This document shows positions 1 through 64,000 of a stretch of DNA of 64,000 nt, in pieces. The notes beneath the pieces were generated by a model. That model saw nothing but the letters and a program-made list of their open reading frames with translations. It was not told where the DNA came from and did no database searches. The stretch comes from Lachnospiraceae bacterium (GTDB lineage Bacteria > Bacillota > Clostridia > Lachnospirales > Lachnospiraceae), in assembly GCA_022647575.1 (NCBI GenBank), contig JALCKY010000001.1, positions 248,001-312,000 on the forward strand, read 5' to 3'. The first letter of the stretch is position 1. The number at the start of each line of letters is the position of its first letter. Made by a program: the position numbers and the translations under genes.

Positions 1-2142
1 GACCTCATCGCGGAGGGCATTCCTGGCGGCACGCTTACCGTCGATGCTCTTCTGCATCTCATCCATTTCCTTCTTCAGGCGGTCAACGTTGACCGTCAGC
101 TCATCGATGTCCCTCTTGCGTCCGAGCAGCGTGCTCGAATTCTTGAAGGCGCCGCCGGTAATCGAGCCGCCCGGCGTAAAGAGCTCTCCCTGAAGCGTAA
201 CCATGTAAAGACCGTGCCGATACTTGTTTCCGATTCTCAGGGCATGGTCGATGTGATCGACGACAACGGTGCGGCCGAGGAGATAGCCTTTCAGCACCTC
301 GAAGCCTTTCTCCGTATCCACCAGACTGCTGGCCAGTCCGAGCACTCCTTCTTCCGAAAGGACGTCCGGCTGTTCGAACTTCTTGACTTCCTCAAGGTTG
401 GTCAGCGGCAGGAACGTCGCACGTCCCAGCTTGTTGACCTTCAGGAATTCGATCATCTTCTTGGCCGTCGTCTCATTATCGGTTACGATGTTCTTGGATT
501 TCGAACCGAGAGCCGTTTCGATGGCCAGCTCATATTTCTTCTCAACCTTAAGAAGCTCCGCGACCACGCCCTTGATGCCCGGTTCGTTCGGCTTCTCTTC
601 CATGACGCGGCGGATGCCGTTCCCGTATCCGTCGTAGTGCTCCATCAGGGTCTTCAGGGATTCCAGCTTCGAGGCCTCACGGTGATAAGTGGTCTGGCCG
701 ATATCCATCTGCTTGTTGCCTTCGGCTATCTCCGCCTGATACGAAGCAATCTTTTCCTCGTCTTCCTTTTCGTTCTTCTCGAGGCCTTCGATCTCGCTTC
801 CGATGGACTCCATCTCTTTCTTCGTGTCCCGGATCAGCGTGTCTGCCTTGCTCTCTTCGGTTTTCAGGGCAAGCGTCCGGGAAGTGATTTCCGCTTTCCG
901 GATATCGATCTGCTCCAGCATCGCATCGTATCTCTGCATGCGTCCCTTGACCGTGGCGCGGCTGTTGAGAAGTTCGATCAGTTCCGCTTTGGTCTTTTCA
1001 ATCTGCGTGCTGAGTTCGTCAATCTCTTTCTCAAAAGCGGTCAGCTTCCCGCTCTCCGTCTTCTGCTCTTCGGAAATCGAAGCGATTTCCGCATCCAGAT
1101 GTTCCTGTTCTTCCCTGTGGCGGTTCTTTTCCTCCTGACGTTTGGTCGTCTCTTCCGCAATGGCCGCCCTGCGGTTTTTATAATGCTCATCGTTCGCATG
1201 GACCGTATTGATCTGCTCGTTGAGAAGCTCGATCTGACCGGTCATCTGCTGAATGGACATGGCTTTAGCCGCCGTGTCTTCATGAACCTCCGAAGACAGG
1301 CGGTCGATTTCTTCCATGTCATGTTCCAGTTTCTCGTACTCAGCCTTCGTCTGTTCGAATTTCTTCGAAGTCTCGTCCATATCGCCCTGGGCGATACCGG
1401 CTTTTTCGTTGATATCGGAAAGCTGGCCTTCGATATGCTCCATTTCGATGAGGAACATATTGATGTCGAGCTCCTTGAGATTCTGTTTCTTATCCAGATA
1501 GATCTTCGCTGATTCGCTCTGTTTTCTCAGCGGCTCCAGCTGGGAGGTCAGCTCCCGCAGGATGTCGTTCACGCGCAGCAGGTTCTGCTGTTCTTCTTCC
1601 AGTTTTTTGACGGCTGTCGCTTTCCTTCTCTTGAATTTGACAACGCCTGCCGCCTCATCAAAAAGTTCACGCCGTTCTTCCGGCTTGCTGGAAAGGATCT
1701 TTTCAATCTGGCCCTGGCCGATGATGGAATAGCCTTCCTTGCCGATGCCGGTATCATAAAAAAGTTCATTGATGTCTTTTAAGCGCACCGGATTTTCATT
1801 GATCAGGTACTCGCTTTCTCCGGAGCGGTAAAGACGTCTGGTGACTTTGACTTCTTCGTAATCAATATCCAGCTTATGGTCGGAATTGTCCAGCGTAATG
1901 GCAACAGATGCAAAACTCTGCGGCTTCCGGAGTTCCGTGCCGGCAAAGATAACATCCTGCATGTTGCCGCCGCGGAGCTGTTTTGCGCTCTGCTCTCCGA
2001 GGACCCAGCGTACGGCATCCGCGACATTGCTCTTGCCGGATCCGTTCGGTCCGACGATGCCGGTGATGCCCTCCTGGAACTCAAAGAGCATTTTATGTGC
2101 AAAAGATTTAAATCCCTGTACTTCGATTGATTTCAGATACAT
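1..2142 (-). CDS. smc: Chromosome segregation ATPase SMC (partial, C-terminal part beyond window)
   Basis: The reading frame is open to the left edge; the 714 visible residues are about 60% of a usual SMC of about 1180. The start MYLKSIEVQGFKSF is the classic SMC N-terminus. Walker A (GPNGSGKSN) is at residues 31-39, followed by the first coiled coil (heptad-rich, very Glu/Lys-rich, about 170-510). The hinge is at about 520-655, and the returning coiled coil begins about 670. SMC with ScpA/ScpB forms the bacterial condensin that organises the nucleoid after replication. The ATG overlaps the rnc stop codon in a TAATG arrangement, so translation is probably coupled to rnc. acpP-rnc-smc is a conserved Bacillota gene order. 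The second Walker B/signature half lies outside the window. Confidence 0.97.
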   Translation of the reverse strand, partial: MYLKSIEVQGFKSFAHKMLFEFQEGITGIVGPNGSGKSNVADAVRWVLGEQSAKQLRGGNMQDVIFAGTELRKPQSFASVAITLDNSDHKLDIDYEEVKVTRRLYRSGESEYLINENPVRLKDINELFYDTGIGKEGYSIIGQGQIEKILSSKPEERRELFDEAAGVVKFKRRKATAVKKLEEEQQNLLRVNDILRELTSQLEPLRKQSESAKIYLDKKQNLKELDINMFLIEMEHIEGQLSDINEKAGIAQGDMDETSKKFEQTKAEYEKLEHDMEEIDRLSSEVHEDTAAKAMSIQQMTGQIELLNEQINTVHANDEHYKNRRAAIAEETTKRQEEKNRHREEQEHLDAEIASISEEQKTESGKLTAFEKEIDELSTQIEKTKAELIELLNSRATVKGRMQRYDAMLEQIDIRKAEITSRTLALKTEESKADTLIRDTKKEMESIGSEIEGLEKNEKEDEEKIASYQAEIAEGNKQMDIGQTTYHREASKLESLKTLMEHYDGYGNGIRRVMEEKPNEPGIKGVVAELLKVEKKYELAIETALGSKSKNIVTDNETTAKKMIEFLKVNKLGRATFLPLTNLEEVKKFEQPDVLSEEGVLGLASSLVDTEKGFEVLKGYLLGRTVVVDHIDHALRIGNKYRHGLYMVTLQGELFTPGGSITGGAFKNSSTLLGRKRDIDELTVNVDRLKKEMDEMQKSIDGKRAARNALRDEV

Positions 2143-2840
2143 TAATCTATTTTCCCTCTGAGTTTTTTTATAGCTTCAAAAGCCGCATGCTGCTCAGCTG
2201 CCTTCTTGGTGCGTCCGGTTCCGACTCCTGCCGTTTCCCCGTCAATGACGGCCTCCATCGTGAAGATCTTGTCATGATCCGGACCTTCTTCGCGTACCAG
2301 CACGTAATTGATCTGCTTCTCTTCCGCCTGCACGATTTCCTGCAGGTTCGTCTTGCTGTCGACGAACAGCTGCTTTTCCCCGATATCCTTCAGGATATGC
2401 ATGGAAATGAATCTTTCCGCGGCTTCGAATCCTCCGTCCAGATAGACGGCGCCGATGACCGCTTCCATGGCATCCGAGACGATGGAGTCACGGTAGCGTC
2501 CCCCGCTCTGGTTTTCCCCGTTTCCGAGGATCAGATAATCGGACAGGTCAAAGTCATGCGCACAGAGCGCCAGAGTCGGCTCGCATACGATGCTGGCCCT
2601 GAGCATTGACAGACCGCCTTCATTTTTCTCGGGATGCCTGCGGTAAAGATATTCCGAACAGATTGTCTCCAGGACCGCGTCCCCCAAAAATTCCAGGCGC
2701 TCGTTGTCCCCTGCCCCCTCTTCCTTATGCTCATTGGCATAGGAAGTATGGGTCAGCGCCAGTTGCAAAAGCGCCCGGTCATGAAACGAGTAACCGAGCG
2801 CTCCTTCCAGTTTTTCCAGATTCTCACTGTTCTTCAACAC
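2142..2840 (-). CDS. rnc: Ribonuclease III
   Basis: Double-strand-specific endoribonuclease that processes rRNA precursors and structured RNAs. The RNase III signature NERLEFLGDAVL is at residues 46-57, with a C-terminal dsRNA-binding domain from about 158 to 228. I chose a GTG start at 2840 (a TTG follows directly). The open frame runs further upstream, but that part is the acpP gene read in another frame, and a 232-residue protein matches the family's usual length. The start overlaps the end of acpP by 17 bases and the stop overlaps the smc start, so the three genes look translationally coupled. The exact start is moderately sure; the identity is certain. Confidence 0.95.
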   Translation of the reverse strand: MLKNSENLEKLEGALGYSFHDRALLQLALTHTSYANEHKEEGAGDNERLEFLGDAVLETICSEYLYRRHPEKNEGGLSMLRASIVCEPTLALCAHDFDLSDYLILGNGENQSGGRYRDSIVSDAMEAVIGAVYLDGGFEAAERFISMHILKDIGEKQLFVDSKTNLQEIVQAEEKQINYVLVREEGPDHDKIFTMEAVIDGETAGVGTGRTKKAAEQHAAFEAIKKLRGKID

Positions 2841-3057
2841 GTTTGATTTCCTCGACCGCATCCTGGACCGTGACGATTTTTTCGGCATCCGCCGGATCAA
2901 TCTCAATGTCAAATTCATCTTCGATCGCTGTAATGATCTGAAAGACTTCCAGCGAATCCGCACCCAGGTCGTCGACAAATGATGTCTGAAGAGCAATCTC
3001 CTTCGGATCGGCTCCGAGAACCTCCGCTGTAATGTCGCGGACTTTTTTAAACTCCAT
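2824..3057 (-). CDS. acpP: Acyl carrier protein
   Basis: Small acidic carrier of growing acyl chains in type II fatty acid synthesis. It has 77 residues, the usual length. The 4'-phosphopantetheine attachment serine is Ser35 in DDLGADSLEVFQ. I chose the start at MEFKKVRD rather than the longer open frame, because MEFKK is where the family begins and a GGAAGG-type ribosome site precedes it. It is first gene of an acpP-rnc-smc unit with its own promoter (3111-3139) and is insulated from rpmF by a terminator. Confidence 0.95.
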   Translation of the reverse strand: MEFKKVRDITAEVLGADPKEIALQTSFVDDLGADSLEVFQIITAIEDEFDIEIDPADAEKIVTVQDAVEEIKRVEEQ

Positions 3058-3110
3058 TTCCTTCCTCCGAAAAGGCGCCAATTCCACAAGATATGCGCAT
3101 ATTCCTAAAT

Positions 3111-3139
3111 ATAATACACAAACTGTATGCCAAAATCAA
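3111..3139 (-). promoter_or_regulatory. Sigma-A-type promoter of acpP-rnc-smc
   Basis: On the minus strand a TTGATT -35 box (3134-3139) lies 17 bases from a TATTAT -10 box (3111-3116). The leader to acpP would be about 50 bases. It sits just downstream of the rpmF terminator, as expected for an independent unit. Seen by eye only. Confidence 0.6.
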
Positions 3140-3165
3140 TAGTCAATTCAACAGTCCGTCATGGC

Positions 3166-3197
3166 AAAACAAAGGCCGCCGCCTTTCGGCAGCGGCC
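3166..3197 (-). terminator. Rho-independent terminator of rpmF
   Basis: A GC-rich hairpin with a 4-base loop (stem arms 3174-3183 and 3188-3197, one mismatched pair) is followed on the minus strand by TTTGTTTT. It lies 19 bases beyond the rpmF stop. Confidence 0.8.
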
Positions 3198-3215
3198 CAT
3201 CCTTGCGGTCCCTGA

Positions 3216-3401
3216 TTAATCCTCTTCCTGCTTGACGATCTCGCGTTTATTATAAGATCCGCAGGCTTTGCAGACGCGGTGCGGCATCATAAGAGCGCCG
3301 CATTTGCTGCACTTGACCAGATTCATGGAACTCATCTTCCAGGAAGCCCTGTGCTTATCTCTCCTGGCAGCGGAATGTTTATTCTTTGGACAAATCGACA
3401 T
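3216..3401 (-). CDS. rpmF: 50S ribosomal protein L32
   Basis: 61-residue protein of the large ribosomal subunit. It shows the family's N-terminal SICPKNKHSAARRDKHRASW region and a zinc ribbon made of two Cys pairs (CSKCG and CKACG), the zinc-binding (C+) form of L32. A strong ribosome site (AAGGAGG) precedes the ATG. It has its own near-consensus promoter and terminator, so it is probably a monocistronic, highly expressed gene. Confidence 0.96.
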   Translation of the reverse strand: MSICPKNKHSAARRDKHRASWKMSSMNLVKCSKCGALMMPHRVCKACGSYNKREIVKQEED

Positions 3402-3431
3402 CGGTTAACACCTCCTTAACGCACAATAGCC

Positions 3432-3461
3432 ATTATACAGGCGGCCTTTATGCTTTGTCAA
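3432..3461 (-). promoter_or_regulatory. Near-consensus sigma-A promoter of rpmF
   Basis: Minus strand TTGACA (3456-3461), 18-base spacer, TATAAT (3432-3437). Both hexamers are perfect. It lies in the 76-base gap between ackA and rpmF. Confidence 0.8.
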
Positions 3462-3477
3462 CAAGAAAATGAAGAAG

Positions 3478-4686
3478 TTATGCCAATCCTGCAGACTTTA
3501 CGAGACGGAGCGTATCCCGTGCGATTGCCAGCTCTTCGTTTGTCGGAATAATGAAGACGCGGACCTTGGAATTCGGCGTCGAAATCTCGACTCTCTTCCC
3601 GCGGACGGCATTCTTCTCATCATCGATTTCCACTCCTAAATAGGAAAGGCTTCTGCAGATGAGCTTGCGGACTTCCGCATCATTCTCTCCTACGCCTGCC
3701 GTAAAGGTAATGGCATCGACTCCGTTCATCGCTGCCGCATAGGCACCGATGTATTTCGTAACGCGGTAGCGGAAGGCTTCCAGTGCCAGGGCAGCGCGTT
3801 TATTTCCCTCGGATTCCGCCGTGGAAAGATCACGGAAATCGGAGGATACGCCGGAAAGGCCGAGCACGCCGGACTTCTTGTTCAGGATATTCAGGACGTC
3901 ATCGACTGACCTGTTCTCGTGATCGGCAATGTACTGGATGACTGCCGGGTCGACATCGCCCGAGCGCGTACCCATGATCAGGCCTTCCAGAGGAGTCAGG
4001 CCCATCGAAGTATCGACGCATTTTCCGTCGATGCTGGCGGATACGGAAGCCCCGTTGCCCAGATGGCAGACGATGACTTTTCTCTTTCCTTCCGGAAGAT
4101 CACCGAACTTGATGGTCTCTCCGGAAACGAACATGTGGCTCGTGCCGTGGAAGCCGTAGCGGCGAAGCTTGTATTTGGTATAGTATTCATACGGAATCGC
4201 GTAGATGTAATGCGACTCCGGCATCGCCATTCCGAAAGCGGTATCGAAAACCGCGACATTCGGCTTGCCCGGCATCGTTGCTTCGCAGGCTTCGATTCCC
4301 ATGAGGTTTGCCGGATTGTGCAGCGGGCCGAGGTCGAAGCACTCTTTGATGACGCGCTTGACATCCTCGTTGACCACGCAGGATTCCGTATACGTTGAGC
4401 CGCCGTGCAGGACACGATGGCCGATGGCGCCGATTTCATCCATGCTCTTCAGGATTCCGTGATCCGCATCCAGAAGTGCCTGCATGACCAGCTCGACTGC
4501 TTCTTTATGAGTCGGCATCGGAGCTACCTGGACAAAGTCCTCATTTCCCGGAACTTTGTGCGTCAGCTGGGAGCCGTCCATGCCGATTCTCTCGCAGAGA
4601 CCCTTGGCCTTTACGGATTCATCGTCCATGTCGATGACCTGGTATTTCAGGGAAGAACTTCCCGCATTGATGATCAGTACTTTCAT
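3478..4686 (-). CDS. ackA: Acetate kinase
   Basis: Converts acetyl phosphate and ADP to acetate and ATP, the energy-yielding last step of acetate fermentation. The 402 residues match the family. Diagnostic ASKHA-fold motifs are visible: NAGSSSLKYQV at the N-terminus (about 7-17), GHRVLHGG (about 88-95), FHGTSHM, HLGNGASVSA and the C-terminal AGVGEND. It lies 20 bases downstream of pta in the same direction, the standard pta-ackA operon, so it probably shares the pta promoter. In this organism the pathway could also drain acetyl-CoA made from pyruvate released by the purine locus (inference). Confidence 0.97.
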   Translation of the reverse strand: MKVLIINAGSSSLKYQVIDMDDESVKAKGLCERIGMDGSQLTHKVPGNEDFVQVAPMPTHKEAVELVMQALLDADHGILKSMDEIGAIGHRVLHGGSTYTESCVVNEDVKRVIKECFDLGPLHNPANLMGIEACEATMPGKPNVAVFDTAFGMAMPESHYIYAIPYEYYTKYKLRRYGFHGTSHMFVSGETIKFGDLPEGKRKVIVCHLGNGASVSASIDGKCVDTSMGLTPLEGLIMGTRSGDVDPAVIQYIADHENRSVDDVLNILNKKSGVLGLSGVSSDFRDLSTAESEGNKRAALALEAFRYRVTKYIGAYAAAMNGVDAITFTAGVGENDAEVRKLICRSLSYLGVEIDDEKNAVRGKRVEISTPNSKVRVFIIPTNEELAIARDTLRLVKSAGLA

Positions 4687-4706
4687 TTTCCGAATTCTCC
4701 TTTTCT

Positions 4707-5702
4707 TTACTCAGCCTGGCACTGAACAGCCGTAATCGCGACGACGCCTACGATATCCTGTGCGGAGCATCCTCTGCTCAGGTCGTTGACCGGAGCGGCG
4801 ATTCCCTGCGTCATCGGGCCGTAGGCTTCAGCCTTGGCCAGACGCTGCACCAGCTTGTAGCCGATGTTGCCGGCATCCAGGTTCGGGAAGATCAGCGTAT
4901 TGGCATGTCCGGCTACCTTGGAGCCCGGAGCCTTTGACTGTCCGACCGACGGGACGATGGCTGCATCCAGCTGCATCTCGCCGTCCAGGCACAGATCCGG
5001 ATTGGCTTCCTTGGCGATCTTCGTCGCTTCCTGTACCTTCGTGACATCATCGTGCTTGGCGGATCCCATTGTTGAATAGGAAAGCATCGCGACAATCGGT
5101 TCATCCCCGACCAGCAGCTTATAGGAAGCTGCGGAAGATTCCGCGATTGCAGCAAGTTCTTCAGCTGTCGGATTCTGGTTGAGTCCGCAGTCTGAGAAGA
5201 CGAAGGTTCCCTTGTTTCCGTATTCGCAGTCCGGAACGCTCATCAGGAAGAAAGCGGAGACGATCTTCGTTCCGGGTTTTGTCTTCAGGACCTGAAGGCA
5301 CGGACGAAGCGTATTGGCCGTGGAGTGGCACGCGCCGGAAACCATGCCGTCCGCGTCGCCCATCTTGACCATCATGACGCCGTAATACGTATAATCATTG
5401 TGAAGGATTTCAGAAGCCTGTTCTTCCGTCATGCCCTTCTTGGAACGGAGCTCGACGAGCTTTGCGATATAAGCCGGCGTCTTCTCATTTTTAGCGGGAT
5501 CGACGATGGTCGCTCCGGAAATGTCAAATCCTTCGCCGTTCTTTTTAATCTCTTCTTCCGAGCCGATCAGGATCAGGTTCGCAAGATCTTCCTTCAGTAT
5601 CTGCTGAGCTGCCTCATAAATCCTCTTATCTTCCGTTTCCGGGAGAATAATGGTCTTCTTATCAGCCTTTGCACGTGCTTTGATCGTATCGATAAATGCC
5701 AT
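4707..5702 (-). CDS. pta: Phosphate acetyltransferase
   Basis: Makes acetyl phosphate from acetyl-CoA. I start it at MAFIDTIKARAKADKKTI (331 residues, the short Bacillota form without the N-terminal regulatory domain). The longer open frame upstream would pass through the promoter. A ribosome site AAGAAAGGATGG precedes this ATG. Visible family motifs include ILPETEDKRIYEAA, the ADGMVSGACHSTANTLRPCL segment and SFPVGQSKAPGSKVAG-like C-terminal sequence near GQSKAPGSKVAGHANTLIFP. First gene of pta-ackA, divergent from tmcAL. Confidence 0.96.
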   Translation of the reverse strand: MAFIDTIKARAKADKKTIILPETEDKRIYEAAQQILKEDLANLILIGSEEEIKKNGEGFDISGATIVDPAKNEKTPAYIAKLVELRSKKGMTEEQASEILHNDYTYYGVMMVKMGDADGMVSGACHSTANTLRPCLQVLKTKPGTKIVSAFFLMSVPDCEYGNKGTFVFSDCGLNQNPTAEELAAIAESSAASYKLLVGDEPIVAMLSYSTMGSAKHDDVTKVQEATKIAKEANPDLCLDGEMQLDAAIVPSVGQSKAPGSKVAGHANTLIFPNLDAGNIGYKLVQRLAKAEAYGPMTQGIAAPVNDLSRGCSAQDIVGVVAITAVQCQAE

Positions 5703-5748
5703 TTTTAAACCATCCTTTCTTGGTGCTGAACTTAAAACGATTAGATTT

Positions 5749-5777
5749 ATTATACACTCGCTGAAAATGAGGAACAA
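5749..5777 (-). promoter_or_regulatory. Sigma-A-type promoter of pta-ackA
   Basis: Minus strand TTGTTC (5772-5777), 17-base spacer, TATAAT (5749-5754), about 40 bases before the pta start codon. Confidence 0.65.
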
Positions 5778-5830
5778 GGTCTTTGCCGGTATTTTTCCGC
5801 GTACACAGCGGATTTTTCGTCACTTTATGG

Positions 5831-5836
5831 TATAAT
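5831..5836 (+). promoter_or_regulatory. Likely -10 box for tmcAL
   Basis: A perfect TATAAT lies 50 bases before the tmcAL start. No good -35 box is visible at the right distance, so this is a weaker call. Confidence 0.45.
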
Positions 5837-5885
5837 TATTCCAGCTTTGCCGTTTTGAAAATAAACCCGTACGAAAGGAACTTCC

Positions 5886-7088
5886 ATGAAAACAGCTGCC
5901 GTCATTGCCGAATTCAATCCGTTCCACAACGGCCATCAGCTCATCGCCGACAGGATCAGAAGGGAAACAGGCGCCGACTTCGTCATTGCCCTGATGAGCG
6001 GCGATTATGTCCAGTGCGGCCTGCCTGCCATAACCGACCGTCAGGTTCGTACGGAAATGGCCCTTCTCGGAGGCTACGATGCCGTCCTCTCCTATCCGGT
6101 CCGCTATGCGACATCATCTGCCGAATCCTTCGGTTCCCATGCCGTCTCCATTCTGGATTCGCTTCACTGCATAGACTTCCTGGCCTTCGGCTCCGAAAGC
6201 GGAAACATTGCAGAACTTTCCGAGGCTGCCGATGTCCTTCTGGAGGAATCGGACGAATTCCGCGCGAAGCTGAAGGAAGGTCTTGAAAACGGACTTTCTT
6301 TTCCGAAGGCGCGCTCCGAGGCACTTCCCGCTTTTTCGGAAATGCTTTCAAGCCCCAACAATATTCTCGGCATTGAATATCTGAAGGCTCTGAAATCGCA
6401 GGGTTCCTCCATCACGCCGGTCACCCTGCAGCGCTGCGGCAGCAGCCATCTGGATTCCGATACGATGAGCTCCCTGTCTTCCGCCTCCGCCGTCCGCCGT
6501 GCCCTTGCCCTCGGCAACCGGATGCCGGGAATTGAGCTGGCAATTCCGAAGCCTTCTTTTGAAGTCCTGAAAAGCGACATCGGAGCTTACGGAGTGACGA
6601 CGGAGCAGGATTATTCGCTCCTTCTGGCCGACCGTCTCTGGAAGATCGACGATGCGGCCGTTCTCTCGCGCTTTGCGGATCTGGATCCGGACCTCGCGCA
6701 GACGATCATGAAGAAGCGCAATATGTTCCGCAGCTTCCGTGAATTTGCGGAAGAACTGAAGTCGAAGTCCTGCACGCGCACCCACATCAACCGTGCGCTT
6801 CTGCATCTGATTCTCGGCATCCAGAAGGAAGAGAAAGCCCCGGACAGTCTCTATGCCCATGTGCTCGGCTTCCGCAAGTCAAGCGAAGCCCTTCTGACGG
6901 AAATGACGAAATCTTCGTCGGTTCCGGTCGTGCTCCGTTCCGCGGAAGCTTCCGGGATCCTGAGCGGCGACGCGCTGAAGATTTTCAGTGAAGAGGTGCA
7001 TGTCTCGAATCTGTACGAAACCGTGCGCTCCCAGAAGAGCGGCCAGCCTTTCCGCAACGTCCTGACCAAGCCGCTCATTGTCGTCTGA
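5886..7088 (+). CDS. tmcAL: tRNA(Met) cytidine acetate ligase (TmcAL/YlbM family)
   Basis: Family members use ATP and acetate to make N4-acetylcytidine at the wobble base of elongator tRNA-Met. The nucleotidyltransferase fold begins VIAEFNPFHNGH (residues 6-17) with the HIGH-like HNGH. MSGDYVQCGLPA follows, in place of the more common MSGNFVQRGEPA. The 400 residues match the family. The C-terminal half is more divergent than typical. It is divergent from pta-ackA, which produces the acetate it would use; that link is suggestive only. Downstream is a large inverted repeat and no ordinary terminator. Confidence 0.9.
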   Translation: MKTAAVIAEFNPFHNGHQLIADRIRRETGADFVIALMSGDYVQCGLPAITDRQVRTEMALLGGYDAVLSYPVRYATSSAESFGSHAVSILDSLHCIDFLAFGSESGNIAELSEAADVLLEESDEFRAKLKEGLENGLSFPKARSEALPAFSEMLSSPNNILGIEYLKALKSQGSSITPVTLQRCGSSHLDSDTMSSLSSASAVRRALALGNRMPGIELAIPKPSFEVLKSDIGAYGVTTEQDYSLLLADRLWKIDDAAVLSRFADLDPDLAQTIMKKRNMFRSFREFAEELKSKSCTRTHINRALLHLILGIQKEEKAPDSLYAHVLGFRKSSEALLTEMTKSSSVPVVLRSAEASGILSGDALKIFSEEVHVSNLYETVRSQKSGQPFRNVLTKPLIVV

Positions 7089-7171
7089 TTTCACTGCTTG
7101 CTTTTCCGATCCCGCGGGGCGATTGCTTTCCTTTCATCCGGATCTGAAGTGCGTCCGTACTTCCGGGCAGG

Positions 7172-7500
7172 ACTCCGGATTCAGCGATACTGACCGCTGT
7201 CCGTCAGCGGTCCATTTCCCCGGCACATGCCTGTGCGGAAAAGCATTGATGTTCGTGCCCTGAACTTCGGGAATCTTTGAACAGAATAAGAGCCTCTCCG
7301 AGGACTGTATGAGCTTGAAGACAAATGCCTTCGACAACACTCAGACGAGTTCCGCAGGAGAGGCTCATTTTTTATTCTGTGAAAAGATTCCCAGAAGTTC
7401 GTGGCACGGTTATCAGCTTTTCCGCACAGACATGCGTCCGGGAAAATGGACATGCTGAAACCCGTATTCCGTATCCACAGGATCCGGGTCATATCCGGAG
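7172..7500. repeat. Long imperfect inverted repeat in the tmcAL / UPF0210 gap
   Basis: The 439-base gene-free gap 7089-7527 between two convergent genes holds this element. Left arm 7172-7299 and right arm 7356-7500 are inverted copies, separated by about 56 bases of non-symmetric sequence. Matching blocks, in order from the outside in, are CTCCGGAT, GTCCATTT(C/T)CCCGG, GCATG(C/T)CTGTGCGGAAAAGC (with small shifts), GAACTTC(G/T)GGGAATCTTT, ACAGAATAA and GAGCCTCTCC. Small indels interrupt the match. No transposase or convincing ORF is inside. It could be a MITE-like relic, a very large hairpin acting as a two-way terminator, or an RNA gene. Confidence 0.75.
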
Positions 7501-7527
7501 AACAGACAGACTGAAGCCCGCCGGGAC

Positions 7528-8892
7528 TCAATTCTTAAAAGAATGAATCGGGGCCGGGATGCGTCCGGTGCGTTTCACGAAGCGTTCGCAGGAGAAGCTG
7601 CTGACCTTCATGATCGGCGCATGCCCCATCAGGCCGCCGTACTCCACCGAATCGCCGGCCTTCTTGCCGTAAGCCGGAATGAGACGGACCGCCGTCGTTT
7701 TCTGGTTGACCGCCCCGATGGCCATTTCATCGGCAATGATGCCGGAAATCGTCTCCGCGCTGGTATCTCCCGGAACCGCGATCATATCCAGTCCCACCGA
7801 GCAGACGCAGGTCATGGCTTCCAGCTTTTCAATGGTCAGGGCTCCGCACTGGGCTGCTTCAATCATGCCCTGGTCCTCACTGACCGGAATGAAGGCACCC
7901 GAAAGACCGCCGACATAGGAAGACGCCATGACGCCGCCCTTCTTGACCTGATCGTTCAGCAGTGCCAAAGCTGCCGTCGTCCCGGGTGCACCCGCCTGTT
8001 CCAGGCCGATCTCCTTCAGGATGTCCGCAACGGAATCTCCGACAGCCGGGGTCGGCGCCAGGGAAAGATCCACGATGCCGAACGGCACATTCAGCCTTTT
8101 CGAAGCTTCCTGGGCAACCAGCTGGCCGACACGGGTAATTTTGAAAGCTGTTTTCTTGATGGTCTCGCACAGTTCCTCGAAGTCCGAATCCCTGCAGGCT
8201 TCCAGGGCATGCTTCACGACGCCGGGTCCGGAGACGCCGACGTTGATGACGCTGTCTCCTTCGGTAACGCCGTGGAAGGCACCCGCCATAAACGGATTGT
8301 CATCCGGCGCATTGCAGAAGACGACGAGCTTGGCGCAGCCGTAGGAATCCGAATCCTTCGTGCATTTTGCTGTTTCCTTGATGATCTTTCCCATCAGGCG
8401 GACGGCATCCATATTGATGCCGGTCTTCGTAGAGCCCAGATTGACCGAGCTGCAGAGTCTCTCCGTCTGGGAAAGGGCCTGCGGAATGGAACGGATCAGG
8501 TTTTCATCTGCCTTCGTCATTCCCTTCGAAACGAGCGCCGAATAGCCGCCGAGGAAATTGACGCCGACTTCCTTTGCGCTTTCATCAAGCGTTTTGGCTA
8601 TCTTCAGAAAGTCTTCCGGTTTCCGGCAGGCGGATCCTCCGATCAGCGAAATCGGGGTGACCGAGATTCTCTTGTTGACAATGGGAATGCCGTACTCTTC
8701 TTCGATTTCTTTTCCGACCTTCACAAGGTTCTTCGCCGTATGGATGATCTTTTTGCGGATCCTGCCGCAGAGGGCATCAAGATCCGGATCAATGCAGTCC
8801 AGAAGGCTGATGCCCAGCGTGATTGTCCGGACGTCCAGGTTCTCCTGCTCAATCATCCGGTTTGTTTCCGTCACTTCATAAATGTTGATCAT
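7528..8892 (-). CDS. UPF0210 / PFL (DUF711) family protein
   Basis: 454 residues, matching the usual length of UPF0210 proteins, whose biochemical function is not established. Recognisable features are the N-terminal [21 protein letters not shown]-type region, [15 protein letters not shown], the glycine-rich [13 protein letters not shown] and the C-terminal [15 protein letters not shown]. In many Bacillota it is paired with the small ACT-domain protein found here 16 bases upstream. That conserved pairing suggests ligand-regulated activity, perhaps amino-acid related (inference). It is the last gene of the minus-strand run that includes coaE and polA. Confidence 0.9.
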
Positions 8893-8908
8893 AGGACTCC
8901 TGTCCGCC

Positions 8909-9181
8909 TCAGATGCGGTGCATTTTATTGAAAATTTCTTCGTGCTGAACGTGGATCGTCACACCGATTTCCTCTCCGATCTGATGCAGCTCATGCTGCA
9001 CGTCGGAAAGTTTTTTCTCGGATGCCGACGTATCGGCCACCATCATCATGTTGAAGCATCCCTCAACGATCGTCTGCGAAATATCCAGGATGTTGATCTG
9101 GTTGTTCGCCAGATACGTACAGACCTTCGCGATGATGCCGACTGCATCTTTTCCCACCACTGTAATGATTGTCTTCTGCAT
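8909..9181 (-). CDS. ACT domain protein (UPF0237)
   Basis: 90-residue stand-alone ACT domain beginning [20 protein letters not shown], with the beta-alpha-beta-beta-alpha-beta pattern and the ligand-loop glycine (KDAVGI). ACT domains bind small ligands, usually amino acids. UPF0237 members nearly always accompany UPF0210 proteins, as here. The two genes are 16 bases apart and surely co-transcribed. No target is known. Confidence 0.9.
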
Positions 9182-9193
9182 GGAACTTACCTC

Positions 9194-9991
9194 CTAAAAT
9201 TCAACGGATTCGCTGACGAGATCCCGGTGCGCGATGGAAATACGGAAGTCTCCGGACGTATAAGGATTGTCTCCCATCGTCACTTCCGTGCACACAGTCT
9301 CGAAGGCCAGCGCTTCGTAATTATTTTCCTTGCTGAGATGTCCCAGAAAGATTTCCTTCATATCGTCATGCAGGACTTCGCAGAGGAGCTGTCCCGCCGA
9401 CTCATTGGAAAGATGGCCGCTGTCCCCGAGGATGCGGCGCTTCAGATAATACGGATACCTTCCTGCCTCCAGCATCCGGATGTCGTGGTTCGACTCCAGA
9501 AGCAGCACGTCCAGATTTTTCAGATTCCGGATGATGTATTCATCGTAATGCCCCAGGTCCGTTGCCACGGCCGCAGACTTTCCGCCCGTCTCCAGGCGGT
9601 AGCCGACCGGTTCGGCGGCATCGTGGGGAATCGCAAACGGCCTGATGCTGAGGTCGCCGACGGCAAATGTCTCATCCGCCCGGATCACATGCATCAGCCC
9701 TTCCGGTATCTTGCCGAGTGCCGTCATGCCCTTCAGGGCATCCGCCGTTCCCTGGGTGGCATAAATCGGGATTCCGTATCTTCTTGCCAGAATTCCCAGA
9801 CCCTTCACGTGGTCCGAATGTTCATGCGTCAGCAGAATGGCATCCATGTCCTTCGTCGCCAGATCAAGGCCGTTCAGTCCCTGTTCGACCCGGCATCCGG
9901 AAATTCCGGTATCCACCAGTACGGAGGTTTCCGAACTTCCGACATAAATGCAGTTGCCGCTGCTGCCGCTTGCAATGCTGCAGAATTTCAT
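9194..9991 (-). CDS. Metallo-beta-lactamase fold hydrolase, WalJ/YycJ-like
   Basis: 265 residues. It starts MKFCSIASGSSGNCIYVGS, typical of the YycJ/WalJ group, and carries the zinc motif THEHSDHVKG (HxHxDH). Further metal ligands are likely at the IPHDA and GHLS regions. WalJ-type proteins are linked to cell-wall or DNA-end processing, but the substrate is not settled. Here it is not beside walRK; it overlaps coaE by 4 bases (ATGA) inside a housekeeping operon. Confidence 0.85.
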   Translation of the reverse strand: MKFCSIASGSSGNCIYVGSSETSVLVDTGISGCRVEQGLNGLDLATKDMDAILLTHEHSDHVKGLGILARRYGIPIYATQGTADALKGMTALGKIPEGLMHVIRADETFAVGDLSIRPFAIPHDAAEPVGYRLETGGKSAAVATDLGHYDEYIIRNLKNLDVLLLESNHDIRMLEAGRYPYYLKRRILGDSGHLSNESAGQLLCEVLHDDMKEIFLGHLSKENNYEALAFETVCTEVTMGDNPYTSGDFRISIAHRDLVSESVEF

Positions 9992-10575
9992 TTTCCAAGC
10001 CCCTTATCAATCTGCTTCTCTGTTTCTGAAAACTCCCCGTCGTTGTCGATGACCAGATCGGCATGCCTGCGGAACTCCCCTTCCGAAAGCTGACGTCCGA
10101 AGAACTGCCTGATTTTTTCCTCACTGTATCCTCTCGTGCGGATCAGCCGTTCTCTTCTGGTTTTTTCACTCGCATAAATATACCACAATTCATCGCAGAT
10201 TTCATCATACTTCTCTTCGATGAGCAGTGCCGCCTCGATGGCGCAGACCAAAGCCCCTTCCTTACGGTATTCCCGCACCAGACGGAGGGTTTCTTTTTTC
10301 ACCTCCGGATGGATGATGGCATCCAGTCCGGTCCGGAGCTTTTCGTCTTTCAGAATCTTCGAGGCAATCAGCTTTCTGTCCAGAGTGCCGTCCGCCGTCA
10401 CGATTTCCCTGCCGAGAAGGTCCACGGCCGCCTGCGTGCATTTTCCGTTTTCCGAAAGAAGTCCGCGGCTGATGTCGTCCAGACGGATGACTTTCGCACC
10501 CCACCTTTTTTCAAGATAGGCCAGCACCTCGGACTTTCCCGAGCCGATTCCCCCGGTGACGCCGATCAGCCTCAT
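9988..10575 (-). CDS. coaE: Dephospho-CoA kinase
   Basis: Last step of coenzyme A synthesis: phosphorylates the 3'-OH of dephospho-CoA. The P-loop GVTGGIGSGKSEV is at the extreme N-terminus when the protein starts at MRLIGVTG (10575); it is then 195 residues, as usual. An ATG 36 bases upstream, inside the end of polA, would add 12 unlike-family residues; I consider it less likely. Other motifs: DDISRGLL and IEAALLIEEKYDE. polA-coaE adjacency is common. Confidence 0.93.
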   Translation of the reverse strand: MRLIGVTGGIGSGKSEVLAYLEKRWGAKVIRLDDISRGLLSENGKCTQAAVDLLGREIVTADGTLDRKLIASKILKDEKLRTGLDAIIHPEVKKETLRLVREYRKEGALVCAIEAALLIEEKYDEICDELWYIYASEKTRRERLIRTRGYSEEKIRQFFGRQLSEGEFRRHADLVIDNDGEFSETEKQIDKGLGK

Positions 10576-10597
10576 TTCCCGGCAGGCGCACTGCTTC

Positions 10598-13231
10598 TCA
10601 CTTTGCTTCATACCAGTCCGTCCCCGTATGGCATTCTGCCTTGATTTCCACTTTCAGGTCCGCCGCCGAGCTCATTTCCTCTTCGAGGATTTTCGTGACC
10701 TGCTCCTCTTCCTCTTTCTCCGTCTCCACAAGAAGCTCATCGTGGATCTGCAGGATCAGACGCGATTTCAGTTTTTCCTTCTTCAGCCGTTCATACACGC
10801 GGATCATTGCGATCTTCATGATATCCGCTGCCGTGCCCTGGATCGGGCTGTTCATGGCCACCCGTTCCCCGAAGCCCCTCTGCATGAAATTCGCCGAGGA
10901 AAGTTCCGGAATCGGACGGCGCCGGCCGAACAGGGAAACCGCATAGCCTTTTTCTTTTGCCGAAGCAACCAGTCCGTCGAGGAATTCCTTGATCGACGGA
11001 TATGCCGCAAAATAATCCCTGATGTATTTTTCAGCTTCCTTCGGGGAGATGGAAAGTCCCTGGCTCAGCCCGAAAGAACTGATTCCGTAAATGATTCCGA
11101 AGTTGACGGCCTTGGCATTTCTCCTCTGCTGTTCCGTCACTTCCTCAAACGGCGTATGGAAGACCTGCGAGGCTGTGATCCGGTGGATATCCTTCGCTTC
11201 GCGGTAGGCCCGGATCAGTTCTTCGTCCCCCGACATGTGCGCGAGAATGCGCAGCTCGATCTGCGAATAATCCGCATCGGCAAAAATGCAGCCAGCTTTC
11301 GGAATGAAGCATTTCCGGATCAGCCGTCCCTGCTCGACCCTCATCGGAATGTTCTGAAGATTCGGTTCCGTGCTGGACAGCCTGCCCGTCGCCGTGATCG
11401 TCTGATTGAAAGTCGTATGGATTCTTCCGTCTTCGGAAATGAAAGCGGAAAGTCCGTCCGCGTAAGTTGATTTCAGTTTCGTCAGCTGACGGTATTCGAG
11501 GATGTCCGAAACGATCGGATTTTCTTCCGCCAGTTTTTCAAGCACATCCGCCGCCGTCGAATAGCCGGTCTTGGTTTTCTTCCCGCCGGGCAGTCCCATT
11601 TTTCCGAACAGGATGTCGCCCATCTGGCGCGGACTGTTGATGTTGAATTCTTCTCCGGCTGCCGCCCAGATCTTCGCCGTCAGTTCGTCAATTCTTCCGG
11701 AAAGACTTTCTCCGTATCTCTTCAGCTCTTCGGGATTGACCAGGATTCCCTCCGTCTCCATGGAGGCCAGGACGGCTGTCAGCGGCATTTCAATCTGACT
11801 GAACAGATCTTCCATGCCTGTTTCTTTCAGTTTCTCAAGAAGCGCCGGTCTCGACTGTTCCGCGGCAGAAGCGGAAAGCGCGCACATTTCCAGAATGCGG
11901 TCCTCCTGTTCCGGATAGGCCGCCTCAATTCCTTTCTTCCCGATCAGTTCCTCCGCAGAAGGCACCGTCGTCCCCAGGAACTCATTTGCAAGATCGTCAT
12001 AGTCATAATCCGATTTCAGCGGATTCAGAAGATAGGCGGCGATGACCGCATCAAAATAGGGAATGCCGTCCCGGTTTCCCAGAAGCTTCCTGGCGCCTTT
12101 GACATCGCAGCAGGATACGCACTCCAGCTGCTCCGCAAGGGCGGCAAACTTTTCCGTAAAGTATTCCTCTTCTCCGTCCTTTACCGGAAAACGGTAAGAT
12201 TTCCCTGCAGTATAAAGCGCGCAGGCGTAAAGATTCTTTCCTTTTGCAAAGGCGATTCCTGCTGTCTTTGCTTCCGCTGCCTGACGGAAAATCTCCTCTG
12301 CCGCGGAACGCTCCGTCACGGTCTCATCGGCCGTTTTTTCTTCACTCTGCTTCGGCTTCATTTCTTCGTCAAAGCGGCTGTAAAAGCTTTTGAAACCGAG
12401 TTTCTTGAAATCTTCATAGACGGCCTGGGTGTACAGTTTTCCGATCCTGCAGTCCCCGAAGCTGCACTCAATCGGTGCATCGGTGCGGATCGTCGCAAGA
12501 TCCTTGCTGAGGACAGCGAGGTCATAATGTTCCTTCAGTGCTTTGGAAGCCTTCGGAGGCGTGACGCTGTCCGCATTTTCATAAGCTTTTTCGATGCTTC
12601 CGTAAGCGGCAATGATTTTTGTCGCCGTCACTTTCCCGACTCCCGGAAGTCCGGGGATGTTATCGGAGGAGTCCCCCATCAGTGCCTTCACGTCAATGAA
12701 TTCCTGCGGGGTCACTTCATAGATTTTCTTTACGTCTTCCGCATAGTAGTCTTCGGCTTCCGTCTTGCCCATCTTATTCGACGGAATGCTGATCTTGATT
12801 TTCTCGTCCGCGATCTGCAGCAGGTCATGATCGCCGGTCACGACCGTGACATCCATGCCGGCTGCCTGTGCCCTCTTGGCCAGGGTCCCCAGGATATCAT
12901 CCGCTTCCCAGCCCTTTTTCAGAAGCAGGGGTATTTCCATATCCGAAAGGATCTGACGCATGATCGGTTCCTGCTCATGGAATTCCGGCGGTGCCGGCTG
13001 GCGGGTTCCCTTGTAATCGGGATATTTCTCATGACGGAAAGTCGGAGCCGCCGTGTCGAAGGCCACCGCCAGATATTCCGGTTTTTCTGCATCCAGGATT
13101 CTGAAAAGAATCCGCAGGAAGCCGTAAACGGCATTCGTGTGGATTCCCTCTGCATTCGTCATGTCCGGCATGCCGTGGAAGGCACGGAACAGAATGCTGT
13201 GCCCGTCGATCAAAACAATTTTTCCGTTCAT
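10598..13231 (-). CDS. polA: DNA polymerase I
   Basis: 877 residues. Residues 1-290 form the 5'-3' exonuclease (flap) domain, starting KIVLIDGHSILFRAFH, with acidic sites such as DDILGTLA. Residues about 300-470 are the proofreading-like domain, but the acidic DxE motif is not visible, so 3'-5' activity is probably lost, as in many Gram-positive Pol I enzymes. Polymerase motifs: A (DADYSQIELRILA), B (RRNAKAVNFGIIYGIS) and C (QIHDELLVE). It fills gaps after Okazaki primer removal and in repair. It overlaps the upstream zinc-finger gene by 4 bases (ATGA). Confidence 0.97.
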   Translation of the reverse strand: MNGKIVLIDGHSILFRAFHGMPDMTNAEGIHTNAVYGFLRILFRILDAEKPEYLAVAFDTAAPTFRHEKYPDYKGTRQPAPPEFHEQEPIMRQILSDMEIPLLLKKGWEADDILGTLAKRAQAAGMDVTVVTGDHDLLQIADEKIKISIPSNKMGKTEAEDYYAEDVKKIYEVTPQEFIDVKALMGDSSDNIPGLPGVGKVTATKIIAAYGSIEKAYENADSVTPPKASKALKEHYDLAVLSKDLATIRTDAPIECSFGDCRIGKLYTQAVYEDFKKLGFKSFYSRFDEEMKPKQSEEKTADETVTERSAAEEIFRQAAEAKTAGIAFAKGKNLYACALYTAGKSYRFPVKDGEEEYFTEKFAALAEQLECVSCCDVKGARKLLGNRDGIPYFDAVIAAYLLNPLKSDYDYDDLANEFLGTTVPSAEELIGKKGIEAAYPEQEDRILEMCALSASAAEQSRPALLEKLKETGMEDLFSQIEMPLTAVLASMETEGILVNPEELKRYGESLSGRIDELTAKIWAAAGEEFNINSPRQMGDILFGKMGLPGGKKTKTGYSTAADVLEKLAEENPIVSDILEYRQLTKLKSTYADGLSAFISEDGRIHTTFNQTITATGRLSSTEPNLQNIPMRVEQGRLIRKCFIPKAGCIFADADYSQIELRILAHMSGDEELIRAYREAKDIHRITASQVFHTPFEEVTEQQRRNAKAVNFGIIYGISSFGLSQGLSISPKEAEKYIRDYFAAYPSIKEFLDGLVASAKEKGYAVSLFGRRRPIPELSSANFMQRGFGERVAMNSPIQGTAADIMKIAMIRVYERLKKEKLKSRLILQIHDELLVETEKEEEEQVTKILEEEMSSAADLKVEIKAECHTGTDWYEAK

Positions 13232-13623
13232 GCTGCTCCTTTGAATAGAACCGTGATAAAATCCGTAATCTGCTGAAGAATCGTGGCATTGGCATCCGGC
13301 AGGAAAGAAAGGATGATGCAGAAAACCAGGATGGCTTCTGTCACGATCAGCATGGCCTTGAAGGCCCGCTTCTGTGTCCGGTGCCTGCGAATCTGGGATT
13401 CTTTTCTATGAAGATCCTCTGCCAGGATTTTTTTCATGTTGTAGGAACGGTTCCCGTCCTCGTCAAGATAGCGGAGAGCATAATGGATCGTAAAATAAGT
13501 CTCCAGCTCATCGTAGCAGGACGGGCAGTTCTTTACATGCAAAATGAAGCTTTCCATCTCGCTGTCGGAAAGCTTCCCTTCGATGTAAGGCTGTACCATT
13601 TTTTCAATATCCCGGCATTCCAT
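13228..13623 (-). CDS. Small zinc-finger (zf-HC2/ZAS-like) membrane protein
   Basis: 131 residues from MECRDIEKMV. The N-terminal region has Cys3 and the anti-sigma-type H29xxxC33xxC36 pattern, then a charged linker. One membrane segment lies at about residues 98-116 (LIVTEAILVFCIILSF), then a short hydrophobic tail. It resembles the cytoplasmic sensor half of anti-sigma factors, but no sigma factor gene is adjacent, so the partner is unknown. The open frame continues upstream only because it reads through tRNA-Leu; the true start is 6 bases beyond the tRNA and lacks a clear ribosome site. It is coupled to polA by an ATGA overlap. Confidence 0.75.
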   Translation of the reverse strand: MECRDIEKMVQPYIEGKLSDSEMESFILHVKNCPSCYDELETYFTIHYALRYLDEDGNRSYNMKKILAEDLHRKESQIRRHRTQKRAFKAMLIVTEAILVFCIILSFLPDANATILQQITDFITVLFKGAA

Positions 13624-13629
13624 CACTAC

Positions 13630-13713
13630 TGCCGGCGGTGGGACTTGAACCCACACACCCTTGCGGATAACAGATTTTGAGTCTGTCTCGTCTGCCGATT
13701 CCGACACGCCGGC
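13630..13713 (-). tRNA. tRNA-Leu (anticodon CAA)
   Basis: An 84-base class II tRNA on the minus strand. The acceptor stem is GCCGGCG paired with CGCCGGC plus discriminator A. The anticodon arm is ACAGA-CTCAAAA-TCTGT with anticodon CAA. It has a long variable arm and the T-loop GTTCAAG. CCA is not encoded. It reads the UUG codon. It has its own promoter and sits between lysA and the zinc-finger gene. Confidence 0.95.
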
Positions 13714-13739
13714 TTTCCGCCCTTCCGGGCGTTAAAAGC

Positions 13740-13745
13740 ATTATA
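13740..13745 (-). promoter_or_regulatory. -10 box of the tRNA-Leu promoter
   Basis: A perfect minus-strand TATAAT lies 26 bases before the mature tRNA 5' end, with a weak TTTCAA -35-like box about 18 bases upstream. A short GC hairpin (CGCCC/GGGCG) lies between the -10 box and the tRNA. Confidence 0.55.
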
Positions 13746-13769
13746 TCATTCTTTCCTGTCTTTTTGAAA

Positions 13770-15062
13770 TCATTTATCTTTTTTTATTTCATCCAGAAGA
13801 GTCCTGTAAATCGGCAGCTCCGAGAAAGTCGCAAAGTAGTCGGCCGGTGTCTCCGCACGTCGGATCACGTCAAAGGTTCCGTCGCCGTGCAGCAGGACTT
13901 CCGCGGACCTGAGCTTGCCGTTGTAGTTGTAGCCCATCGCAAAGCCGTGGGCACCCGTGTCGTGGATATAGAGGATATCTCCCATGCTGATCTTCGGAAG
14001 CATCCGGTCAATCGCAAACTTATCGTTGTTCTCGCACAGCGATCCGACCACATCGTACATATTCGTGACATGGGCATGTTCCTTGCCCATGACAGTGATG
14101 TGATGATAGGCGCCGTACATGGCCGGGCGCATCAGATTGACCGCGCAGGCATCGACCCCGATGTAATTCTTCATGATATGCTTCTCGTGAATGGCCGTGG
14201 TGACCAGCGCCCCGTAGGGGCCTGTCATGAAACGGCCCATTTCCGTGTAGATGGCAACGTCTCCCATTCCTGCCGGAACCATGATTTTTTCATAAGCCCT
14301 GCGCACGCCTTCCCCGATGGCCGCGATATCGTTGGACGGATCGTCCGGCTTGTAGGGGATCCCGACTCCTCCGGAAAGATTGATGAAGGAAATATGGCAG
14401 CCTGTCTCCTTCTGCAGATCGACCGCCAGCTTGAACAGCAGCTTTGCCAGCATCGGATAATAATCATTGGTGACCGCATTGCTGACAAGGAAGGAATGGA
14501 TGCCGAAATTCCGGACGCCCTTCTTCCTGAGGATTCGGAAAGCCTTGTAAAGCTGCTCTGCCGTCATGCCGTATTTCGCATCGCCGGGGCTGTCCATGAT
14601 CCCGTTGCTGACTTTGAAAATGCCGCCCGGATTGAAACGGCAGCACATCGTCTCCGGGAATTTCCCGACCGCTTTTTCAAAGCAGTCGATCATCGTAATG
14701 TCGTCAAGGTTGACGATGGCTCCCATCTTCGACGCGTAGACATATTCATGCGCAGGCGTATCGTTGGAGGAAAACATCGTCAGCTGGCCGCTGCAGCCGA
14801 TTGCCTGCGACAGCATCAGTTCCGTCAGGGAACTGCAGTCGCAGCCGCAGCCCAGGCTCTTCAGCAGGGACAGGATGACCGGATTCGGCTCCGCCTTGAC
14901 AGCGAAATATTCGCGGTATCCCTTGTTCCAGGAAAATGCCTCGCGCACCGCCAGCACATTTTTCCGGATTCCCTCTTCGTCGTAAATATGAAAAGGCGTG
15001 GGCACTTCCCTGATGATTTCTTCAAGCTTCTCTTTGGTGACAAAAGGCTGTTTCCGGTTCAT
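13770..15062 (-). CDS. lysA: Diaminopimelate decarboxylase (PLP, alanine-racemase fold)
   Basis: Decarboxylates meso-diaminopimelate to lysine. 430 residues. The PLP lysine is in YFAVKAEPNP (about residue 55), the glycine loop is in NLSGGVGIPY, and the active-site Cys region is SLCENND. The family fold is unmistakable, but the protein is of the less common divergent group (GIHSFLVSNAVTNDYYP in place of the usual GxHxHIGSQ). Activity on a related substrate cannot be excluded. It is 14 bases from pyk in the same direction. Confidence 0.82.
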   Translation of the reverse strand: MNRKQPFVTKEKLEEIIREVPTPFHIYDEEGIRKNVLAVREAFSWNKGYREYFAVKAEPNPVILSLLKSLGCGCDCSSLTELMLSQAIGCSGQLTMFSSNDTPAHEYVYASKMGAIVNLDDITMIDCFEKAVGKFPETMCCRFNPGGIFKVSNGIMDSPGDAKYGMTAEQLYKAFRILRKKGVRNFGIHSFLVSNAVTNDYYPMLAKLLFKLAVDLQKETGCHISFINLSGGVGIPYKPDDPSNDIAAIGEGVRRAYEKIMVPAGMGDVAIYTEMGRFMTGPYGALVTTAIHEKHIMKNYIGVDACAVNLMRPAMYGAYHHITVMGKEHAHVTNMYDVVGSLCENNDKFAIDRMLPKISMGDILYIHDTGAHGFAMGYNYNGKLRSAEVLLHGDGTFDVIRRAETPADYFATFSELPIYRTLLDEIKKDK

Positions 15063-15076
15063 TCTTTTTCCTCCGG

Positions 15077-16513
15077 TTATTTTGCTTCGATGACATAAAG
15101 CATATTCGTCACATGGCCTGTGCCCTGCACGTAATTCGTGACGGGGTCGCCTGCCGTGACGACGACTTTATCCCCCGGCTTGAGATAGCCCGCATTCCGG
15201 ACTGTTTCAACCGCATTGGCGACAATGGCTCCCGAGCTCTCTTTCGGCTCTCCCAGAAGCGGCTTGACACCCCAGCAGACCATCATGCGTCTCATCGCCC
15301 ATTCATTCGGCGTAACGGCATAGATCGGCATCTTCGGACGGAAATTGGAAATCAGGCGTGCCGTCTGACCCGAAGCGCTCGGCGTCACGATGGCTGCCGC
15401 CCCGATGTTCCTTGCCGTACGGACGGAAGCAAGACCGACTGCGGAGGAAATATCCGCACTCATATCCATTTTCCGGTGGGCAATATACTTTGTCTCATCG
15501 TAGTATTTTTCGGAATTGCGGACGATGTCCGCCATCATCCCGACTGCTTCGACGGCATATTTTCCGACTGCCGTCTCTCCGGAAAGCATGACCGCATCGG
15601 TTCCGTCATAAACGGCATTGGCGACATCCGTAACCTCTGCCCTCGTCGGACGCGGATTGCGGATCATCGAATCCAGCATCTGCGTGGCCGTGATGACCGG
15701 CTTGTAGGCAAGGTTGCATTTCTCGATGATCATCTTCTGGATCGGCGGCACTTCGAAAACGGCCACCTCGACACCGAGGTCTCCCCTGGCTACCATGATT
15801 CCGTCCGCCTCGCGGATGATGGAATCAATATTGGCAACGCCTTCCTTGTTCTCGATTTTAGCAAAGACGGGAATATCGCTGTGATGCGCCCTCAGCAGGT
15901 CTTTGATTTCCCTCACGGCCGATGCGCTGCGCACGAAGGAAGCCGCGATGATGTCAAATCCCTGGGCAATGCCCCAGATGATGTCTTCCTTGTCTTTTTC
16001 CGTAATGTCCGGAAGATTGACATGGACATTCGGGATATTGACGCCCTTCTGCTGTCCGAGTTCGCCGCCGTTGACGACGCGTCCGTGAATGTCGTTTCCG
16101 TCAATCGATTCGACTTTCAGTTCCAGTTCCCCGTCATCGATGAGGATGCTGTCCCCTCTTTTGATTTCGTTCGGAAGGTTCTTATAGGAAATGGAAACCC
16201 GGTTTTCATTTCCCTCGATTTCATCGGAAGTCAGTATGAACTCTCCGCCCTCCTTCAGGACGACGGGCTTTCCGTCCCTGAGCTTTCCGGTCCGGATCTC
16301 CGGTCCCTTCGTATCAAGAAGCATCGCAACCGGCACTCCGGTCTTGATGCGTGCCGACTTGAGGACGGCAATCCTCTGCGCCTGCTCATCATAAGAGCCG
16401 TGGGAAAAGTTGAAGCGTGCCACGTCCATTCCCTTGGCAATCAGTTTTTCCACGACTGCCTGGTCATTCTCATTCGGTCCCATCGTACAGACGATCTTTG
16501 TCTTCTTTTCCAT
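15077..16513 (-). CDS. pyk: Pyruvate kinase
   Basis: Final glycolytic step, phosphoenolpyruvate plus ADP to pyruvate plus ATP. The 478 residues correspond to the form without the extra C-terminal PEP-utiliser domain found in some Bacillota. Motifs: KIVCTMGP at the N-terminus, NFSHGSYDE, the DTKGPEIRTG substrate loop, and the family signature around FAKIENKEGV and MVARGDLGVEV. It lies 11 bases downstream of the rhomboid-like gene and probably shares its strong promoter. Confidence 0.97.
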   Translation of the reverse strand: MEKKTKIVCTMGPNENDQAVVEKLIAKGMDVARFNFSHGSYDEQAQRIAVLKSARIKTGVPVAMLLDTKGPEIRTGKLRDGKPVVLKEGGEFILTSDEIEGNENRVSISYKNLPNEIKRGDSILIDDGELELKVESIDGNDIHGRVVNGGELGQQKGVNIPNVHVNLPDITEKDKEDIIWGIAQGFDIIAASFVRSASAVREIKDLLRAHHSDIPVFAKIENKEGVANIDSIIREADGIMVARGDLGVEVAVFEVPPIQKMIIEKCNLAYKPVITATQMLDSMIRNPRPTRAEVTDVANAVYDGTDAVMLSGETAVGKYAVEAVGMMADIVRNSEKYYDETKYIAHRKMDMSADISSAVGLASVRTARNIGAAAIVTPSASGQTARLISNFRPKMPIYAVTPNEWAMRRMMVCWGVKPLLGEPKESSGAIVANAVETVRNAGYLKPGDKVVVTAGDPVTNYVQGTGHVTNMLYVIEAK

Positions 16514-16524
16514 GACCCTTCCTC

Positions 16525-17490
16525 CTATTTAACGTGCTGATGCGTAAACAGATGATCCTGGCAGTATTCATGCTGCCCGCTGCACTTGCTGCAGTAGCGG
16601 AATTCCAGTTCCGGGTTGGTGATCTCGGTACGTCCGCAGACCTCGCAGCGGTGTCTTGCGATACCGGCTGTCCTGCCCTGCGCCGACTGACCGGCGGATG
16701 CGCTTCCTGCTGCCGTACCGGCTCCCGGCATTCCCTGCGAAGGTTTCCGGTAAGTCTGCGACTGCTGCATTTTCTTTTTAAATTCCCTTCTGCGGCGGAT
16801 CTCCGAAGGAGACATTCTCCGGAAGTCCCTTGTGGAAAGGAAGAAAATCACAAAGTTGAGAAGCGACGCCACGAGGGCGATGACATAGACCCAGCCTCCG
16901 ATCATGCCCGAAGCGATGGAACGGAAATAGCCGACCATGTCATAAACCAGGAAAGCCGCATAGAGAACCCCGAGCCATTTCACCTTGATCGGAATCACGA
17001 AATACAGATAGACCTGTGCTTCCGGAAACGTTGCGGCAAAGGCGAGGAAGATCGACATGCAGATGTAATAAGTGCTGAACGGAGAAGCCGTCCCGCTGCT
17101 GAAGATGACCGCTCCGCCGTAGATCGCGCTGAAAATGAAATAGCAGATGAAGGCTGCTGCAATCGTAATCAGGAAGCCTCCGAAAATATAGACATTGTAG
17201 CGGAAGTTTCCCCAGGCCCTCTCCAGAGACGTGCCGATGGAAAAATAAAAGAACAGCATGATGATCGTAAAAAGATTCAGGGCACTCGGCGGAATGATAA
17301 TCCAGGTGAGGATTCTCCAAACCTGTCCCTGCAGGATATAAGCCGGTTCCAGGGTCATATACGCCGCTGCATCCGCATTGATGAACTGCAGGATATAGCC
17401 GACGACGTAGCATCCGATGATGACGGCAGAAAGATGCGGTACTGCCCTGCCGCCGAATTTCCGTTCCATTTTACTCAGCCAATTGTTCAT
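16525..17490 (-). CDS. Rhomboid-like membrane protein, probably not a protease, with C-terminal zinc ribbon
   Basis: 321 residues. About six hydrophobic segments lie between residues 20 and 215. The rhomboid landmark WRILTW and the loop segment SIGTSLERAWGNFRYN are present. The catalytic GxSx serine is missing (the region reads SSGTASPFSTYY), and the position of the catalytic His motif reads SGMIGG instead of HLGG. A basic, Gln/Gly-rich linker leads to a Cys/His-rich tail (CEVCG, CSKCSGQHEYC, HQH) that looks like a zinc-binding domain. A derlin-type non-proteolytic role is possible (inference). First gene of a unit with pyk and lysA. Confidence 0.75.
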   Translation of the reverse strand: MNNWLSKMERKFGGRAVPHLSAVIIGCYVVGYILQFINADAAAYMTLEPAYILQGQVWRILTWIIIPPSALNLFTIIMLFFYFSIGTSLERAWGNFRYNVYIFGGFLITIAAAFICYFIFSAIYGGAVIFSSGTASPFSTYYICMSIFLAFAATFPEAQVYLYFVIPIKVKWLGVLYAAFLVYDMVGYFRSIASGMIGGWVYVIALVASLLNFVIFFLSTRDFRRMSPSEIRRRREFKKKMQQSQTYRKPSQGMPGAGTAAGSASAGQSAQGRTAGIARHRCEVCGRTEITNPELEFRYCSKCSGQHEYCQDHLFTHQHVK

Positions 17491-17520
17491 AAAAAACCTT
17501 CCTTTGAGATCTATTTACTC

Positions 17521-17549
17521 ATTATAAAGAAAGGACGAAAGCGTGTCAA
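17521..17549 (-). promoter_or_regulatory. Consensus sigma-A promoter of rhomboid-like/pyk/lysA
   Basis: Minus strand TTGACA (17544-17549), 17-base spacer, TATAAT (17521-17526), the strongest promoter match in the window. It is placed 31 bases before the start codon. Confidence 0.85.
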
Positions 17550-17586
17550 TGTAAAGACCTCCCGGTTTCTTCTCCGTCTCCGCCCT

Positions 17587-17614
17587 TTGCAAGCAGGAAA
17601 AAATCGTCTATAAT
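17587..17614 (+). promoter_or_regulatory. Sigma-A-type promoter of aroC
   Basis: TTGCAA (17587-17592), 16-base spacer, TATAAT (17609-17614). The ribosome site GGAGGG follows before the aroC ATG. Confidence 0.7.
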
Positions 17615-17646
17615 GTTCGCAGTCAGAAAACACGGAGGGCAGAAAA

Positions 17647-18678
17647 ATGGCCGGTTCAACATTCGGAAAAATCTTCAGCGTAACAACATTCGGGGAATCC
17701 CACGGGAAAGCCATCGGAGCAGTCGTGGACGGCTGTCCGGCCGGTCTTCCGCTTTCCGAGGCCGATATCCAGCCGCTGCTGGACCGCAGGAGGCCCGGAT
17801 CGGCAAAGCACACGACCGCCCGGAGGGAAGCCGACACGGCGGAAATCCTCTCCGGTGTTTTCGAAGGAAAGACGACCGGTACGCCGATTGCCATTCTCAT
17901 CCGCAATGAAGACCAGATCAGTTCCGACTACGGAAACCTTGCGGAACTTTTCCGTCCGGGGCATGCCGACTTTACCTATGATGCCAAATTCGGCTTCCGC
18001 GACTGGCGGGGCGGCGGACGCTCTTCCGGACGCGAAACGGCTGCCAGGGTTGCGGCAGGCGCCGTCGCCCTGAAGCTTCTTTCCCTGATCGGCATTTCCG
18101 TTTCCTCGTCGGTCCTGAAAATCGGCGGAGCCGATGCGGAACATTCCGAAGAGCTGCTCTCAAAGGCCGCCTCCGAAAAAGATTCTCTCGGAGGCATCAT
18201 CGAGTGCACGGCTTCGGGCGTTCCCGCAGGTCTCGGCCAGCCCGTGTTTGACAAGCTCGATGCGGATCTGGCAAAGGCCGTTCTTTCCATCGGGGCCGTC
18301 AAGGGGATTGAATTCGGCAGCGGCTTCCGGGCAGCTTCCGAAGCCGGCAGCACCAACAACGATGCCTTCTGCATCCGGGACGGAAAGACGGCGTTAAAAA
18401 CCAATCATGCCGGCGGAGTCCTCGGAGGGATCAGCGCCGGAAGCGACATCATTTTCCGCGCGGCTGTCAAGCCGACGCCTTCCATCGCACAGGAACAGGA
18501 AACCGTGACCCGGGACGGCCGCGTCACGAAGGTCGTCATCAAAGGCCGCCACGATACCTGCATCGTTCCGCGGGCTGCAGCGGTCATCGAGGCAATGACT
18601 GCCCTGGTCCTGGCGGATGATCTTCTGCAGAATATGACCTCCAGAACGGAGTACATCCTGGAGGTCTATCGCAGATAA
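17647..18678 (+). CDS. aroC: Chorismate synthase
   Basis: Turns 5-enolpyruvylshikimate-3-phosphate into chorismate, using reduced FMN. 343 residues. Motifs: TFGESHGKAIGAVVDGCPAG near the N-terminus, the FRPGHADFTYDAKFG flavin/substrate region, DWRGGGRSSGRETAARVAAG, and KTNHAGGVLGGISAG. It stands alone on the plus strand between divergent and convergent minus-strand genes; a chorismate mutase, its pathway successor, is at 55.5 kb. Confidence 0.97.
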   Translation: MAGSTFGKIFSVTTFGESHGKAIGAVVDGCPAGLPLSEADIQPLLDRRRPGSAKHTTARREADTAEILSGVFEGKTTGTPIAILIRNEDQISSDYGNLAELFRPGHADFTYDAKFGFRDWRGGGRSSGRETAARVAAGAVALKLLSLIGISVSSSVLKIGGADAEHSEELLSKAASEKDSLGGIIECTASGVPAGLGQPVFDKLDADLAKAVLSIGAVKGIEFGSGFRAASEAGSTNNDAFCIRDGKTALKTNHAGGVLGGISAGSDIIFRAAVKPTPSIAQEQETVTRDGRVTKVVIKGRHDTCIVPRAAAVIEAMTALVLADDLLQNMTSRTEYILEVYRR

Positions 18679-18710
18679 TTCTGCCGGTTATTTATTTGCT
18701 TCAGCAGCGG

Positions 18711-19862
18711 TCAGTCGATCGGGACAGGGGTTATGACCTTTTCCGTGAGGACCGCTTTCTTTTCGGCTTCATCTTCCGGAACAGCCTTGAAGACATCCGG
18801 CCCCTTCTGCACCTGATGGAAAATGATGCAGTTCGGCTTATCCAGTTCCTGCGGTCTTCCCTTCATGACCAGAACTTTCTTCGCGTAGTCGACGCGGAAA
18901 GTCGTAATGGTATTGGAGCCGTTGTTGACGACGGCAATGTGCTGCTGATCCGGGAAGAGCGCGATATCCTTCGGATAGTCTCCTGCCGTCGGCAATGAGA
19001 ACTGTCTTTCAAGATGTCCGGTCTTATGGTCCACCTTGAACATGGCAACGGAGTTGTCTCCGGCTGTCGAGCAGAAGACATAATTGCCGTCATAGGAAAC
19101 TCGCAGGGCTGCTGCCGCATCATGCGGATCCCTTTCATCGGAAAGAGTCGACTGTTCTTCCAGCAGTTCAAATACCGGATATTTATTTTCCACATGGTAG
19201 GAATAAACCCGCACGACGTTCGTGATTTCACACAGCACGTAGGCGTATTTCCCGTCGCGGCTGAAATGGATGCTCTTCGGTCCCGCCTCGCGTCCCATGC
19301 GGAGCGTGTCGATCTGCTGCAGCTTGCTCGTCCGGGAATTGATCGTGTAGAGCACGACCTGGTCGATGCCGGAATCAACGGCGCACAGGAACTGATTGTC
19401 CGGCGTCACGCGGACGCAGCAGACATGCGGACGGTAGCTTCTCTCATTGATGGCCCCCTGTCCCCTGTGGAACACACCGTCCATCAAAGTTCCGAGATGG
19501 CCGTCCTGATGCGTGTGGATCACGGTGACTTTTCCGTCATGGAAACCGGCCACATACAGATACCTGCCTTCCAGGTCCGTTGACAGATGGCAGCCGCGCA
19601 TGCCGTCGATGTCGATCTGGTTGATCGGCTTCAGATCCCCGTCCGGCAGGATTTCAAAAACTTCCACTCCTTCATCCGCGATGGAATAAAGGAACTTCTG
19701 ATTCCTCGAAACACAGACATAGGAAGAATTGTTGACCGGAACGACTTTCCTGAGATACATGAGTCCTTCCGGAACATCCGCATCATAAATGTGGATTCCC
19801 TTGGACGTGCCGTTCGTATACGTTCCTACATATGCTACGTAATGTTCTTTTTCTGCTGCCAT
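18711..19862 (-). CDS. Lactonase-like seven-bladed beta-propeller (YbhE/Pgl-type)
   Basis: 383 residues from MAAEKEHYVAYVGTYTNG, chosen over an ATG 21 bases upstream because GAGAGGT lies 6 bases before it. Repeated blades show the G(C/R)YLYV and PKDIALFPDQQHIAVVNNGSN patterns of the lactonase family that includes cycloisomerase 2 and bacterial 6-phosphogluconolactonase. Its substrate is not deducible here. The start lies directly behind the metallo-beta-lactamase gene stop, so the two are one unit. Confidence 0.8.
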   Translation of the reverse strand: MAAEKEHYVAYVGTYTNGTSKGIHIYDADVPEGLMYLRKVVPVNNSSYVCVSRNQKFLYSIADEGVEVFEILPDGDLKPINQIDIDGMRGCHLSTDLEGRYLYVAGFHDGKVTVIHTHQDGHLGTLMDGVFHRGQGAINERSYRPHVCCVRVTPDNQFLCAVDSGIDQVVLYTINSRTSKLQQIDTLRMGREAGPKSIHFSRDGKYAYVLCEITNVVRVYSYHVENKYPVFELLEEQSTLSDERDPHDAAAALRVSYDGNYVFCSTAGDNSVAMFKVDHKTGHLERQFSLPTAGDYPKDIALFPDQQHIAVVNNGSNTITTFRVDYAKKVLVMKGRPQELDKPNCIIFHQVQKGPDVFKAVPEDEAEKKAVLTEKVITPVPID

Positions 19863-19863
19863 T

Positions 19864-20985
19864 TCAGTACCTCTCTCCCGCATTCAGTATCACATATTTT
19901 TTATCTTTGATCTCCGGCCGCTGCCTGCAGTGGAACGGCAGTACGGCGCCGAAGGAATTCTTTTCCGCAAGCTTCTTCATTTCCGAAACATTCTGATGAA
20001 CGGACAGCCTCAGGAATTCCGCTTTCCCGGAATTCAGAAGCATTCTCGAAAAACCGGCCGGCTCCTGTTTCCCGGTGAGGATCACCCTGCCTCCGGTCTC
20101 TGCCGTCCGCAGTGCTGTTTCCCTGTTGCGCTCATCCGCAAGCTGCGAATCCGTAACCAGAAGAGCCCTTGCCCCCGAAACAGAGGCCATCGCCTCTTCC
20201 GGGAAAAAGACCGTTTCTTTCAGGACTTTCCTCATGCCCTTCCGAAGCCAGAACCTGTCCTCTTTCCGGTCGCTGACTTCATCCATCAGCAACGGATTCA
20301 GATAGACCGGGATTCCCCGTTCCGAAAGCATCCGGATGATGTCAAAGCCCCTCCCGTACATCGGCACCGGAAAGAGCATTGCCTTCCCGGAAGCCGCCGC
20401 TTCGTCGATTCCCCTGCCGAGGGCCAGAAGGTGATCGGCCGCACCGGTCTCTTCATTTCCATAGGCACAGTCGACAACGGCCGTCTCCGCTTTTCTTCTG
20501 CGGATCGCATCGCACCGGTAGGCAGATGATTTCTCAGTGTAGTCTCCCGTAAAGAGAATCCTCTTTCCCTGCAGGCTGAACTCCAGCCAAACGGAACCGA
20601 TGCAGTGTCCGCTCCGTCCCCAGATAAAAGAGAGCCCTTTTTCAAGGCGGATTTTCTTCAGCGGTTTCCCGAGCTTTTCAAGAGTCTTCGCGCCTTTGAT
20701 CTTACCCGGGATCACCTGAAGCGTATATTCGCTGGCGATGACCTTTCCGCGGAATCCGTTTTCATAAAGCCAGAGCAGGGCTCCTGCATGATCGGCATGG
20801 CAGTGCGTCAGAAAAAGATAATCCGCCGAAGCAATCTGCTTCCGGTCAAGACGCGGATACGGCTGTGCCGGATTCTCCTTCATGATGCCGCAGTCCACAA
20901 TCAGCGACGTATTCTTCTGTTTCACATAAAAGCAGTTGCGTCCGTGCTCCGAGCATCCGCCCGCGACGTACAGTTTCATTTCCAT
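19864..20985 (-). CDS. Metallo-beta-lactamase fold protein, RNase J / CPSF-like
   Basis: 373 residues; a second ATG two codons in is equally plausible. The zinc motif THCHADHAGAL (HxHxDH) is at about residues 60-70, GHCIGSVWLEF supplies another ligand, FTGDYTEKS matches the (T/S)GD motif of beta-CASP-type enzymes, and a late histidine is at LPFHCRQ. The order resembles mRNA-processing or exonuclease MBL proteins, but the substrate is unknown. It has its own promoter and precedes the lactonase-like gene. Confidence 0.75.
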   Translation of the reverse strand: MEMKLYVAGGCSEHGRNCFYVKQKNTSLIVDCGIMKENPAQPYPRLDRKQIASADYLFLTHCHADHAGALLWLYENGFRGKVIASEYTLQVIPGKIKGAKTLEKLGKPLKKIRLEKGLSFIWGRSGHCIGSVWLEFSLQGKRILFTGDYTEKSSAYRCDAIRRRKAETAVVDCAYGNEETGAADHLLALGRGIDEAAASGKAMLFPVPMYGRGFDIIRMLSERGIPVYLNPLLMDEVSDRKEDRFWLRKGMRKVLKETVFFPEEAMASVSGARALLVTDSQLADERNRETALRTAETGGRVILTGKQEPAGFSRMLLNSGKAEFLRLSVHQNVSEMKKLAEKNSFGAVLPFHCRQRPEIKDKKYVILNAGERY

Positions 20986-21005
20986 GCTCCGTTTCAGCAG
21001 AAATT

Positions 21006-21011
21006 ATTATA
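21006..21011 (-). promoter_or_regulatory. Extended -10 promoter element for the 19.9-21.0 kb MBL gene
   Basis: Minus-strand TGCTATAAT (TG one base before a perfect -10, at 21006-21011), with no clear -35 box, about 25 bases from the start codon. Confidence 0.5.
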
Positions 21012-21057
21012 GCACAATTCAGCAAATAAAAAATACCGGCGTCGGAAGTCTGACTGC

Positions 21058-22441
21058 CTACACCGCATAAAAACCGAAAAGGAAAGCCGACAGGAACGAG
21101 ACTGCCAGGATCATCCAGTTCATGACCGAGGACGTGACCCGTTCAAACGTGCTGTCCTGATCCGTTCCGTATCCGCACAGCCCGGCCCCCACCAGCGGAA
21201 AAATCAGAATGACCGGTATATAGCGGAAATTCATCGTGCATACGACCGGATAGCTGAAGCAGAAACGCAGGTAGCTGACCAGCACGCAGGCATAGGCCAC
21301 GCACAGGAAGATCTTGTGCTCAAACTGCATTCTTTTCCCGATCAGGGAACGGATCATCATCACGTGCATCAGGATGCACAGGATGATCGTCATGAAGAGC
21401 AGCGCGACCGTCAGCACATAGGTTCCCGTATAAGTCAGGTTGATTGCCTGCTCATCGACGATCGCCGACTTGAATGTCTGCGACCAGACATTGCATTCCA
21501 GGGAAGCGTCGGTCGTCAGGTGCAGGTGCAGAAGGCTCTGCATGCTCGGGAGGCCCAGCCGGTCCAGCAGGGTATATTTCCCGGCCAGCTGCTGCCACTC
21601 GTCGGAAATCGACTGCACATAGAAAAGAGGCGTCCCGAAGCGGATCAGGTTGCGGATCGGCCAGAACATGCCGAGCGGAATGCAGACGGAGAAGAACCAG
21701 ATGAACTGCGTGCGGAGCTCTTCTATTTTCGTGCGCTTGTCATAGAAAATGGCGCACAGGAAAAGTGCCGCGATCGCCGGAGCGATAATGACCGCATTCA
21801 GTTTCGTCATCATTCCCAGGCCCAGCCAGACCTGCCGTCGCAATGATCGTCTTCCGCTTCCGGGTCTGATACCATCCGAGCGCACAGTTCATGCAGAGCA
21901 TCATGCACATATAGCAGAGGGCGTCGTTGTTGAGCGTCGCTCCGATGTTGTAGAAAGCCGGGAAAAAAGTCAGGAAAAGAATCGAGGCAATGAATTTCCT
22001 GCCCTTGACGCCGAACTTCGAGACGATCCCGAATCCGGCAAAAAGTCCCACCATGACATAGATGGAATTGACGCACTGCAGGAAATGAAGCGTCGTTCCG
22101 ATTGCCCATCCGAATCCGTCGTGGAAAATCTGCAGGATCAGGGCGCAGATGACATAGAAAAACGGAGGATTGGAATAGCAGGAAAGCGTCGTCACGTCGA
22201 ACGTCGGCATGTGATGGAAGGTATAATAATACTGGATGACGCCGAGATGCCCCGCATTCGGCATTCCGTTGACCATTTCCTTCCATGCGCCCATGTCATG
22301 CGTGGAAATGTTGATGCCTGTCGTCACATCATAGACCAGCTTCAGGAAAAGGCCGATCATGATGACGAACCCGATCCAGAATTCATCGGGTATGCCCAGT
22401 ATTCTTCTGCTCTGCGTCTGCATTCCTGTCGGGTTTTTCAT
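21058..22441 (-). pseudogene. Frameshifted GT-C fold membrane glycosyltransferase
   Basis: Two overlapping minus-strand frames together encode one multi-membrane protein of about 460 residues. The N-terminal part (22441 to about 21831) has STHDMGAWKEMVNG with the acidic loop residue typical of GT39/GT83-type enzymes. The C-terminal part (about 21831 to 21058) continues with WLGLGMMTKLNAVIIAP. The join needs one extra G at about 21831-21832, in a GCAGGTC context that should read GCAGTC. It would transfer sugar from a polyprenyl-linked donor at the membrane. It could be a true disruption or a sequencing error. It is 38 bases downstream of hydE. Confidence 0.75.
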
Positions 22442-22479
22442 TTTTCTTCAGCCGTTCCTTCTGTCTGCCTGCATTTTCG

Positions 22480-23481
22480 CTATGCCTTATAGTCGCCGCG
22501 GTCCGTAACAATGCGGTATCCGACGGATGCCACACGCCTTTCCAGACAGCTGCGGCATTCCGCCGCTTCTTCCCCCGTACAGATCTTGTTGTCGTAGAGA
22601 AGATATTTATTCCGGACTCCGACCGGAGAAAGATTCGGCATGATGACGTTCGCTCCTGCGAGGATGCCCATCTCTCTTCCGAACGGGTCAATCGTCCCCA
22701 GCGCCGTCGTCGCCGGAATCAGCGCATGCGGAAACATGATCCGCAGAATGGCAATCAGGTCGAGCGTCTGAAAAAGCGTGCCGTCCTCCCTGTCCGCAAA
22801 CGGCGTGCCCGCCGCATGGATGAACGGTCCGATTCCGATCATTTCCGGCTTAAGGCTGCGGATGAAATCGAGGTCTTCCTGGATGCATTCCGCCGTCTGA
22901 TACGGAGATCCGACCATGAATCCGGTTCCCACCTGGTAGCCGATTTCCTTCAGGTTCCAGAGACACTGCTTGCGGTTCTGAAGGGACAGGGACTTCGGAT
23001 GGAGCTTCCGGTAATGCTCCTCATCGGCCGTCTCATGCCTGAGGAGATAGCGGTTGGCACCCGCCTCAAAAAGCAGGCGGTAGGATTCCTTCGATCTTTC
23101 TCCGAGCGACAGCGTAATCGCGCAGTCAGGGAAGCCCTCCCTGATTTCCGAAACCAGTCCGGTCAGGTAAGTATCCGTAAACTCAGGATCTTCCCCGCCC
23201 TGCAGGACAAATGTCCGGAAGCCGAGTTCATATCCCTTCCGGCAGCATTCGAGGATTTCCTCCTTTGTCAGACGGTAGCGGCTGACGCCCGTGCTGCTGT
23301 GGCGGATGCCGCAGTAAAAGCAGTCATTTCTGCAGTAGTTGCTGATTTCCAGAAGACCGCGTACATAGATGTCCGTCCCGTAGACCGATCTGGCCGCATG
23401 CGATGCCGTTTCATAAAGCAGGACACGGCCGGAATCTTTTCCGATCCGTTCCAGTAATTTTTCTTTCACCGTTGAATTCAT
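22480..23481 (-). CDS. hydE: [FeFe]-hydrogenase maturation radical SAM enzyme HydE
   Basis: Radical SAM protein that helps build the dithiolate-bridged H-cluster of [FeFe]-hydrogenase. 333 residues from MNSTVKEKLLERIGKDSG. The cluster motif CRNDCFYCGI (CxxxCxxC) follows LLEISNY, exactly as in HydE/BioB-like proteins. FVLQGGEDPEFTD and GIGPFIHAAGTPF are also typical of HydE. The longer open frame upstream would pass through the promoter and terminator and is rejected. hydF, hydG and the hydrogenase itself are not in the window. The promoter is so close that the mRNA may be leaderless. Confidence 0.9.
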   Translation of the reverse strand: MNSTVKEKLLERIGKDSGRVLLYETASHAARSVYGTDIYVRGLLEISNYCRNDCFYCGIRHSSTGVSRYRLTKEEILECCRKGYELGFRTFVLQGGEDPEFTDTYLTGLVSEIREGFPDCAITLSLGERSKESYRLLFEAGANRYLLRHETADEEHYRKLHPKSLSLQNRKQCLWNLKEIGYQVGTGFMVGSPYQTAECIQEDLDFIRSLKPEMIGIGPFIHAAGTPFADREDGTLFQTLDLIAILRIMFPHALIPATTALGTIDPFGREMGILAGANVIMPNLSPVGVRNKYLLYDNKICTGEEAAECRSCLERRVASVGYRIVTDRGDYKA

Positions 23482-23487
23482 GTGCCT

Positions 23488-23515
23488 ATTATAGCAGAAA
23501 TTTTTCCCGTGTAAA
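23488..23515 (-). promoter_or_regulatory. Promoter of hydE, nearly abutting the start codon
   Basis: Minus strand TTTACA (23510-23515), 16-base spacer, extended TGCTATAAT with the hexamer at 23488-23493. The start codon is only six bases beyond the -10 box, so transcription should begin at or next to the ATG. Confidence 0.65.
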
Positions 23516-23540
23516 ACAAATCGCGTCCCGGGGGACGCGA
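23511..23540 (-). terminator. Terminator of the selD-mocA unit
   Basis: An 8-bp GC-rich stem with a 4-base loop (TCGCGTCC...GGACGCGA, 23521-23540) is followed on the minus strand by TTTGTTTT. It ends the selenium/molybdenum maturation unit, and the T-run overlaps the hydE -35 box. Confidence 0.75.
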
Positions 23541-23623
23541 AGTGCGGTTCTTTCATGCGATTTTTCAGGGCGAAACCCATCCGGGACTTTTCATGCCCGC
23601 CCCGGATACAGATTTTCCGGGGA

Positions 23624-24226
23624 TCATCCCTGATCCGGTTTCAGGTCTTTCCGGAAATCAAAGTCCTGCAGTTCTTCCGGTAAGACATCTTCGAAAAGAC
23701 AGACCTCTTCCGGATGCTCCTTCAGGATTTTCTTTCCTCCGCGGTCTCCCTGAAGCTTCATCAGCTCCGGCACCAGATCCGAACGGAAGGCGCACGGATT
23801 CCCCGGTTCTTTTTCAGCCGCGACGCAGGCCATCGGCATCTGGCTGTATTCGGCAGCCGTCAGGAAATCCTCAATGGTTTCCTTTTTCAGTCCCGGCTGG
23901 TCCGCCACGAAAAAGACCAGATAATCTCCTTCCCGGATTTTATCTTCCGACTGCAGGAATTCAATGCCGGTCTGAAGCGAGGAAGAGATTCCGCGGGAAG
24001 GATCCGGGTTGACTGCCGTCGGAATCTGTTCTTCTCTCAGGCTTTCGGCGATTTCGCCTTCCTGTACAACGACCGTCAGGTCAAGATCGAAATGTCCGCT
24101 CTTCTCGATTTCAAGCAGACGTCCGAGAACGTTCCGGTACATTTCCTGTCCGCTGATAATTGCATGCAGCTTGTTTCCGCCGAATCGCTTTGAAAATCCG
24201 GCTGCCAGATAGATGCAGTGAAACAT
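23624..24226 (-). CDS. mocA: Molybdenum cofactor nucleotidyltransferase (MocA/YgfJ-like)
   Basis: 200-residue NTP-transferase that attaches CMP (or GMP) to molybdopterin for xanthine-oxidase-type enzymes. The nucleotide-binding motif LAAGFSKRFGGNKL is at residues 7-20, the metal-binding FFVADQPG at about 105-112, and EPGNPCAFRSDLVP is the expected substrate loop. It is last in the selD-yedF-yqeB-yqeC unit, so its client is probably XdhD. ygfJ of E. coli sits in the equivalent locus. Confidence 0.88.
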   Translation of the reverse strand: MFHCIYLAAGFSKRFGGNKLHAIISGQEMYRNVLGRLLEIEKSGHFDLDLTVVVQEGEIAESLREEQIPTAVNPDPSRGISSSLQTGIEFLQSEDKIREGDYLVFFVADQPGLKKETIEDFLTAAEYSQMPMACVAAEKEPGNPCAFRSDLVPELMKLQGDRGGKKILKEHPEEVCLFEDVLPEELQDFDFRKDLKPDQG

Positions 24227-24239
24227 GGGATTTCCTCCG

Positions 24240-24896
24240 TCATTCTTTCATGATTTTTTCGAACTGCCGCCCGTATTCCGCAAGGATCCCGTCCGTGTCC
24301 TGCCCTGCGGCCGTCCATACCGGAATTCCGGGACATTCCTTCAGGAGACGCCGGAGATAAGTCTTCCGGTATACCTCTGCCATCAGCTCCGGCGTCAGGA
24401 TATCCTCCGGCCTTCTGCCCAGTGCCGCACAGACTGCCTCCGGATTGTAGCAGGCTTCGGAAATGCTCCGTCCGACTGATTTCATACCGGCTATCAGAAC
24501 GATCTGCGTCGTTTCCGGCAGGATGACCGGCTCGGTTTCCTTCGGTGCCTTGAAGGATTTTCCTGCTGCCCCGTCCGCCTCGATCAGCGTGATGTCCGCG
24601 CTGCCGATGCAGGCAGAGAGCACCTCCTTTGGCAGCATCCGGATTTTGCGCAGTCCGTTTTTTTCAGTCGGCGTTCCGGCAAATGCATATCCTTCTTTCA
24701 GTGCTGCAAGAATTTCTTCCGTTCCGGTCTTCGTGCCTTCCTCTTCCAGCATGTGGGTCGACGTGGTGACCAGGACTTTATAGTCTTTCCGCCGGTAGGA
24801 TTCCGCAAGGAAATGAACGCAGGTCGTCTTGCCGCCTGCGCCGATGACCGAGATGACCGAACCTTTCGGCAGATTCTCTGTTTCCGCGGGAATCAT
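24240..24896 (-). CDS. yqeC: Selenium-dependent molybdenum hydroxylase accessory protein YqeC
   Basis: 218 residues. A P-loop-like ISVIGAGGKTTCVHFLAE is at about residues 15-32, VTTSTHML follows, and the TLIEADGAAGKSFKAP motif is near the middle; all are typical of YqeC. The protein is genetically linked with selenium-dependent molybdenum hydroxylases, but its exact chemistry is unproven. It lies between yqeB and mocA with short gaps, in one unit. Confidence 0.9.
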   Translation of the reverse strand: MIPAETENLPKGSVISVIGAGGKTTCVHFLAESYRRKDYKVLVTTSTHMLEEEGTKTGTEEILAALKEGYAFAGTPTEKNGLRKIRMLPKEVLSACIGSADITLIEADGAAGKSFKAPKETEPVILPETTQIVLIAGMKSVGRSISEACYNPEAVCAALGRRPEDILTPELMAEVYRKTYLRRLLKECPGIPVWTAAGQDTDGILAEYGRQFEKIMKE

Positions 24897-24925
24897 GTTC
24901 TTCCCTCCGTCCGGACAGCGGATGC

Positions 24926-24979
24926 TTTTTCAGGAAAGCATTCCGTGCTCATTTTTTCAGGAAAGCATTCCGTGCTCAT
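24926..24979. repeat. Perfect tandem duplication of 27 bp at the 3' end of yqeB
   Basis: Two exact 27-base copies (24926-24952 and 24953-24979) lie head to tail. The right copy holds the last codons and stop of yqeB; the left copy is a non-coding repeat of them. Perfect identity suggests a recent slippage event. It has no visible effect on either gene. Confidence 0.95.
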
Positions 24980-25787
24980 AGGCCGACACCAGCATCAGTA
25001 CGCTGCCGGCGATGCATCTTGCCTTGTCTGAAATCGTAAAGCAGTTTTTCTTTTCTTCCCTGCGCGGATCGATATCCGCCATCTTCATTCCTTCCGGGAC
25101 CCTGAACCCGTCCGGGAGGATTCCGCGGAGCACCCCCGTCAGAGAGGCAGGCACGTTCACGGAAGTTCCGTCTTCCGTTTCAACGCTCCCGATCGGCTCT
25201 CCCTGATTGACCAGGTCTCCGATCCGGTGAACCGGCCTGAAGATTCCCGAAGCCGGCGAATGGATGACCCGTTCCGCACCGTACCCGGCGATGATTCCGG
25301 GAATGCCGGTATTGGGAAGCGCCGTGCCTTCGTGAAAGACCCGTCCCAGATTGTGGCCGCGCATCGTCTCCACGACATAGTCGGTATCGATTCCGGCCGT
25401 AAAGCCAGGACCCACGCCGATCGTAAGTTCTGCCATCTCTCTCCGGGTTCCGAGATTTCTCTTGGCCAGTATGGCATCGATCAGGATCTCCGGCTGCAGC
25501 ACCGGAAGCGAATCTGCTTCCTCATCGACCAGCAGCACAGGCTGTTTCGGCGTGACTTCCTTCAGTGCCTGCTCCGCGCTGTCCAGGCGGATGCATTCAA
25601 TTCCTTCCACGGTCTTGCGGCCGAGGCGGACCGCTTCGCTGAAAGCAGCTTCCCTCCGGATAGCCGTCGGGTTTCCGCATTCCAGGATCACGACGGGATA
25701 CCCCGCCGTGCAGAGCTGCCAGATGATTCCGGTAGCCAGATCGCCGCCTCCGCGCACCACAATCGGTTTCATTTCCTTCATGCTCAT
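24957..25787 (-). CDS. yqeB: Selenium-dependent molybdenum hydroxylase system protein YqeB
   Basis: 276 residues. The N-terminus VVRGGGDLATGIIWQLCTAG is a Rossmann-like motif that marks the EF2563/YqeB family, and DTDYVVETMRGHNLGRV follows. The C-terminal half (IHSPASGIFRPVHRIGDLVNQGEPIG) resembles a biotinyl/lipoyl-like sandwich. Proteins of this family occur with labile-selenium molybdenum hydroxylases. Three ATGs lie within the first six codons; the second or third has the better-spaced ribosome site (GGGGAAATGAG). Ten bases separate it from yedF. Confidence 0.9.
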   Translation of the reverse strand: MSMKEMKPIVVRGGGDLATGIIWQLCTAGYPVVILECGNPTAIRREAAFSEAVRLGRKTVEGIECIRLDSAEQALKEVTPKQPVLLVDEEADSLPVLQPEILIDAILAKRNLGTRREMAELTIGVGPGFTAGIDTDYVVETMRGHNLGRVFHEGTALPNTGIPGIIAGYGAERVIHSPASGIFRPVHRIGDLVNQGEPIGSVETEDGTSVNVPASLTGVLRGILPDGFRVPEGMKMADIDPRREEKKNCFTISDKARCIAGSVLMLVSAYEHGMLS

Positions 25788-25796
25788 TTCCCCGTC

Positions 25797-26408
25797 TTAC
25801 GGCTTGATGATTTTGGAAGCCCTGGTCATCGTTTCCGTGATCGTATACATATTCGTGACCGTGCCGACTTTCAGTTTCTCAGAAAGTCCGTAATGCTGGA
25901 GGCAGGTGCCGCAGGTCATGATCGTGACGCCGGCTTCTTCCAGATTTTTCAGGTCTTCCAGGCTGTCCGAACCTTCGGTCGTGATAAATGCGCCGCGGTT
26001 GTAGAAAAGCATCGTCTTCGGCAGCGTGTCCTGGGAAGCCAGGGCATAAATGAATCCCTTGAGCAGGGTCTTCCCCAGATCCGCATCGCCCGTTCCCATC
26101 AGGTCCGAGCTGATGACGACGACTTCATTTCCCCCTTCATTGGAAATGCTGCAGATTTCCTCTGCTCCGTCCGCATCTTCCGCGCCCGCATTTTCAAATG
26201 TCAGATCGACTTCGTAGCTGTTCTCTCCGACCTTGCGGTCCGCCGACTGATAGCCTTTCTGCTGTGCCATTTTCTTCAGGTTCTCCACAGCCGTCTCGTT
26301 GTCGACAGCCACCGTGACGGAACCTGTTTTCATTTCCGCAATTTTCTTCTTTGCCATGACAATCGGAATCGGGCACTGCTTGCCCATGGCATCAATCCGT
26401 TCGCTCAT
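25797..26408 (-). CDS. yedF: Selenium metabolism protein YedF (TusA-like plus DsrE-like)
   Basis: 203 residues. Residues 1-75 form a TusA/SirA domain with the redox motif CPIP at 12-15 (MGKQCPIPIVMAKKKI). Residues about 95-200 form a DsrE-like domain with LYNRGAFITTEGS and CGTCLQHYG. This two-domain form is the selenium-associated YedF, thought to deliver sulfur or selenium. It lies between selD and yqeB, supporting a role in supplying selenium to the hydroxylase. A clear GGAGG site precedes the ATG. Confidence 0.92.
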   Translation of the reverse strand: MSERIDAMGKQCPIPIVMAKKKIAEMKTGSVTVAVDNETAVENLKKMAQQKGYQSADRKVGENSYEVDLTFENAGAEDADGAEEICSISNEGGNEVVVISSDLMGTGDADLGKTLLKGFIYALASQDTLPKTMLFYNRGAFITTEGSDSLEDLKNLEEAGVTIMTCGTCLQHYGLSEKLKVGTVTNMYTITETMTRASKIIKP

Positions 26409-26543
26409 TTTTCAATCCTCCGTTTATGATATGATTTTTATCTGAATATATACTGTATCTTTTGCGGCCGGGCTGTATGCCGGGCTGTATCTTTTTCCTG
26501 CCGGGACTGCCGGCTGCAGCTTTTATGCTGTCTTTATCTTTTC
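26409..26543. other. selD-yedF spacer with short direct repeats
   Basis: 135 bases without a gene. It holds two adjacent copies of GCCGGGCTGTAT (about 26467-26491) and related CTGTATCTTTT segments. No terminator or riboswitch is apparent. Confidence 0.5.
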
Positions 26544-27566
26544 CTACCGGACCGTGATTTTCTTCTCCGCCTTTGCGGTGACTTTTCCGATCCGGAAGCA
26601 CGGAAGCCCGAGGCCACCGATTTCCGCCAGGGCTTTCTCCGCTTCCTCATGAGGAAGGGAAACCAGCAGCCCGCCCGACGTCTGCGGATCAAACAGGACT
26701 TCCTGCATGGCAAAAGAAACGCTGTCGGAAAAGGCAACATTCTTCTCTGCGTATTTCCGGTTTCTCTCTCCGGCCGCCGTAATCAGGAAATCATCGGCAT
26801 AGGAAAACGCTTCCTCGATGACCGGAATGTCACGGACGGAAAGCTCTGCCGAATAGGAATCCTCCAGCATTTCCGAAAGATGCACCAGCAGTCCGAAGCC
26901 TGTCACATCCGTGCATCCGTGGACATTCAGCTTCTGAAGAATTTCCGAAGGCTTCCGGTTCAGGGAGGTCATCGAACGGATGGCCTTTCTCATTGCAGCA
27001 TCCGAAGCCTTTCCGATCCGGTTCGCGGTGCAGACGATTCCGACGCCCAGCGGTTTCGTCAGGATCAGGTCGTCGCCTTCCTGCACGCCGTTGTTCGGCA
27101 GGATCTTCTTCGGGTCGATGAGGCCTGTTACGGACAGCCCGTATTTGACGCTGTCATCCGCGATCGAATGTCCTCCGACGAGGGAAGCCCCGGCTTCCAA
27201 AACCTTATCGTTTCCGCCCTGGATGATTTTTCCCAGAATGTTCAGATCCATCTTTTCCGGGAAACAGACGATGTTCAGCGCTGTCCGGACGCTGCCTCCC
27301 ATTGCCCAGACATCCGACATGGCATTGGCTGCCGCAATCTGACCGAAAATGTAGGGATCATCCAGCATCGGAGGAAAAAAGTCCAGCGTCTGGACGACCG
27401 CAAGATCTTCCGTGATTTTATAAACTGCCGCATCATCCTTGCTGTCGAAGCCGATCAGCAGATCCGGGTCTTCCCTGTGTTTCAATTTGGAAAGGACCCT
27501 GTCAAGAACCGCGGGGCCGAGCTTTGCCGTACAGCCTCCGCCTTTGCAGAATTGAATTTCTTCCAA
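26544..27566 (-). CDS. selD: Selenide, water dikinase (selenophosphate synthase)
   Basis: Makes selenophosphate from selenide and ATP, the selenium donor for tRNA and enzyme cofactors. 340 residues. The catalytic pair is Cys12 and Lys15 in GGGCTAKLG (a Cys, not Sec, form). The ATP/metal region is [14 protein letters not shown], followed by [24 protein letters not shown]-type sequence. The start codon is TTG at 27566, supported by AAAGGAG six to seven bases upstream and no in-frame ATG. selA, selB and tRNA-Sec are not in the window, so here selD most plausibly serves the labile selenium cofactor of XdhD (inference). Confidence 0.96.
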
Positions 27567-27599
27567 ACCGATCTCCTTTCATAAAGCGAGTACTTTTTT

Positions 27600-27627
27600 A
27601 TTATAACACGAATGCCGCGTGCAGAAA
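27600..27627 (-). promoter_or_regulatory. Promoter of selD-yedF-yqeB-yqeC-mocA
   Basis: Minus strand TTTCTG (27622-27627), 16-base spacer, TATAAT (27600-27605), about 30 bases before the TTG start. The -35 box is imperfect. Confidence 0.6.
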
Positions 27628-27637
27628 ACCTTATGCA

Positions 27638-27669
27638 TGAAAATGCGGGCCGCTTTGCAAACGGCCCGC
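27638..27669 (-). terminator. Terminator after hyuA
   Basis: A perfect 8-bp GC stem (27645-27652 with 27662-27669, GCGGGCCG/CGGCCCGC) with a 9-base loop, followed on the minus strand by ATTTTC. The T-run is short. It separates the hyuA unit from the selD unit. Confidence 0.65.
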
Positions 27670-27693
27670 CGGAAATTCCAAATCTGTCCTTCT

Positions 27694-29086
27694 CTACTTC
27701 AGGCCTTCGCGGTGCTCGTACTGCGGCAGGCCTCTCTTTACGAATCTGCCTAGACCGCGGCGGATCAGTTTTCCTCCGTCTGTGCAGAGGTTCCCCCGCA
27801 GATAGACCCGGTCGATGCTTCCCTGAAGCTTCGTGCCCTCATACACGTTGTAATCGATGTTCGTAACCTGTCCTTCTGCCGTGACGGTCCTGTCCTTCTT
27901 CGGATCGATCACGACGATATCGGCATCGGATCCCGGCTTCAGGGTGCCTTTCTTCGGCCAGAGTCCGTACAGCTTTGCCGGATTTTCCGAAAGCACGCGG
28001 CATGCGCATTCCGCGGAAATTCTTCCCTTCGCGACGCCTTCCGACCAGATCAGGTTGCCTCTCGTCTCAACGCCTGCCAGCCCGCCCGGGATCTTCGTAA
28101 AATCATCTCTGCCGAGCTGCCGCTGCTTCCAGTTAAAGCTGCAGTGATCCGTTGAAACCGTGTCAATGACCCCGTCACGGATGGCTTTCCATAAAACTTC
28201 CTGGTCATGCTTCGTACGGAGCGGAGGAGCGCAGACATATTTGGCGCCTTCAAAGTCCGGAAGCTCATAAAGGCTTTTATCGAGCAGCAGATAGTGCGGA
28301 CAGGTCTCGGAATAGGCCCTGACGCCGTTCTTCCTGGCTGCGATAATCTCCTGCAGGGCTTTCTCATTTGTCGTGTGCACGACCATGACCGGTGCATCCG
28401 CCGTCCCGGCAATCACCATCAGACGGTGGACCGCTTCTGCTTCCATCGTATCCGGGCGGCTCGCCGGATGGGCTGCCGGCGAAAGGAATCCCTTTCGCCT
28501 TGTTCTCACGGATCAGGGCATCGATGATCGGTGCGTTCTCGCAGTGCACGCCTGCAAACGTATGAACCTCATTGAGCCTTTTCATGACTTCATAGATTTC
28601 GCCGTCATTCAGCATCATGGCCGGGTAGGTCATGTAAAGCTTGAAGGTCGTGATGCCCGCTTCCATCATGTCGTCGACCTGCCGGCTGACCTCCGGCGTC
28701 CATTCGGAAATGGACATATGGAAACTGTAATCGCAGGAATTTTCGCAGTCCGCCATTTTGAACCAGTTGGCAAGCCCCTGGTTCAGGGATTCCCCGTGGT
28801 ACTGCGTGCCGAAATCGATCAGCATGGTCGTACCGCCGGCGATGGCTGCCGCTGTTCCGGTACGGAAATCATCCGCCGTTACGGTGCCGCCCACATGAAG
28901 TCCCATGTGCGTGTGGGCATCAATGAACCCCGGGAAGATCATCTTTCCCGTCATGTCGGTTTCTTCCGCATCGGGATCGGATATGCCTTCCTCCGCCCTG
29001 ACAATGGTTTCCCCGTCAATCAGAAGATCCATGACCTTTGTTCCGTCTCCGGAAACAACCGTTCCGTTTTTCAGCAGCTGCTTCAT
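27694..29086 (-). pseudogene. hyuA: Dihydropyrimidinase/hydantoinase-type amidohydrolase HyuA, frameshifted
   Basis: Together two frames give a complete protein of about 464 residues. The N-terminal part (29086 to about 28490) carries the metal site DAHTHMGLHVGG and the carbamylated-lysine context TTFKLYMTYP. The C-terminal part (about 28490 to 27694) continues LSPAAHPASRP, with VVHTTNEKAL, SETCPHYL and VSTDHCSFN. One extra base at about 28487-28492 breaks the frame, in the loop of a perfect 9-bp hairpin. In gut purine-degrading bacteria this enzyme is one of the essential ring-opening hydrolases. It may be a real lesion or a sequencing artefact. Last gene of the xdhD unit. Confidence 0.85.
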
Positions 29087-29113
29087 TTCCCATGCACCTC
29101 TTATCCGTTCGTT

Positions 29114-31732
29114 TCAGTCCAGCTTCGCCTTCAGGCCGACCTGGCTCTGCGAGTCGGGCTCCAGCGGCGTCTTGTTGTAATACGTTTCCTTCATCGGCAG
29201 GATGAGCCGTTCTTTGTGATCAAACTTGTAATAGGCATTCTCGCAGGCCGCGGCTGTCGGTACCGACGAAATCTCGCCGACGCCTTTTGCGCCGCACGCC
29301 AGCGGCAGGACATTCGGCGAAGTGATCAGCACGGCCTCGATCGGCGGCACCTGCGGAGCGCGGAAAAGACCCAGATGTGCATAGTCGCGGAGCGGACGTC
29401 CGTTCTTCATCGGGAAATCCTCCGTCAGGGCATAGCCGAGGCTCATGACCGCGCCGCCTTCGATCTGTCCGAGAGCGGACTGTTCATTGATGACCGTACC
29501 GACATCATGCGCCGCGACAATTTTCTTCAGGGAACCGTCGTCATTGAGCGCCACCAGCTGGCACGCATAGCCGTAGGCAATGTGGCTGACCGGGAATTCC
29601 TTGTCGCTTCCCATCTTGTCCGTTTCGCCGAAATACTCTGCGTAATATTCTTTTCCTTCCAGGTCCTGCAGGCTCTTTCCGGAATCCAGATCCGCCTTCA
29701 GGTCCCTGGCTGCACGGCAGACCGCCTCACCGGTAAACAGAGTCTGTCTGGAAGCAGTCGTCGTGCCGGAGTCCGGGCAGGTATCCGTCATCGGCGGATC
29801 CCGGAACATCTGCGAACGCTGCAGCCCGGTGATCTGTCCCAGGATCTGCTCGCAGACCGTTGCAATGCCCTGCCCGATGCAGGCAGCCGAGGTGCGGATA
29901 TGAACAACTCCGTCCTTCACGGCCAGACGCACGCGTCCGACGTCCGGAAGGCCGACGCCGATTCCGCTGTTCTTGAAGGCGCAGGCAATGCCGACGTATT
30001 TTTCCTGATCATAGACATCCTTCACCGCCAGGAGGCAGGCCTTCAGGGCACAGTCTTCCGTGACCGGCTGGCCGTTCGGGAGAACGTCTCCCGGCTCGAC
30101 CGCATTGCGGTATCTCATTTCCCAGTCGGAGATTCCGACTTCGCCCGCCAGGATATCCAGACAGATCTCAAAGCCGAAATTCGACTGCGTCACGCCGAAG
30201 CCGCGATAGGCGCCGGCGGGAATGTTGTTGGTGTAGCAGGCATAGCCGTTGATATCGACGTTCTTGAATTTATACGGCCCCGCCGCATGCGTGCAGGCCC
30301 GCTGGAGCACCGGTCCGCCGAGGGACGCATAAGCGCCCGTATCGGAATAGATGGTGCATTTCATGGCTTTCATGATTCCATTGTCATCGCAGCCGACATC
30401 GAATTCCATTTCCATGTAGTGCCGCTTGACATGGATCTTCAGGCTTTCATCTCTTGAGAATTTAATCTTGACCGGCCTTTTCAGAAGCCACGCGCACAGT
30501 GCCGCATGGTGCTGCACCGTCATGTCTTCTTTTCCGCCGAAGCCTCCGCCGACGTAGCAGGATTCCGCATTCACCTTTTCCGGCGGAATATTCAGCATGC
30601 GCGATATTTCCCTGCGCTCATCATAAATACCCTGTCCGCCTGTCAGGACATGGATTCCGTCATCCCCGACCGGTTCCGCGACAGCGCATTCCGGTTCCAT
30701 AAAGGCATGGTCCGTAAAAGGCACGATGAATTTCCTGTGGATGGTATGCGTGCATTCCTCACGCAGCGATTTATCCGCATCTCCTCTTTTCAGATGTTCG
30801 TGCGTCAGGAGATTTCCGTTCGGATGGATCTTCGGTGCGCCTTCAGCCAGAGCCTCTTCCGGGCTTGTGACCGGCTTCCGTTCTTCAACCGTCAGATCAA
30901 TCAGCTTGAGGACTTCATCCAGCGTTTCCTTGCGGTTCGTCACGACAAGCGCCAGCGCATCTCCGATGTAGCGTGTCTCTTCGCCTTCCGCAATCATCGG
31001 CGGGTAGTCCGGCACAATATGGCCGCCCACATTGTTCGGGACATCCTTTGCCGTAAAGACCGCGACGCAGTCCGGATGGGCTTTCGCTTTCGAGGTATCG
31101 ATTTTCTGAACCAGACATCTCGGGTACGGCGACCGCAGGGCTTTGGCATAAAGCATGCCGGGCAGTACAATGTCATCGGCATACTTCGCTTCGCCCGTTA
31201 CTTTGTCATGGACGTCGACACGGATGTATTTCCTGCTGATCCCGGTTTCTTCTTCCGCTGCCGGAACCGGCTTCTTTTCCCTGCGGAAATCAGCCGCCAT
31301 CAGGATCGCATCTTCGATGCGCTTATATCCCGTGCAGCGGCAGATATTCCCGATCAGGGCCTGCTTGACATCTTTTCTTGTGGGATTCAGGTTTTTATCC
31401 AGAAGTGCCTTGCCGGCCATCACCATTCCGGGAATGCAGAAGCCGCACTGGACGGCTCCGCATTCTCCGAAACAGTATTCATAAATTGCCATTTCTTCTT
31501 TCGGGATGCCTTCCAGCGTCGTGACTTCCCTGCCTCTGATCTGAGACAGCCTGAACACGCATGCTTTCGCCTTGAGGCCGTCCACCAGAATCGTACAGGT
31601 GCCGCAGGCACCGACTCCGCATCCTTCCTTCGCCGCCGTCAGTCTCAGATCGTCGCGAAGATAGTCAAGAAGCCGTTTGTCCTGTTCTTCCGGCACGCTG
31701 CATTCTTTCCCGTTTACCCTGAATTGAATCAT
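29114..31732 (-). CDS. xdhD: Selenium-dependent molybdenum hydroxylase XdhD (fused 2Fe-2S and Mo-binding parts)
   Basis: 872 residues from MIQFRVNGKE, with GAGGTG seven bases before it. The first 2Fe-2S cluster is held by Cys38, 43, 46 and 58; the second by QCGFC (96, 99) and NICRCTGYKR (131, 133). From about 165 on is the large molybdopterin-binding region, with GGFGGKEDMT, AYRGFGVTQSNFGFE and the active-site GAKGVGEISSVP. It would hydroxylate a purine such as hypoxanthine or xanthine, or act reductively on urate. The medium (FAD) subunit of classical xanthine dehydrogenase is absent here; YgfK next door may be the electron partner (inference). Confidence 0.92.
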   Translation of the reverse strand: MIQFRVNGKECSVPEEQDKRLLDYLRDDLRLTAAKEGCGVGACGTCTILVDGLKAKACVFRLSQIRGREVTTLEGIPKEEMAIYEYCFGECGAVQCGFCIPGMVMAGKALLDKNLNPTRKDVKQALIGNICRCTGYKRIEDAILMAADFRREKKPVPAAEEETGISRKYIRVDVHDKVTGEAKYADDIVLPGMLYAKALRSPYPRCLVQKIDTSKAKAHPDCVAVFTAKDVPNNVGGHIVPDYPPMIAEGEETRYIGDALALVVTNRKETLDEVLKLIDLTVEERKPVTSPEEALAEGAPKIHPNGNLLTHEHLKRGDADKSLREECTHTIHRKFIVPFTDHAFMEPECAVAEPVGDDGIHVLTGGQGIYDERREISRMLNIPPEKVNAESCYVGGGFGGKEDMTVQHHAALCAWLLKRPVKIKFSRDESLKIHVKRHYMEMEFDVGCDDNGIMKAMKCTIYSDTGAYASLGGPVLQRACTHAAGPYKFKNVDINGYACYTNNIPAGAYRGFGVTQSNFGFEICLDILAGEVGISDWEMRYRNAVEPGDVLPNGQPVTEDCALKACLLAVKDVYDQEKYVGIACAFKNSGIGVGLPDVGRVRLAVKDGVVHIRTSAACIGQGIATVCEQILGQITGLQRSQMFRDPPMTDTCPDSGTTTASRQTLFTGEAVCRAARDLKADLDSGKSLQDLEGKEYYAEYFGETDKMGSDKEFPVSHIAYGYACQLVALNDDGSLKKIVAAHDVGTVINEQSALGQIEGGAVMSLGYALTEDFPMKNGRPLRDYAHLGLFRAPQVPPIEAVLITSPNVLPLACGAKGVGEISSVPTAAACENAYYKFDHKERLILPMKETYYNKTPLEPDSQSQVGLKAKLD

Positions 31733-31794
31733 ACTGAACACCTCAGATCTCTTCTGTGGATTATTTCCGGCATCCCGCAGATTCGGTCTTCCGT

Positions 31795-34782
31795 TCACTG
31801 ATAGATCAGATAGGAATAATCCTCAACCACCGTATTCATCAGTTCCATCAGTCCGTCCGGAATGTCCCCGTGATCCGCCGCCGTTGCCTTGCATTCCTTT
31901 CCAAGATAGCGCACCAGATAGGATTTGTCTGTTGCATTTGCAACAACAAAGCCTTCGTTCCCGGAATTCCGGAAATCGTCTTCATTGCGGAAAATCGTCC
32001 ATTTATCCTGATACGGCCCTGATGCATACGGGCAGAAGGTCTTGCAGTTCCCGCACTCGTTGCACATATAGTCCACATGCACGATCTGCGGCATCTCCAT
32101 CCCCTTCACCGTGATCTCGATATTCGCCCGGTTCGGGCAGACATCGACGCAGTTCTCGCAGATGGTCGAACAGGACAGGCAGCGGCTGCCTTCCTCCTTC
32201 AGCTCTCCCGCTTCTTTCAGCACGCCTTTCTTCTGATAGATTTCTTCCGGATCCGCTTTCCGTTCGACTTCAAAGGAAACTTTTCCGCCTAGGATCGCTT
32301 CTGCTGCCTGTTTGGCATTGGCTTCCGCCTTCACGATGACGGACGGTCCATATAAGCCGTCTCCTGCGATATAGACTCCCGGAACAGAGGACTGAAGGTT
32401 CTCATCGACCATCGGACGGCCTTTCTCATCCGTATGGATTCCGTTTGCCTCGTACCAGTTCCTGTCACAGCGCTCGCCGACCGCCGTGATGATCTGATCC
32501 GCCGGTATGTCTTCCGACTGGGAAGTCTCGACAACGGAAGCGCGTCCGGATGCATCCATATCCCCGAGCTGCGTCACGGTACAGGTCAGAGTGCCGTTCT
32601 CCAGACGCTTCGGAGCCAGAAGCTCCCGGAACTCCACGCCGTCGTCAATCGCCAGCTGCAGTTCCTCTTCATCGGCCGGCATGTACCGTTTCGTCCTTCT
32701 GTAGACCAGATAGACGTTTTCGACGCCTTCGTTTCTCTTCGCGGCACGTGCGACATCCATCGCCGTATTGCCGCCGCCGATGACGACCACATTCTTTCCG
32801 AGCTTTACTTTTCCTTTTGTCTCATTGTATTCCGTCAGGAACTCAAGGGCACCGTATTCCTGATAACCCTCAATCCCGGCCGAGCCGGGCATGGATGCAC
32901 CGATGGCGACGATCACATTTTCAAAGCCCATGTTTCTGACATCCGCCACGGATACTTCCGTACCGGTTTTCACTTCCACTCCGAGTGCCGTAAGAAGCGC
33001 GGCATCTTTTCCGATCTCATCCTGCGTGATGCGGAAATCCGGAATGGCATAATCCACGATGCCGCCGAGTCTTTCCCGTTTCTCAAACAGCGTCACTTTG
33101 CAGCCGCCCTTTGCCAGATAGAAAGCAGAAGCCATGCCGGCAGGTCCGCCGCCGATGACGGCAGCTTTCTGATCCGTCTGAGCCAGAGGCTTCACTCCGG
33201 AAATCACTTCGTCAAAGGCCTTCTCCGCGCAGAGAAGCTTCGTATCGCGGATGCGGACCTGGCTCTCATAGAAATTCCTGGTGCAGGCGCTCTGGCACGG
33301 ATGCGCACAGATCTTGCCTGTCATGAACGGAAGCGCATTGGAATTCAGGATGACTTCCAGCGCATCCTTGTAATTTCCTTTTTCCGCCAGCATCATGTAG
33401 GTCGGCACGTCCTGATGAATCGGGCAGTGATCCTTGCACGGAGCCAGATAGCAGTTCAGCAGCGGCACCTTTTCCTGATTCTTTCTGGAAGGAGGCATCT
33501 TTGCGGCCTTCAGGTGGTGCGGATCCGTAATGGCTTCCGCCGCCAGTTTTTCAAGTGCCTCGACATCGATGCCGTCCCAGTCCTTCACGCCCATCTGATC
33601 CAGCTTCTCTGCCATCTGTTTGAATCTCTGATAGCCGCCGGTCTTCAGGATCGTCGTCGCCACCGTTACCGGCCAGATTCCGCAGCCGACAATCTTATCG
33701 ATATTGAAGAAGTCTGCGCCGCCGGACATGGCAATGCGGAGCTTCCCGCCGAAATCCTTCGACAGTTTTGCCGCCAGGCTGATCGTCAGGGCATAGAGCG
33801 AACGGCCGGACATGTACATTTCCTTGCTCGGCAGTTCCTGCCTGGTCACATCGACCGGGAAGGTGTTCGTCAGCTTGACGCCGAAGGTCAGACCCTCTTC
33901 TTCGGCAGCGGCCATCAGCCTTGTCAGCATCGGGACCGCATCTTTGTACTGCAGATCATCTTCGAAATGGAACCGTCCGAACACGATGTAGTCATATCCC
34001 ATCCTGTCCAGCGTCTCACGGGCGAAATCATAGCCGAGAAGGGTCGGGTTGCATTTCACGAATGTATTGATATGCTTTTCCTTCAGCAGGTAGTCCGCGA
34101 TGCTTTCAATCTCATTCGGCGGGCAGCCGTGCAGCGTGGAGATCGTTGCCGAATTGCAGATGTCGGAAGGAATGGCCTCAATGTCTTCCTTCGTGAAGTT
34201 CCTGAATTCAGAAACATGATCCAGCAGCCACTGCTTCGCACTGCGGAACGTTTCCGTGTCCTTTGCCTCCATCATGGAATCGATGAAGGTATTGACTTTG
34301 TCCGTCTTGATTCCCGCCAGATCGTATCCGACGGAAATGTTGAACTGGAAGCCGTCCTGTGCACCGAGTCCGTATTCCTTTGCCAGGAAATGAAGCGCGA
34401 CCCAGGCATTGATGTACTCGTGCTGGGCTTCCGGAACCGTCAGCTCCGTCGACCATTCGCAGTTGTAGCCTTCGTCATCCGCCTTGATGCAGGGTTTTGC
34501 GACACAGGCTGCCAGCTCGCGGCCGTCCATTTTCTGGACAGTCTTCAGCTCGAAGAAACGGGCACCGGCATAGTAGGAAGCAATGATGTTCTGGGAAAGC
34601 TGGCTGTTCGGTCCGGCAGCCGGTCCGATGACGGTCTCCAGAGGTCTGGCAAACAGTTCCTTCGTATTTCCTGAATCTGCCTTATAGGGAATCCGGACTC
34701 CGAAGACATGGCCTTTCTTTTCTTCGGCCATGATCCATTCCATAAGCTGTCCGAATGAAATGCAAGTCATTAAATCACTCAT
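31795..34782 (-). CDS. ygfK: YgfK, putative selenate reductase / purine-degradation flavin iron-sulfur protein
   Basis: 995 residues. The N-terminal half looks like a dihydropyrimidine/dihydroorotate-dehydrogenase-type barrel. From about 420 to 870 follows a glutamate-synthase-small-subunit-like part: N-terminal Cys-rich segment (CKDHCPIHQDVP, CAHPCQSACTR), FAD site VIGGGPAGMASAFYL, and NAD(P)H site VVIGGGNTAMDVARAA. The C-terminus carries ferredoxin-like 4Fe-4S motifs (CSTICENCVDVCP and CNECGNCKTFCPY). It can therefore pass electrons between NAD(P)H, flavin and iron-sulfur centres. In purine-degrading gut bacteria it is required for anaerobic urate breakdown. It lies between ssnA and xdhD. 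Confidence 0.93.
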   Translation of the reverse strand: MSDLMTCISFGQLMEWIMAEEKKGHVFGVRIPYKADSGNTKELFARPLETVIGPAAGPNSQLSQNIIASYYAGARFFELKTVQKMDGRELAACVAKPCIKADDEGYNCEWSTELTVPEAQHEYINAWVALHFLAKEYGLGAQDGFQFNISVGYDLAGIKTDKVNTFIDSMMEAKDTETFRSAKQWLLDHVSEFRNFTKEDIEAIPSDICNSATISTLHGCPPNEIESIADYLLKEKHINTFVKCNPTLLGYDFARETLDRMGYDYIVFGRFHFEDDLQYKDAVPMLTRLMAAAEEEGLTFGVKLTNTFPVDVTRQELPSKEMYMSGRSLYALTISLAAKLSKDFGGKLRIAMSGGADFFNIDKIVGCGIWPVTVATTILKTGGYQRFKQMAEKLDQMGVKDWDGIDVEALEKLAAEAITDPHHLKAAKMPPSRKNQEKVPLLNCYLAPCKDHCPIHQDVPTYMMLAEKGNYKDALEVILNSNALPFMTGKICAHPCQSACTRNFYESQVRIRDTKLLCAEKAFDEVISGVKPLAQTDQKAAVIGGGPAGMASAFYLAKGGCKVTLFEKRERLGGIVDYAIPDFRITQDEIGKDAALLTALGVEVKTGTEVSVADVRNMGFENVIVAIGASMPGSAGIEGYQEYGALEFLTEYNETKGKVKLGKNVVVIGGGNTAMDVARAAKRNEGVENVYLVYRRTKRYMPADEEELQLAIDDGVEFRELLAPKRLENGTLTCTVTQLGDMDASGRASVVETSQSEDIPADQIITAVGERCDRNWYEANGIHTDEKGRPMVDENLQSSVPGVYIAGDGLYGPSVIVKAEANAKQAAEAILGGKVSFEVERKADPEEIYQKKGVLKEAGELKEEGSRCLSCSTICENCVDVCPNRANIEITVKGMEMPQIVHVDYMCNECGNCKTFCPYASGPYQDKWTIFRNEDDFRNSGNEGFVVANATDKSYLVRYLGKECKATAADHGDIPDGLMELMNTVVEDYSYLIYQ

Positions 34783-34797
34783 GTTCCTGCCTCCTTA

Positions 34798-36129
34798 TCA
34801 TCCGTTGATGCTCTTCCAGAGCTTTGCGGAAGATTTTCTCGCTTCCGCCATGATCTTCTTCTCATCGCAGCACAGGACTTCCCAGTCTTTCATGAGGACC
34901 TTGCCGCTGCAGATGGTCGTACGGCAGTCATGTCCCGTCATTCCGAACAGGATGTGTCCATTCAGGTTGTTCTCGTTCAGCTCGGTCTGCGGATCGTAAT
35001 TCATGACGATCACGTCTCCTGCCGCTCCCGGCTTCAGGACGCCCAGCGGGGCCTTGAAGTAGCGGTTGGCCATCGCTGCATTGTTGTAGAACAGCATCTG
35101 CGGAACTTCGGCCCAGGCAGCGTTGCAGTCGCACAGATTGTGCTTATGGAGGATGTTCGCAACCTTGTAGGACTCGATCATGTCATGCGTATAGCCGTCG
35201 GTTCCAAGGCCGGTCAGGATTCCGTGATGGACCTGTGCCATAGTCGGCGGGCAGCCTGCGGCATTGCCCATGTTCGATTCCGGATTGTGGACGATCATCG
35301 TATCGGTGTGCCGGATCAGCTGCATTTCATGCTCGTTGATATAGATGCAGTGTCCGAGCAGCGTCTTCGGTCCGAGGATGTCATGGTCATAGAGACGGTC
35401 GACGATGCGCTTGTTGTATTTCTTCAGGCAGTCATAAAGATCCTCGATGCCTTCCGCCACATGGATGTGGTAGCCGACTCCGTCCGGTTTCATCTTCGCC
35501 GCATAGTCGAAAGTTTTGTCCGAGATCGTGAACTGCGCATGCATGCCCATCATTCCGGCGATCATGTCGGATTTATCCGCCAGCGCATACTTGATCCATG
35601 CGGCATTCTCATCGACGGCATCTTTGGATTTCTTCATGCCGTCGCGGTCGCTGACCTCATAGCACAGGCAGGTACGGATGCCCAGTTCCTGGGCGACTTC
35701 CCCGATCCGGAACAGCGAATCACGGACGTGTCCGAAGCTGGCATGGTGGTCAAAAGCGGTCGTGACGCCGTTTTTGATCATATTGATGTAGGCACTGTAG
35801 GCACTGTATTTATCTTCCTCCAGAGTCAGGTGACGGTCGATGCACCACCACTCTCCGTCCAGGATATCCAGAAAGCCCTTCGGATTGTATCCTTTGATGG
35901 AAAGGCCGCGGGCAAATTCAGAATAGATATGTTCATGCATATTGATGAAAGCCGGCATGATGACTCCGCCGTGCGCATCGATGAATTCGGCTTTTGCATA
36001 CTTCTTTTTCAGATCGGCAAGCTTTCCGACTTCCTTGACTTTGGTTCCGGAAATGAGAACTGCCCCGTCTTCAATATACGGTTTTGCGGCATCTCTCGTA
36101 AAAAGCTTTCCATTACCGACAAGCAGCAT
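34798..36129 (-). CDS. ssnA: SsnA, amidohydrolase of the purine-degradation/selenium locus
   Basis: 443 residues from MLLVGNGKLFTRD, preceded by a perfect AAGGAGG. The upstream extension of the open frame lies in the tail of the DUF1015 gene and is rejected. The metal-binding NMHEHIYSEFARG replaces the usual HxH motif of amidohydrolases; FDHHASFG, HIHVAEG and LGTDGYTHDM supply the other ligands. SsnA-type proteins belong to the chlorohydrolase/guanine-deaminase branch, and in purine degraders act in hydrolysis of a purine-derived intermediate. It sits directly before ygfK, as in E. coli. Confidence 0.92.
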   Translation of the reverse strand: MLLVGNGKLFTRDAAKPYIEDGAVLISGTKVKEVGKLADLKKKYAKAEFIDAHGGVIMPAFINMHEHIYSEFARGLSIKGYNPKGFLDILDGEWWCIDRHLTLEEDKYSAYSAYINMIKNGVTTAFDHHASFGHVRDSLFRIGEVAQELGIRTCLCYEVSDRDGMKKSKDAVDENAAWIKYALADKSDMIAGMMGMHAQFTISDKTFDYAAKMKPDGVGYHIHVAEGIEDLYDCLKKYNKRIVDRLYDHDILGPKTLLGHCIYINEHEMQLIRHTDTMIVHNPESNMGNAAGCPPTMAQVHHGILTGLGTDGYTHDMIESYKVANILHKHNLCDCNAAWAEVPQMLFYNNAAMANRYFKAPLGVLKPGAAGDVIVMNYDPQTELNENNLNGHILFGMTGHDCRTTICSGKVLMKDWEVLCCDEKKIMAEARKSSAKLWKSING

Positions 36130-36187
36130 CTTAAGACCTCCTTCTCCGCCTCTGCGGAAAACAGAACTGGCTATGGGTGACAGATTC

Positions 36188-37429
36188 TCAGGACAATGAA
36201 TGGATAAAGAGTCCGCTCCGAAGCTTCGGCTCAAACCAGGTCGATTTCGGCGGCATGATTGAACCGGAATCCGCGATGGACATCAGATCATCAATCGTCG
36301 TCGGATACATCGCAAATGCGACTGCATCCCCGCCGTCGACAAGACGGACCAGTTCCTTCAGTCCGCGGATGCCTCCGATGAAATCGATGCGCGGATCCTT
36401 GCGCGGATCTCCGATTCCGAGGACCGGGGTCAGAAGATTCTTCTGCAGGATGGAAACGTCCAGCTGCCCGACAGGATCCGAAGGATCGAAAGTGCCTTCC
36501 TTGGCCTTCAGGGTATACCACTGGTGATCGAGATACATGCCGATCGTATGCTTCTCTTTCGGCTTCACTTCGGAGGCCGCTTCGGAGACATCGAACATTT
36601 CAGAGATCTTTGAAAGATAGGCTTCTTTCGAAAGACCGTTCAGGTCTTTCACGACACGGTTATAATCCATGATTTCAAGCTCTTCGCTCGGGAAAAGCAC
36701 GGCCAGGAAATAATTGAATTCTTCCTCTCCGGTATAGGACGGATTTGCTTCCCGCCTGCGGATGCCGACCTTGACGGCCGAAGCCGCCCGGTGATGTCCG
36801 TCCGCAATGTAGAGAGACGGAACCTTCGAGAAATAATCCTGAAGGAAGGCAATTTCGGAGTCATCATCAATTGTCCAGACCGTATGGCGGATATCGTCTT
36901 CCGAAGTAAAATCGTAGAGCGGCGCATGGCCGTCCATCCATTTATTCATGCGTTCGACGATTCCCCCCTGGGAACGGAAGGTCAGGAAAATCGGGCCGGT
37001 ATTGGCGTTGCAGGTATCCACATGATGGATCCTGTCAGCCTCTTTGTCGGCCCTTGTCAGTTCATGCTTCTTGATATTGTTCTGAATGTAATCATCAATG
37101 GAAGCACAGCCGACAATGCCTGCCTGGCTGCGTTCTCCCATGGTCTGTCTGTAAATGTAGAAGCAGGGCTTGGATTCTTTGACGCAGATTCCGTCGTCCT
37201 GCAGTTTTTTCAGGTTTTCTGCCGCTTTGGCGTATACTTTCTCGTCGTAAAGATCCACCGACGGATCAAGGTCGATCTCTGCCTTGTCGACATGCAGGAA
37301 AGAGTAAGGATTGCCCTTTACCATTTCCCTTGCTTCGTCCGAGTTCATGACATCATACGGCAGCGCCGCAACTTGGGACGCATACTCTGCCGTCGGTCTG
37401 ACTGCTTCAAAAGGTCTGAACACTGCCAT
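36188..37429 (-). CDS. DUF1015 family protein, serC-linked
   Basis: 413 residues. The N-terminus (VFRPFEAVRPTAEYASQVAALPYDVMNSDEAR-type, shown here only in part) and the central IADGHHRAASAVKVGIRRR are hallmarks of DUF1015. The family is almost always next to serC and serA in anaerobes and has been suspected to act in serine synthesis, but no activity is proven. Here it follows serC by 70 bases while serA is absent, and both lie inside the purine operon. The conserved DGHHR motif suggests a catalytic or nucleotide-binding role (inference). Confidence 0.85.
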   Translation of the reverse strand: MAVFRPFEAVRPTAEYASQVAALPYDVMNSDEAREMVKGNPYSFLHVDKAEIDLDPSVDLYDEKVYAKAAENLKKLQDDGICVKESKPCFYIYRQTMGERSQAGIVGCASIDDYIQNNIKKHELTRADKEADRIHHVDTCNANTGPIFLTFRSQGGIVERMNKWMDGHAPLYDFTSEDDIRHTVWTIDDDSEIAFLQDYFSKVPSLYIADGHHRAASAVKVGIRRREANPSYTGEEEFNYFLAVLFPSEELEIMDYNRVVKDLNGLSKEAYLSKISEMFDVSEAASEVKPKEKHTIGMYLDHQWYTLKAKEGTFDPSDPVGQLDVSILQKNLLTPVLGIGDPRKDPRIDFIGGIRGLKELVRLVDGGDAVAFAMYPTTIDDLMSIADSGSIMPPKSTWFEPKLRSGLFIHSLS

Positions 37430-37499
37430 AGATGATTCCTCCCGGTCTTATGATCCGCCGGACCGGCCTCAGATGGTCGGTCCGTGCGTGATCGATTCT

Positions 37500-38600
37500 T
37501 TATGCGTTTTTGTGGCTGTCTGCAAATTCCTTCATGTATTTGACCAGTGCTTCCACACCGTCAATCGGCATTGCGTTGTAGATGGATGCGCGCATGCCGC
37601 CGACCAGCTTGTGTCCCTTGAGGTTCGAGAAGCCGGCTGCTGTCTGGCCCTTGATGAATTCCGCATCCAGATCGTCATTTCCCGTACGGAAGGTGACGTT
37701 CATGAGAGAACGGTCTTCCTTCTTGACGCTGGTCTTGTAGAAGTCCTGGGAATCCAGATAATCGTAGAGAACCTTTGCCTTGGCCAGGTTCCTTCTGTAC
37801 ATCTCATCGACGCCGCCGATGGAGATCAGGTAATCCGTGACGATCTTGATGAAGTAGATGGAATAGCACGGAGGCGTATTGATCATGGACTCATGCTCTG
37901 CCTGGACAGCGAAATCCCAGATCTTCGGGCAGATTTCCATGGCCTTGCCGATAAGGTCATCGCGGACGATGACGACAGCCACGCCGGCCGGAGCCAGGTT
38001 CTTCTGGACGCCGCCGTAGATCACGCCGTACTTCGAGACATCAACCGGCTGGGAAAGGATGCTGGAAGACATATCCGCCACCAGCGGGACATTTCCGGTT
38101 TCCGGGATATACTGCCAGGTCGTTCCGAAAATCGTGTTGTTCCAGCAGACATGGACGTAGTCCGCATCCGGATTGAGAGACAGCTCATCCTGTGTCGGGA
38201 TGTGATTGAAGTTGTCGTCCTTGGATGTTCCTGCGCAGCGTGCCTTGTCATGCAGATACTTTCCTGCTTCCTTCAGTGCCTGTCCGGAGAAATTGCCGCT
38301 GACGATGTAGTCCGCGGTTCCGTTCTTAACAGCCAGGTTCATCGGAATTGCCGCGAACATGCCGCTGGCGCCGCCCTGCAGGAAAAGGACCTTGTAGTTG
38401 TCCGGGATTCCCATGACGGATCTTAAATTCGCTTCCGCGCCCTTGATGATGCCGTCATAAACTTTGGAACGATGGCTCATTTCCAGCACGGACATGCCGG
38501 ATCCCCCGTAATTCAGGAATTCCTTCTGTGCCTGAAGCAGTACCGGTTCCGGCAGAATGGACGGGCCGGCTGAAAAGTTGTAGATTCTTCCTTCAATCAT
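37500..38600 (-). CDS. serC: Phosphoserine aminotransferase
   Basis: 366 residues. The N-terminus YNFSAGPSILPEPV and the PLP lysine at residue 200 in GGVQKNLAPAG are diagnostic. The phosphate-binding GGASGMFAAIPMNL is at 77-90. It interconverts 3-phosphohydroxypyruvate and phosphoserine using glutamate. Its place between threonine-synthase-like and DUF1015 genes of the purine operon is unusual: the pathway could run toward serine using carbon from purines, or the enzyme could be recruited to a related amino transfer. The canonical assignment is secure; the role here is not. Confidence 0.93.
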   Translation of the reverse strand: MIEGRIYNFSAGPSILPEPVLLQAQKEFLNYGGSGMSVLEMSHRSKVYDGIIKGAEANLRSVMGIPDNYKVLFLQGGASGMFAAIPMNLAVKNGTADYIVSGNFSGQALKEAGKYLHDKARCAGTSKDDNFNHIPTQDELSLNPDADYVHVCWNNTIFGTTWQYIPETGNVPLVADMSSSILSQPVDVSKYGVIYGGVQKNLAPAGVAVVIVRDDLIGKAMEICPKIWDFAVQAEHESMINTPPCYSIYFIKIVTDYLISIGGVDEMYRRNLAKAKVLYDYLDSQDFYKTSVKKEDRSLMNVTFRTGNDDLDAEFIKGQTAAGFSNLKGHKLVGGMRASIYNAMPIDGVEALVKYMKEFADSHKNA

Positions 38601-38630
38601 TTTGAATACCTCCTTGAATTTTGATAGTGT

Positions 38631-39878
38631 TTACTTGTGAGGGTCTCCGATTTCCTTAAATGCTTTCAGAAGCAGATCCATTTCCGGGGCAATGGCGATC
38701 GGTTCGCCCGCTGCCCGGATGGCGTTGTTCACATCTTTCAGTCCGTTGCCGGTGACGACGCTGACGATGGAAGCATCCCGGGAAATAAGTCCTTTCTCGA
38801 GTGCCTTCTTGACGCCTGCCGTCCCTGTCGCTCCTGCCGGTTCCGCAAAGACTCCGCAGGTGCGTCCGAGGATTCTCATCGCTTCGAGGATCTCGTCATC
38901 GGATACATTGACGATGACGCCGTTTGATTCGCGGATGGCCGTAAGTGCCTTGACCGGATTGCGCGGTACGCCGACTGCGATGCTGTCGGCCAGAGTGTTC
39001 TCCGGCTGCGGCTTCCAGTCCATCGTGGCTGCTGCGGCCGCCGTATTGATCGGGCAGCATCCCTCGGCCTGAACCGAGATCAGTCTCGGCAGACGGTCGA
39101 TGAAGCCCGCCGCATACAGGTCCTTGAATCCTTTCCAGACTCCGGAAATGGTGCAGCCGTCGCCGACCGAGATGGCTACGTAATCCGTCATCTTCCAGTT
39201 CAGCTGTTCGGCGATTTCCAGGGCCACCGTCTTCTTGCCTTCCATCAGGTACGGATTGATGGCGGCGTTGCGGTTGTACCAGCCCCAGCGGTCAATGGCT
39301 TCCGCGGAAAGACGGAACGTATCTTCATAGCTTCCCTTCACGGAAATGACCGTCGCACCGAATGTCTTCAGCTGTGCGACTTTTCCCTTGGGTGCCCTCT
39401 CCGGGACAAAGATATAAGTCTTCATTCCGGCAGCTGCTGCATTTCCTGCCAGGGAACTTGCCGCATTGCCCGTGGAACTGCAGGCAATGACCTCTTTCCC
39501 GTCCTCTTCCGCCTTGACCACCGCCATGGCGGAAGCACGGTCCTTCAGCGAAGCTGTCGGGTTGATGCCGTCGTCCTTCACATAAAGGGTCTTCACTCCC
39601 AGAAACTCAGCGAGGCGGTCCGTTTTATAGAACGGGCTCCAGCCTACGCGGAGCTTCGGCACCCTGCTCGTGCCTTCCACCGGAAGGAATTCACGGTAGC
39701 GCCACATGGAATTCTCGCGGCGGTCCGCCATATCCTTTGCGCTGACCTGCGTCCTGATATATTCGTAATCGTACTTGATGTCGAGAATGCCGCCGCATTT
39801 CGGACACGTCGTGATGTTCGGAGTCGCTTCGACTTCGCATCCGCATTCGGTGCAGACAGCAGAAATCACATTGCGCAC
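38631..39878 (-). CDS. thrC: Threonine synthase-like PLP enzyme
   Basis: 415 residues from a GTG start (39878) seven bases after GGGAGG; an upstream in-frame ATG would overlap that ribosome site. An N-terminal zinc ribbon (Cys9, 12, 25, 28) precedes the PLP domain. The PLP lysine is Lys112 in NPTASLKDRAS, and ACSSTGNAASSLAGNAAAAG is the substrate/cofactor loop. The family makes threonine from phosphohomoserine, but related enzymes act on other beta/gamma-substituted amino acids. No hom or thrB lies nearby. Its position in the purine operon, next to another PLP lyase-type gene, leaves the substrate open. Confidence 0.82.
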   Translation of the reverse strand: MRNVISAVCTECGCEVEATPNITTCPKCGGILDIKYDYEYIRTQVSAKDMADRRENSMWRYREFLPVEGTSRVPKLRVGWSPFYKTDRLAEFLGVKTLYVKDDGINPTASLKDRASAMAVVKAEEDGKEVIACSSTGNAASSLAGNAAAAGMKTYIFVPERAPKGKVAQLKTFGATVISVKGSYEDTFRLSAEAIDRWGWYNRNAAINPYLMEGKKTVALEIAEQLNWKMTDYVAISVGDGCTISGVWKGFKDLYAAGFIDRLPRLISVQAEGCCPINTAAAAATMDWKPQPENTLADSIAVGVPRNPVKALTAIRESNGVIVNVSDDEILEAMRILGRTCGVFAEPAGATGTAGVKKALEKGLISRDASIVSVVTGNGLKDVNNAIRAAGEPIAIAPEMDLLLKAFKEIGDPHK

Positions 39879-39957
39879 TGATTGGCCTCCCTTCATTTCC
39901 TATGAATTTTCAAAAGCCGGGCTGCCTTCTTCGGATTTTCAGCAGCCCGGATACATC

Positions 39958-41430
39958 TTACAGATTCTTCAGCAGACCTGTCGCTTCATTGAACTCATTG
40001 ATCAGTTCATCGACCTGCACGCCTTCTCTGCGGACAGCGCCCCAGGTATTGTCCTCATCATACCAGAGGGCATTGATTTCATCAAATGTCTTGCCCTGCT
40101 GCTCTACCCATGTGTAATACTTCAGGTTGTGGATTCTCTTGCGGTCCGTATAGCGGAGCTCCGCCATGTTGTCGGTCTTCTCCTCAAGGATGTGCCTGCT
40201 GAAGTCAACGGCAGCCATCTCATGCGTATACTCTCCGTCCGCTTCCTGAAGCTCTTTGATCCTGGACTGATACATCACCGCGGAATCCGTCATGACGGTC
40301 GCGACGACGTCGTGCTCGGTGAGCTCATTGTACTTCGCAAACTTGATGGCGCACAGCATATTGGCAATGCCGGAAATGCCGAAGTAGTCAAGATGGTCGA
40401 CCAGTTCCGGATCGACGCCCTGTGCCTTGAGATAGTCATGGCCGGCCGGCTCATTGAAGAGACGGAGGATTTTCTGGGAATCTTCATCATCGATGTCGAA
40501 GACGAAGTCTGTGTTCTTGACATTGTGGATCCACGGCACATGCTTGTCGCCGATGCCTTCGATGCGGTGGGCGCCGAAGCCGTTCTCCAGGATTGTCGGG
40601 CACTGAAGCGCTTCGCCGACTCCGAGTTTCGAATACGGATAGATTTCCTTCAGGCGGTCGCCTGCAGCCATCGTGCCGGCTGAGCCGGAGGTGAAGACAG
40701 CGCCCGCAAAGCGGTCTCCGTCCTGCTTCATTTCCTCGTAGGCTTCGGAGATGGCGTTGCCGGTGACATTGTAATGCCACATATAGTTGCCCATTTCTTC
40801 AAACTGGTTGAAGATCATGACATCGTCGCGCGTCGCGCGAAGCTCATGCGTCTTGTCGAAGATTTCCTTGACATTGGATTCCGTGCCCGGCGTAGCGATG
40901 ACTTCGCTGGCGATGGTCTTGAGCCAGTCAAAGCGCTCTTTGCTCATGCCGGCAGGCAGGATGGCGATGGAATAGCATCCGAGAAGTTTGGAGTTGAAGG
41001 CGCCGCCGCGGCAGTAGTTGCCGGTGGACGGCCAGACAGCTTTATTATAGGTAGAATCGAACTGTCCCGTTACCAGAGGCGGTACCAGGCAGCCGAAGGA
41101 AGCGCCGACTTTATGGCAGCCTGTCGGGAACCATTTCCCGATCATGCAGATGATTTTTGCTTTTACGCCGGTAAGTTCGGAAGGAAGGACGATATAGTTC
41201 GGGCCGTGGAAAAGGCCGCCGCTCTCCTTCTGTTCATTTTTCCAGGTAATGCGGAAGAGATTGAGGGGGTTCACGTCCCAGAGGCCTACTCCCTTGAGCT
41301 TCTCCTGGATTTTCTCCGGAACCTTCTCAGGATGCTGCATTTCCTCAAGTGTCGGGATGATGATGTTCTGCGCTTTTGCACGTTCGATGTTGTGTTCAAG
41401 ACCGGTTTTGTTGATTGTCAAATCAATCAT
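39958..41430 (-). CDS. Large PLP-dependent lyase/synthase of the cysteine-synthase fold, function unknown
   Basis: 490 residues from MIDLTINKTG, with GGAGG seven bases before it. It is a fold-type II PLP protein. The likely PLP lysine is Lys107 in FPTGCHKVGASFG, the substrate loop is WPSTGNYCRGGAF, and the phosphate-binding loop is SGSAGTMAAGDRL. It is longer than cysteine synthase (about 310) or threonine synthase, with an extra C-terminal region of about 150 residues. First gene of the long minus-strand operon that ends in hyuA, directly across from the regulator. A role on diaminopropionate, serine or a carbamoylated amino acid is possible (inference only). Confidence 0.7.
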   Translation of the reverse strand: MIDLTINKTGLEHNIERAKAQNIIIPTLEEMQHPEKVPEKIQEKLKGVGLWDVNPLNLFRITWKNEQKESGGLFHGPNYIVLPSELTGVKAKIICMIGKWFPTGCHKVGASFGCLVPPLVTGQFDSTYNKAVWPSTGNYCRGGAFNSKLLGCYSIAILPAGMSKERFDWLKTIASEVIATPGTESNVKEIFDKTHELRATRDDVMIFNQFEEMGNYMWHYNVTGNAISEAYEEMKQDGDRFAGAVFTSGSAGTMAAGDRLKEIYPYSKLGVGEALQCPTILENGFGAHRIEGIGDKHVPWIHNVKNTDFVFDIDDEDSQKILRLFNEPAGHDYLKAQGVDPELVDHLDYFGISGIANMLCAIKFAKYNELTEHDVVATVMTDSAVMYQSRIKELQEADGEYTHEMAAVDFSRHILEEKTDNMAELRYTDRKRIHNLKYYTWVEQQGKTFDEINALWYDEDNTWGAVRREGVQVDELINEFNEATGLLKNL

Positions 41431-41495
41431 CTTTCTGCCTCCGAAGATATTAAGTTTTTTTACAAAATTCACAAAAAAAGCCCCGTGATGTGTTT

Positions 41496-41524
41496 ATTCT
41501 AACATCGCTATGTACAAAATACAA
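41496..41524 (-). promoter_or_regulatory. Promoter of the PLP-thrC-serC-DUF1015-ssnA-ygfK-xdhD-hyuA operon
   Basis: Minus strand TTGTAT (41519-41524), 17-base spacer, TAGAAT (41496-41501), about 66 bases before the start codon. It lies in the 234-base divergent region shared with the regulator gene, which is otherwise AT-rich and gene-free. Confidence 0.65.
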
Positions 41525-41574
41525 GAGGGAAAGTCAAAATTTTTTAGCACTGCAAAATATTTTTTAGATTTCTA

Positions 41575-41602
41575 TTGCAATCCGTTTGCAAGGTGGTATG
41601 AT
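41575..41602 (+). promoter_or_regulatory. Promoter of the regulator-ygeX-ygeY-ygeW-arcC unit
   Basis: TTGCAA (41575-41580), 16-base spacer, TATGAT (41597-41602). The spacer contains a second TTGCAA, itself a palindrome, so a repressor or activator site may overlap the promoter. Confidence 0.6.
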
Positions 41603-41615
41603 GTATCTGAAGCCA

Positions 41616-41629
41616 TACAAATATTTGTA
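41616..41629. promoter_or_regulatory. Perfect 14-bp palindrome in the regulator leader, candidate operator
   Basis: TACAAATATTTGTA lies about 14 bases beyond the -10 box and 36 bases before the regulator start, between the two divergent transcription units. The position suits autoregulation or control of both units. Binding is inference. Confidence 0.45.
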
Positions 41630-41664
41630 ACATTTGCACAATTTTTTTAAATAAGGAGGCCGGC

Positions 41665-42321
41665 ATGAGTAATTCAAGACTTACCGTTCTGAAGCAGATT
41701 GCCAAAGGTCTGGCCGCCGAGTTCGGCAGCAGCTGTGAAATTGTCGTTCACGACCTCTCCAGAAAACACGTCAACAATTCTATCGTTTGCATTGAAAACG
41801 GTCACGTCACAAACCGCAAGATCGGCGGGGGACCCTCTTCTGCCGTCCTCGAGGCGATCACCCAGCATCCGGAAACCCTGAAGGATCAGTACGCCTATCT
41901 GACGCGCACCGATAACGGACGCATCCTCAAATCCACGACCATCTATGTCAAGGACGATGACGGAACTCCGAAATACATTCTGGGGATCAACTATGACATC
42001 ACGAATCTCCTGGCATTCGAGAGCTCGGTCAAATCCCTGACGGAAAGTTCCGACCCGCAGGCAGACAATGCGGAAGGCACAGGCGACGGACCGAAGCACA
42101 TCACGCAGGACGTCAACGAACTGCTCGATGAGCTGATCCAGCAGTCCGTCAATCTGGTCGGCGTCCCGGTTCCGTTCATGTCCAAGGAAGACAAGATCAA
42201 GGCCATCAATTTCCTGAATGATGCAGGAGCCTTCCTGATCACGAAGTCCGGCGACAAAGTGTCCAAGTATTTCGGAATCTCGAAATACACCTTATACAGC
42301 TATGTCGACATCAACAAATAA
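41665..42321 (+). CDS. YheO/DauR-type transcriptional regulator (PAS_6 plus HTH_22)
   Basis: 218 residues. The N-terminal PAS-like YheO domain (about 8-115) includes CEIVVHDLSRKHVNNSIVCI and YILGINYDITNL. A low-complexity linker is at about 125-145. The C-terminal helix-turn-helix domain (about 150-215) ends in ISKYTLYSYVDINK. Relatives include E. coli DauR and YheO, which sense small ligands. Divergent from the xdhD operon and first in front of ygeX, it is the obvious local controller, and the ligand may be a purine product or an amino acid such as diaminopropionate (inference). A strong AAGGAGG precedes the ATG. Confidence 0.88.
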   Translation: MSNSRLTVLKQIAKGLAAEFGSSCEIVVHDLSRKHVNNSIVCIENGHVTNRKIGGGPSSAVLEAITQHPETLKDQYAYLTRTDNGRILKSTTIYVKDDDGTPKYILGINYDITNLLAFESSVKSLTESSDPQADNAEGTGDGPKHITQDVNELLDELIQQSVNLVGVPVPFMSKEDKIKAINFLNDAGAFLITKSGDKVSKYFGISKYTLYSYVDINK

Positions 42322-42386
42322 CCGCAGAAGTTCCGCACACATCACAACGGATCCCAAACGGGACCAGAAAGGCTGAAAAGCAGGAA

Positions 42387-43637
42387 ATGAATAAGACAAA
42401 CAATGAAGAACTCGTCTTCACGACGAACCAGGTTCCCAAGTCGGACGACCGCTGGCTGGAGATCATGTCCGAAGAAAATGTAAGGGATGCTCTTCATTTC
42501 CACAGAAGTTTTCCCCAGTATCAGGTCACTCCTCTTCACAAGCTTGTCCGCATGGCAGATTACCTCGGACTCGGATCCCTCTACGTAAAAGACGAGTCGT
42601 ACCGTTTCGGGCTGAATGCCTTCAAGGTTCTGGGCGGCTCTTTCGCCATCGCGAAATACATTTCGCAGCAGACCGGCATCCCGATCAACGATCTGCCGTA
42701 CAAGGTGCTCTCCTCTCCCGAACTCCGCAAGAAGATCGGGCAGACCACCTTCTACACGGCAACCGACGGCAATCACGGCCGCGGCGTCGCCTGGTCGGCC
42801 AACCGTCTCGGACAGAAGGCTGTCGTAAGAATGCCGAGAGGATCCTCCCAGGTCCGGAAGAGAAACATCGCCAAGGAACATGCCGTTGTTTCCATTGAAG
42901 ACCTGAACTACGATGAATGCGTACGCCTTGCCTACGAGCAGTCCAAGAATGACAAACACGGCGTCATCGTGCAGGACACCGCCTGGAAGGGCTACACCGA
43001 TATCCCGTCCTGGATCATGGAAGGCTACGGCTCCTTGAGCCTGGAAGCCGACCGCCAGATGCTGGCCGACGGATGCGAATATCCGACCCACGTCATCATT
43101 CAGGCTGGTGTCGGATCCCTGGCAGGATCGGTCGTCGGCTACTTTGCAAACCGCTTCAAGGGACACGAGCCGATCTTCTGCGTCGTAGAAGCCGGAGCAG
43201 CGGACTGCATTTACCGCTCCGCGATGCGCAAGGACGGCAGGACAGTTGCCGTCAAAGGCAAGCTCGATACGATCATGGCCGGTCTTGCCTGCGGCGAACC
43301 GAACACGATCTCCTGGGATATCCTGAGGAACCATGCTGCCGGATTTGCCGGCTGCCCCGACTGGATGAGTGCCATGGGAACCAGAATGTACGGCGTCCCG
43401 CTGGAAGGCGATCCGACGATCATCTCCGGCGAGTCCGGTTCCGTCACGATGGGCTTCCTGGCCTGCGTCATGATGTACAAGCGCTATGAGCCGATCAGGA
43501 AAGCCCTGAAGCTCGGACCGAAATCGAGGGTGCTCCTCATTTCCACGGAAGGCAACACGGATCCCACCAGGTTCCGCGAAGTTGTATGGAACGGCCTTTA
43601 CGGCATCCGCCACAGAGGTCAGGAAGATATCAAATAA
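42387..43637 (+). CDS. ygeX: 2,3-Diaminopropionate ammonia-lyase
   Basis: PLP enzyme that splits 2,3-diaminopropionate to pyruvate and two ammonia. 416 residues. The PLP lysine is Lys80 in RFGLNAFKVLGG; ATDGNHGRGVAW and QAGVGSLAGSVVGYF are the cofactor-phosphate loops, as in E. coli YgeX. It is the carbon-releasing step of anaerobic purine breakdown. It starts 66 bases after the regulator and shares its direction. The ribosome site is weak (AGCAGGAA close to the ATG), so translation may depend on read-through coupling. Confidence 0.93.
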   Translation: MNKTNNEELVFTTNQVPKSDDRWLEIMSEENVRDALHFHRSFPQYQVTPLHKLVRMADYLGLGSLYVKDESYRFGLNAFKVLGGSFAIAKYISQQTGIPINDLPYKVLSSPELRKKIGQTTFYTATDGNHGRGVAWSANRLGQKAVVRMPRGSSQVRKRNIAKEHAVVSIEDLNYDECVRLAYEQSKNDKHGVIVQDTAWKGYTDIPSWIMEGYGSLSLEADRQMLADGCEYPTHVIIQAGVGSLAGSVVGYFANRFKGHEPIFCVVEAGAADCIYRSAMRKDGRTVAVKGKLDTIMAGLACGEPNTISWDILRNHAAGFAGCPDWMSAMGTRMYGVPLEGDPTIISGESGSVTMGFLACVMMYKRYEPIRKALKLGPKSRVLLISTEGNTDPTRFREVVWNGLYGIRHRGQEDIK

Positions 43638-43683
43638 AAAGCTGCCACATCACAACCATTTTATTTAAGGAGGAAACAGAATC

Positions 43684-45039
43684 ATGGATCTGGATTACGG
43701 AAAAATCAAGGAAGCAGCAAAAGGTTATGAGAAGGATATGACGGCTTTTCTGAGGGCCATCATCAAAAACCCCGGCGAGAGCTGCGATGAAAAAGCACAC
43801 ATCACGACAATTGCAGAAGAAATGAAGAAAGTCGGATTCGACGAAGTACAGATCGATCCGGAAGGCAACGTCATCGGATATATGGGAACGGGCAGCCGCA
43901 TCCTTGCTTTCGATGCCCATATCGACACCGTCGGCATCGGCTACCGCGACAACTGGAAATTCGATCCGTACGAAGGATATGAAAATGATACGGAAATCGG
44001 CGGACGCGGCGGCTCCGACCAGCTCGGCGGAATCGTCTCCTCCGTATACGGCGCCAAGATCATGAAGGACATGAACCTGATCCCGGAAGGATGCCGGATC
44101 ATGGTCACCGGCACGGTCCAGGAAGAGGACTGCGACGGACTCTGCTGGCAGTACATCCATCGTGAAGACGGTGTGACGCCGGAATTCGTCGTCTCCACCG
44201 AGCCGACTGACGGCGGCATTTACCGCGGACACAGAGGCCGCATGGAAATCCGCGTCGACATGCACGGGGTCTCCTGCCACGGCTCAGCTCCGGAGCGCGG
44301 CGACAATGCCATCTTCAAGATGGCCGACGTTCTTCAGGACATCCGTTCCCTCAATGAGAACGACGATGCGGACGGAACCGAAATCAAGGGTCTCGTCAAG
44401 ATGCTGAATCCCAAGTACAATCCGGAAAGCTATGAAGATGCACAGTTCCTCGGAAGAGGCACCGTTACGGTTTCCCAGATCTACTTTACTTCTCCGAGCC
44501 GCTGCGCCGTTGCGGACAGCTGCACCGTTTCCCTTGACCGCCGCATGACGGCCGGCGAGACATGGCAGTCCTGCCTGCAGGAAATCCGCGATCTTCCGGC
44601 CTGCCAAAAGTACGCCAAGGACATCAAGGTCTCCATGTACAACTACGACCGTCCGGCTTACACGGGTCTGAAATATGAAACGGAATGCTACTTCCCGACA
44701 TGGATCAATAAGGAAGAAGCTCCGCATGTCAAAGCAGTTGCAGATGCCTACCATGCCCTTTACGGCGACAAGCGCATCGGCGATGCGGGTGCCATGGACA
44801 AGCGCGACCGTCCGCTGATCGACAAGTGGACCTTCTCGACGAACGGCGTCGCCATCCAGGGACGTTTCGGAATCCCGTGCGTCGGCTTCGGACCGGGCGC
44901 TGAGTCACAGGCCCATGCCCCGAACGAAATCACCTGGAAGCAGGATCTGGTTACCTGCGCCGCACTCTACGCTTCCCTTCCGACCGTCTATGTCAATAAC
45001 AATCCGGAAGCCGTCAAATTTGAAGTAAAGGACGCCTGA
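43684..45039 (+). CDS. ygeY: YgeY-type M20 zinc hydrolase (selenium-metabolism linked)
   Basis: 451 residues, M20 peptidase/deacylase fold. Metal ligands: FDAHIDTVG (His79, Asp81), [18 protein letters not shown] and a late His in the C-terminal region (ESQAHAPNE). The lid domain [24 protein letters not shown] is typical of the family. It probably hydrolyses a carbamoyl- or acyl-amino acid intermediate of the purine pathway, releasing diaminopropionate for YgeX (inference from known clusters). A strong ribosome site AAGGAGGAAAC precedes the ATG. Confidence 0.92.
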
Positions 45040-45129
45040 TCCGTCAGCGGAATCCATCCCGGGCCTTTCGGAAATGACCCGGAATCAGCTACCGTCAATC
45101 AAGAAAACATTATATAAAGGAGAAATCAA

Positions 45130-46335
45130 ATGAATATCAATGACATGAACCTGGAAGATTATATCAGCACCCTGAACTCTCTCGACATTTCCAAAATGTA
45201 CCAGAGTGACTTCTTCCTTACCTGGGAAAAAACAGACGATGAAATCAAAGCCGTCTGGACCGTGGCGGATGCGCTGCGCAATCTGAGAAGCCGCAACATT
45301 TCCTGCAAGGTCTTCGATTCCGGACTGGGCATCTCCCTCTTCCGCGACAACTCCACGCGTACACGTTTCTCCTTCGCTTCTGCCTGCAACCTTCTCGGAC
45401 TGCAGGTCCAGGATCTCGATGAGAAAAAGTCCCAGATTGCACACGGCGAGACAGTCCGTGAAACCGCAAACATGATTTCCTTCATGGCAGACATCATCGG
45501 CATCCGTGACGATATGTACATCGGCAAGGGCAACAAGTACATGCACGATGTCACGGAAGCTGTCGAGCAGGGATACAAGGACGGAATCCTTGAGCAGAGA
45601 CCTACCCTCGTCGATCTTCAGGATGACATCGATCATCCGACGCAGATCATGGCAGATGCCCTGCACTGCATCCATGAAATGGGCGGCATCGAGAACATGA
45701 AGGGCAAGAAGATCGCAATGTCCTGGGCATACTCTCCTTCCTACGGCAAGCCGCTTTCGGTTCCGCAGGGATGCGTCGGACTGTTTGCACGTCTCGGATG
45801 CGACGTCGTGCTGGCTCATCCGGAAGGATACGACATCATGCCGGAGGTCGAGGAAGTTGCAAAGAAAGAAGCGGCCGCTTCCGGCGGAAGCTTCACGAAG
45901 ACCAACAACATGGCAGAGGCTTTCAAGGATGCCGATATCGTATATCCGAAGAGCTGGGCACCGTTTGCCGCTATGGAGAAACGTACCGTCCTTTACGGAA
46001 ACGGCGATCAGGCCGGCATCGACCAGCTGGAAAAAGAACTGCTTGCCCAGAACGCAAACTTCAAGGACTGGACCTGCACGGAAGAACTCATGAAATCAAC
46101 GAAGGACGGAAAGGCGATGTATCTGCACTGCCTGCCGGCCGATATCTCAGGCGTCAGCTGCAAGGAAGGCGAAGTCGACGGTTCCGTCTTCGACCGCTAC
46201 CGCGATTCTCTTTACAAGGAAGCCAGCTTCAAGCCGTATGTCATTGCTGCCATGATCTTCCTGGAGAAATTCAAGGATCCGGCTTCCCTGCTTGCACAGC
46301 TTGAGGAAAAAGGCACTCTGAGAAAGTGTGACTGA
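45130..46335 (+). CDS. ygeW: Knotted carbamoyltransferase YgeW
   Basis: 401 residues, a member of the ornithine/aspartate transcarbamoylase superfamily of which YgeW is the longer form with unknown preferred substrate. The carbamoyl-phosphate site STRTRFSF is at 75-82, HPTQIMADALHC is in the middle, and HCLPADI is near the C-terminus. In the purine pathway it should run in the phosphorolytic direction, passing carbamoyl phosphate to the carbamate kinase encoded two bases downstream. A housekeeping relative, pyrB, is at 55.9 kb; the two are clearly different genes. Confidence 0.93.
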   Translation: MNINDMNLEDYISTLNSLDISKMYQSDFFLTWEKTDDEIKAVWTVADALRNLRSRNISCKVFDSGLGISLFRDNSTRTRFSFASACNLLGLQVQDLDEKKSQIAHGETVRETANMISFMADIIGIRDDMYIGKGNKYMHDVTEAVEQGYKDGILEQRPTLVDLQDDIDHPTQIMADALHCIHEMGGIENMKGKKIAMSWAYSPSYGKPLSVPQGCVGLFARLGCDVVLAHPEGYDIMPEVEEVAKKEAAASGGSFTKTNNMAEAFKDADIVYPKSWAPFAAMEKRTVLYGNGDQAGIDQLEKELLAQNANFKDWTCTEELMKSTKDGKAMYLHCLPADISGVSCKEGEVDGSVFDRYRDSLYKEASFKPYVIAAMIFLEKFKDPASLLAQLEEKGTLRKCD

Positions 46336-46337
46336 AC

Positions 46338-47282
46338 ATGATGACACGTAAGAGAATCGTCATCGCCCTGGGCGGAAACGCCCTGGGCAATACGCTTCCG
46401 GAACAGATGGTCGCCGTCAAGACAACGGCAAAGGCACTCTGCGATCTCATTGAAGAAGGACACCAGGTCGTGGTCGTTCACGGCAACGGCCCGCAGGTAG
46501 GCATGATCAACAACGCCATGTCCGCTCTTTCAAGAGAAGACGAAAAGCAGCCGAACACGCCTCTCTCCGTCTGCGTAGCGATGAGCCAGGCCTACATCGG
46601 CTATGACCTCCAGAATGCTCTGCGTGAAGAACTGCGCAACCGCGGATTCGTGCGTACGCCGGTCTGCACGGTCGTAACCCAGGTCCGCGTCGATCCCGAT
46701 GATCCTGCTTTCCAGAATCCTTCGAAGCCGATCGGACGTTTTCTTTCCAAAGAAGATGCGGAAGCACAGGCTCAGAAATACGGTCATATCATGAAAGAGG
46801 ATGCAGGACGCGGCTACCGCCGGGTCGTTGCTTCTCCGAAGCCTCAGGAAATTGTCGAACTGGATGCCATCTCTTCTCTGGTCGATGCCGGAAAAATCGT
46901 CATCGCCTGCGGCGGCGGCGGTATCCCGGTCACGATGAACGGAAACCATCTGAAAGGTGCTTCTGCTGTCATCGACAAGGACTTCGCAAGCTGCCTTCTG
47001 GCAAAAGAGCTGGATGCCGATATGCTGATCATCCTGACCGCAGTCGAAAAGGTCGCCGTCAACTTCGGCAAGCCGGATGAAAAATGGCTCTCCGAGCTTA
47101 CCTGCGAGGAAGCCAGGAAATACTGCGAGGAAGGACAGTTTGCACCCGGTTCCATGCTGCCGAAAGTACAGGCTGCCATTGACTTTGCGGAATCGGCACC
47201 GGGCAGGACTTCCATGATTACACTTCTGGAAAAAGCCAAGGACGGCATTGCCGGAAAGACCGGAACCATCATCCATAAATAA
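46338..47282 (+). CDS. arcC: Carbamate kinase
   Basis: Uses carbamoyl phosphate and ADP to give ATP, ammonia and CO2. 314 residues. The N-terminus IVIALGGNALGN and the VVHGNGPQVGMI and IACGGGGIPV motifs define the family. It starts two bases after ygeW and corresponds in position to yqeA of E. coli. It is the energy-yielding end of the ygeX-ygeY-ygeW pathway. A bidirectional terminator follows. Confidence 0.95.
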   Translation: MMTRKRIVIALGGNALGNTLPEQMVAVKTTAKALCDLIEEGHQVVVVHGNGPQVGMINNAMSALSREDEKQPNTPLSVCVAMSQAYIGYDLQNALREELRNRGFVRTPVCTVVTQVRVDPDDPAFQNPSKPIGRFLSKEDAEAQAQKYGHIMKEDAGRGYRRVVASPKPQEIVELDAISSLVDAGKIVIACGGGGIPVTMNGNHLKGASAVIDKDFASCLLAKELDADMLIILTAVEKVAVNFGKPDEKWLSELTCEEARKYCEEGQFAPGSMLPKVQAAIDFAESAPGRTSMITLLEKAKDGIAGKTGTIIHK

Positions 47283-47299
47283 AACATAAATCAAAAAAG

Positions 47300-47358
47300 A
47301 AAGCGGCCCGGATCGACAGCCTGCCACGGCAGGACATCCCTTCGGACCGCTTTTTTTT
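47300..47358. terminator. Bidirectional terminator between arcC and the 47.4 kb gene
   Basis: Outer stem AAGCGG-x-CCG with CGG-x-CCGCTT (about 47301-47310 and 47343-47352) encloses a second small hairpin (CCTGCC/GGCAGG). A run of eight T follows on the plus strand, and an A-rich run precedes it, giving T-rich RNA on the minus strand. The minus-strand gene stop lies in the T-run. Confidence 0.75.
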
Positions 47359-48019
47359 ATTTCATTTCACGGATCAGATTTTCCAGATCGCCTTTCTTAT
47401 CCGGATAGGCATCGGCAAAGGCAGTCAGACAGGCTTTCGTCCAGAGTGCGCATTCCTGTTCCATGTTCAGTTTCTTCGGAACCAGGCAGACGACCTTGAC
47501 AATCTCCTTCGCAATCCTTTGCGCAACAGAGTCCTCCGATACTTTTCCCATTCCGAAGAGCAGGCTGCCGTATCCCTTGTCCTCCTGGCAGAGCGTGATA
47601 TACAGCATGGCCATATGGTAAAGTTCCCGGTAGAGAACAGCCTCTCCGGTTTCTCCGAATTCCTTTACCGCCTGAAATCCCATCTGTTCCAGATCCCTGC
47701 TGATTTCCCTGACGATTTTCTTATACGAAAACAGGCCGGAGGCATTATCCGCCGCATAGCGGAAATCAAACCAGGCCCGCAGATAGCTGTCCTTGATTTT
47801 TTCCCTGGAATTCACAAGACCCGGATAGCGCCGCTCCCACAGAAGCCGGCGGATTTTATTTTCCTCCGGCGTCAGATGGTTCCTGTCCGCCTCATCGAGA
47901 AGTTCCCGGCGCTGAAGGCCTTCCCTCTCGCGGTAATAGCATTCCGGCCATTCAGCCATTTCTTTCTTCGTTTTTTCTTCCGGACTGGCGGGTCTTTCCT
48001 TAGGCTGCGGAAATTCCAT
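47357..48019 (-). CDS. Uncharacterised protein downstream of guaD
   Basis: 220 residues from MEFPQPKERPASPEEK, with GGAGG before the ATG; the longer frame overlaps guaD in another frame and is rejected. It is soluble, highly charged and helical by appearance, with no signal peptide, membrane segment or metal motif. A compact region LYHMAMLYITLCQEDKGYGS is the most hydrophobic part. I do not recognise the family. It ends the guaD unit and converges on arcC; co-transcription with guaD is likely, a role in purine metabolism unproven. Confidence 0.6.
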   Translation of the reverse strand: MEFPQPKERPASPEEKTKKEMAEWPECYYREREGLQRRELLDEADRNHLTPEENKIRRLLWERRYPGLVNSREKIKDSYLRAWFDFRYAADNASGLFSYKKIVREISRDLEQMGFQAVKEFGETGEAVLYRELYHMAMLYITLCQEDKGYGSLLFGMGKVSEDSVAQRIAKEIVKVVCLVPKKLNMEQECALWTKACLTAFADAYPDKKGDLENLIREMK

Positions 48020-48032
48020 GGTGTTCCTCCGA

Positions 48033-49304
48033 TCAGTAGATTTTTCTGCCCCGTATGTACTTGCTGCAGACGTTCCGGTCATCCCCGCAGCAGATCAGTC
48101 TCTGCAGGCGTTCTTTCGTGCTGACTTCCTTCATCGTCGCCAGGTTTTCGTCGTCGAAGACGACGGCATCAAACTCATATCCTGCTTTGAAGCTTCCGAC
48201 TTTTCCGAAGAAGGCTCCGCCTCCTGCCGTCGCCAGATAGAAGGCCTCTTCAAAGGTCAGCGGCGCATCTTCCGGACTGACAAGTCTCCATCTCATTTTG
48301 GACATCTGGACAGCCAGGACAACGGCTTTCATGATGGAGGTCGAACATCCGGCCGCCACATCGGAACCGAGTCCGACAGGGATCCCCGCTTTCAGATATT
48401 TCCTGACCGGGGCAATGCCGGAAGAAAGATTGGCGTTCGACTCCGGGCAGTGGGCGATGAAGACCCCGTTCTGTTTCATCCTTTCGATTTCTTTCTCCGA
48501 AGAATAGACGCAGTGGGCCATGACCGCCGGCACGTCTCCGCCGAAAAGTCCTGCCCGGTCATAAACATCCCCGTAAAATTCCGCATCCGGCTCCAGCTTC
48601 TTTACCCATTCGATTTCGTGAAGGTTTTCCGAAAGATGGGACTGCACCGGCACTCCGTATTTCACGGCAAGCTTTCCGAGTCCCCTGAGAAGTTCAGGAG
48701 AACAGGCCGGTGCAAAACGAGGAGTCACGATGGCCTGCGTATTGTCAAAGCGTCCGTCCACGGAGGCAAGCCACTCTTCCGTTTTCCGGAGGGACTTTTC
48801 CGTCGTCTCTGTATAATTCTTCGGTGAATTGCGGTCCATGCAGACTTTTCCGACATAGGAAACGAGTCCGGCCTCTTCCATCATTTCCATCAGCCGCACC
48901 GTCGACGGCACGTCCAGCGTCGCAAACACGCAGGCTCTCGTCGTGGGGCCTTCATACAGTTCTTCGACGAAAAGATCGTACGAACGCTCGGCGTAAAGTC
49001 CGTCCTTATATTTTGCTTCTTCCGGGAAGGCATACTTCTTCAGCCAGTCAACCAGTTCCAGGTCCATATCCAGCCCGCGGAAATTATACTGCGATGCATG
49101 GGAATGCAGATCGGTAAAGCCCGGAGTGATCAGCATGCCGTCCAGTTCTTCAACCTCGATGTTTCCGTATTTTTCCGGCAGATCCTTGAAGACTCCCTTT
49201 GAAATCCCGTCTTCGCAGATAAGATAGGCATCCTCGAAAGCGGCAATTTCATTCTGGTTTTTTGCATAGGCAACAGCACCGTGCAGGGCAAAGCTTTCAC
49301 TCAT
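48033..49304 (-). CDS. guaD: Guanine deaminase
   Basis: Zinc amidohydrolase converting guanine to xanthine, the direct entry substrate for the neighbouring XdhD pathway. 423 residues. The metal motif is DLHSHASQYNFRGLDMD, with SHLSEN, AHCVYSS and LGSDVAAGCS providing further ligands, in the order seen in guanine deaminases. It lies one gene away from the end of the purine locus but on the opposite strand and in another transcription unit. Its start overlaps the glf stop by 4 bases. Confidence 0.9.
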   Translation of the reverse strand: MSESFALHGAVAYAKNQNEIAAFEDAYLICEDGISKGVFKDLPEKYGNIEVEELDGMLITPGFTDLHSHASQYNFRGLDMDLELVDWLKKYAFPEEAKYKDGLYAERSYDLFVEELYEGPTTRACVFATLDVPSTVRLMEMMEEAGLVSYVGKVCMDRNSPKNYTETTEKSLRKTEEWLASVDGRFDNTQAIVTPRFAPACSPELLRGLGKLAVKYGVPVQSHLSENLHEIEWVKKLEPDAEFYGDVYDRAGLFGGDVPAVMAHCVYSSEKEIERMKQNGVFIAHCPESNANLSSGIAPVRKYLKAGIPVGLGSDVAAGCSTSIMKAVVLAVQMSKMRWRLVSPEDAPLTFEEAFYLATAGGGAFFGKVGSFKAGYEFDAVVFDDENLATMKEVSTKERLQRLICCGDDRNVCSKYIRGRKIY

Positions 49305-50401
49305 TTTCCAAACTCCTTTTCGCAGTCTGCCAGGGCAGCCGCAATGACTTTATCCATGTCGTAATATTTGTAAGTGCCCAGACGTCCTCCGAAAAGAATG
49401 TCTTTTCTTTCTCCGGACAGCTGCCTGTATTTTTCATAAAGCGAATTATTCTTTTCGTTGTTGATCGGATAGTACGGCTCTGCACCCGGCTTCCATTCCG
49501 CCGGATACTCCTTCGAAATCACCGTGGTCGGCTGTTCGCCGAAGGCAAAATGCTTATGCTCAATGATCCGTGTCCACGGGATTTCAGCCGCCGTATAGTT
49601 CACGACGGCGCAGCCCTGGTAGTTGTCGGTATCCGGGTGCTCGTCTTCAAAGCGGACGCTGCGGTATTCCAGATTCCCGAAACGGAAATCAAAGAACTCA
49701 TCGATCATTCCCGTGTAGACCGTCTTCTTCGCTATGCCCGGGTTGGCTTTGATAAAGTCCCGGTATTCCGTGCGGAGACGCACTTCAGTCCCCTTGAGCA
49801 GACGTTCCGTCATCTTCGTGTATCCGTCTTTCGGAATTCCCTGATGCGGATCACGGAAATAATTATTGTCATACGTAAACCGCAGCGGGATCCTGCGGAT
49901 AATGAAGGCCGGCAGCTCGGAACAGGGACGTCCCCACTGCTTTTCGGTATAGCCCTTGATCAGCTTCTCGTAGACATCCCTTCCGACAAGAGACAGAGCC
50001 TGCTCTTCCAGGTTCTTCGGTTCCGTGATGTGCAGGTCTTCAATCTGCTCCCGGATTTTTGCCTTTGCCTCGTCCGGCGTGCGGATTCCCCACATCTTTG
50101 AAAAAGTGTTCATGTTGAACGGAAGGTTATACAGCTCGTCATGCCAGACAGCCATCGGGCTGTTGACAAAATGATTGAATTCCGCGAAGCGGTTTACATA
50201 ATTCCAGACCTTCTCATCCGATGTATGGAAAATGTGGGCTCCGTACCGGTGGATCAGGATTCCTTCTTCTTCGGCGCAGTAAATGTTGCCGGCGATCTGG
50301 TCCCGCTTATCGATCACCAGACATCTCCGTCCGTGCGCAGCTGCCCGTTCGGCAAAAACCGCGCCGTACAGCCCTGCCCCGACGATCAGATAATCATACA
50401 T
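49301..50401 (-). CDS. glf: UDP-galactopyranose mutase
   Basis: Flavoenzyme interconverting UDP-galactopyranose and UDP-galactofuranose for surface polysaccharides. 366 residues. The FAD Rossmann motif is GAGLYGAVFAERAAAHG near the N-terminus; RYGAHIFHTSDEKVWNYV and GYTEKQWGRP are characteristic. No polysaccharide gene cluster adjoins it; it sits between guaD and ppk1, overlapping guaD by 4 bases. The frameshifted glycosyltransferase at 21-22 kb is the only other surface-sugar candidate in the window. Confidence 0.95.
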   Translation of the reverse strand: MYDYLIVGAGLYGAVFAERAAAHGRRCLVIDKRDQIAGNIYCAEEEGILIHRYGAHIFHTSDEKVWNYVNRFAEFNHFVNSPMAVWHDELYNLPFNMNTFSKMWGIRTPDEAKAKIREQIEDLHITEPKNLEEQALSLVGRDVYEKLIKGYTEKQWGRPCSELPAFIIRRIPLRFTYDNNYFRDPHQGIPKDGYTKMTERLLKGTEVRLRTEYRDFIKANPGIAKKTVYTGMIDEFFDFRFGNLEYRSVRFEDEHPDTDNYQGCAVVNYTAAEIPWTRIIEHKHFAFGEQPTTVISKEYPAEWKPGAEPYYPINNEKNNSLYEKYRQLSGERKDILFGGRLGTYKYYDMDKVIAAALADCEKEFGK

Positions 50402-50413
50402 TCCGTTTCTCCT

Positions 50414-52636
50414 TCACATTTCATCGTGGTCGTCTTCTGCGGAAGCATCTTCCGCCGGCTCCGCCGGGATAAAAATGTGCGTCTGCCTGACGGAATTCTT
50501 TTTCGGGATGCGGGCCCAGGCTTCCCTGCAGAAGATTTCCTGCGAGTTCACCAGCGTCTTCCCCCTCTTGTCGACCTTCTCGTACGTCCCGTCCTTCTGA
50601 AGGATATGGGCCTTGACGTTATCGGCAAATTCCGTATCCAGCACATGCATCACTTCTTTTTTCAGCATTTCGTCATCGATCGGGAAGACGATCTCAACAC
50701 GCTTGTCCAGATTCCTCGGCATCCAGTCCGCCGATCCCATATAGATTTCATCCCGTCCTCCGTTGCAGAACCAGACGATCCGGGAATGCTCCAGGAAATC
50801 GCCCACGATGGAACGGACGCGGATATTATCCGATATGCCGGGAATCCCGACCTTCAGGCTGCAGATTCCGCGGATCAGCAGATCGATCTGCACGCCGGCA
50901 TGTGAAGCGGCATAGAGGGCGGAAATGATATCCGGGTCGCACAGGGAATTCATCTTTGCCTTGATGAAGGCCTTCTGCCCCTGCTCGGCATTCTGCTTTT
51001 CCCTGGCAATCAGACGCAGGTACGCATCCTTCATCCAGATCGGCGCCACCAGCAGCTTGTTCCATTTCTCCGGCTCGGAATATCCGGACAGCATGTTGAA
51101 GGCGGATGTCGCGTCTTCGCCGATGGCTTCGTCGCAGGTAAACATTCCGAAGTCCGTGTAGAGCTTTGCCGTCGAGTCATTGTAGTTTCCGGTGCCCAGA
51201 TGCACATAGCGGCGGATGCCGTCTTCCTCCGAGCGGATCACCATAGTGATCTTGCTGTGGACCTTGAGGCCGACCAGTCCGTAAATGACATGGCAGCCTG
51301 CTTTCTCAAGCATTTTCGCCCACTCGATGTTATGTTCCTCATCAAAGCGCGCCTTCAGTTCGACCAGGACCGTGACCTGCTTTCCGTTGTCCGCCGCCTG
51401 GGCAAGTGCCGTGACGATCGGCGAATCGCCGCTCACGCGGTAAAGCGTCTGCTTGATGGCCAGCACTTCCGGATCGCGGGCCGCTGCCTGTACGAAGCGC
51501 ACGACCGGATCGAAGCTCATGTACGGATGATGCATCAGGATATCGTGTTTCCGGATAGCCTCGAAAATATCGGGAGTATCCAGGAATTCGCGGACCGGCG
51601 CCGGCGTGTATCTCTCACTCTTGAGGCGGTCGAATCCTTCCATCCCGTACATCTTCATCAGGAAGGTCAGATCGAGCGGACCGTTGATGAAGAAGATGTC
51701 TTCTTCATTTACCGCAAATTCTTTCTTCAGGATTTTCAGCAGGCGCTTGTCGATGTCGTCTTCCACTTCCAGACGGATGACTTCTCCCCACTGCCTTTTC
51801 TTCAGCTGCTTCTCGATTTCCTTCAGAAGGTCCTGGACCTCTTCCTCATCAATCGGAAGCTCGGCGTTTCTCATGATACGGTACGGAAATGCACAGATCA
51901 CATCATAGTGCTGGAAAAGGATGCCGATGTATTTCCGGATCACTTCCTCGAGCAGGATCACGATGCGGTGTCCGTCCTTGGCCTTGGGCAGATTGACGAT
52001 CCGCGGAAGGACCGACGGGACCTGGACGGTCGCGAATTCGATCTTCTCCTTCTTATCCTTCTTCCCGTTTTTCTTTGCGGTCTTGACCGGCTTTCCGATG
52101 GTCGGCGCCTTGGCATCCTTTGCGCAGATCAGGGCGCCGATGTTCAGCGTCTTGTTGCGGACAAGGGGGAACGGCCGGGACGAGTCCATGGCCATCGGCG
52201 TCAGGACCGGATAAATGTTCTCTTTGAAATAGCGGTCAAGGAAATCGCTCTGCTGTTTCGTCAGGGCTTCGTAGCCGCTGACGATTTCAAGTCCTTCCTT
52301 TTCGAGCGCCGGAAGCAGAGAACGGTTCCAGACCGTATACTGCTCTTTAACGAAATCATGCGTTCTTTTGGAAAGAGCTGCCAGCTGCTGCTTTGCCGTC
52401 ATCCCGGCAAGATCCGGCACGGTATAATTCGCATTGACCTGATCCTTCAGGGAAGCAACGCGGACCATATAGAATTCGTCCAGATTGGAGGCCGTGATGG
52501 AAAGGAATTTCAGCCGTTCAAAAAGAGGCACCAGGGTTTTGTCGCGCGCTTCCGAAAGGCAGCGTTCATCAAAATCCACCCAGGAAAGTTCGCGGTTGCG
52601 GTAATACTGCGGATTGCGGTAATCGATTTCAGCCAT
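50414..52636 (-). CDS. ppk1: Polyphosphate kinase 1
   Basis: Polymerises ATP gamma-phosphate into polyphosphate, reversibly. 740 residues. NRELSWVDFDERCL is at the N-terminus, the basic region VHSKITMVIR and the active-site His region RRYVHLGTGNYNDSTA are in the second half, and a PLD-like C-terminal domain contains SADWMPRNLDKRVE. An insertion of about 20 Lys-rich residues (KTAKKNGKKDKKEK) occurs at about 190, probably a surface loop. It lies six bases downstream of the ppx-type gene, forming a polyphosphate synthesis/degradation pair. Confidence 0.96.
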   Translation of the reverse strand: MAEIDYRNPQYYRNRELSWVDFDERCLSEARDKTLVPLFERLKFLSITASNLDEFYMVRVASLKDQVNANYTVPDLAGMTAKQQLAALSKRTHDFVKEQYTVWNRSLLPALEKEGLEIVSGYEALTKQQSDFLDRYFKENIYPVLTPMAMDSSRPFPLVRNKTLNIGALICAKDAKAPTIGKPVKTAKKNGKKDKKEKIEFATVQVPSVLPRIVNLPKAKDGHRIVILLEEVIRKYIGILFQHYDVICAFPYRIMRNAELPIDEEEVQDLLKEIEKQLKKRQWGEVIRLEVEDDIDKRLLKILKKEFAVNEEDIFFINGPLDLTFLMKMYGMEGFDRLKSERYTPAPVREFLDTPDIFEAIRKHDILMHHPYMSFDPVVRFVQAAARDPEVLAIKQTLYRVSGDSPIVTALAQAADNGKQVTVLVELKARFDEEHNIEWAKMLEKAGCHVIYGLVGLKVHSKITMVIRSEEDGIRRYVHLGTGNYNDSTAKLYTDFGMFTCDEAIGEDATSAFNMLSGYSEPEKWNKLLVAPIWMKDAYLRLIAREKQNAEQGQKAFIKAKMNSLCDPDIISALYAASHAGVQIDLLIRGICSLKVGIPGISDNIRVRSIVGDFLEHSRIVWFCNGGRDEIYMGSADWMPRNLDKRVEIVFPIDDEMLKKEVMHVLDTEFADNVKAHILQKDGTYEKVDKRGKTLVNSQEIFCREAWARIPKKNSVRQTHIFIPAEPAEDASAEDDHDEM

Positions 52637-52642
52637 CAGGAA

Positions 52643-54184
52643 TCACCCCTTCTTCTTTTTCAGTTTCAGTTCTGCCTTCAGTCCGAAGACTTCTTCGAAG
52701 AATGCTTTATTTTCCTCGAAGATTCCCTTTTCCAGGGCAAAGTCCTCTTTCGGATCGACGGTCACGGTCAGTTCCGGATCTTTTCTTGTCACGGCGATCT
52801 CCGTGATCTTCTGACGGTAGCTCTGGTCCAGTCCGTTGGCAAGTCTTAGAATGGCCGAAAGCTTGGCGACCAGCATGTAGTCGCCCCGGTCCATGTGCCT
52901 GGTCTCCGGGCTCTCATTGTAATAAATAAACGGCTTGGTATTGAACTTCACGACGTTCGCGATGATTTCCCTTTCGCGGTGCGAAAGCCCGATGATTTCC
53001 GAAGCCATGATGATGGAATACGAACAGTCTGCCACATTGACAAGGCTGATGTATTTTCCGACATCGTGCAGGCAGGCCGCAACTCTCAGCAGCAGCTTGT
53101 CGCGGCTCCCGAGCCCGTTCCCTTTCCGTACCGCATCGAACACCGCATCGGCGTAACCGAGAATGGCCTCGGTGTGGGGTTTATTTCCCGCAAAGCGCTT
53201 CGCCATGTTTTTGGCGGCCATCAGGATATCGCGGTCGAAATCATGCGGCGTCTGGATGATTTTCTTCCGGTCGCCGTAATCGTAGGCAATGCCGTCCGTC
53301 AGCTGGATTCCCGGAAGCCAGACGGATGATGCGCCGAGTTCCTCGATCAGCCTCCTGTAAAGGATCGCAGTCGGGATGACGACGCTGGCGATGTCGGGGC
53401 CGATCCCCATTTCCCTCGTCAGGTCATTTTCAGAGCGCGATACGATCTGCCGGTACCACTGCATGAATTCTTCTTTGGATTCGACTTTATCCGCGTCATT
53501 CTTGTTGCGGAAAATGAGATTCGTGAAATAGTCGCCGACCAGGATGATGTTCTCGATCCGCCTGTCCTTCAGGTACATCCTCTTGAAATTGAGGATGTCC
53601 TTGTCGATGTACTGGCTGACCAGTTCATCGTAATGACGCGCTTCATTTTCCATGGAAGAAAGTCTCTCACGGATTCGCAGCGACCCCAGGAGAATGTTCT
53701 GCGTCGTTACGAGGGCGTCTTTGTCAAACAGGGAAATCTGGATGGAGCCGCCGCCCACATCCACGATGGCGCACCCCTTCTCGATGATTTTCTGGAATTC
53801 GGAGCCCCGGGAGGCAATCGACTTGTAGCCCAGATATCGCTGTTCCGAATTGGACAGCACGTCGATCCGGATTCCCGTGGACTGGAAGACCTGCTCCTGC
53901 ACCAGCACGCAGTTGCGCGCCTCGCGCAGGGCCGACTTGGCACATGCCCGGTAATCGGTCACGCGGTATTCCGCCATCGTCTTTTTGAATTCCAGAAGAA
54001 TGGCCGTAAGATCGTGGAGCTTGTCCGTGGAAATCTTTTTCAGGTTGAAGGTGTCCTTGCCCAGCTCCAGCCTCTTGCGGACCCGGTTCAGGCTGCGAAG
54101 ACCGTTCTTCTTCGTGATCTCGAAAATCTCCATCGAGACATTGTAGGATCCGATGTCAATTGCCGCAAAAGACGTCACCGCCAT
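52643..54184 (-). CDS. ppx: Exopolyphosphatase / Ppx-GppA family phosphatase
   Basis: 513 residues. The ASKHA-fold N-terminus FAAIDIGSYNVSMEIFEI and the second phosphate loop CAIVDVGGGSIQISLFDK identify Ppx/GppA. The C-terminal third has an HD-type region (CLHDVGKYISL and GLSHREREIIA), so it is the longer, two-domain type. It would remove terminal phosphates from polyphosphate or pppGpp. Adjacent to ppk1 and two bases after the DUF815 gene. Confidence 0.92.
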   Translation of the reverse strand: MAVTSFAAIDIGSYNVSMEIFEITKKNGLRSLNRVRKRLELGKDTFNLKKISTDKLHDLTAILLEFKKTMAEYRVTDYRACAKSALREARNCVLVQEQVFQSTGIRIDVLSNSEQRYLGYKSIASRGSEFQKIIEKGCAIVDVGGGSIQISLFDKDALVTTQNILLGSLRIRERLSSMENEARHYDELVSQYIDKDILNFKRMYLKDRRIENIILVGDYFTNLIFRNKNDADKVESKEEFMQWYRQIVSRSENDLTREMGIGPDIASVVIPTAILYRRLIEELGASSVWLPGIQLTDGIAYDYGDRKKIIQTPHDFDRDILMAAKNMAKRFAGNKPHTEAILGYADAVFDAVRKGNGLGSRDKLLLRVAACLHDVGKYISLVNVADCSYSIIMASEIIGLSHREREIIANVVKFNTKPFIYYNESPETRHMDRGDYMLVAKLSAILRLANGLDQSYRQKITEIAVTRKDPELTVTVDPKEDFALEKGIFEENKAFFEEVFGLKAELKLKKKKG

Positions 54185-54185
54185 A

Positions 54186-55487
54186 TTACGCCTCCTGTCC
54201 CAGCAGATAATCTATGAACTGCTGCGCCGTACGTCCGGAAAGACCTCCGTGCGCCAGTTCCCATTTGTTGGCTTCCTCAATCAGTTCATCTCGGTCCCTG
54301 CGGACGCCGTAGCGGTCCGCCAGAGTCTTCACGATATTGTTGAATTCCTTCCGGTCCGGAGAAGTGAAGAAAATCGTCACGCCGAAACGCGCTGCCAGCG
54401 ACAGCTTCTCCTGAACGGTATCCCCGGAATGCATGTCGTCCGCTCTTCTTCCGGCCTTGTCGGAATAATCTTCCTTGATCAGGTGTCTTCTGTTCGATGT
54501 CGCGTAAATGAGGACGTTGTCCGGCTTCTTCTCCAGGCCGCCTTCGATGACAGCCTTCAGGTACTTGTATTCAATTTCCGTTTCTTCAAAGGAAAGATCA
54601 TCCATGAAAATGATGAACTTGTAATTCCGGTTCTTGACCTGCGCAATGATGGAATTGAGGTCCTTGAACTGATGCTTGTATACCTCGATGATCCGCAGGC
54701 CCCTGTCGTAGTATTCGTTGAGGATTCCCTTGATGCTGGAAGATTTTCCCGTCCCGGCATCTCCGAACAGCAGGCAGTTGTTCGCCTGTCTCCCGGCCAC
54801 GAACGCTTCCGTGTTGTCGATGAGCTTCTGCTTCGGGATTTCATACCCGACCAGGTCGTCCAGTCGGACATGGGCAATATTCGTGATGGCCTCGATGACG
54901 GTCTTTCCCTCCGCATCGTGTCCGACGCGGAACGCCTTGTGCAGTCCCAGGTTCCCGACGCCGTAGTCATGGTAGAACTTTTCCATTTCCTTCTTGAAGG
55001 CGGCTGCGCTGTGCGACTTTTCCAGACGCACCGAAAGATCGCAGATCCGGTCGCGGATACGCTTGTTGAAGAGGCCTTTCCCGTCATCCGGATTCTGATA
55101 GTCCGCCAGCACCGCGCTCTGCGTCGAATCGAGCTGCTCGCCGATTTTCGTCAGGTCATAATCATACAGCTTCTTGAAGATCCGGAAATCATGGACGGCG
55201 ACTTCATTGATGCTGCCTTCCACGGCGCCGCGGATCTCACAGGCCTTGCTGTAGGCATTCTCGTGGTTGACCAGAAGATACGTCAGGTAATCATGCCACA
55301 GGTTTCCGTAAAACCCGTAGGCACCTGCCAGCTCCACAAGGCCGTTCGCACAGCGAAAAAAAACCGCCCGCATCTGGTCGCGGGTCATGGCGTCCTTTTC
55401 CATGCAGTTCATCAGCAGGTCCATTTCACTCAGGATCTTCCCCTCGGCAAAATCCCGGTAAAGAATACACTCATCGATTCGAATCAT
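54186..55487 (-). CDS. DUF815 family AAA-type ATPase
   Basis: 433 residues. The N-terminal half (1-170) is helical and of unknown role. Walker A GDAGTGKSSSIKGIL is at about 245-259, Walker B FIIFMDDLSFEE at about 300, and arginine-rich YATSNRRHLIKEDY sensor segments follow. The C-terminal lid ends LSGRTAQQFIDYLLGQ. DUF815 ATPases are widespread in Bacillota with no proven substrate. Here it is between chorismate mutase and ppx, overlapping the former by 17 bases. Confidence 0.85.
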   Translation of the reverse strand: MIRIDECILYRDFAEGKILSEMDLLMNCMEKDAMTRDQMRAVFFRCANGLVELAGAYGFYGNLWHDYLTYLLVNHENAYSKACEIRGAVEGSINEVAVHDFRIFKKLYDYDLTKIGEQLDSTQSAVLADYQNPDDGKGLFNKRIRDRICDLSVRLEKSHSAAAFKKEMEKFYHDYGVGNLGLHKAFRVGHDAEGKTVIEAITNIAHVRLDDLVGYEIPKQKLIDNTEAFVAGRQANNCLLFGDAGTGKSSSIKGILNEYYDRGLRIIEVYKHQFKDLNSIIAQVKNRNYKFIIFMDDLSFEETEIEYKYLKAVIEGGLEKKPDNVLIYATSNRRHLIKEDYSDKAGRRADDMHSGDTVQEKLSLAARFGVTIFFTSPDRKEFNNIVKTLADRYGVRRDRDELIEEANKWELAHGGLSGRTAQQFIDYLLGQEA

Positions 55488-55755
55488 TTTTCATCTTCTC
55501 TTCCTGGCATTCACGGCTGATTGCAAAAAGTGTCCTGTAAAGCCTGCCGATTCCCTCTGCCGTTTTTTCATCCGAAGCGCACTTCTTAAGAGAAGAGATT
55601 TTTTCTTCTTCCCTTTTCGCATCAAGAACAGGCAAACCCTTCTCCTCTTTGTAAGCGGCAATTTTTTCGGACACTTTCATCCGCCGCTCAAAAAGGCTCT
55701 GGATCTGCCTGTCGATACTGTCTATTTCATTTCTTAATTCCGTCAGATCGCTCAT
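55471..55755 (-). CDS. Chorismate mutase (AroQ type)
   Basis: 94-residue helical protein converting chorismate to prephenate. It begins LTELRNEIDSIDRQIQSLFERR, with the catalytic arginine and the RMKVSEKIAAYK helix of the AroQ class, and a later KREEEK segment. It is first gene of a unit with DUF815, ppx, ppk1, glf and guaD. The promoter leaves a leader of only about 8 bases without a ribosome site. Confidence 0.88.
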   Translation of the reverse strand: MSDLTELRNEIDSIDRQIQSLFERRMKVSEKIAAYKEEKGLPVLDAKREEEKISSLKKCASDEKTAEGIGRLYRTLFAISRECQEEKMKNDSNR

Positions 55756-55769
55756 GGCTGTCTGTCCCC

Positions 55770-55798
55770 ATTATACGGTGGAACGCCCTTTTTGTAAA
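55770..55798 (-). promoter_or_regulatory. Promoter of the chorismate mutase-DUF815-ppx-ppk1 unit
   Basis: Minus strand TTTACA (55793-55798), 17-base spacer, TATAAT (55770-55775). The start codon begins 14 bases after the -10 box. Confidence 0.7.
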
Positions 55799-55819
55799 TT
55801 GATTTTCGCCCTGCCTCAC

Positions 55820-55848
55820 TTGATTTAACATGGTTTTTATATTATGAT
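55820..55848 (+). promoter_or_regulatory. Promoter of pyrBI
   Basis: TTGATT (55820-55825), 17-base spacer, TATGAT (55843-55848), with a leader of about 28 bases. There is no attenuator or PyrR-binding leader, so control by UMP-sensitive transcription attenuation is not evident. Confidence 0.65.
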
Positions 55849-55882
55849 AAGCAGGATAAAAATCTGGTAAATGGGAGGATAT

Positions 55883-56821
55883 ATGAAACTGCGACATCTG
55901 ATGAGTCCGCTCGACTTTTCCGTCAGGGAAATGGATCAGCTTCTTGATCTGGCCGGCGACATTGAAAAAAATCCTGATAAATACGCCCACATCTGTGATG
56001 GGAAACGTATTGCCACCTTGTTCTATGAACCCAGTACCCGTACGAGACTTTCCTTCGAGGCTGCGATGATGAACTTAGGTGGCAATGTTTTAGGTTTCCA
56101 GAGTGCCGCTTCTTCTTCCGCCTCCAAGGGCGAAAGCGTTGCGGACACCATGCGCATCGTCTCCTGCTACGCCGATATCGCAGCCATCCGACATCCGAAG
56201 GAAGGCGCACCGCTCGTGGCTTCGATGAAATCCCTGATTCCGGTCATCAATGCCGGCGACGGCGGGCATCAGCATCCCACGCAGACGCTGACGGATCTTC
56301 TGACCATCCGCTCCCTCAAGGGACATTTCGAGAACCTGAAGATCGGCATCTGCGGAGATTTGAAATTCGGCCGCACGGTCCATTCCCTGATTGAAGCCCT
56401 GAGCCGTTATAAGAATGTCAGCTTCGTCCTCATTTCCCCGGAAGAGCTCCGGATTCCCAGCTATGTACGGGAAGCCATGAAGGCGAAGGGAATTCCGTTC
56501 GAGGAAGTCGTCATGCTGAATGAGGAGACCATGAAAGGCCTCGACATCCTGTACATGACAAGAGTTCAGAAGGAACGCTTCTTCAATGAGGAAGATTACG
56601 TCCGCATGAAGGATTTCTATATCCTGGACCGCGAGAAAATGGCAATGGCTCCGAAGGACATGCTGGTCCTGCATCCGCTGCCCCGCGTCAATGAGATTGC
56701 CGTGGAAGTGGACAGCGATCCGCGTGCAGCTTATTTCAAGCAGGTTCAGTACGGCGTCTATGTACGCATGGCACTGATCGTGACGCTGCTCGGACTGGAG
56801 GGTAAGAAAAATGGCAAATAA
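55883..56821 (+). CDS. pyrB: Aspartate carbamoyltransferase catalytic subunit
   Basis: Joins carbamoyl phosphate and aspartate, the committed step of pyrimidine synthesis. 312 residues from [13 protein letters not shown], with GGGAGGATAT before it; an ATG four codons earlier lies inside that ribosome site. The carbamoyl-phosphate motif [24 protein letters not shown] and [10 protein letters not shown] are all present. It overlaps pyrI by 11 bases, so both subunits are made together, as for the E. coli-type holoenzyme. Confidence 0.97.
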
Positions 56822-57272
56822 AAAAGACAAGGATGCCGGGATTCTTTCCATCGGCGCCATCAAGGAAGGTTTCGTTCTGGATCATATCAAGGCGGGAAAT
56901 GCGATGACGATCTACCGCGACCTGAAGCTCGGCAATCTCGACTGCACCGTGGCCATCATCAAGAATGCCCGTTCCAACAAGATGGGCCGCAAGGACATCA
57001 TCAAGGTCGAGTGCCCGATTGACTACCTGGATCTCGACGTGCTCGGCTTCATCGACCACAACATCACGGTCAATGTCATCAAGGACAACCAGATCATCGA
57101 GAAGCGCGCGCTGAAGCTTCCGAAGCAGGTCGTGAATGTCATCTCCTGCAAGAACCCGCGCTGCATTTCTTCGATTGAACAAGGGCTGGATCAGATTTTC
57201 GTTCTTTCCGATGAGGAAAATGAGGTCTATCGCTGCAAATACTGCGAGGAGAAATATACCGGCACGAAATAA
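56811..57272 (+). CDS. pyrI: Aspartate carbamoyltransferase regulatory subunit
   Basis: 153 residues. The N-terminal nucleotide-binding domain is followed by a zinc site of four cysteines (CKNPRC and CKYCEEKY). It gives allosteric CTP/ATP control to PyrB. The start ATG follows GGAGGGTAAG inside pyrB. A bidirectional terminator shared with rnpB follows. Confidence 0.96.
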
Positions 57273-57286
57273 CTGCATGCATCTGC

Positions 57287-57328
57287 ACAAAAAAAACGTT
57301 CTGCCTTTTTCGGCGGAACGTTTTTTTT
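57287..57328. terminator. Bidirectional terminator shared by pyrBI and rnpB
   Basis: An 11-bp stem with one G-T pair (57295-57305 with 57312-57322) and a 6-base loop. There are eight A on the left and eight T on the right, so each strand has a good U-run. It ends pyrI on the plus strand and rnpB on the minus strand. Confidence 0.85.
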
Positions 57329-57329
57329 A

Positions 57330-57663
57330 CGGGCTGAACGATAAGCCGGGTTATGTCGTGTACGGCCATCTGTCTAGACCGTCCGTCGCCGGACGGTTCA
57401 AGCGGCCAACCTGAAGCACGGCGGGCAGCCGTATCGCTTCTTTTCGGCCTTGCTTCGAATGGGGCGTGCATGTGCCCTCTCCGTTACCGCAGAGGCGGTA
57501 GTCTCTTGCACTGCCTTTCCACCCTTACCGGTTTCCCGGCGGTTTATTTCTGTTGCGCTATCCTCGGGGTCGCCCCCACCGGACGTTATCCGGCATCCTG
57601 CCCTGTGAAGCCCGGACTTTCCTCGTCTGAATCTCTCCAGCCGCGGCCGTATGTCCAGCCCGC
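57330..57663 (-). ncRNA. rnpB: RNase P RNA, bacterial type A
   Basis: Catalytic RNA that matures tRNA 5' ends. On the minus strand it has the conserved 5' P4 segment GAGGAAAGTCCGGGC, the central GGTGGGGGCGACCCCGAGG region, GGGTGGAAAGGCAGTGCAAGAG, and the 3' segment ACCCGGCTTATCG. P1 is formed by GGGCTG near the start and CAGCCC at the end. The length of about 334 bases suits type A. The ends are set from the promoter and the terminator, accurate to a few bases. Confidence 0.95.
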
Positions 57664-57668
57664 GTCAC

Positions 57669-57697
57669 ATCTTACCAAAATCGCCCCCGGAAGTCAA
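57669..57697 (-). promoter_or_regulatory. Promoter of rnpB
   Basis: Minus strand TTGACT (57692-57697), 17-base spacer, TAAGAT (57669-57674), placing the start of transcription at about 57662, where the P1 stem begins. Confidence 0.8.
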
Positions 57698-57783
57698 CCG
57701 TTCGTCCTTAGCGTTCAGCCGCCTCCGCCTGTATACGGCCGGATGTCTTTTTCCTGCGGCCTTTGCCCTGCAGGGTGCACACA

Positions 57784-57855
57784 GACAATAGCGCGGCTTC
57801 GTCGGCATTTCCGCACGATGCGATGGGCTTCGCAGAACTGTCTGAAGCGGGCTCT
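57784..57855 (+). repeat. Unit A of the palindromic array (outer left)
   Basis: 72 bases from GACA to GCGGGCTCT. It has the core ATTTCCGCAC followed by the A-specific GATGCGATGGGCT. Its sequence partner is A' (inner right), but its core and flanks match the outer-right unit B'. Confidence 0.8.
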
Positions 57856-57898
57856 CTCTGCTGCATAGAGCAGTCAGCCGGAGAGGCAGGAACGCTCT

Positions 57899-57966
57899 GA
57901 CACGCTTGCTTCTGCCGTTTCTGCACTCGCCGATGGATGGGCTGCTCCGAAAACTCAGCGGGCTCT
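57899..57966 (+). repeat. Unit B of the palindromic array (inner left)
   Basis: 68 bases from GACA to GCGGGCTCT, with core GTTTCTGCAC and B-specific CTGCTCCGAAAACTCA. Its sequence partner is B' (outer right), while its core matches the inner-right unit A'. Confidence 0.8.
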
Positions 57967-57978
57967 TTCATTGATAAC

Positions 57979-58015
57979 AAACATCCGTGAGAGGAAAATC
58001 CTCTCACGGATGTTT
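57979..58015. terminator. Central perfect hairpin of the array, bidirectional terminator-like
   Basis: A perfect 17-bp stem (57979-57995 with 57999-58015) with an AAA loop, AAACATCCGTGAGAGGA in the left arm. There is a T-rich step on the right (TTTATTA) and an A-rich one on the left. It could end the uridine kinase-like transcript arriving on the minus strand, and any plus-strand RNA from the left arm. Confidence 0.7.
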
Positions 58016-58031
58016 ATTACAAGTCATGGAA

Positions 58032-58104
58032 AGAGCCCGCCTCAGACAGTTCTGCGCAGCCCATCGCATCGTGCAGAAACGGCGACGAAGCCGGCGCTAT
58101 CGTC
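58032..58104 (-). repeat. Unit A' of the palindromic array (inner right)
   Basis: 73 bases on the minus strand from GACG to GCGGGCTCT. It shares A-specific sequence (ATAGCG, GGCTTCGTCG, GATGCGATGGGCT, CGCAGAACTGTCTGA) with A but carries the inner-type core GTTTCTGCAC. Confidence 0.8.
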
Positions 58105-58144
58105 AGAGCGGTCCTGTCTCTCCGTCTGGCTGCTGTAGATAAAG

Positions 58145-58212
58145 AGAGCCCGCTGAGTTTTCGGAGCAGCCCATCAACAGGCGAGTGCGGAAATGGCAGA
58201 AGCAAGCGTGTC
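58145..58212 (-). repeat. Unit B' of the palindromic array (outer right)
   Basis: 68 bases on the minus strand from GACA to GCGGGCTCT. It shares B-specific sequence (CGCTTGCTTCTGCC, CTGCTCCGAAAACTCA) with B but carries the outer-type core ATTTCCGCAC. Confidence 0.8.
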
Positions 58213-58264
58213 TGTGTGCACTCTGCAGGGCCAGGGCCGCATAAAATAAACTAACCGCCGGCCG

Positions 58265-59938
58265 CTACAGCCGGAAGCAGCCTCCCCCTATGAATTCGCG
58301 GAGGATGGAGTTGTGCGGCACGTCATCCGCGGGAACTCCGATGAAATAGTCCAGGAATTTCAGAAGGCGCTTGGCCTCGTAGAACTGCGGGTCATCCTCT
58401 TCCACCTGGAAAAGCAGCGGCTGCGCATACAGCTTCAGGACCGACAGCTCGTAAAGCAGCGCTGAGTTGAAAATGACATCCGACTTTTCCTGGAACGGGA
58501 AAATATGCTCGATCTCTCCCTGGCGTACACTGTTCCACATGGAAAGCGTCTCGCTGGCCGAATAGCCCCGCGTGCGGTAGTCGCGCACGATCCGCCGGAT
58601 GAGACGGCCGTCCGTCGACGGGATGCGGTTGTGCTCATCGATGTTGAGCTGCGTCAGCGCACTGATGTAGATCCGGAATTCGCTTTCCTTCGGAAGCGAA
58701 TAGCTGAGCTTATCGTTCAGGCAGTGGATGCCTTCAATCACCAGCAGGTCATTCTCTTCCAGCTTGATGGTATCGCCCTTGTAGGTCCGCCTGCCTTCCA
58801 CGAAATCATAGACCGGCATTTCGACCTTTTCCCCGCTGAGAAGCTTTGTCATATCCTCGTTGAAGCCCTTGACGTCAATGGCCGCCAGGCTTTCAAAATC
58901 TTTCCTGCCGTCTTCCCTGACCGGAGTATCCGTCCGGTCCTTGAAATAATTGTCCACGCCGACATAATGGGGTTTCAGTCCGCGTGCAAAAAGCTGGATC
59001 ATCAGGCGCTGCGAAAAAGTCGTCTTTCCTGAAGAGGACGGCCCCGCGATCATGACGAACTTGACCTGCTTCTTATTCAGGATCTGATCCGCAATCAAGG
59101 AAATCCTCGTCTCCATCAGGGCTTCCGCAATCAGGATCGTCTGACGGGTTTTCCCCGCGATGACGTTGGAATTGAGTTCCCCGATCGTATCGATTCCCAT
59201 CTTCTGTGCCCAGCTCTCGCCGAGGATCTGGACGCTGAAGAGCTTGTCCTCTTCGGCAAACGGAGGGACTTCCTCCGGCCGGCCGGCTTCCGGCATCTGC
59301 AGGACGATGCCGCCCTGGTACGGATAGAGCTTGAAGTATTTCAGATAGCCGGTATGGTTCGTCATGAACCCGTAATAATAATCCTCAAATTCCCCGAGCT
59401 TGTAGAGATTCACCCGCGAGGCGAGCCTTGTCCGGAAAAGCTGCTCCTTGTCCGGCATGTGATGACGCTTAAACAGTTCGATTGCTTCATTCGTGCTGAC
59501 CGTCCGCTTGATGATCGGTATTTTCTTTTCGACGATCTCGTGCATGTGGTCTTCGACTTTTTTGATGAAAGTACCGTCGATTTCCACGTCGCCCTCAATC
59601 GTATAGAAAAAGCCCGAGCTGACGGAGAAATGAAGCACGACCCGTCTGATTTTATCGTAGCCGCCGATATGATAGACTGCACTCAGGAACAGCATCGAGC
59701 AGCTGCGCTTGTAGGTCTTGTGTCCGATTTCATCCGCCGTCGTCACGAACCTGACGTCCGCATCTTCCCTGGCCGCATGATGCAGTTCATGAAGTTTTCC
59801 GTTGATCATCGCCAGGATAATGTCATGCGGCTCATCCTTCTGGAAATCACGCGCAATCACGGAAAGGGGCGTATCCTTCGGATACGTATATTCTTTTCCC
59901 CCGATGGTCAGCGTTACTGTTTTCTTCGGTTCATCCAT
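58265..59938 (-). CDS. TGS-domain nucleoside (uridine) kinase-like protein
   Basis: 557 residues from MDEPKKTVTLTIGG, chosen because AAAGGAAG stands about eight bases before it; two ATGs lie a few codons upstream. Residues 1-65 form a TGS-like domain and 70-250 a threonyl-tRNA-synthetase-like second domain. From about 290 a P-loop kinase domain has GPSSSGKTTFSQRL, the DNYFKDRTDTP region and VIEGIHCLND. The kinase domain is uridine kinase/phosphoribulokinase-like; the substrate of this fused family is unproven. Its transcript would run into the right arm of the palindromic array. Confidence 0.85.
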   Translation of the reverse strand: MDEPKKTVTLTIGGKEYTYPKDTPLSVIARDFQKDEPHDIILAMINGKLHELHHAAREDADVRFVTTADEIGHKTYKRSCSMLFLSAVYHIGGYDKIRRVVLHFSVSSGFFYTIEGDVEIDGTFIKKVEDHMHEIVEKKIPIIKRTVSTNEAIELFKRHHMPDKEQLFRTRLASRVNLYKLGEFEDYYYGFMTNHTGYLKYFKLYPYQGGIVLQMPEAGRPEEVPPFAEEDKLFSVQILGESWAQKMGIDTIGELNSNVIAGKTRQTILIAEALMETRISLIADQILNKKQVKFVMIAGPSSSGKTTFSQRLMIQLFARGLKPHYVGVDNYFKDRTDTPVREDGRKDFESLAAIDVKGFNEDMTKLLSGEKVEMPVYDFVEGRRTYKGDTIKLEENDLLVIEGIHCLNDKLSYSLPKESEFRIYISALTQLNIDEHNRIPSTDGRLIRRIVRDYRTRGYSASETLSMWNSVRQGEIEHIFPFQEKSDVIFNSALLYELSVLKLYAQPLLFQVEEDDPQFYEAKRLLKFLDYFIGVPADDVPHNSILREFIGGGCFRL

Positions 59939-60019
59939 TTTCATTGCTTCCTTTTCCATCCTGTCCCAAACGTCCTGAGAAGATGCTTTCCGGCAGATGC
60001 CTTAAGCAGAGTCTCTCCG

Positions 60020-60805
60020 TCACACGACTTCATACGGCTGCTCGATCTTCTCTGGAATGACTTCCAGTTTCGGAAACATTCTTTTCAGCGCCTCGGTCAT
60101 ATAGGGAATGAATCCGGCTTCCGTGCCGTAATGTCCCGCATCAACCAGGCTGAGCCCTGCTGCCACGGCGTCAATCGACGTATGATAATCAAGATCGCCC
60201 GTTACGAAGACATCCGCTCCGGAGCGCAGGGCACTGCCGATCACGCTCTTTCCGGAACCGGAACAGACGGCAGCCCTTCCGATTTCCCTCTGCGGATTAC
60301 CGTAGACACGCACGGAAGGGAGCTGATAGATTTTCTTTACCGATTCGGCAAATTCCCGCAGAGTCATTTTCTTCTCAAGATTCCCGACCCGACCGAGTCC
60401 CTCCCGGATTCCCGTTTCGTCGCGGTAGGTTTCCTCGAGGATTTCCGGGTTCATGAGATTCAGTTCATCGGCATTGAGATCCGCCATTTCCGAAACATCG
60501 AAATTGGTATGCATCGCATAATAACTGATTCTGTTCTCCGCCAGCGTCAGGATTCTCCGTCCGACCGGATCCTGCCGGACGATGCGGGATATCGGCTTGA
60601 AAATCAGCGGATGATGCGTCACGATCATGTCCGCATGCCCGAGAATCGCATCCTCGACTGCTGCATCCGACACGTCCAGTGCCACCAGGACCGTCCTGAC
60701 TTCCGCGTCACGGTCACCGACCAGCAGCCCGATATTGTCCCATTCCATCGCATACATCGGCGGATAGGAAATTTCCAGTTTATCAATGATTGTCCCGCAC
60801 TTCAT
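60020..60805 (-). CDS. Nif3-like dinuclear metal-centre protein
   Basis: 261 residues from MKCGTIIDKLE, with AAAGGAG before the ATG. It overlaps trmK by 23 bases. YAMEWDNIGLLVGD near the N-terminus, MIVTHHPLIFKP with metal-binding histidines, and the C-terminal GDLDYHTSIDAV and GHYGTEAGFIP are typical of the family (also labelled GTP cyclohydrolase I type 2, YqfO). Its physiological function is unsettled. trmK-nif3 pairing after rpoD is conserved in Bacillota. Confidence 0.92.
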   Translation of the reverse strand: MKCGTIIDKLEISYPPMYAMEWDNIGLLVGDRDAEVRTVLVALDVSDAAVEDAILGHADMIVTHHPLIFKPISRIVRQDPVGRRILTLAENRISYYAMHTNFDVSEMADLNADELNLMNPEILEETYRDETGIREGLGRVGNLEKKMTLREFAESVKKIYQLPSVRVYGNPQREIGRAAVCSGSGKSVIGSALRSGADVFVTGDLDYHTSIDAVAAGLSLVDAGHYGTEAGFIPYMTEALKRMFPKLEVIPEKIEQPYEVV

Positions 60806-61481
60806 AATTCTCCTTTGCCGCCGCAATCTCCCGCAGTTCTTCTTCCACTTCCGCTGCCCGGTGCCCGGCGGCCTCTCCTCCGGAATTCCGGAGAACAGCC
60901 AGAATTTCTTTTTTTATTTTTTCCTGTTTTTCAAGATAGCCGAAAAGGACATGGTCCTTTTTTTTCAGCAGCACCGGCCCGAAGGAAAGCTCGGCAGGAG
61001 TCATTTCCGACCGGCCGTGAACCGCCTTCATGACCGTATAGTATTTTCCGTCTTCCAGAATCAGCTGCTCGTCTTCAATCCGGAGATTCCTTTCCGCCAG
61101 GATCCTGCGGAAAGCCTTCAGTTCCGACTGAGGCTCAAAGATGAATTCGGAAAATGAATCCAGCCTCTTCCCTGCATCCTGAAGGATCCTGCCCATAAGC
61201 ATGCCGCCCATCCCGGAAATGATGAGGGTTCCCGAAAGTTCCTCAGCGGGCACCCCGTCGCAGCAGACGGTACGGATTTTCCCTTCCAGTCCGGCTTCCC
61301 GGATATGCTCTTCCGCACGCCTCAGCGGTCCTTCCCGGAGGTCACAGGCCACGGCATACGGAGCCGTTCCCTTTTCCACCAGACAGATCGGAATCCATGC
61401 GTGATCGCAGCCGACATCCGTAACTGGATTCCCCGGAGCTGCCATGTCCGCAATGGCGGAAAGCCTGTCCGAAAGCTTCAT
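60783..61481 (-). CDS. trmK: tRNA (adenine-22-N1)-methyltransferase
   Basis: Methylates A22 in the D-loop of tRNA. 232 residues. A Rossmann SAM site is at VTDVGCDHAWIPICLVEKG (about 20-38), and a catalytic-region motif is at LIISGMGGMLMGRIL. The C-terminal coiled-coil tail is the family's usual helical hairpin. The start overlaps the rpoD stop by one base (TGATG), so translation is coupled. Confidence 0.93.
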   Translation of the reverse strand: MKLSDRLSAIADMAAPGNPVTDVGCDHAWIPICLVEKGTAPYAVACDLREGPLRRAEEHIREAGLEGKIRTVCCDGVPAEELSGTLIISGMGGMLMGRILQDAGKRLDSFSEFIFEPQSELKAFRRILAERNLRIEDEQLILEDGKYYTVMKAVHGRSEMTPAELSFGPVLLKKKDHVLFGYLEKQEKIKKEILAVLRNSGGEAAGHRAAEVEEELREIAAAKENYEVRDNH

Positions 61482-62620
61482 CAGTCAAGATAATCCTTCA
61501 GCTTGCGGCTGCGGCTCGGATGGCGGAGCTTTCTCAGGGCCTTCGCTTCAATCTGACGGATACGCTCTCTCGTTACATTGAATTCTTTTCCGACTTCTTC
61601 CAGCGTGCGCGCACGTCCGTCATCCAGCCCGAAACGAAGTCTTAAGACCTTCTGCTCACGGTCCGTCAGGGTTTCCAGCACGTCAACCAGCTGTTCCTTT
61701 AAAAGAGTAAAGGCAGCTGCATCCGCCGGAACCGGCACGTTGTCGTCCTGGATGAAATCGCCGAGGTGACTGTCTTCCTCCTCGCCGATCGGAGTTTCGA
61801 GGGAAACCGGTTCCTGGGAAATCTTCATAATCTCACGCACCCGGTCCACGGTCATGCCCATTTCCTGGGCGATCTCTTCCGGAGTAGGTTCGCGCCCGAG
61901 CTCCTGGAGCAGCTGGCGTGAAACACGGATCAGCTTGTTGATGGTCTCGACCATATGGACCGGAATCCGGATCGTCCTTGCCTGGTCGGCAATGGCACGG
62001 GTAATGGCCTGACGGATCCACCAGGTTGCATAGGTTGAGAATTTGAAACCCTTGCGGTAATCGTATTTTTCAACGGCCTTGATCAGGCCGAGGTTGCCTT
62101 CCTGAATCAGATCCAGGAAAAGCATTCCTCTTCCGACATATCTTTTGGCAATGGAGACGACCAGACGGAGGTTGGCCTCTGCCAGTCTCTGCTGCGCCCG
62201 CTTTCCTTCCTCGCCGCCTTTTTCCATCTGCTTGGAGAGTTCGATTTCTTCGTCTGCCGTCAGCAGGGGAACCTTTCCGATTTCCTTCAGGTACATGCGG
62301 ACAGGGTCTTCAATGGAAACGCCTTCCGGAACGGTAAGGTCGATATTCTCCATATCGACTTCTTCTTCCTCTCCGATCTCGGCTTCCTCGTCATCCGACA
62401 GGAGAAGAACCTCGTCATCATTTTCCGTGTCGTCCATTCTCAGGACGTCGACGCCGTTCGCCTCCAGAAAATCAATGGTTTTTTCCTCGTCTTCCGCGGT
62501 AAAAGTAATGTCGCGGAAGCAGTCATCGATTTCCTTGTTCCCCAGCACGTTTTTACGCTGTGTCGCAAGAAGCAGAAGTTCCGTCAGTCTTTCCGCAAAT
62601 ACTGCCTGGCTGTTTTTCAT
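61481..62620 (-). CDS. rpoD: RNA polymerase principal sigma factor (sigma-A / RpoD)
   Basis: 379 residues, a typical Bacillota length. An acidic region 1.1-like segment is at about 45-95 ([11 protein letters not shown]). Region 1.2 begins [11 protein letters not shown]. Region 2 has [28 protein letters not shown] and [14 protein letters not shown]. Region 4 has the -35-binding helix-turn-helix [27 protein letters not shown]. It lies three bases after dnaG, with its ribosome site inside the dnaG end, the classic macromolecular-synthesis operon. The many near-consensus promoters in the window fit this factor. Confidence 0.98.
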
Positions 62621-62623
62621 GTT

Positions 62624-64000
62624 TTATTCTCCTTTATTGTCCCCGCTGTTCTCATAAGGAAGGTGAAGCATTTTTCCTCCCTTTTCAAAAGCTTCGATTT
62701 CATTTTTTTCGGAAATCAGTTTCTTCAGGACGGCGGCGTCCCGCCCGTCCCAGGATTTCAGCTGCTCTTCATTGCTGTTGTTCATCAGCTTCAGGACGGT
62801 GTCCGTAAAGGCCCGGTCCTGCTCCGCTTCATTTTCCACCTCGACGGAGGCATGGAACATTCCGGCGATCTGCTTCTGCGCCTCGGCATCGGCAAACCCG
62901 TTGAGCAGCTGGGCCTGATTGACGCCTCCCTGCTCCTGCTGCCGGTACAGTCCTTCCGCAATGCTTCTGCACAGGGGATCCGTAAAATCCTCCGGCGTGA
63001 TGAGGCCTTTCGTTTCCCGGAAGGCTTCCGGATAATTCGCCAGATACGTCAGCATCATTTTCTGGGACTGCAGGATACCCTGCCCGGGTTCTTCCCTTTT
63101 CTGGGTTCCCGATTTCGGTCTTTCATAGTGCTCCGCCGGCGTGCCCCGGAGTGCCAGCGTATTGACCTGCCGCCGGAGAAGCTCGGAGGGAATTCCGTAT
63201 TTCCTGGAAAGTGCTTCCAGATAATTGTTCCGTTCCAGTTCTGCCGGAATTTCCAGAAGTCTTTCTGAAAGTTTTTCTTCAAAAGCCGTCAGGGACTGCG
63301 GATCCGACAGGCTGTAGTCTTTTGCCAGCGTCGCCGCTTCGAACATAAAGGAACTGCTTGCCCCTTCCAGTCTGGCGTTCAGCGCATCGAACCCTTCCGC
63401 CTTGACAAATTCATCCGGATCTTTATGGGGCGTCAGGTCGACGACCCGCGAATCGATTCCGGCTTCCTTCAGGATGGGAATGGCCCGCATGGCTGCCATC
63501 TGTCCCGCTTCATCGCTGTCATACAGAAGCAGGACTTCCGAGGTATACCGCTTCAGAAGATTTGCCTGCTGGGAAGTCAGCGCGGTGCCGAGCGAAGCCA
63601 CGGCATTCGTGAAGCCTGCCTGATGCATCGTAATGACATCCATGTATCCCTCGCAGAGGATGATTTTCTTATTCCGGGACGTCCTGGCAAAGTTCAGCGC
63701 ATACAGGTTGTTGCGCTTATTGAACAGAAGCGTCTCGGGAGAATTCAGGTATTTCGGTTTCCCATCCCCCATCACTCTTCCGCCGAACCCGATCACTTTT
63801 CCGGAGACATCGAAGATCGGGAACATGACGCGGTTCCAGAATTTATCCGTCATCCCGCTCTTTTCACTGACCATGAAAAGGCCGGATTCGTTGAGGAGCT
63901 CGTCGGCATAGCCCTTCGATTTCAGATAGCGGTAGAGGTCATCGCTGAATTTATCGGAATAGCCGAGGCCGAACTTCTTGATAGTCTCCTCGGTCAGGCC
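62624..64000 (-). CDS. dnaG: DNA primase (partial, N-terminal part beyond window)
   Basis: 458 residues are visible; the frame is open at the right edge, so the zinc-binding domain and part of the catalytic core are missing. The TOPRIM domain is clear: CEGYMDVITMHQAGF and LLYDSDEAGQMAA. MFPIFDVSGKVIGFGGRV precedes it. The C-terminal helicase-binding domain ends at 62624. It synthesises RNA primers for replication. Confidence 0.97.
   Translation of the reverse strand, partial: GLTEETIKKFGLGYSDKFSDDLYRYLKSKGYADELLNESGLFMVSEKSGMTDKFWNRVMFPIFDVSGKVIGFGGRVMGDGKPKYLNSPETLLFNKRNNLYALNFARTSRNKKIILCEGYMDVITMHQAGFTNAVASLGTALTSQQANLLKRYTSEVLLLYDSDEAGQMAAMRAIPILKEAGIDSRVVDLTPHKDPDEFVKAEGFDALNARLEGASSSFMFEAATLAKDYSLSDPQSLTAFEEKLSERLLEIPAELERNNYLEALSRKYGIPSELLRRQVNTLALRGTPAEHYERPKSGTQKREEPGQGILQSQKMMLTYLANYPEAFRETKGLITPEDFTDPLCRSIAEGLYRQQEQGGVNQAQLLNGFADAEAQKQIAGMFHASVEVENEAEQDRAFTDTVLKLMNNSNEEQLKSWDGRDAAVLKKLISEKNEIEAFEKGGKMLHLPYENSGDNKGE

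Follow-up and report, generated by a model that had tools for sequence, protein, structure and literature searches.

The gap between rnpB and a nucleoside-kinase gene in the window, i.e. the whole 64,000-nucleotide stretch of Lachnospiraceae DNA that was analysed, contains a large imperfect palindrome in which a single mismatched helix, with A and b as its unlike strands, is present twice and in opposite orientation. A and B are not two shuffled palindrome units. With moderate confidence, we interpret the palindrome and its copies elsewhere in the source genome (family 1) as a non-autonomous interspersed DNA element that consists of two imperfect-hairpin copies, an outer A-b and an inner B-a, and that would be recognised in its folded form. 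This explanation rests on the dispersal over eight loci, the conservation of the facing loops, the complementary drift of the stems and the empty site in relatives.

Layout of the palindrome and its surroundings

The family-1 module occupies positions 57784-58212 (429 bp, no strand assigned) and is read as two nested hairpin copies in opposite orientation. Its left arm runs A-X-B, whereas the right arm runs a-x-b rather than b-x-a, lower case denoting the reverse complement. The original prediction had described exchanged units in the order A-B-hairpin-A'-B', and this is confirmed: the order at that place is A-X-B-hairpin-a-x-b. The outer unit A (57784-57858, plus strand) comprises the A1 loop motif, a core stem and the A3 motif AGAACTGTCTGAAGC; a core-like motif of A3, ACTGTCTGAAGC (57837-57848, plus strand), lies opposite GCTGAGTT at 58152-58159. 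The left arm of the covarying spacer stem X (57859-57898) is followed by the inner unit B (57899-57966, plus strand), with the B1 motif GACACGCTTGCTTCTG and the B3 motif CTCCGAAAACTCAGC, and by the apical hairpin that forms the palindrome tip (57975-58019; arms 57975-57995 and 57999-58019, 21 bp). The right half holds the inner unit a (58029-58104, minus strand), the right arm of X (58105-58142) and the outer unit b (58143-58212, minus strand). Inverted repeat A (57794-57858 versus 58029-58093) is 91% complementary over 65 nt, and inverted repeat B (57899-57966 versus 58145-58212) is 93% complementary over 68 nt; further inverted repeats join the spacers (57866-57901 versus 58102-58137) and the outer arms (57736-57787 versus 58209-58260). 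Short parts follow position, as had been noticed from the sequence: the core is ATTTCCGCAC in both outer units and GTTTCTGCAC in both inner units.

In a scan for long palindromes the structure extends over 523 aligned columns. The same scan returned 22 regions in 376 kb of another contig of the source genome (longest 105 columns), 26 regions in 400 kb of a genome of the same genus (longest 75 columns) and a single region above threshold in 199 kb of shuffled DNA. The window palindrome is far beyond chance expectation.

Both neighbours lie on the minus strand: rnpB, the RNase P RNA of class A (RF00010, 286.4 bits), at 57326-57662, and the nucleoside-kinase gene, named by eye, at 58265-59959. 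Promoter-like matches number two in the region, compared with 0.4 in shuffles. rnpB has its own promoter-like site outside the element (57697-57669), and one match is located inside it (57971-57999, plus strand). A weak terminator site on the minus strand (58274-58258) coincides with the kinase stop codon, within the right outer arm. When scanned for a stem followed by a T-run, the stretch 57979-58015 scored no site.

Copies, conserved fold and outer arms

We found family 1 at eight dispersed loci of the source genome (3.03 Mb in 11 contigs, completeness 94.3%), with no further match at E 1e-6 or better. Besides the window copy, C2:218450-218880, C2:248962-249408 and C8:64222-64681 are full-length and 83-87% identical to it; C1:821893-822214 is truncated, C6:86115-86358 is reduced, and C2:331447-331581 and C6:70137-70180 are remnants. 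A plain nested palindrome among the homologues would have spoken against the exchange of units, but the swap is retained in all four full-length copies. With up to one mismatch allowed, the B1 motif was found at 11 places; the A1 motif, with up to two allowed, was found at 10, and every one of these places lies within a family-1 locus. One further mismatch adds six places for B1, one of them inside these loci, and two for A1, none inside; reversed-pattern controls at those looser settings gave three and two places, respectively. Separate scans with B1-core and A1 patterns yielded 1, 1 and 6 loci, and a BLAST comparison of these eight with all family-1 copies, together with inspection of the stretches of three, gave short matches only, around the searched stretch.

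Outside the source genome, a screen of 60 genomes at E 0.001, including 36 from the same genus, gave no match to family 1. Its inner part was likewise without a match at E 0.01 in the 41 remaining members of the genus, most of which had been in the first screen. Phage and plasmid records did not match family 1 either. We tried the rnpB loci of 29 relatives; the kinase gene is also present in 17, and the gap was readable in 16, with one clashing orientation. In 16 of 16 readable cases the kinase-rnpB gap measures 13-293 bp, including up to 38 bp of rnpB, as compared with 605 bp here. Because of this absence from other genomes and the short gaps in relatives, the element was probably gained in the lineage of the source genome. 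In one genome of the same genus (L060) we observed other short hairpins (CCGATGCC...GGCATCGG), two of which lie in the kinase-rnpB gap, the same intergenic place. According to the ORFs, judged by eye, the other family-1 copies adjoin different genes, and no transposase was recognised beside any of them. Among the options offered in the original prediction, a mobile-element relic comes nearest to these results: the scattered copies agree with it, the lack of a recognised transposase does not.

To compare the position-matched and identity-matched folds, we aligned the four full-length copies, the same sequences from which the nested fold had been predicted. In the nested, position-matched fold 95.9% of the cells are paired and 31 of 182 pairs show changes on both sides, a count reached in none of 500 shuffles; sliding the partners by one to three columns left 0-6. 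The identity-matched fold (A-a plus B-b), a topology in which the two pairings cross each other, has 92.1% and 90.4% of its cells paired, yet both-side changes in 0 of 130 pairs, and this part of the original prediction is not supported. Most both-side changes fall in parts common to both folds, namely spacer (11/34), tip (5/30) and flank (11/14), compared with 4/47 in the outer A-b and 0/50 in the inner B-a; helix 9, which in the nested fold extends a little beyond X, has 11 in 36 pairs. Since spacer, tip and flank pairs occur in either fold, the direct contrast amounts to four pairs versus none. The compensatory stem changes of family 1, like those of the related hairpins described below, do not separate RNA from folded DNA.

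The facing unpaired sequences (A1 versus b1, A3 versus b3) vary very little, in contrast to X and the flanks, which diverge widely among the copies. Because these loops hardly change while stems and outer arms drift yet stay complementary, we take A and b to be the two strands of one helix. The apparent swap is accounted for by a single mismatched helix that occurs as the outer A-b and, reversed, as the inner B-a. The reduced copy C6:86, inspected by eye, has B1-A2-A3 in its left arm and the complement of A1-A2-B3 in its right arm. Despite this change of arm, A1 is still opposite B1 and A3 opposite B3, and therefore the facing of unlike strands is what is kept. Inversion via the stem common to both arms would produce such an arrangement.

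This apparent inversion product, together with arms long enough for recombination, could point to a switchable DNA structure or an invertible segment regulating rnpB or the kinase gene. However, the genes beside the other copies differ, rnpB has a promoter-like site of its own, and the ORFs of the locus, inspected by eye, include no recognisable recombinase; we consider this reading very unlikely. The approximate two-fold symmetry and the central 21-bp hairpin had also suggested two convergent paralogous RNAs with a common bidirectional terminator. Here, the hairpin scores no terminator, the identity pairing lacks covariation and C6:86 keeps its heterologous facing, which leaves this proposal scarcely credible.

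The DNA beyond the module is also palindromic, over 51-115 bp in all five family-1 copies with both ends, and the arm extension scores are 55-103, as against peak values of 10-22 when each copy was shuffled 100 times. With stricter scoring the copy-specific window arms measure 66 bp (57718-57783) and, as its inverted partner, 69 bp (58213-58281; score 54); with softer scoring they reach 89 and 101 bp (score 66, versus a maximum of 16 in 100 shuffles). Gene ends are included only partly, as the right arm under stricter scoring covers the final 17 bp of the kinase gene. At E 0.01 each arm matches its own partner and never an arm of another copy. Pooled over five copies, arm identity is 90% in the first 20 columns and mostly 65-80% further out. 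At the window copy the flanks, where a target-site duplication would lie, are themselves palindromic. A family-2 copy (see below), C1:244, is without outer arms, and C1:611 was excluded from the arm count. The arms are either parts of the element that drift under pairing, or they were made and corrected in place. As a side observation, the stop codon of an adjoining ORF apparently stems from truncated elements in L032 at about 2497 (CTGAA, A3 motif) and in L092, C1:244097 (CCCTGA, family 2).

Related hairpins and the question of DNA or RNA

The sole other giant from the palindrome scans of the window lies at 7210-7451 (plus strand) in an intergenic gap, has its canonical core at 7299-7357 and gave an RNA folding z of -14.9. 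It belongs to family 2, which is present in the source genome at six loci by BLAST and eight by model R1, shows both-side changes in 20 of 49 pairs and has the centre CGAGGACTGT...GAGTTCCGCAG. The core of the corresponding superfamily, CGAGGACTGTYTGAGC...GCGAGTTCCGCAG, also occurs in other genera. Of 397 genomes belonging to the bacterial family, probably Lachnospiraceae, six carry a centre pattern (seven sites each in the source genome and G409, three each in G082 and G399, one each in G370 and G159), and none matched the reversed pattern; all 22 sites fold into long hairpins. For a canonical set we retained 18 of 25 stretches; those excluded were four whose apical loops are long, a near-duplicate and the two virus-collection stretches. 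In these 18 sequences 25 of 33 consensus pairs show at least one both-side change. Model R2, built from them, matched 6 of 391 genomes of the class. The source genome, G082 and G159 had contributed model sequences; the three other genomes match weakly (E 8e-5 to 6e-4) and also have long hairpins around TGTYTGAGC...GCGAGTT-like centres. With respect to adjacent long ORFs, superfamily copies point either way.

Genome G082 has three units, each exactly 182 bp in length and running from AAGACGCC to GGCGTC, within 4.3 kb of contig C28 (L176) at 39989-40170, 42971-43152 and 44081-44262, one of them inverted. Their ends are GACGCCCTGCAAC/GTTGCAGGGCGTC and their flanks are unrelated; the adjoining 8 bp, left and right, show no target duplication. 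Two units differ from one another at 2 positions and the third differs from these at 14. The arms travel with the unit, and so for this relative the reading of the arms as element parts is favoured. The same observation bears on the idea that the palindromes are locus-bound products of replication, in which a short hairpin would grow by repeated template switching, with the flank copied across, and loop conservation would reflect recent common origin instead of use. This would account for arms that pair with their own partner only in all five family-1 copies and decay outward. On the other hand, the loop motifs are nearly letter-perfect while the stems of the same copies are not, correction should have removed the A-b mismatches, and the G082 arms travel together with their unit. 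A replication origin of this kind thus appears improbable.

Another genome, G399, carries two different superfamily hairpins (L179, C1:41153 and 41483), 330 bp apart and in opposite orientation, a pair that is the un-nested counterpart of the window arrangement. Two IMG/VR contigs contain the same centre with different outer loops (L202:1237-1358 and L201:8995-9120). The loops of L202 read CCGAG(C/T)AGCGCA and, on the other arm, CGAGCA(G/A)CGCAGGG, with L201 being similar, and a CTTTCTTTGG-type repeat follows downstream in L202. The virus collection gave no match to the exact compact-core pattern and two to a looser one. Neither the G082 unit nor the L202 hairpin matched phage or plasmid records; short-core matches in three plasmids and one phage cover at most 60% of the 40-nt query.

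Does family 1 belong to the superfamily? In its outer hairpin ACTGTCTGAAGC faces GCTGAGTT, compared with ACTGTYTGAGC opposite GCGAGTT in the superfamily, the difference being one extra A-T pair. This core pair is present in the outer hairpin of all four full copies, and in the inner hairpin of one of the four within one edit (left motif, window copy). Counting both strands, 376 kb held 5 occurrences and 400 kb held 9, so that 0.006-0.010 core pairs within 420 nt are expected per element, for a motif chosen after the fact and with opposite placement not yet required. We consider the kinship to be probable, judging from these motifs, but not proven, because the covariance model misses family 1 (best R2 match 15.4 bits, E 0.5). 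For A3 and family 2, a different alignment register was abandoned, as the alignment to CGAGGACTGTCTGAGC is better.

Departures from pairing were then counted by strand. In family 1, 66 G-U-type departures on the plus strand stand against 73 on the minus strand (six copies, distal sequence included), and in family 2 there are 35 versus 38 G-T and A-C departures, a balance as expected at the DNA level. The RNAalifold fold of family 1 contains 39 G-T and 13 A-C cells, a count that is biased because the program admits G-U. The canonical set, with CGAGGAC read first, gives 72 versus 31 in 22 hairpins. Up to 50 nt from the core, 23 hairpins scored by distinct context show an excess of G-U over A-C of 37 to 6 (p 1.6e-6, fixed loop positions included), and clean stems near the core 12 to 3 (p 0.035, uncorrected). 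Further out there is no bias, with 31 versus 25 at 50-100 nt and 41 versus 44 at 100-160 nt. A search of Rfam 15 (4227 families) gave no match at the gathering score; a known RNA was rejected, since microRNA-type hairpin matches are far below that score (best 37.7 bits versus 74) and the rest are at chance level.

The bias near the core fits RNA. One may think of a family of structured non-coding RNAs, transcribed from the strand CGAGGAC...GTTCCGCAG (in family 1 from A3 to b3), whose loops would bind a protein or regulate, with occasional duplication. The strong covariation of the canonical set, the conserved internal loops, the G-U excess, which favours RNA on one strand, and the promoter-like match within the element all agree with this. 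Nevertheless, a strand preference is absent from family 1, from family 2 and beyond 50 nt from the canonical core, Rfam is silent at the gathering score, the superfamily copies show both orientations relative to long ORFs, and the nested opposite-orientation layout makes both strands nearly equivalent. Altogether, an RNA family seems doubtful, and a DNA element fits the dispersal, sharp ends, empty sites, strand symmetry and nested state better.

A proposed folded DNA element and its comparison with known systems

If family 1 is a DNA element, a strand made single by lagging-strand synthesis, cruciform extrusion or transfer might fold into the hairpin, and a trans-acting enzyme could then recognise the internal loops and copy or move the element. 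Stems and outer arms would stay complementary through template switching from arm to arm or because pairing is selected, and recombination between the arms may flip inner parts while the A-b facing is retained. As for the nested state, one copy could have inserted at the apex of a second, or a duplicate lying inside could have been inverted. In a broader and more tentative reading, the superfamily as a whole may represent a class-wide kind of bacterial element, not described before, with conserved mismatched loops around a common core and free stems, which an enzyme would spread in the form of a folded single strand, either DNA or RNA; in the source genome it would be doubled and nested, with both strands folding equivalently.

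Were this so, a new type of bacterial interspersed repeat would carry its information in loops, not in stems or termini. Four full copies and many relatives would then be a natural data set for the recognition of folded DNA in cells, and for whether arm complementarity is due to copying or to selection. The case also cautions against taking palindromes that look swapped for shuffled units, since they can consist of a single mismatched helix in nested copies. The original prediction knew of no described family, which agrees with the searches of Rfam and of phage and plasmid records. The longer letters of the superfamily core occur in none of the openly licensed papers searched, such letters being rarely printed. 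Among the matches listed for shorter core strings there was no relevant title, and among those listed for general terms no description was recognised.

REP, BIME and REPIN repeats with their RAYT transposases are intergenic, dispersed, imperfect and non-coding palindromes, often in opposite-orientation pairs, and the present element shares these traits. REP-type repeats, however, are 20-40 bp long and mostly have GTAG or CGTC ends, as described in PMC3733652, whereas the element spans 180-430 bp and has several conserved internal loops and covarying stems. Its module is 429 bp long, and the CGTC letters lie inside A1 and not at an unpaired short-palindrome end (tags judged by eye). The words Firmicutes, clostridi- and lachnospir- are absent from the main text of PMC3733652, and PMC4666352 concerns intrastrand triplex repeats, unlike the present element. 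The sole Y1 transposase match in the source genome, 254 aa and RAYT-like in our reading, is encoded at L115, 1105-1869 (minus strand), between inverted 28-bp repeats GGAACCACGGGGACGGGGGTGGTGGTTC at 1000-1055 and 2009-2037. This RAYT was rejected as the mover, its flanking repeat being different from family 1; the best match of its 3.3-kb surroundings to family-1 and family-2 copies is 27 nt long (E 0.005) and lies in DNA flanking a family-2 copy.

MITEs and foldback repeats such as ERIC, YPAL and BOX are short non-coding inverted repeats that form long hairpins and are presumably moved in trans. Family 1 likewise combines dispersed non-coding copies and a long hairpin with empty sites in relatives. 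It differs in that its copies have loops in common rather than stems or termini, and in being a nested opposite-orientation double copy. No target duplication was seen, the flanks of the window copy being palindromic themselves, and no autonomous parent was found among the matches in the source genome, phages and plasmids, Y1 being the transposase family searched for. Structured RNAs of the Rfam type resemble it in covariation and conserved internal loops, but not in the strand balance of family 1 or in the missing gathering-score match. Integron attC sites are recognised as folded single strands, with a largely free stem sequence and conserved structure and unpaired bases. The element is much longer than an attC site and has several loops, and no cassette array or integrase was recognised nearby; like attC, it keeps its loops conserved and leaves its stems free.
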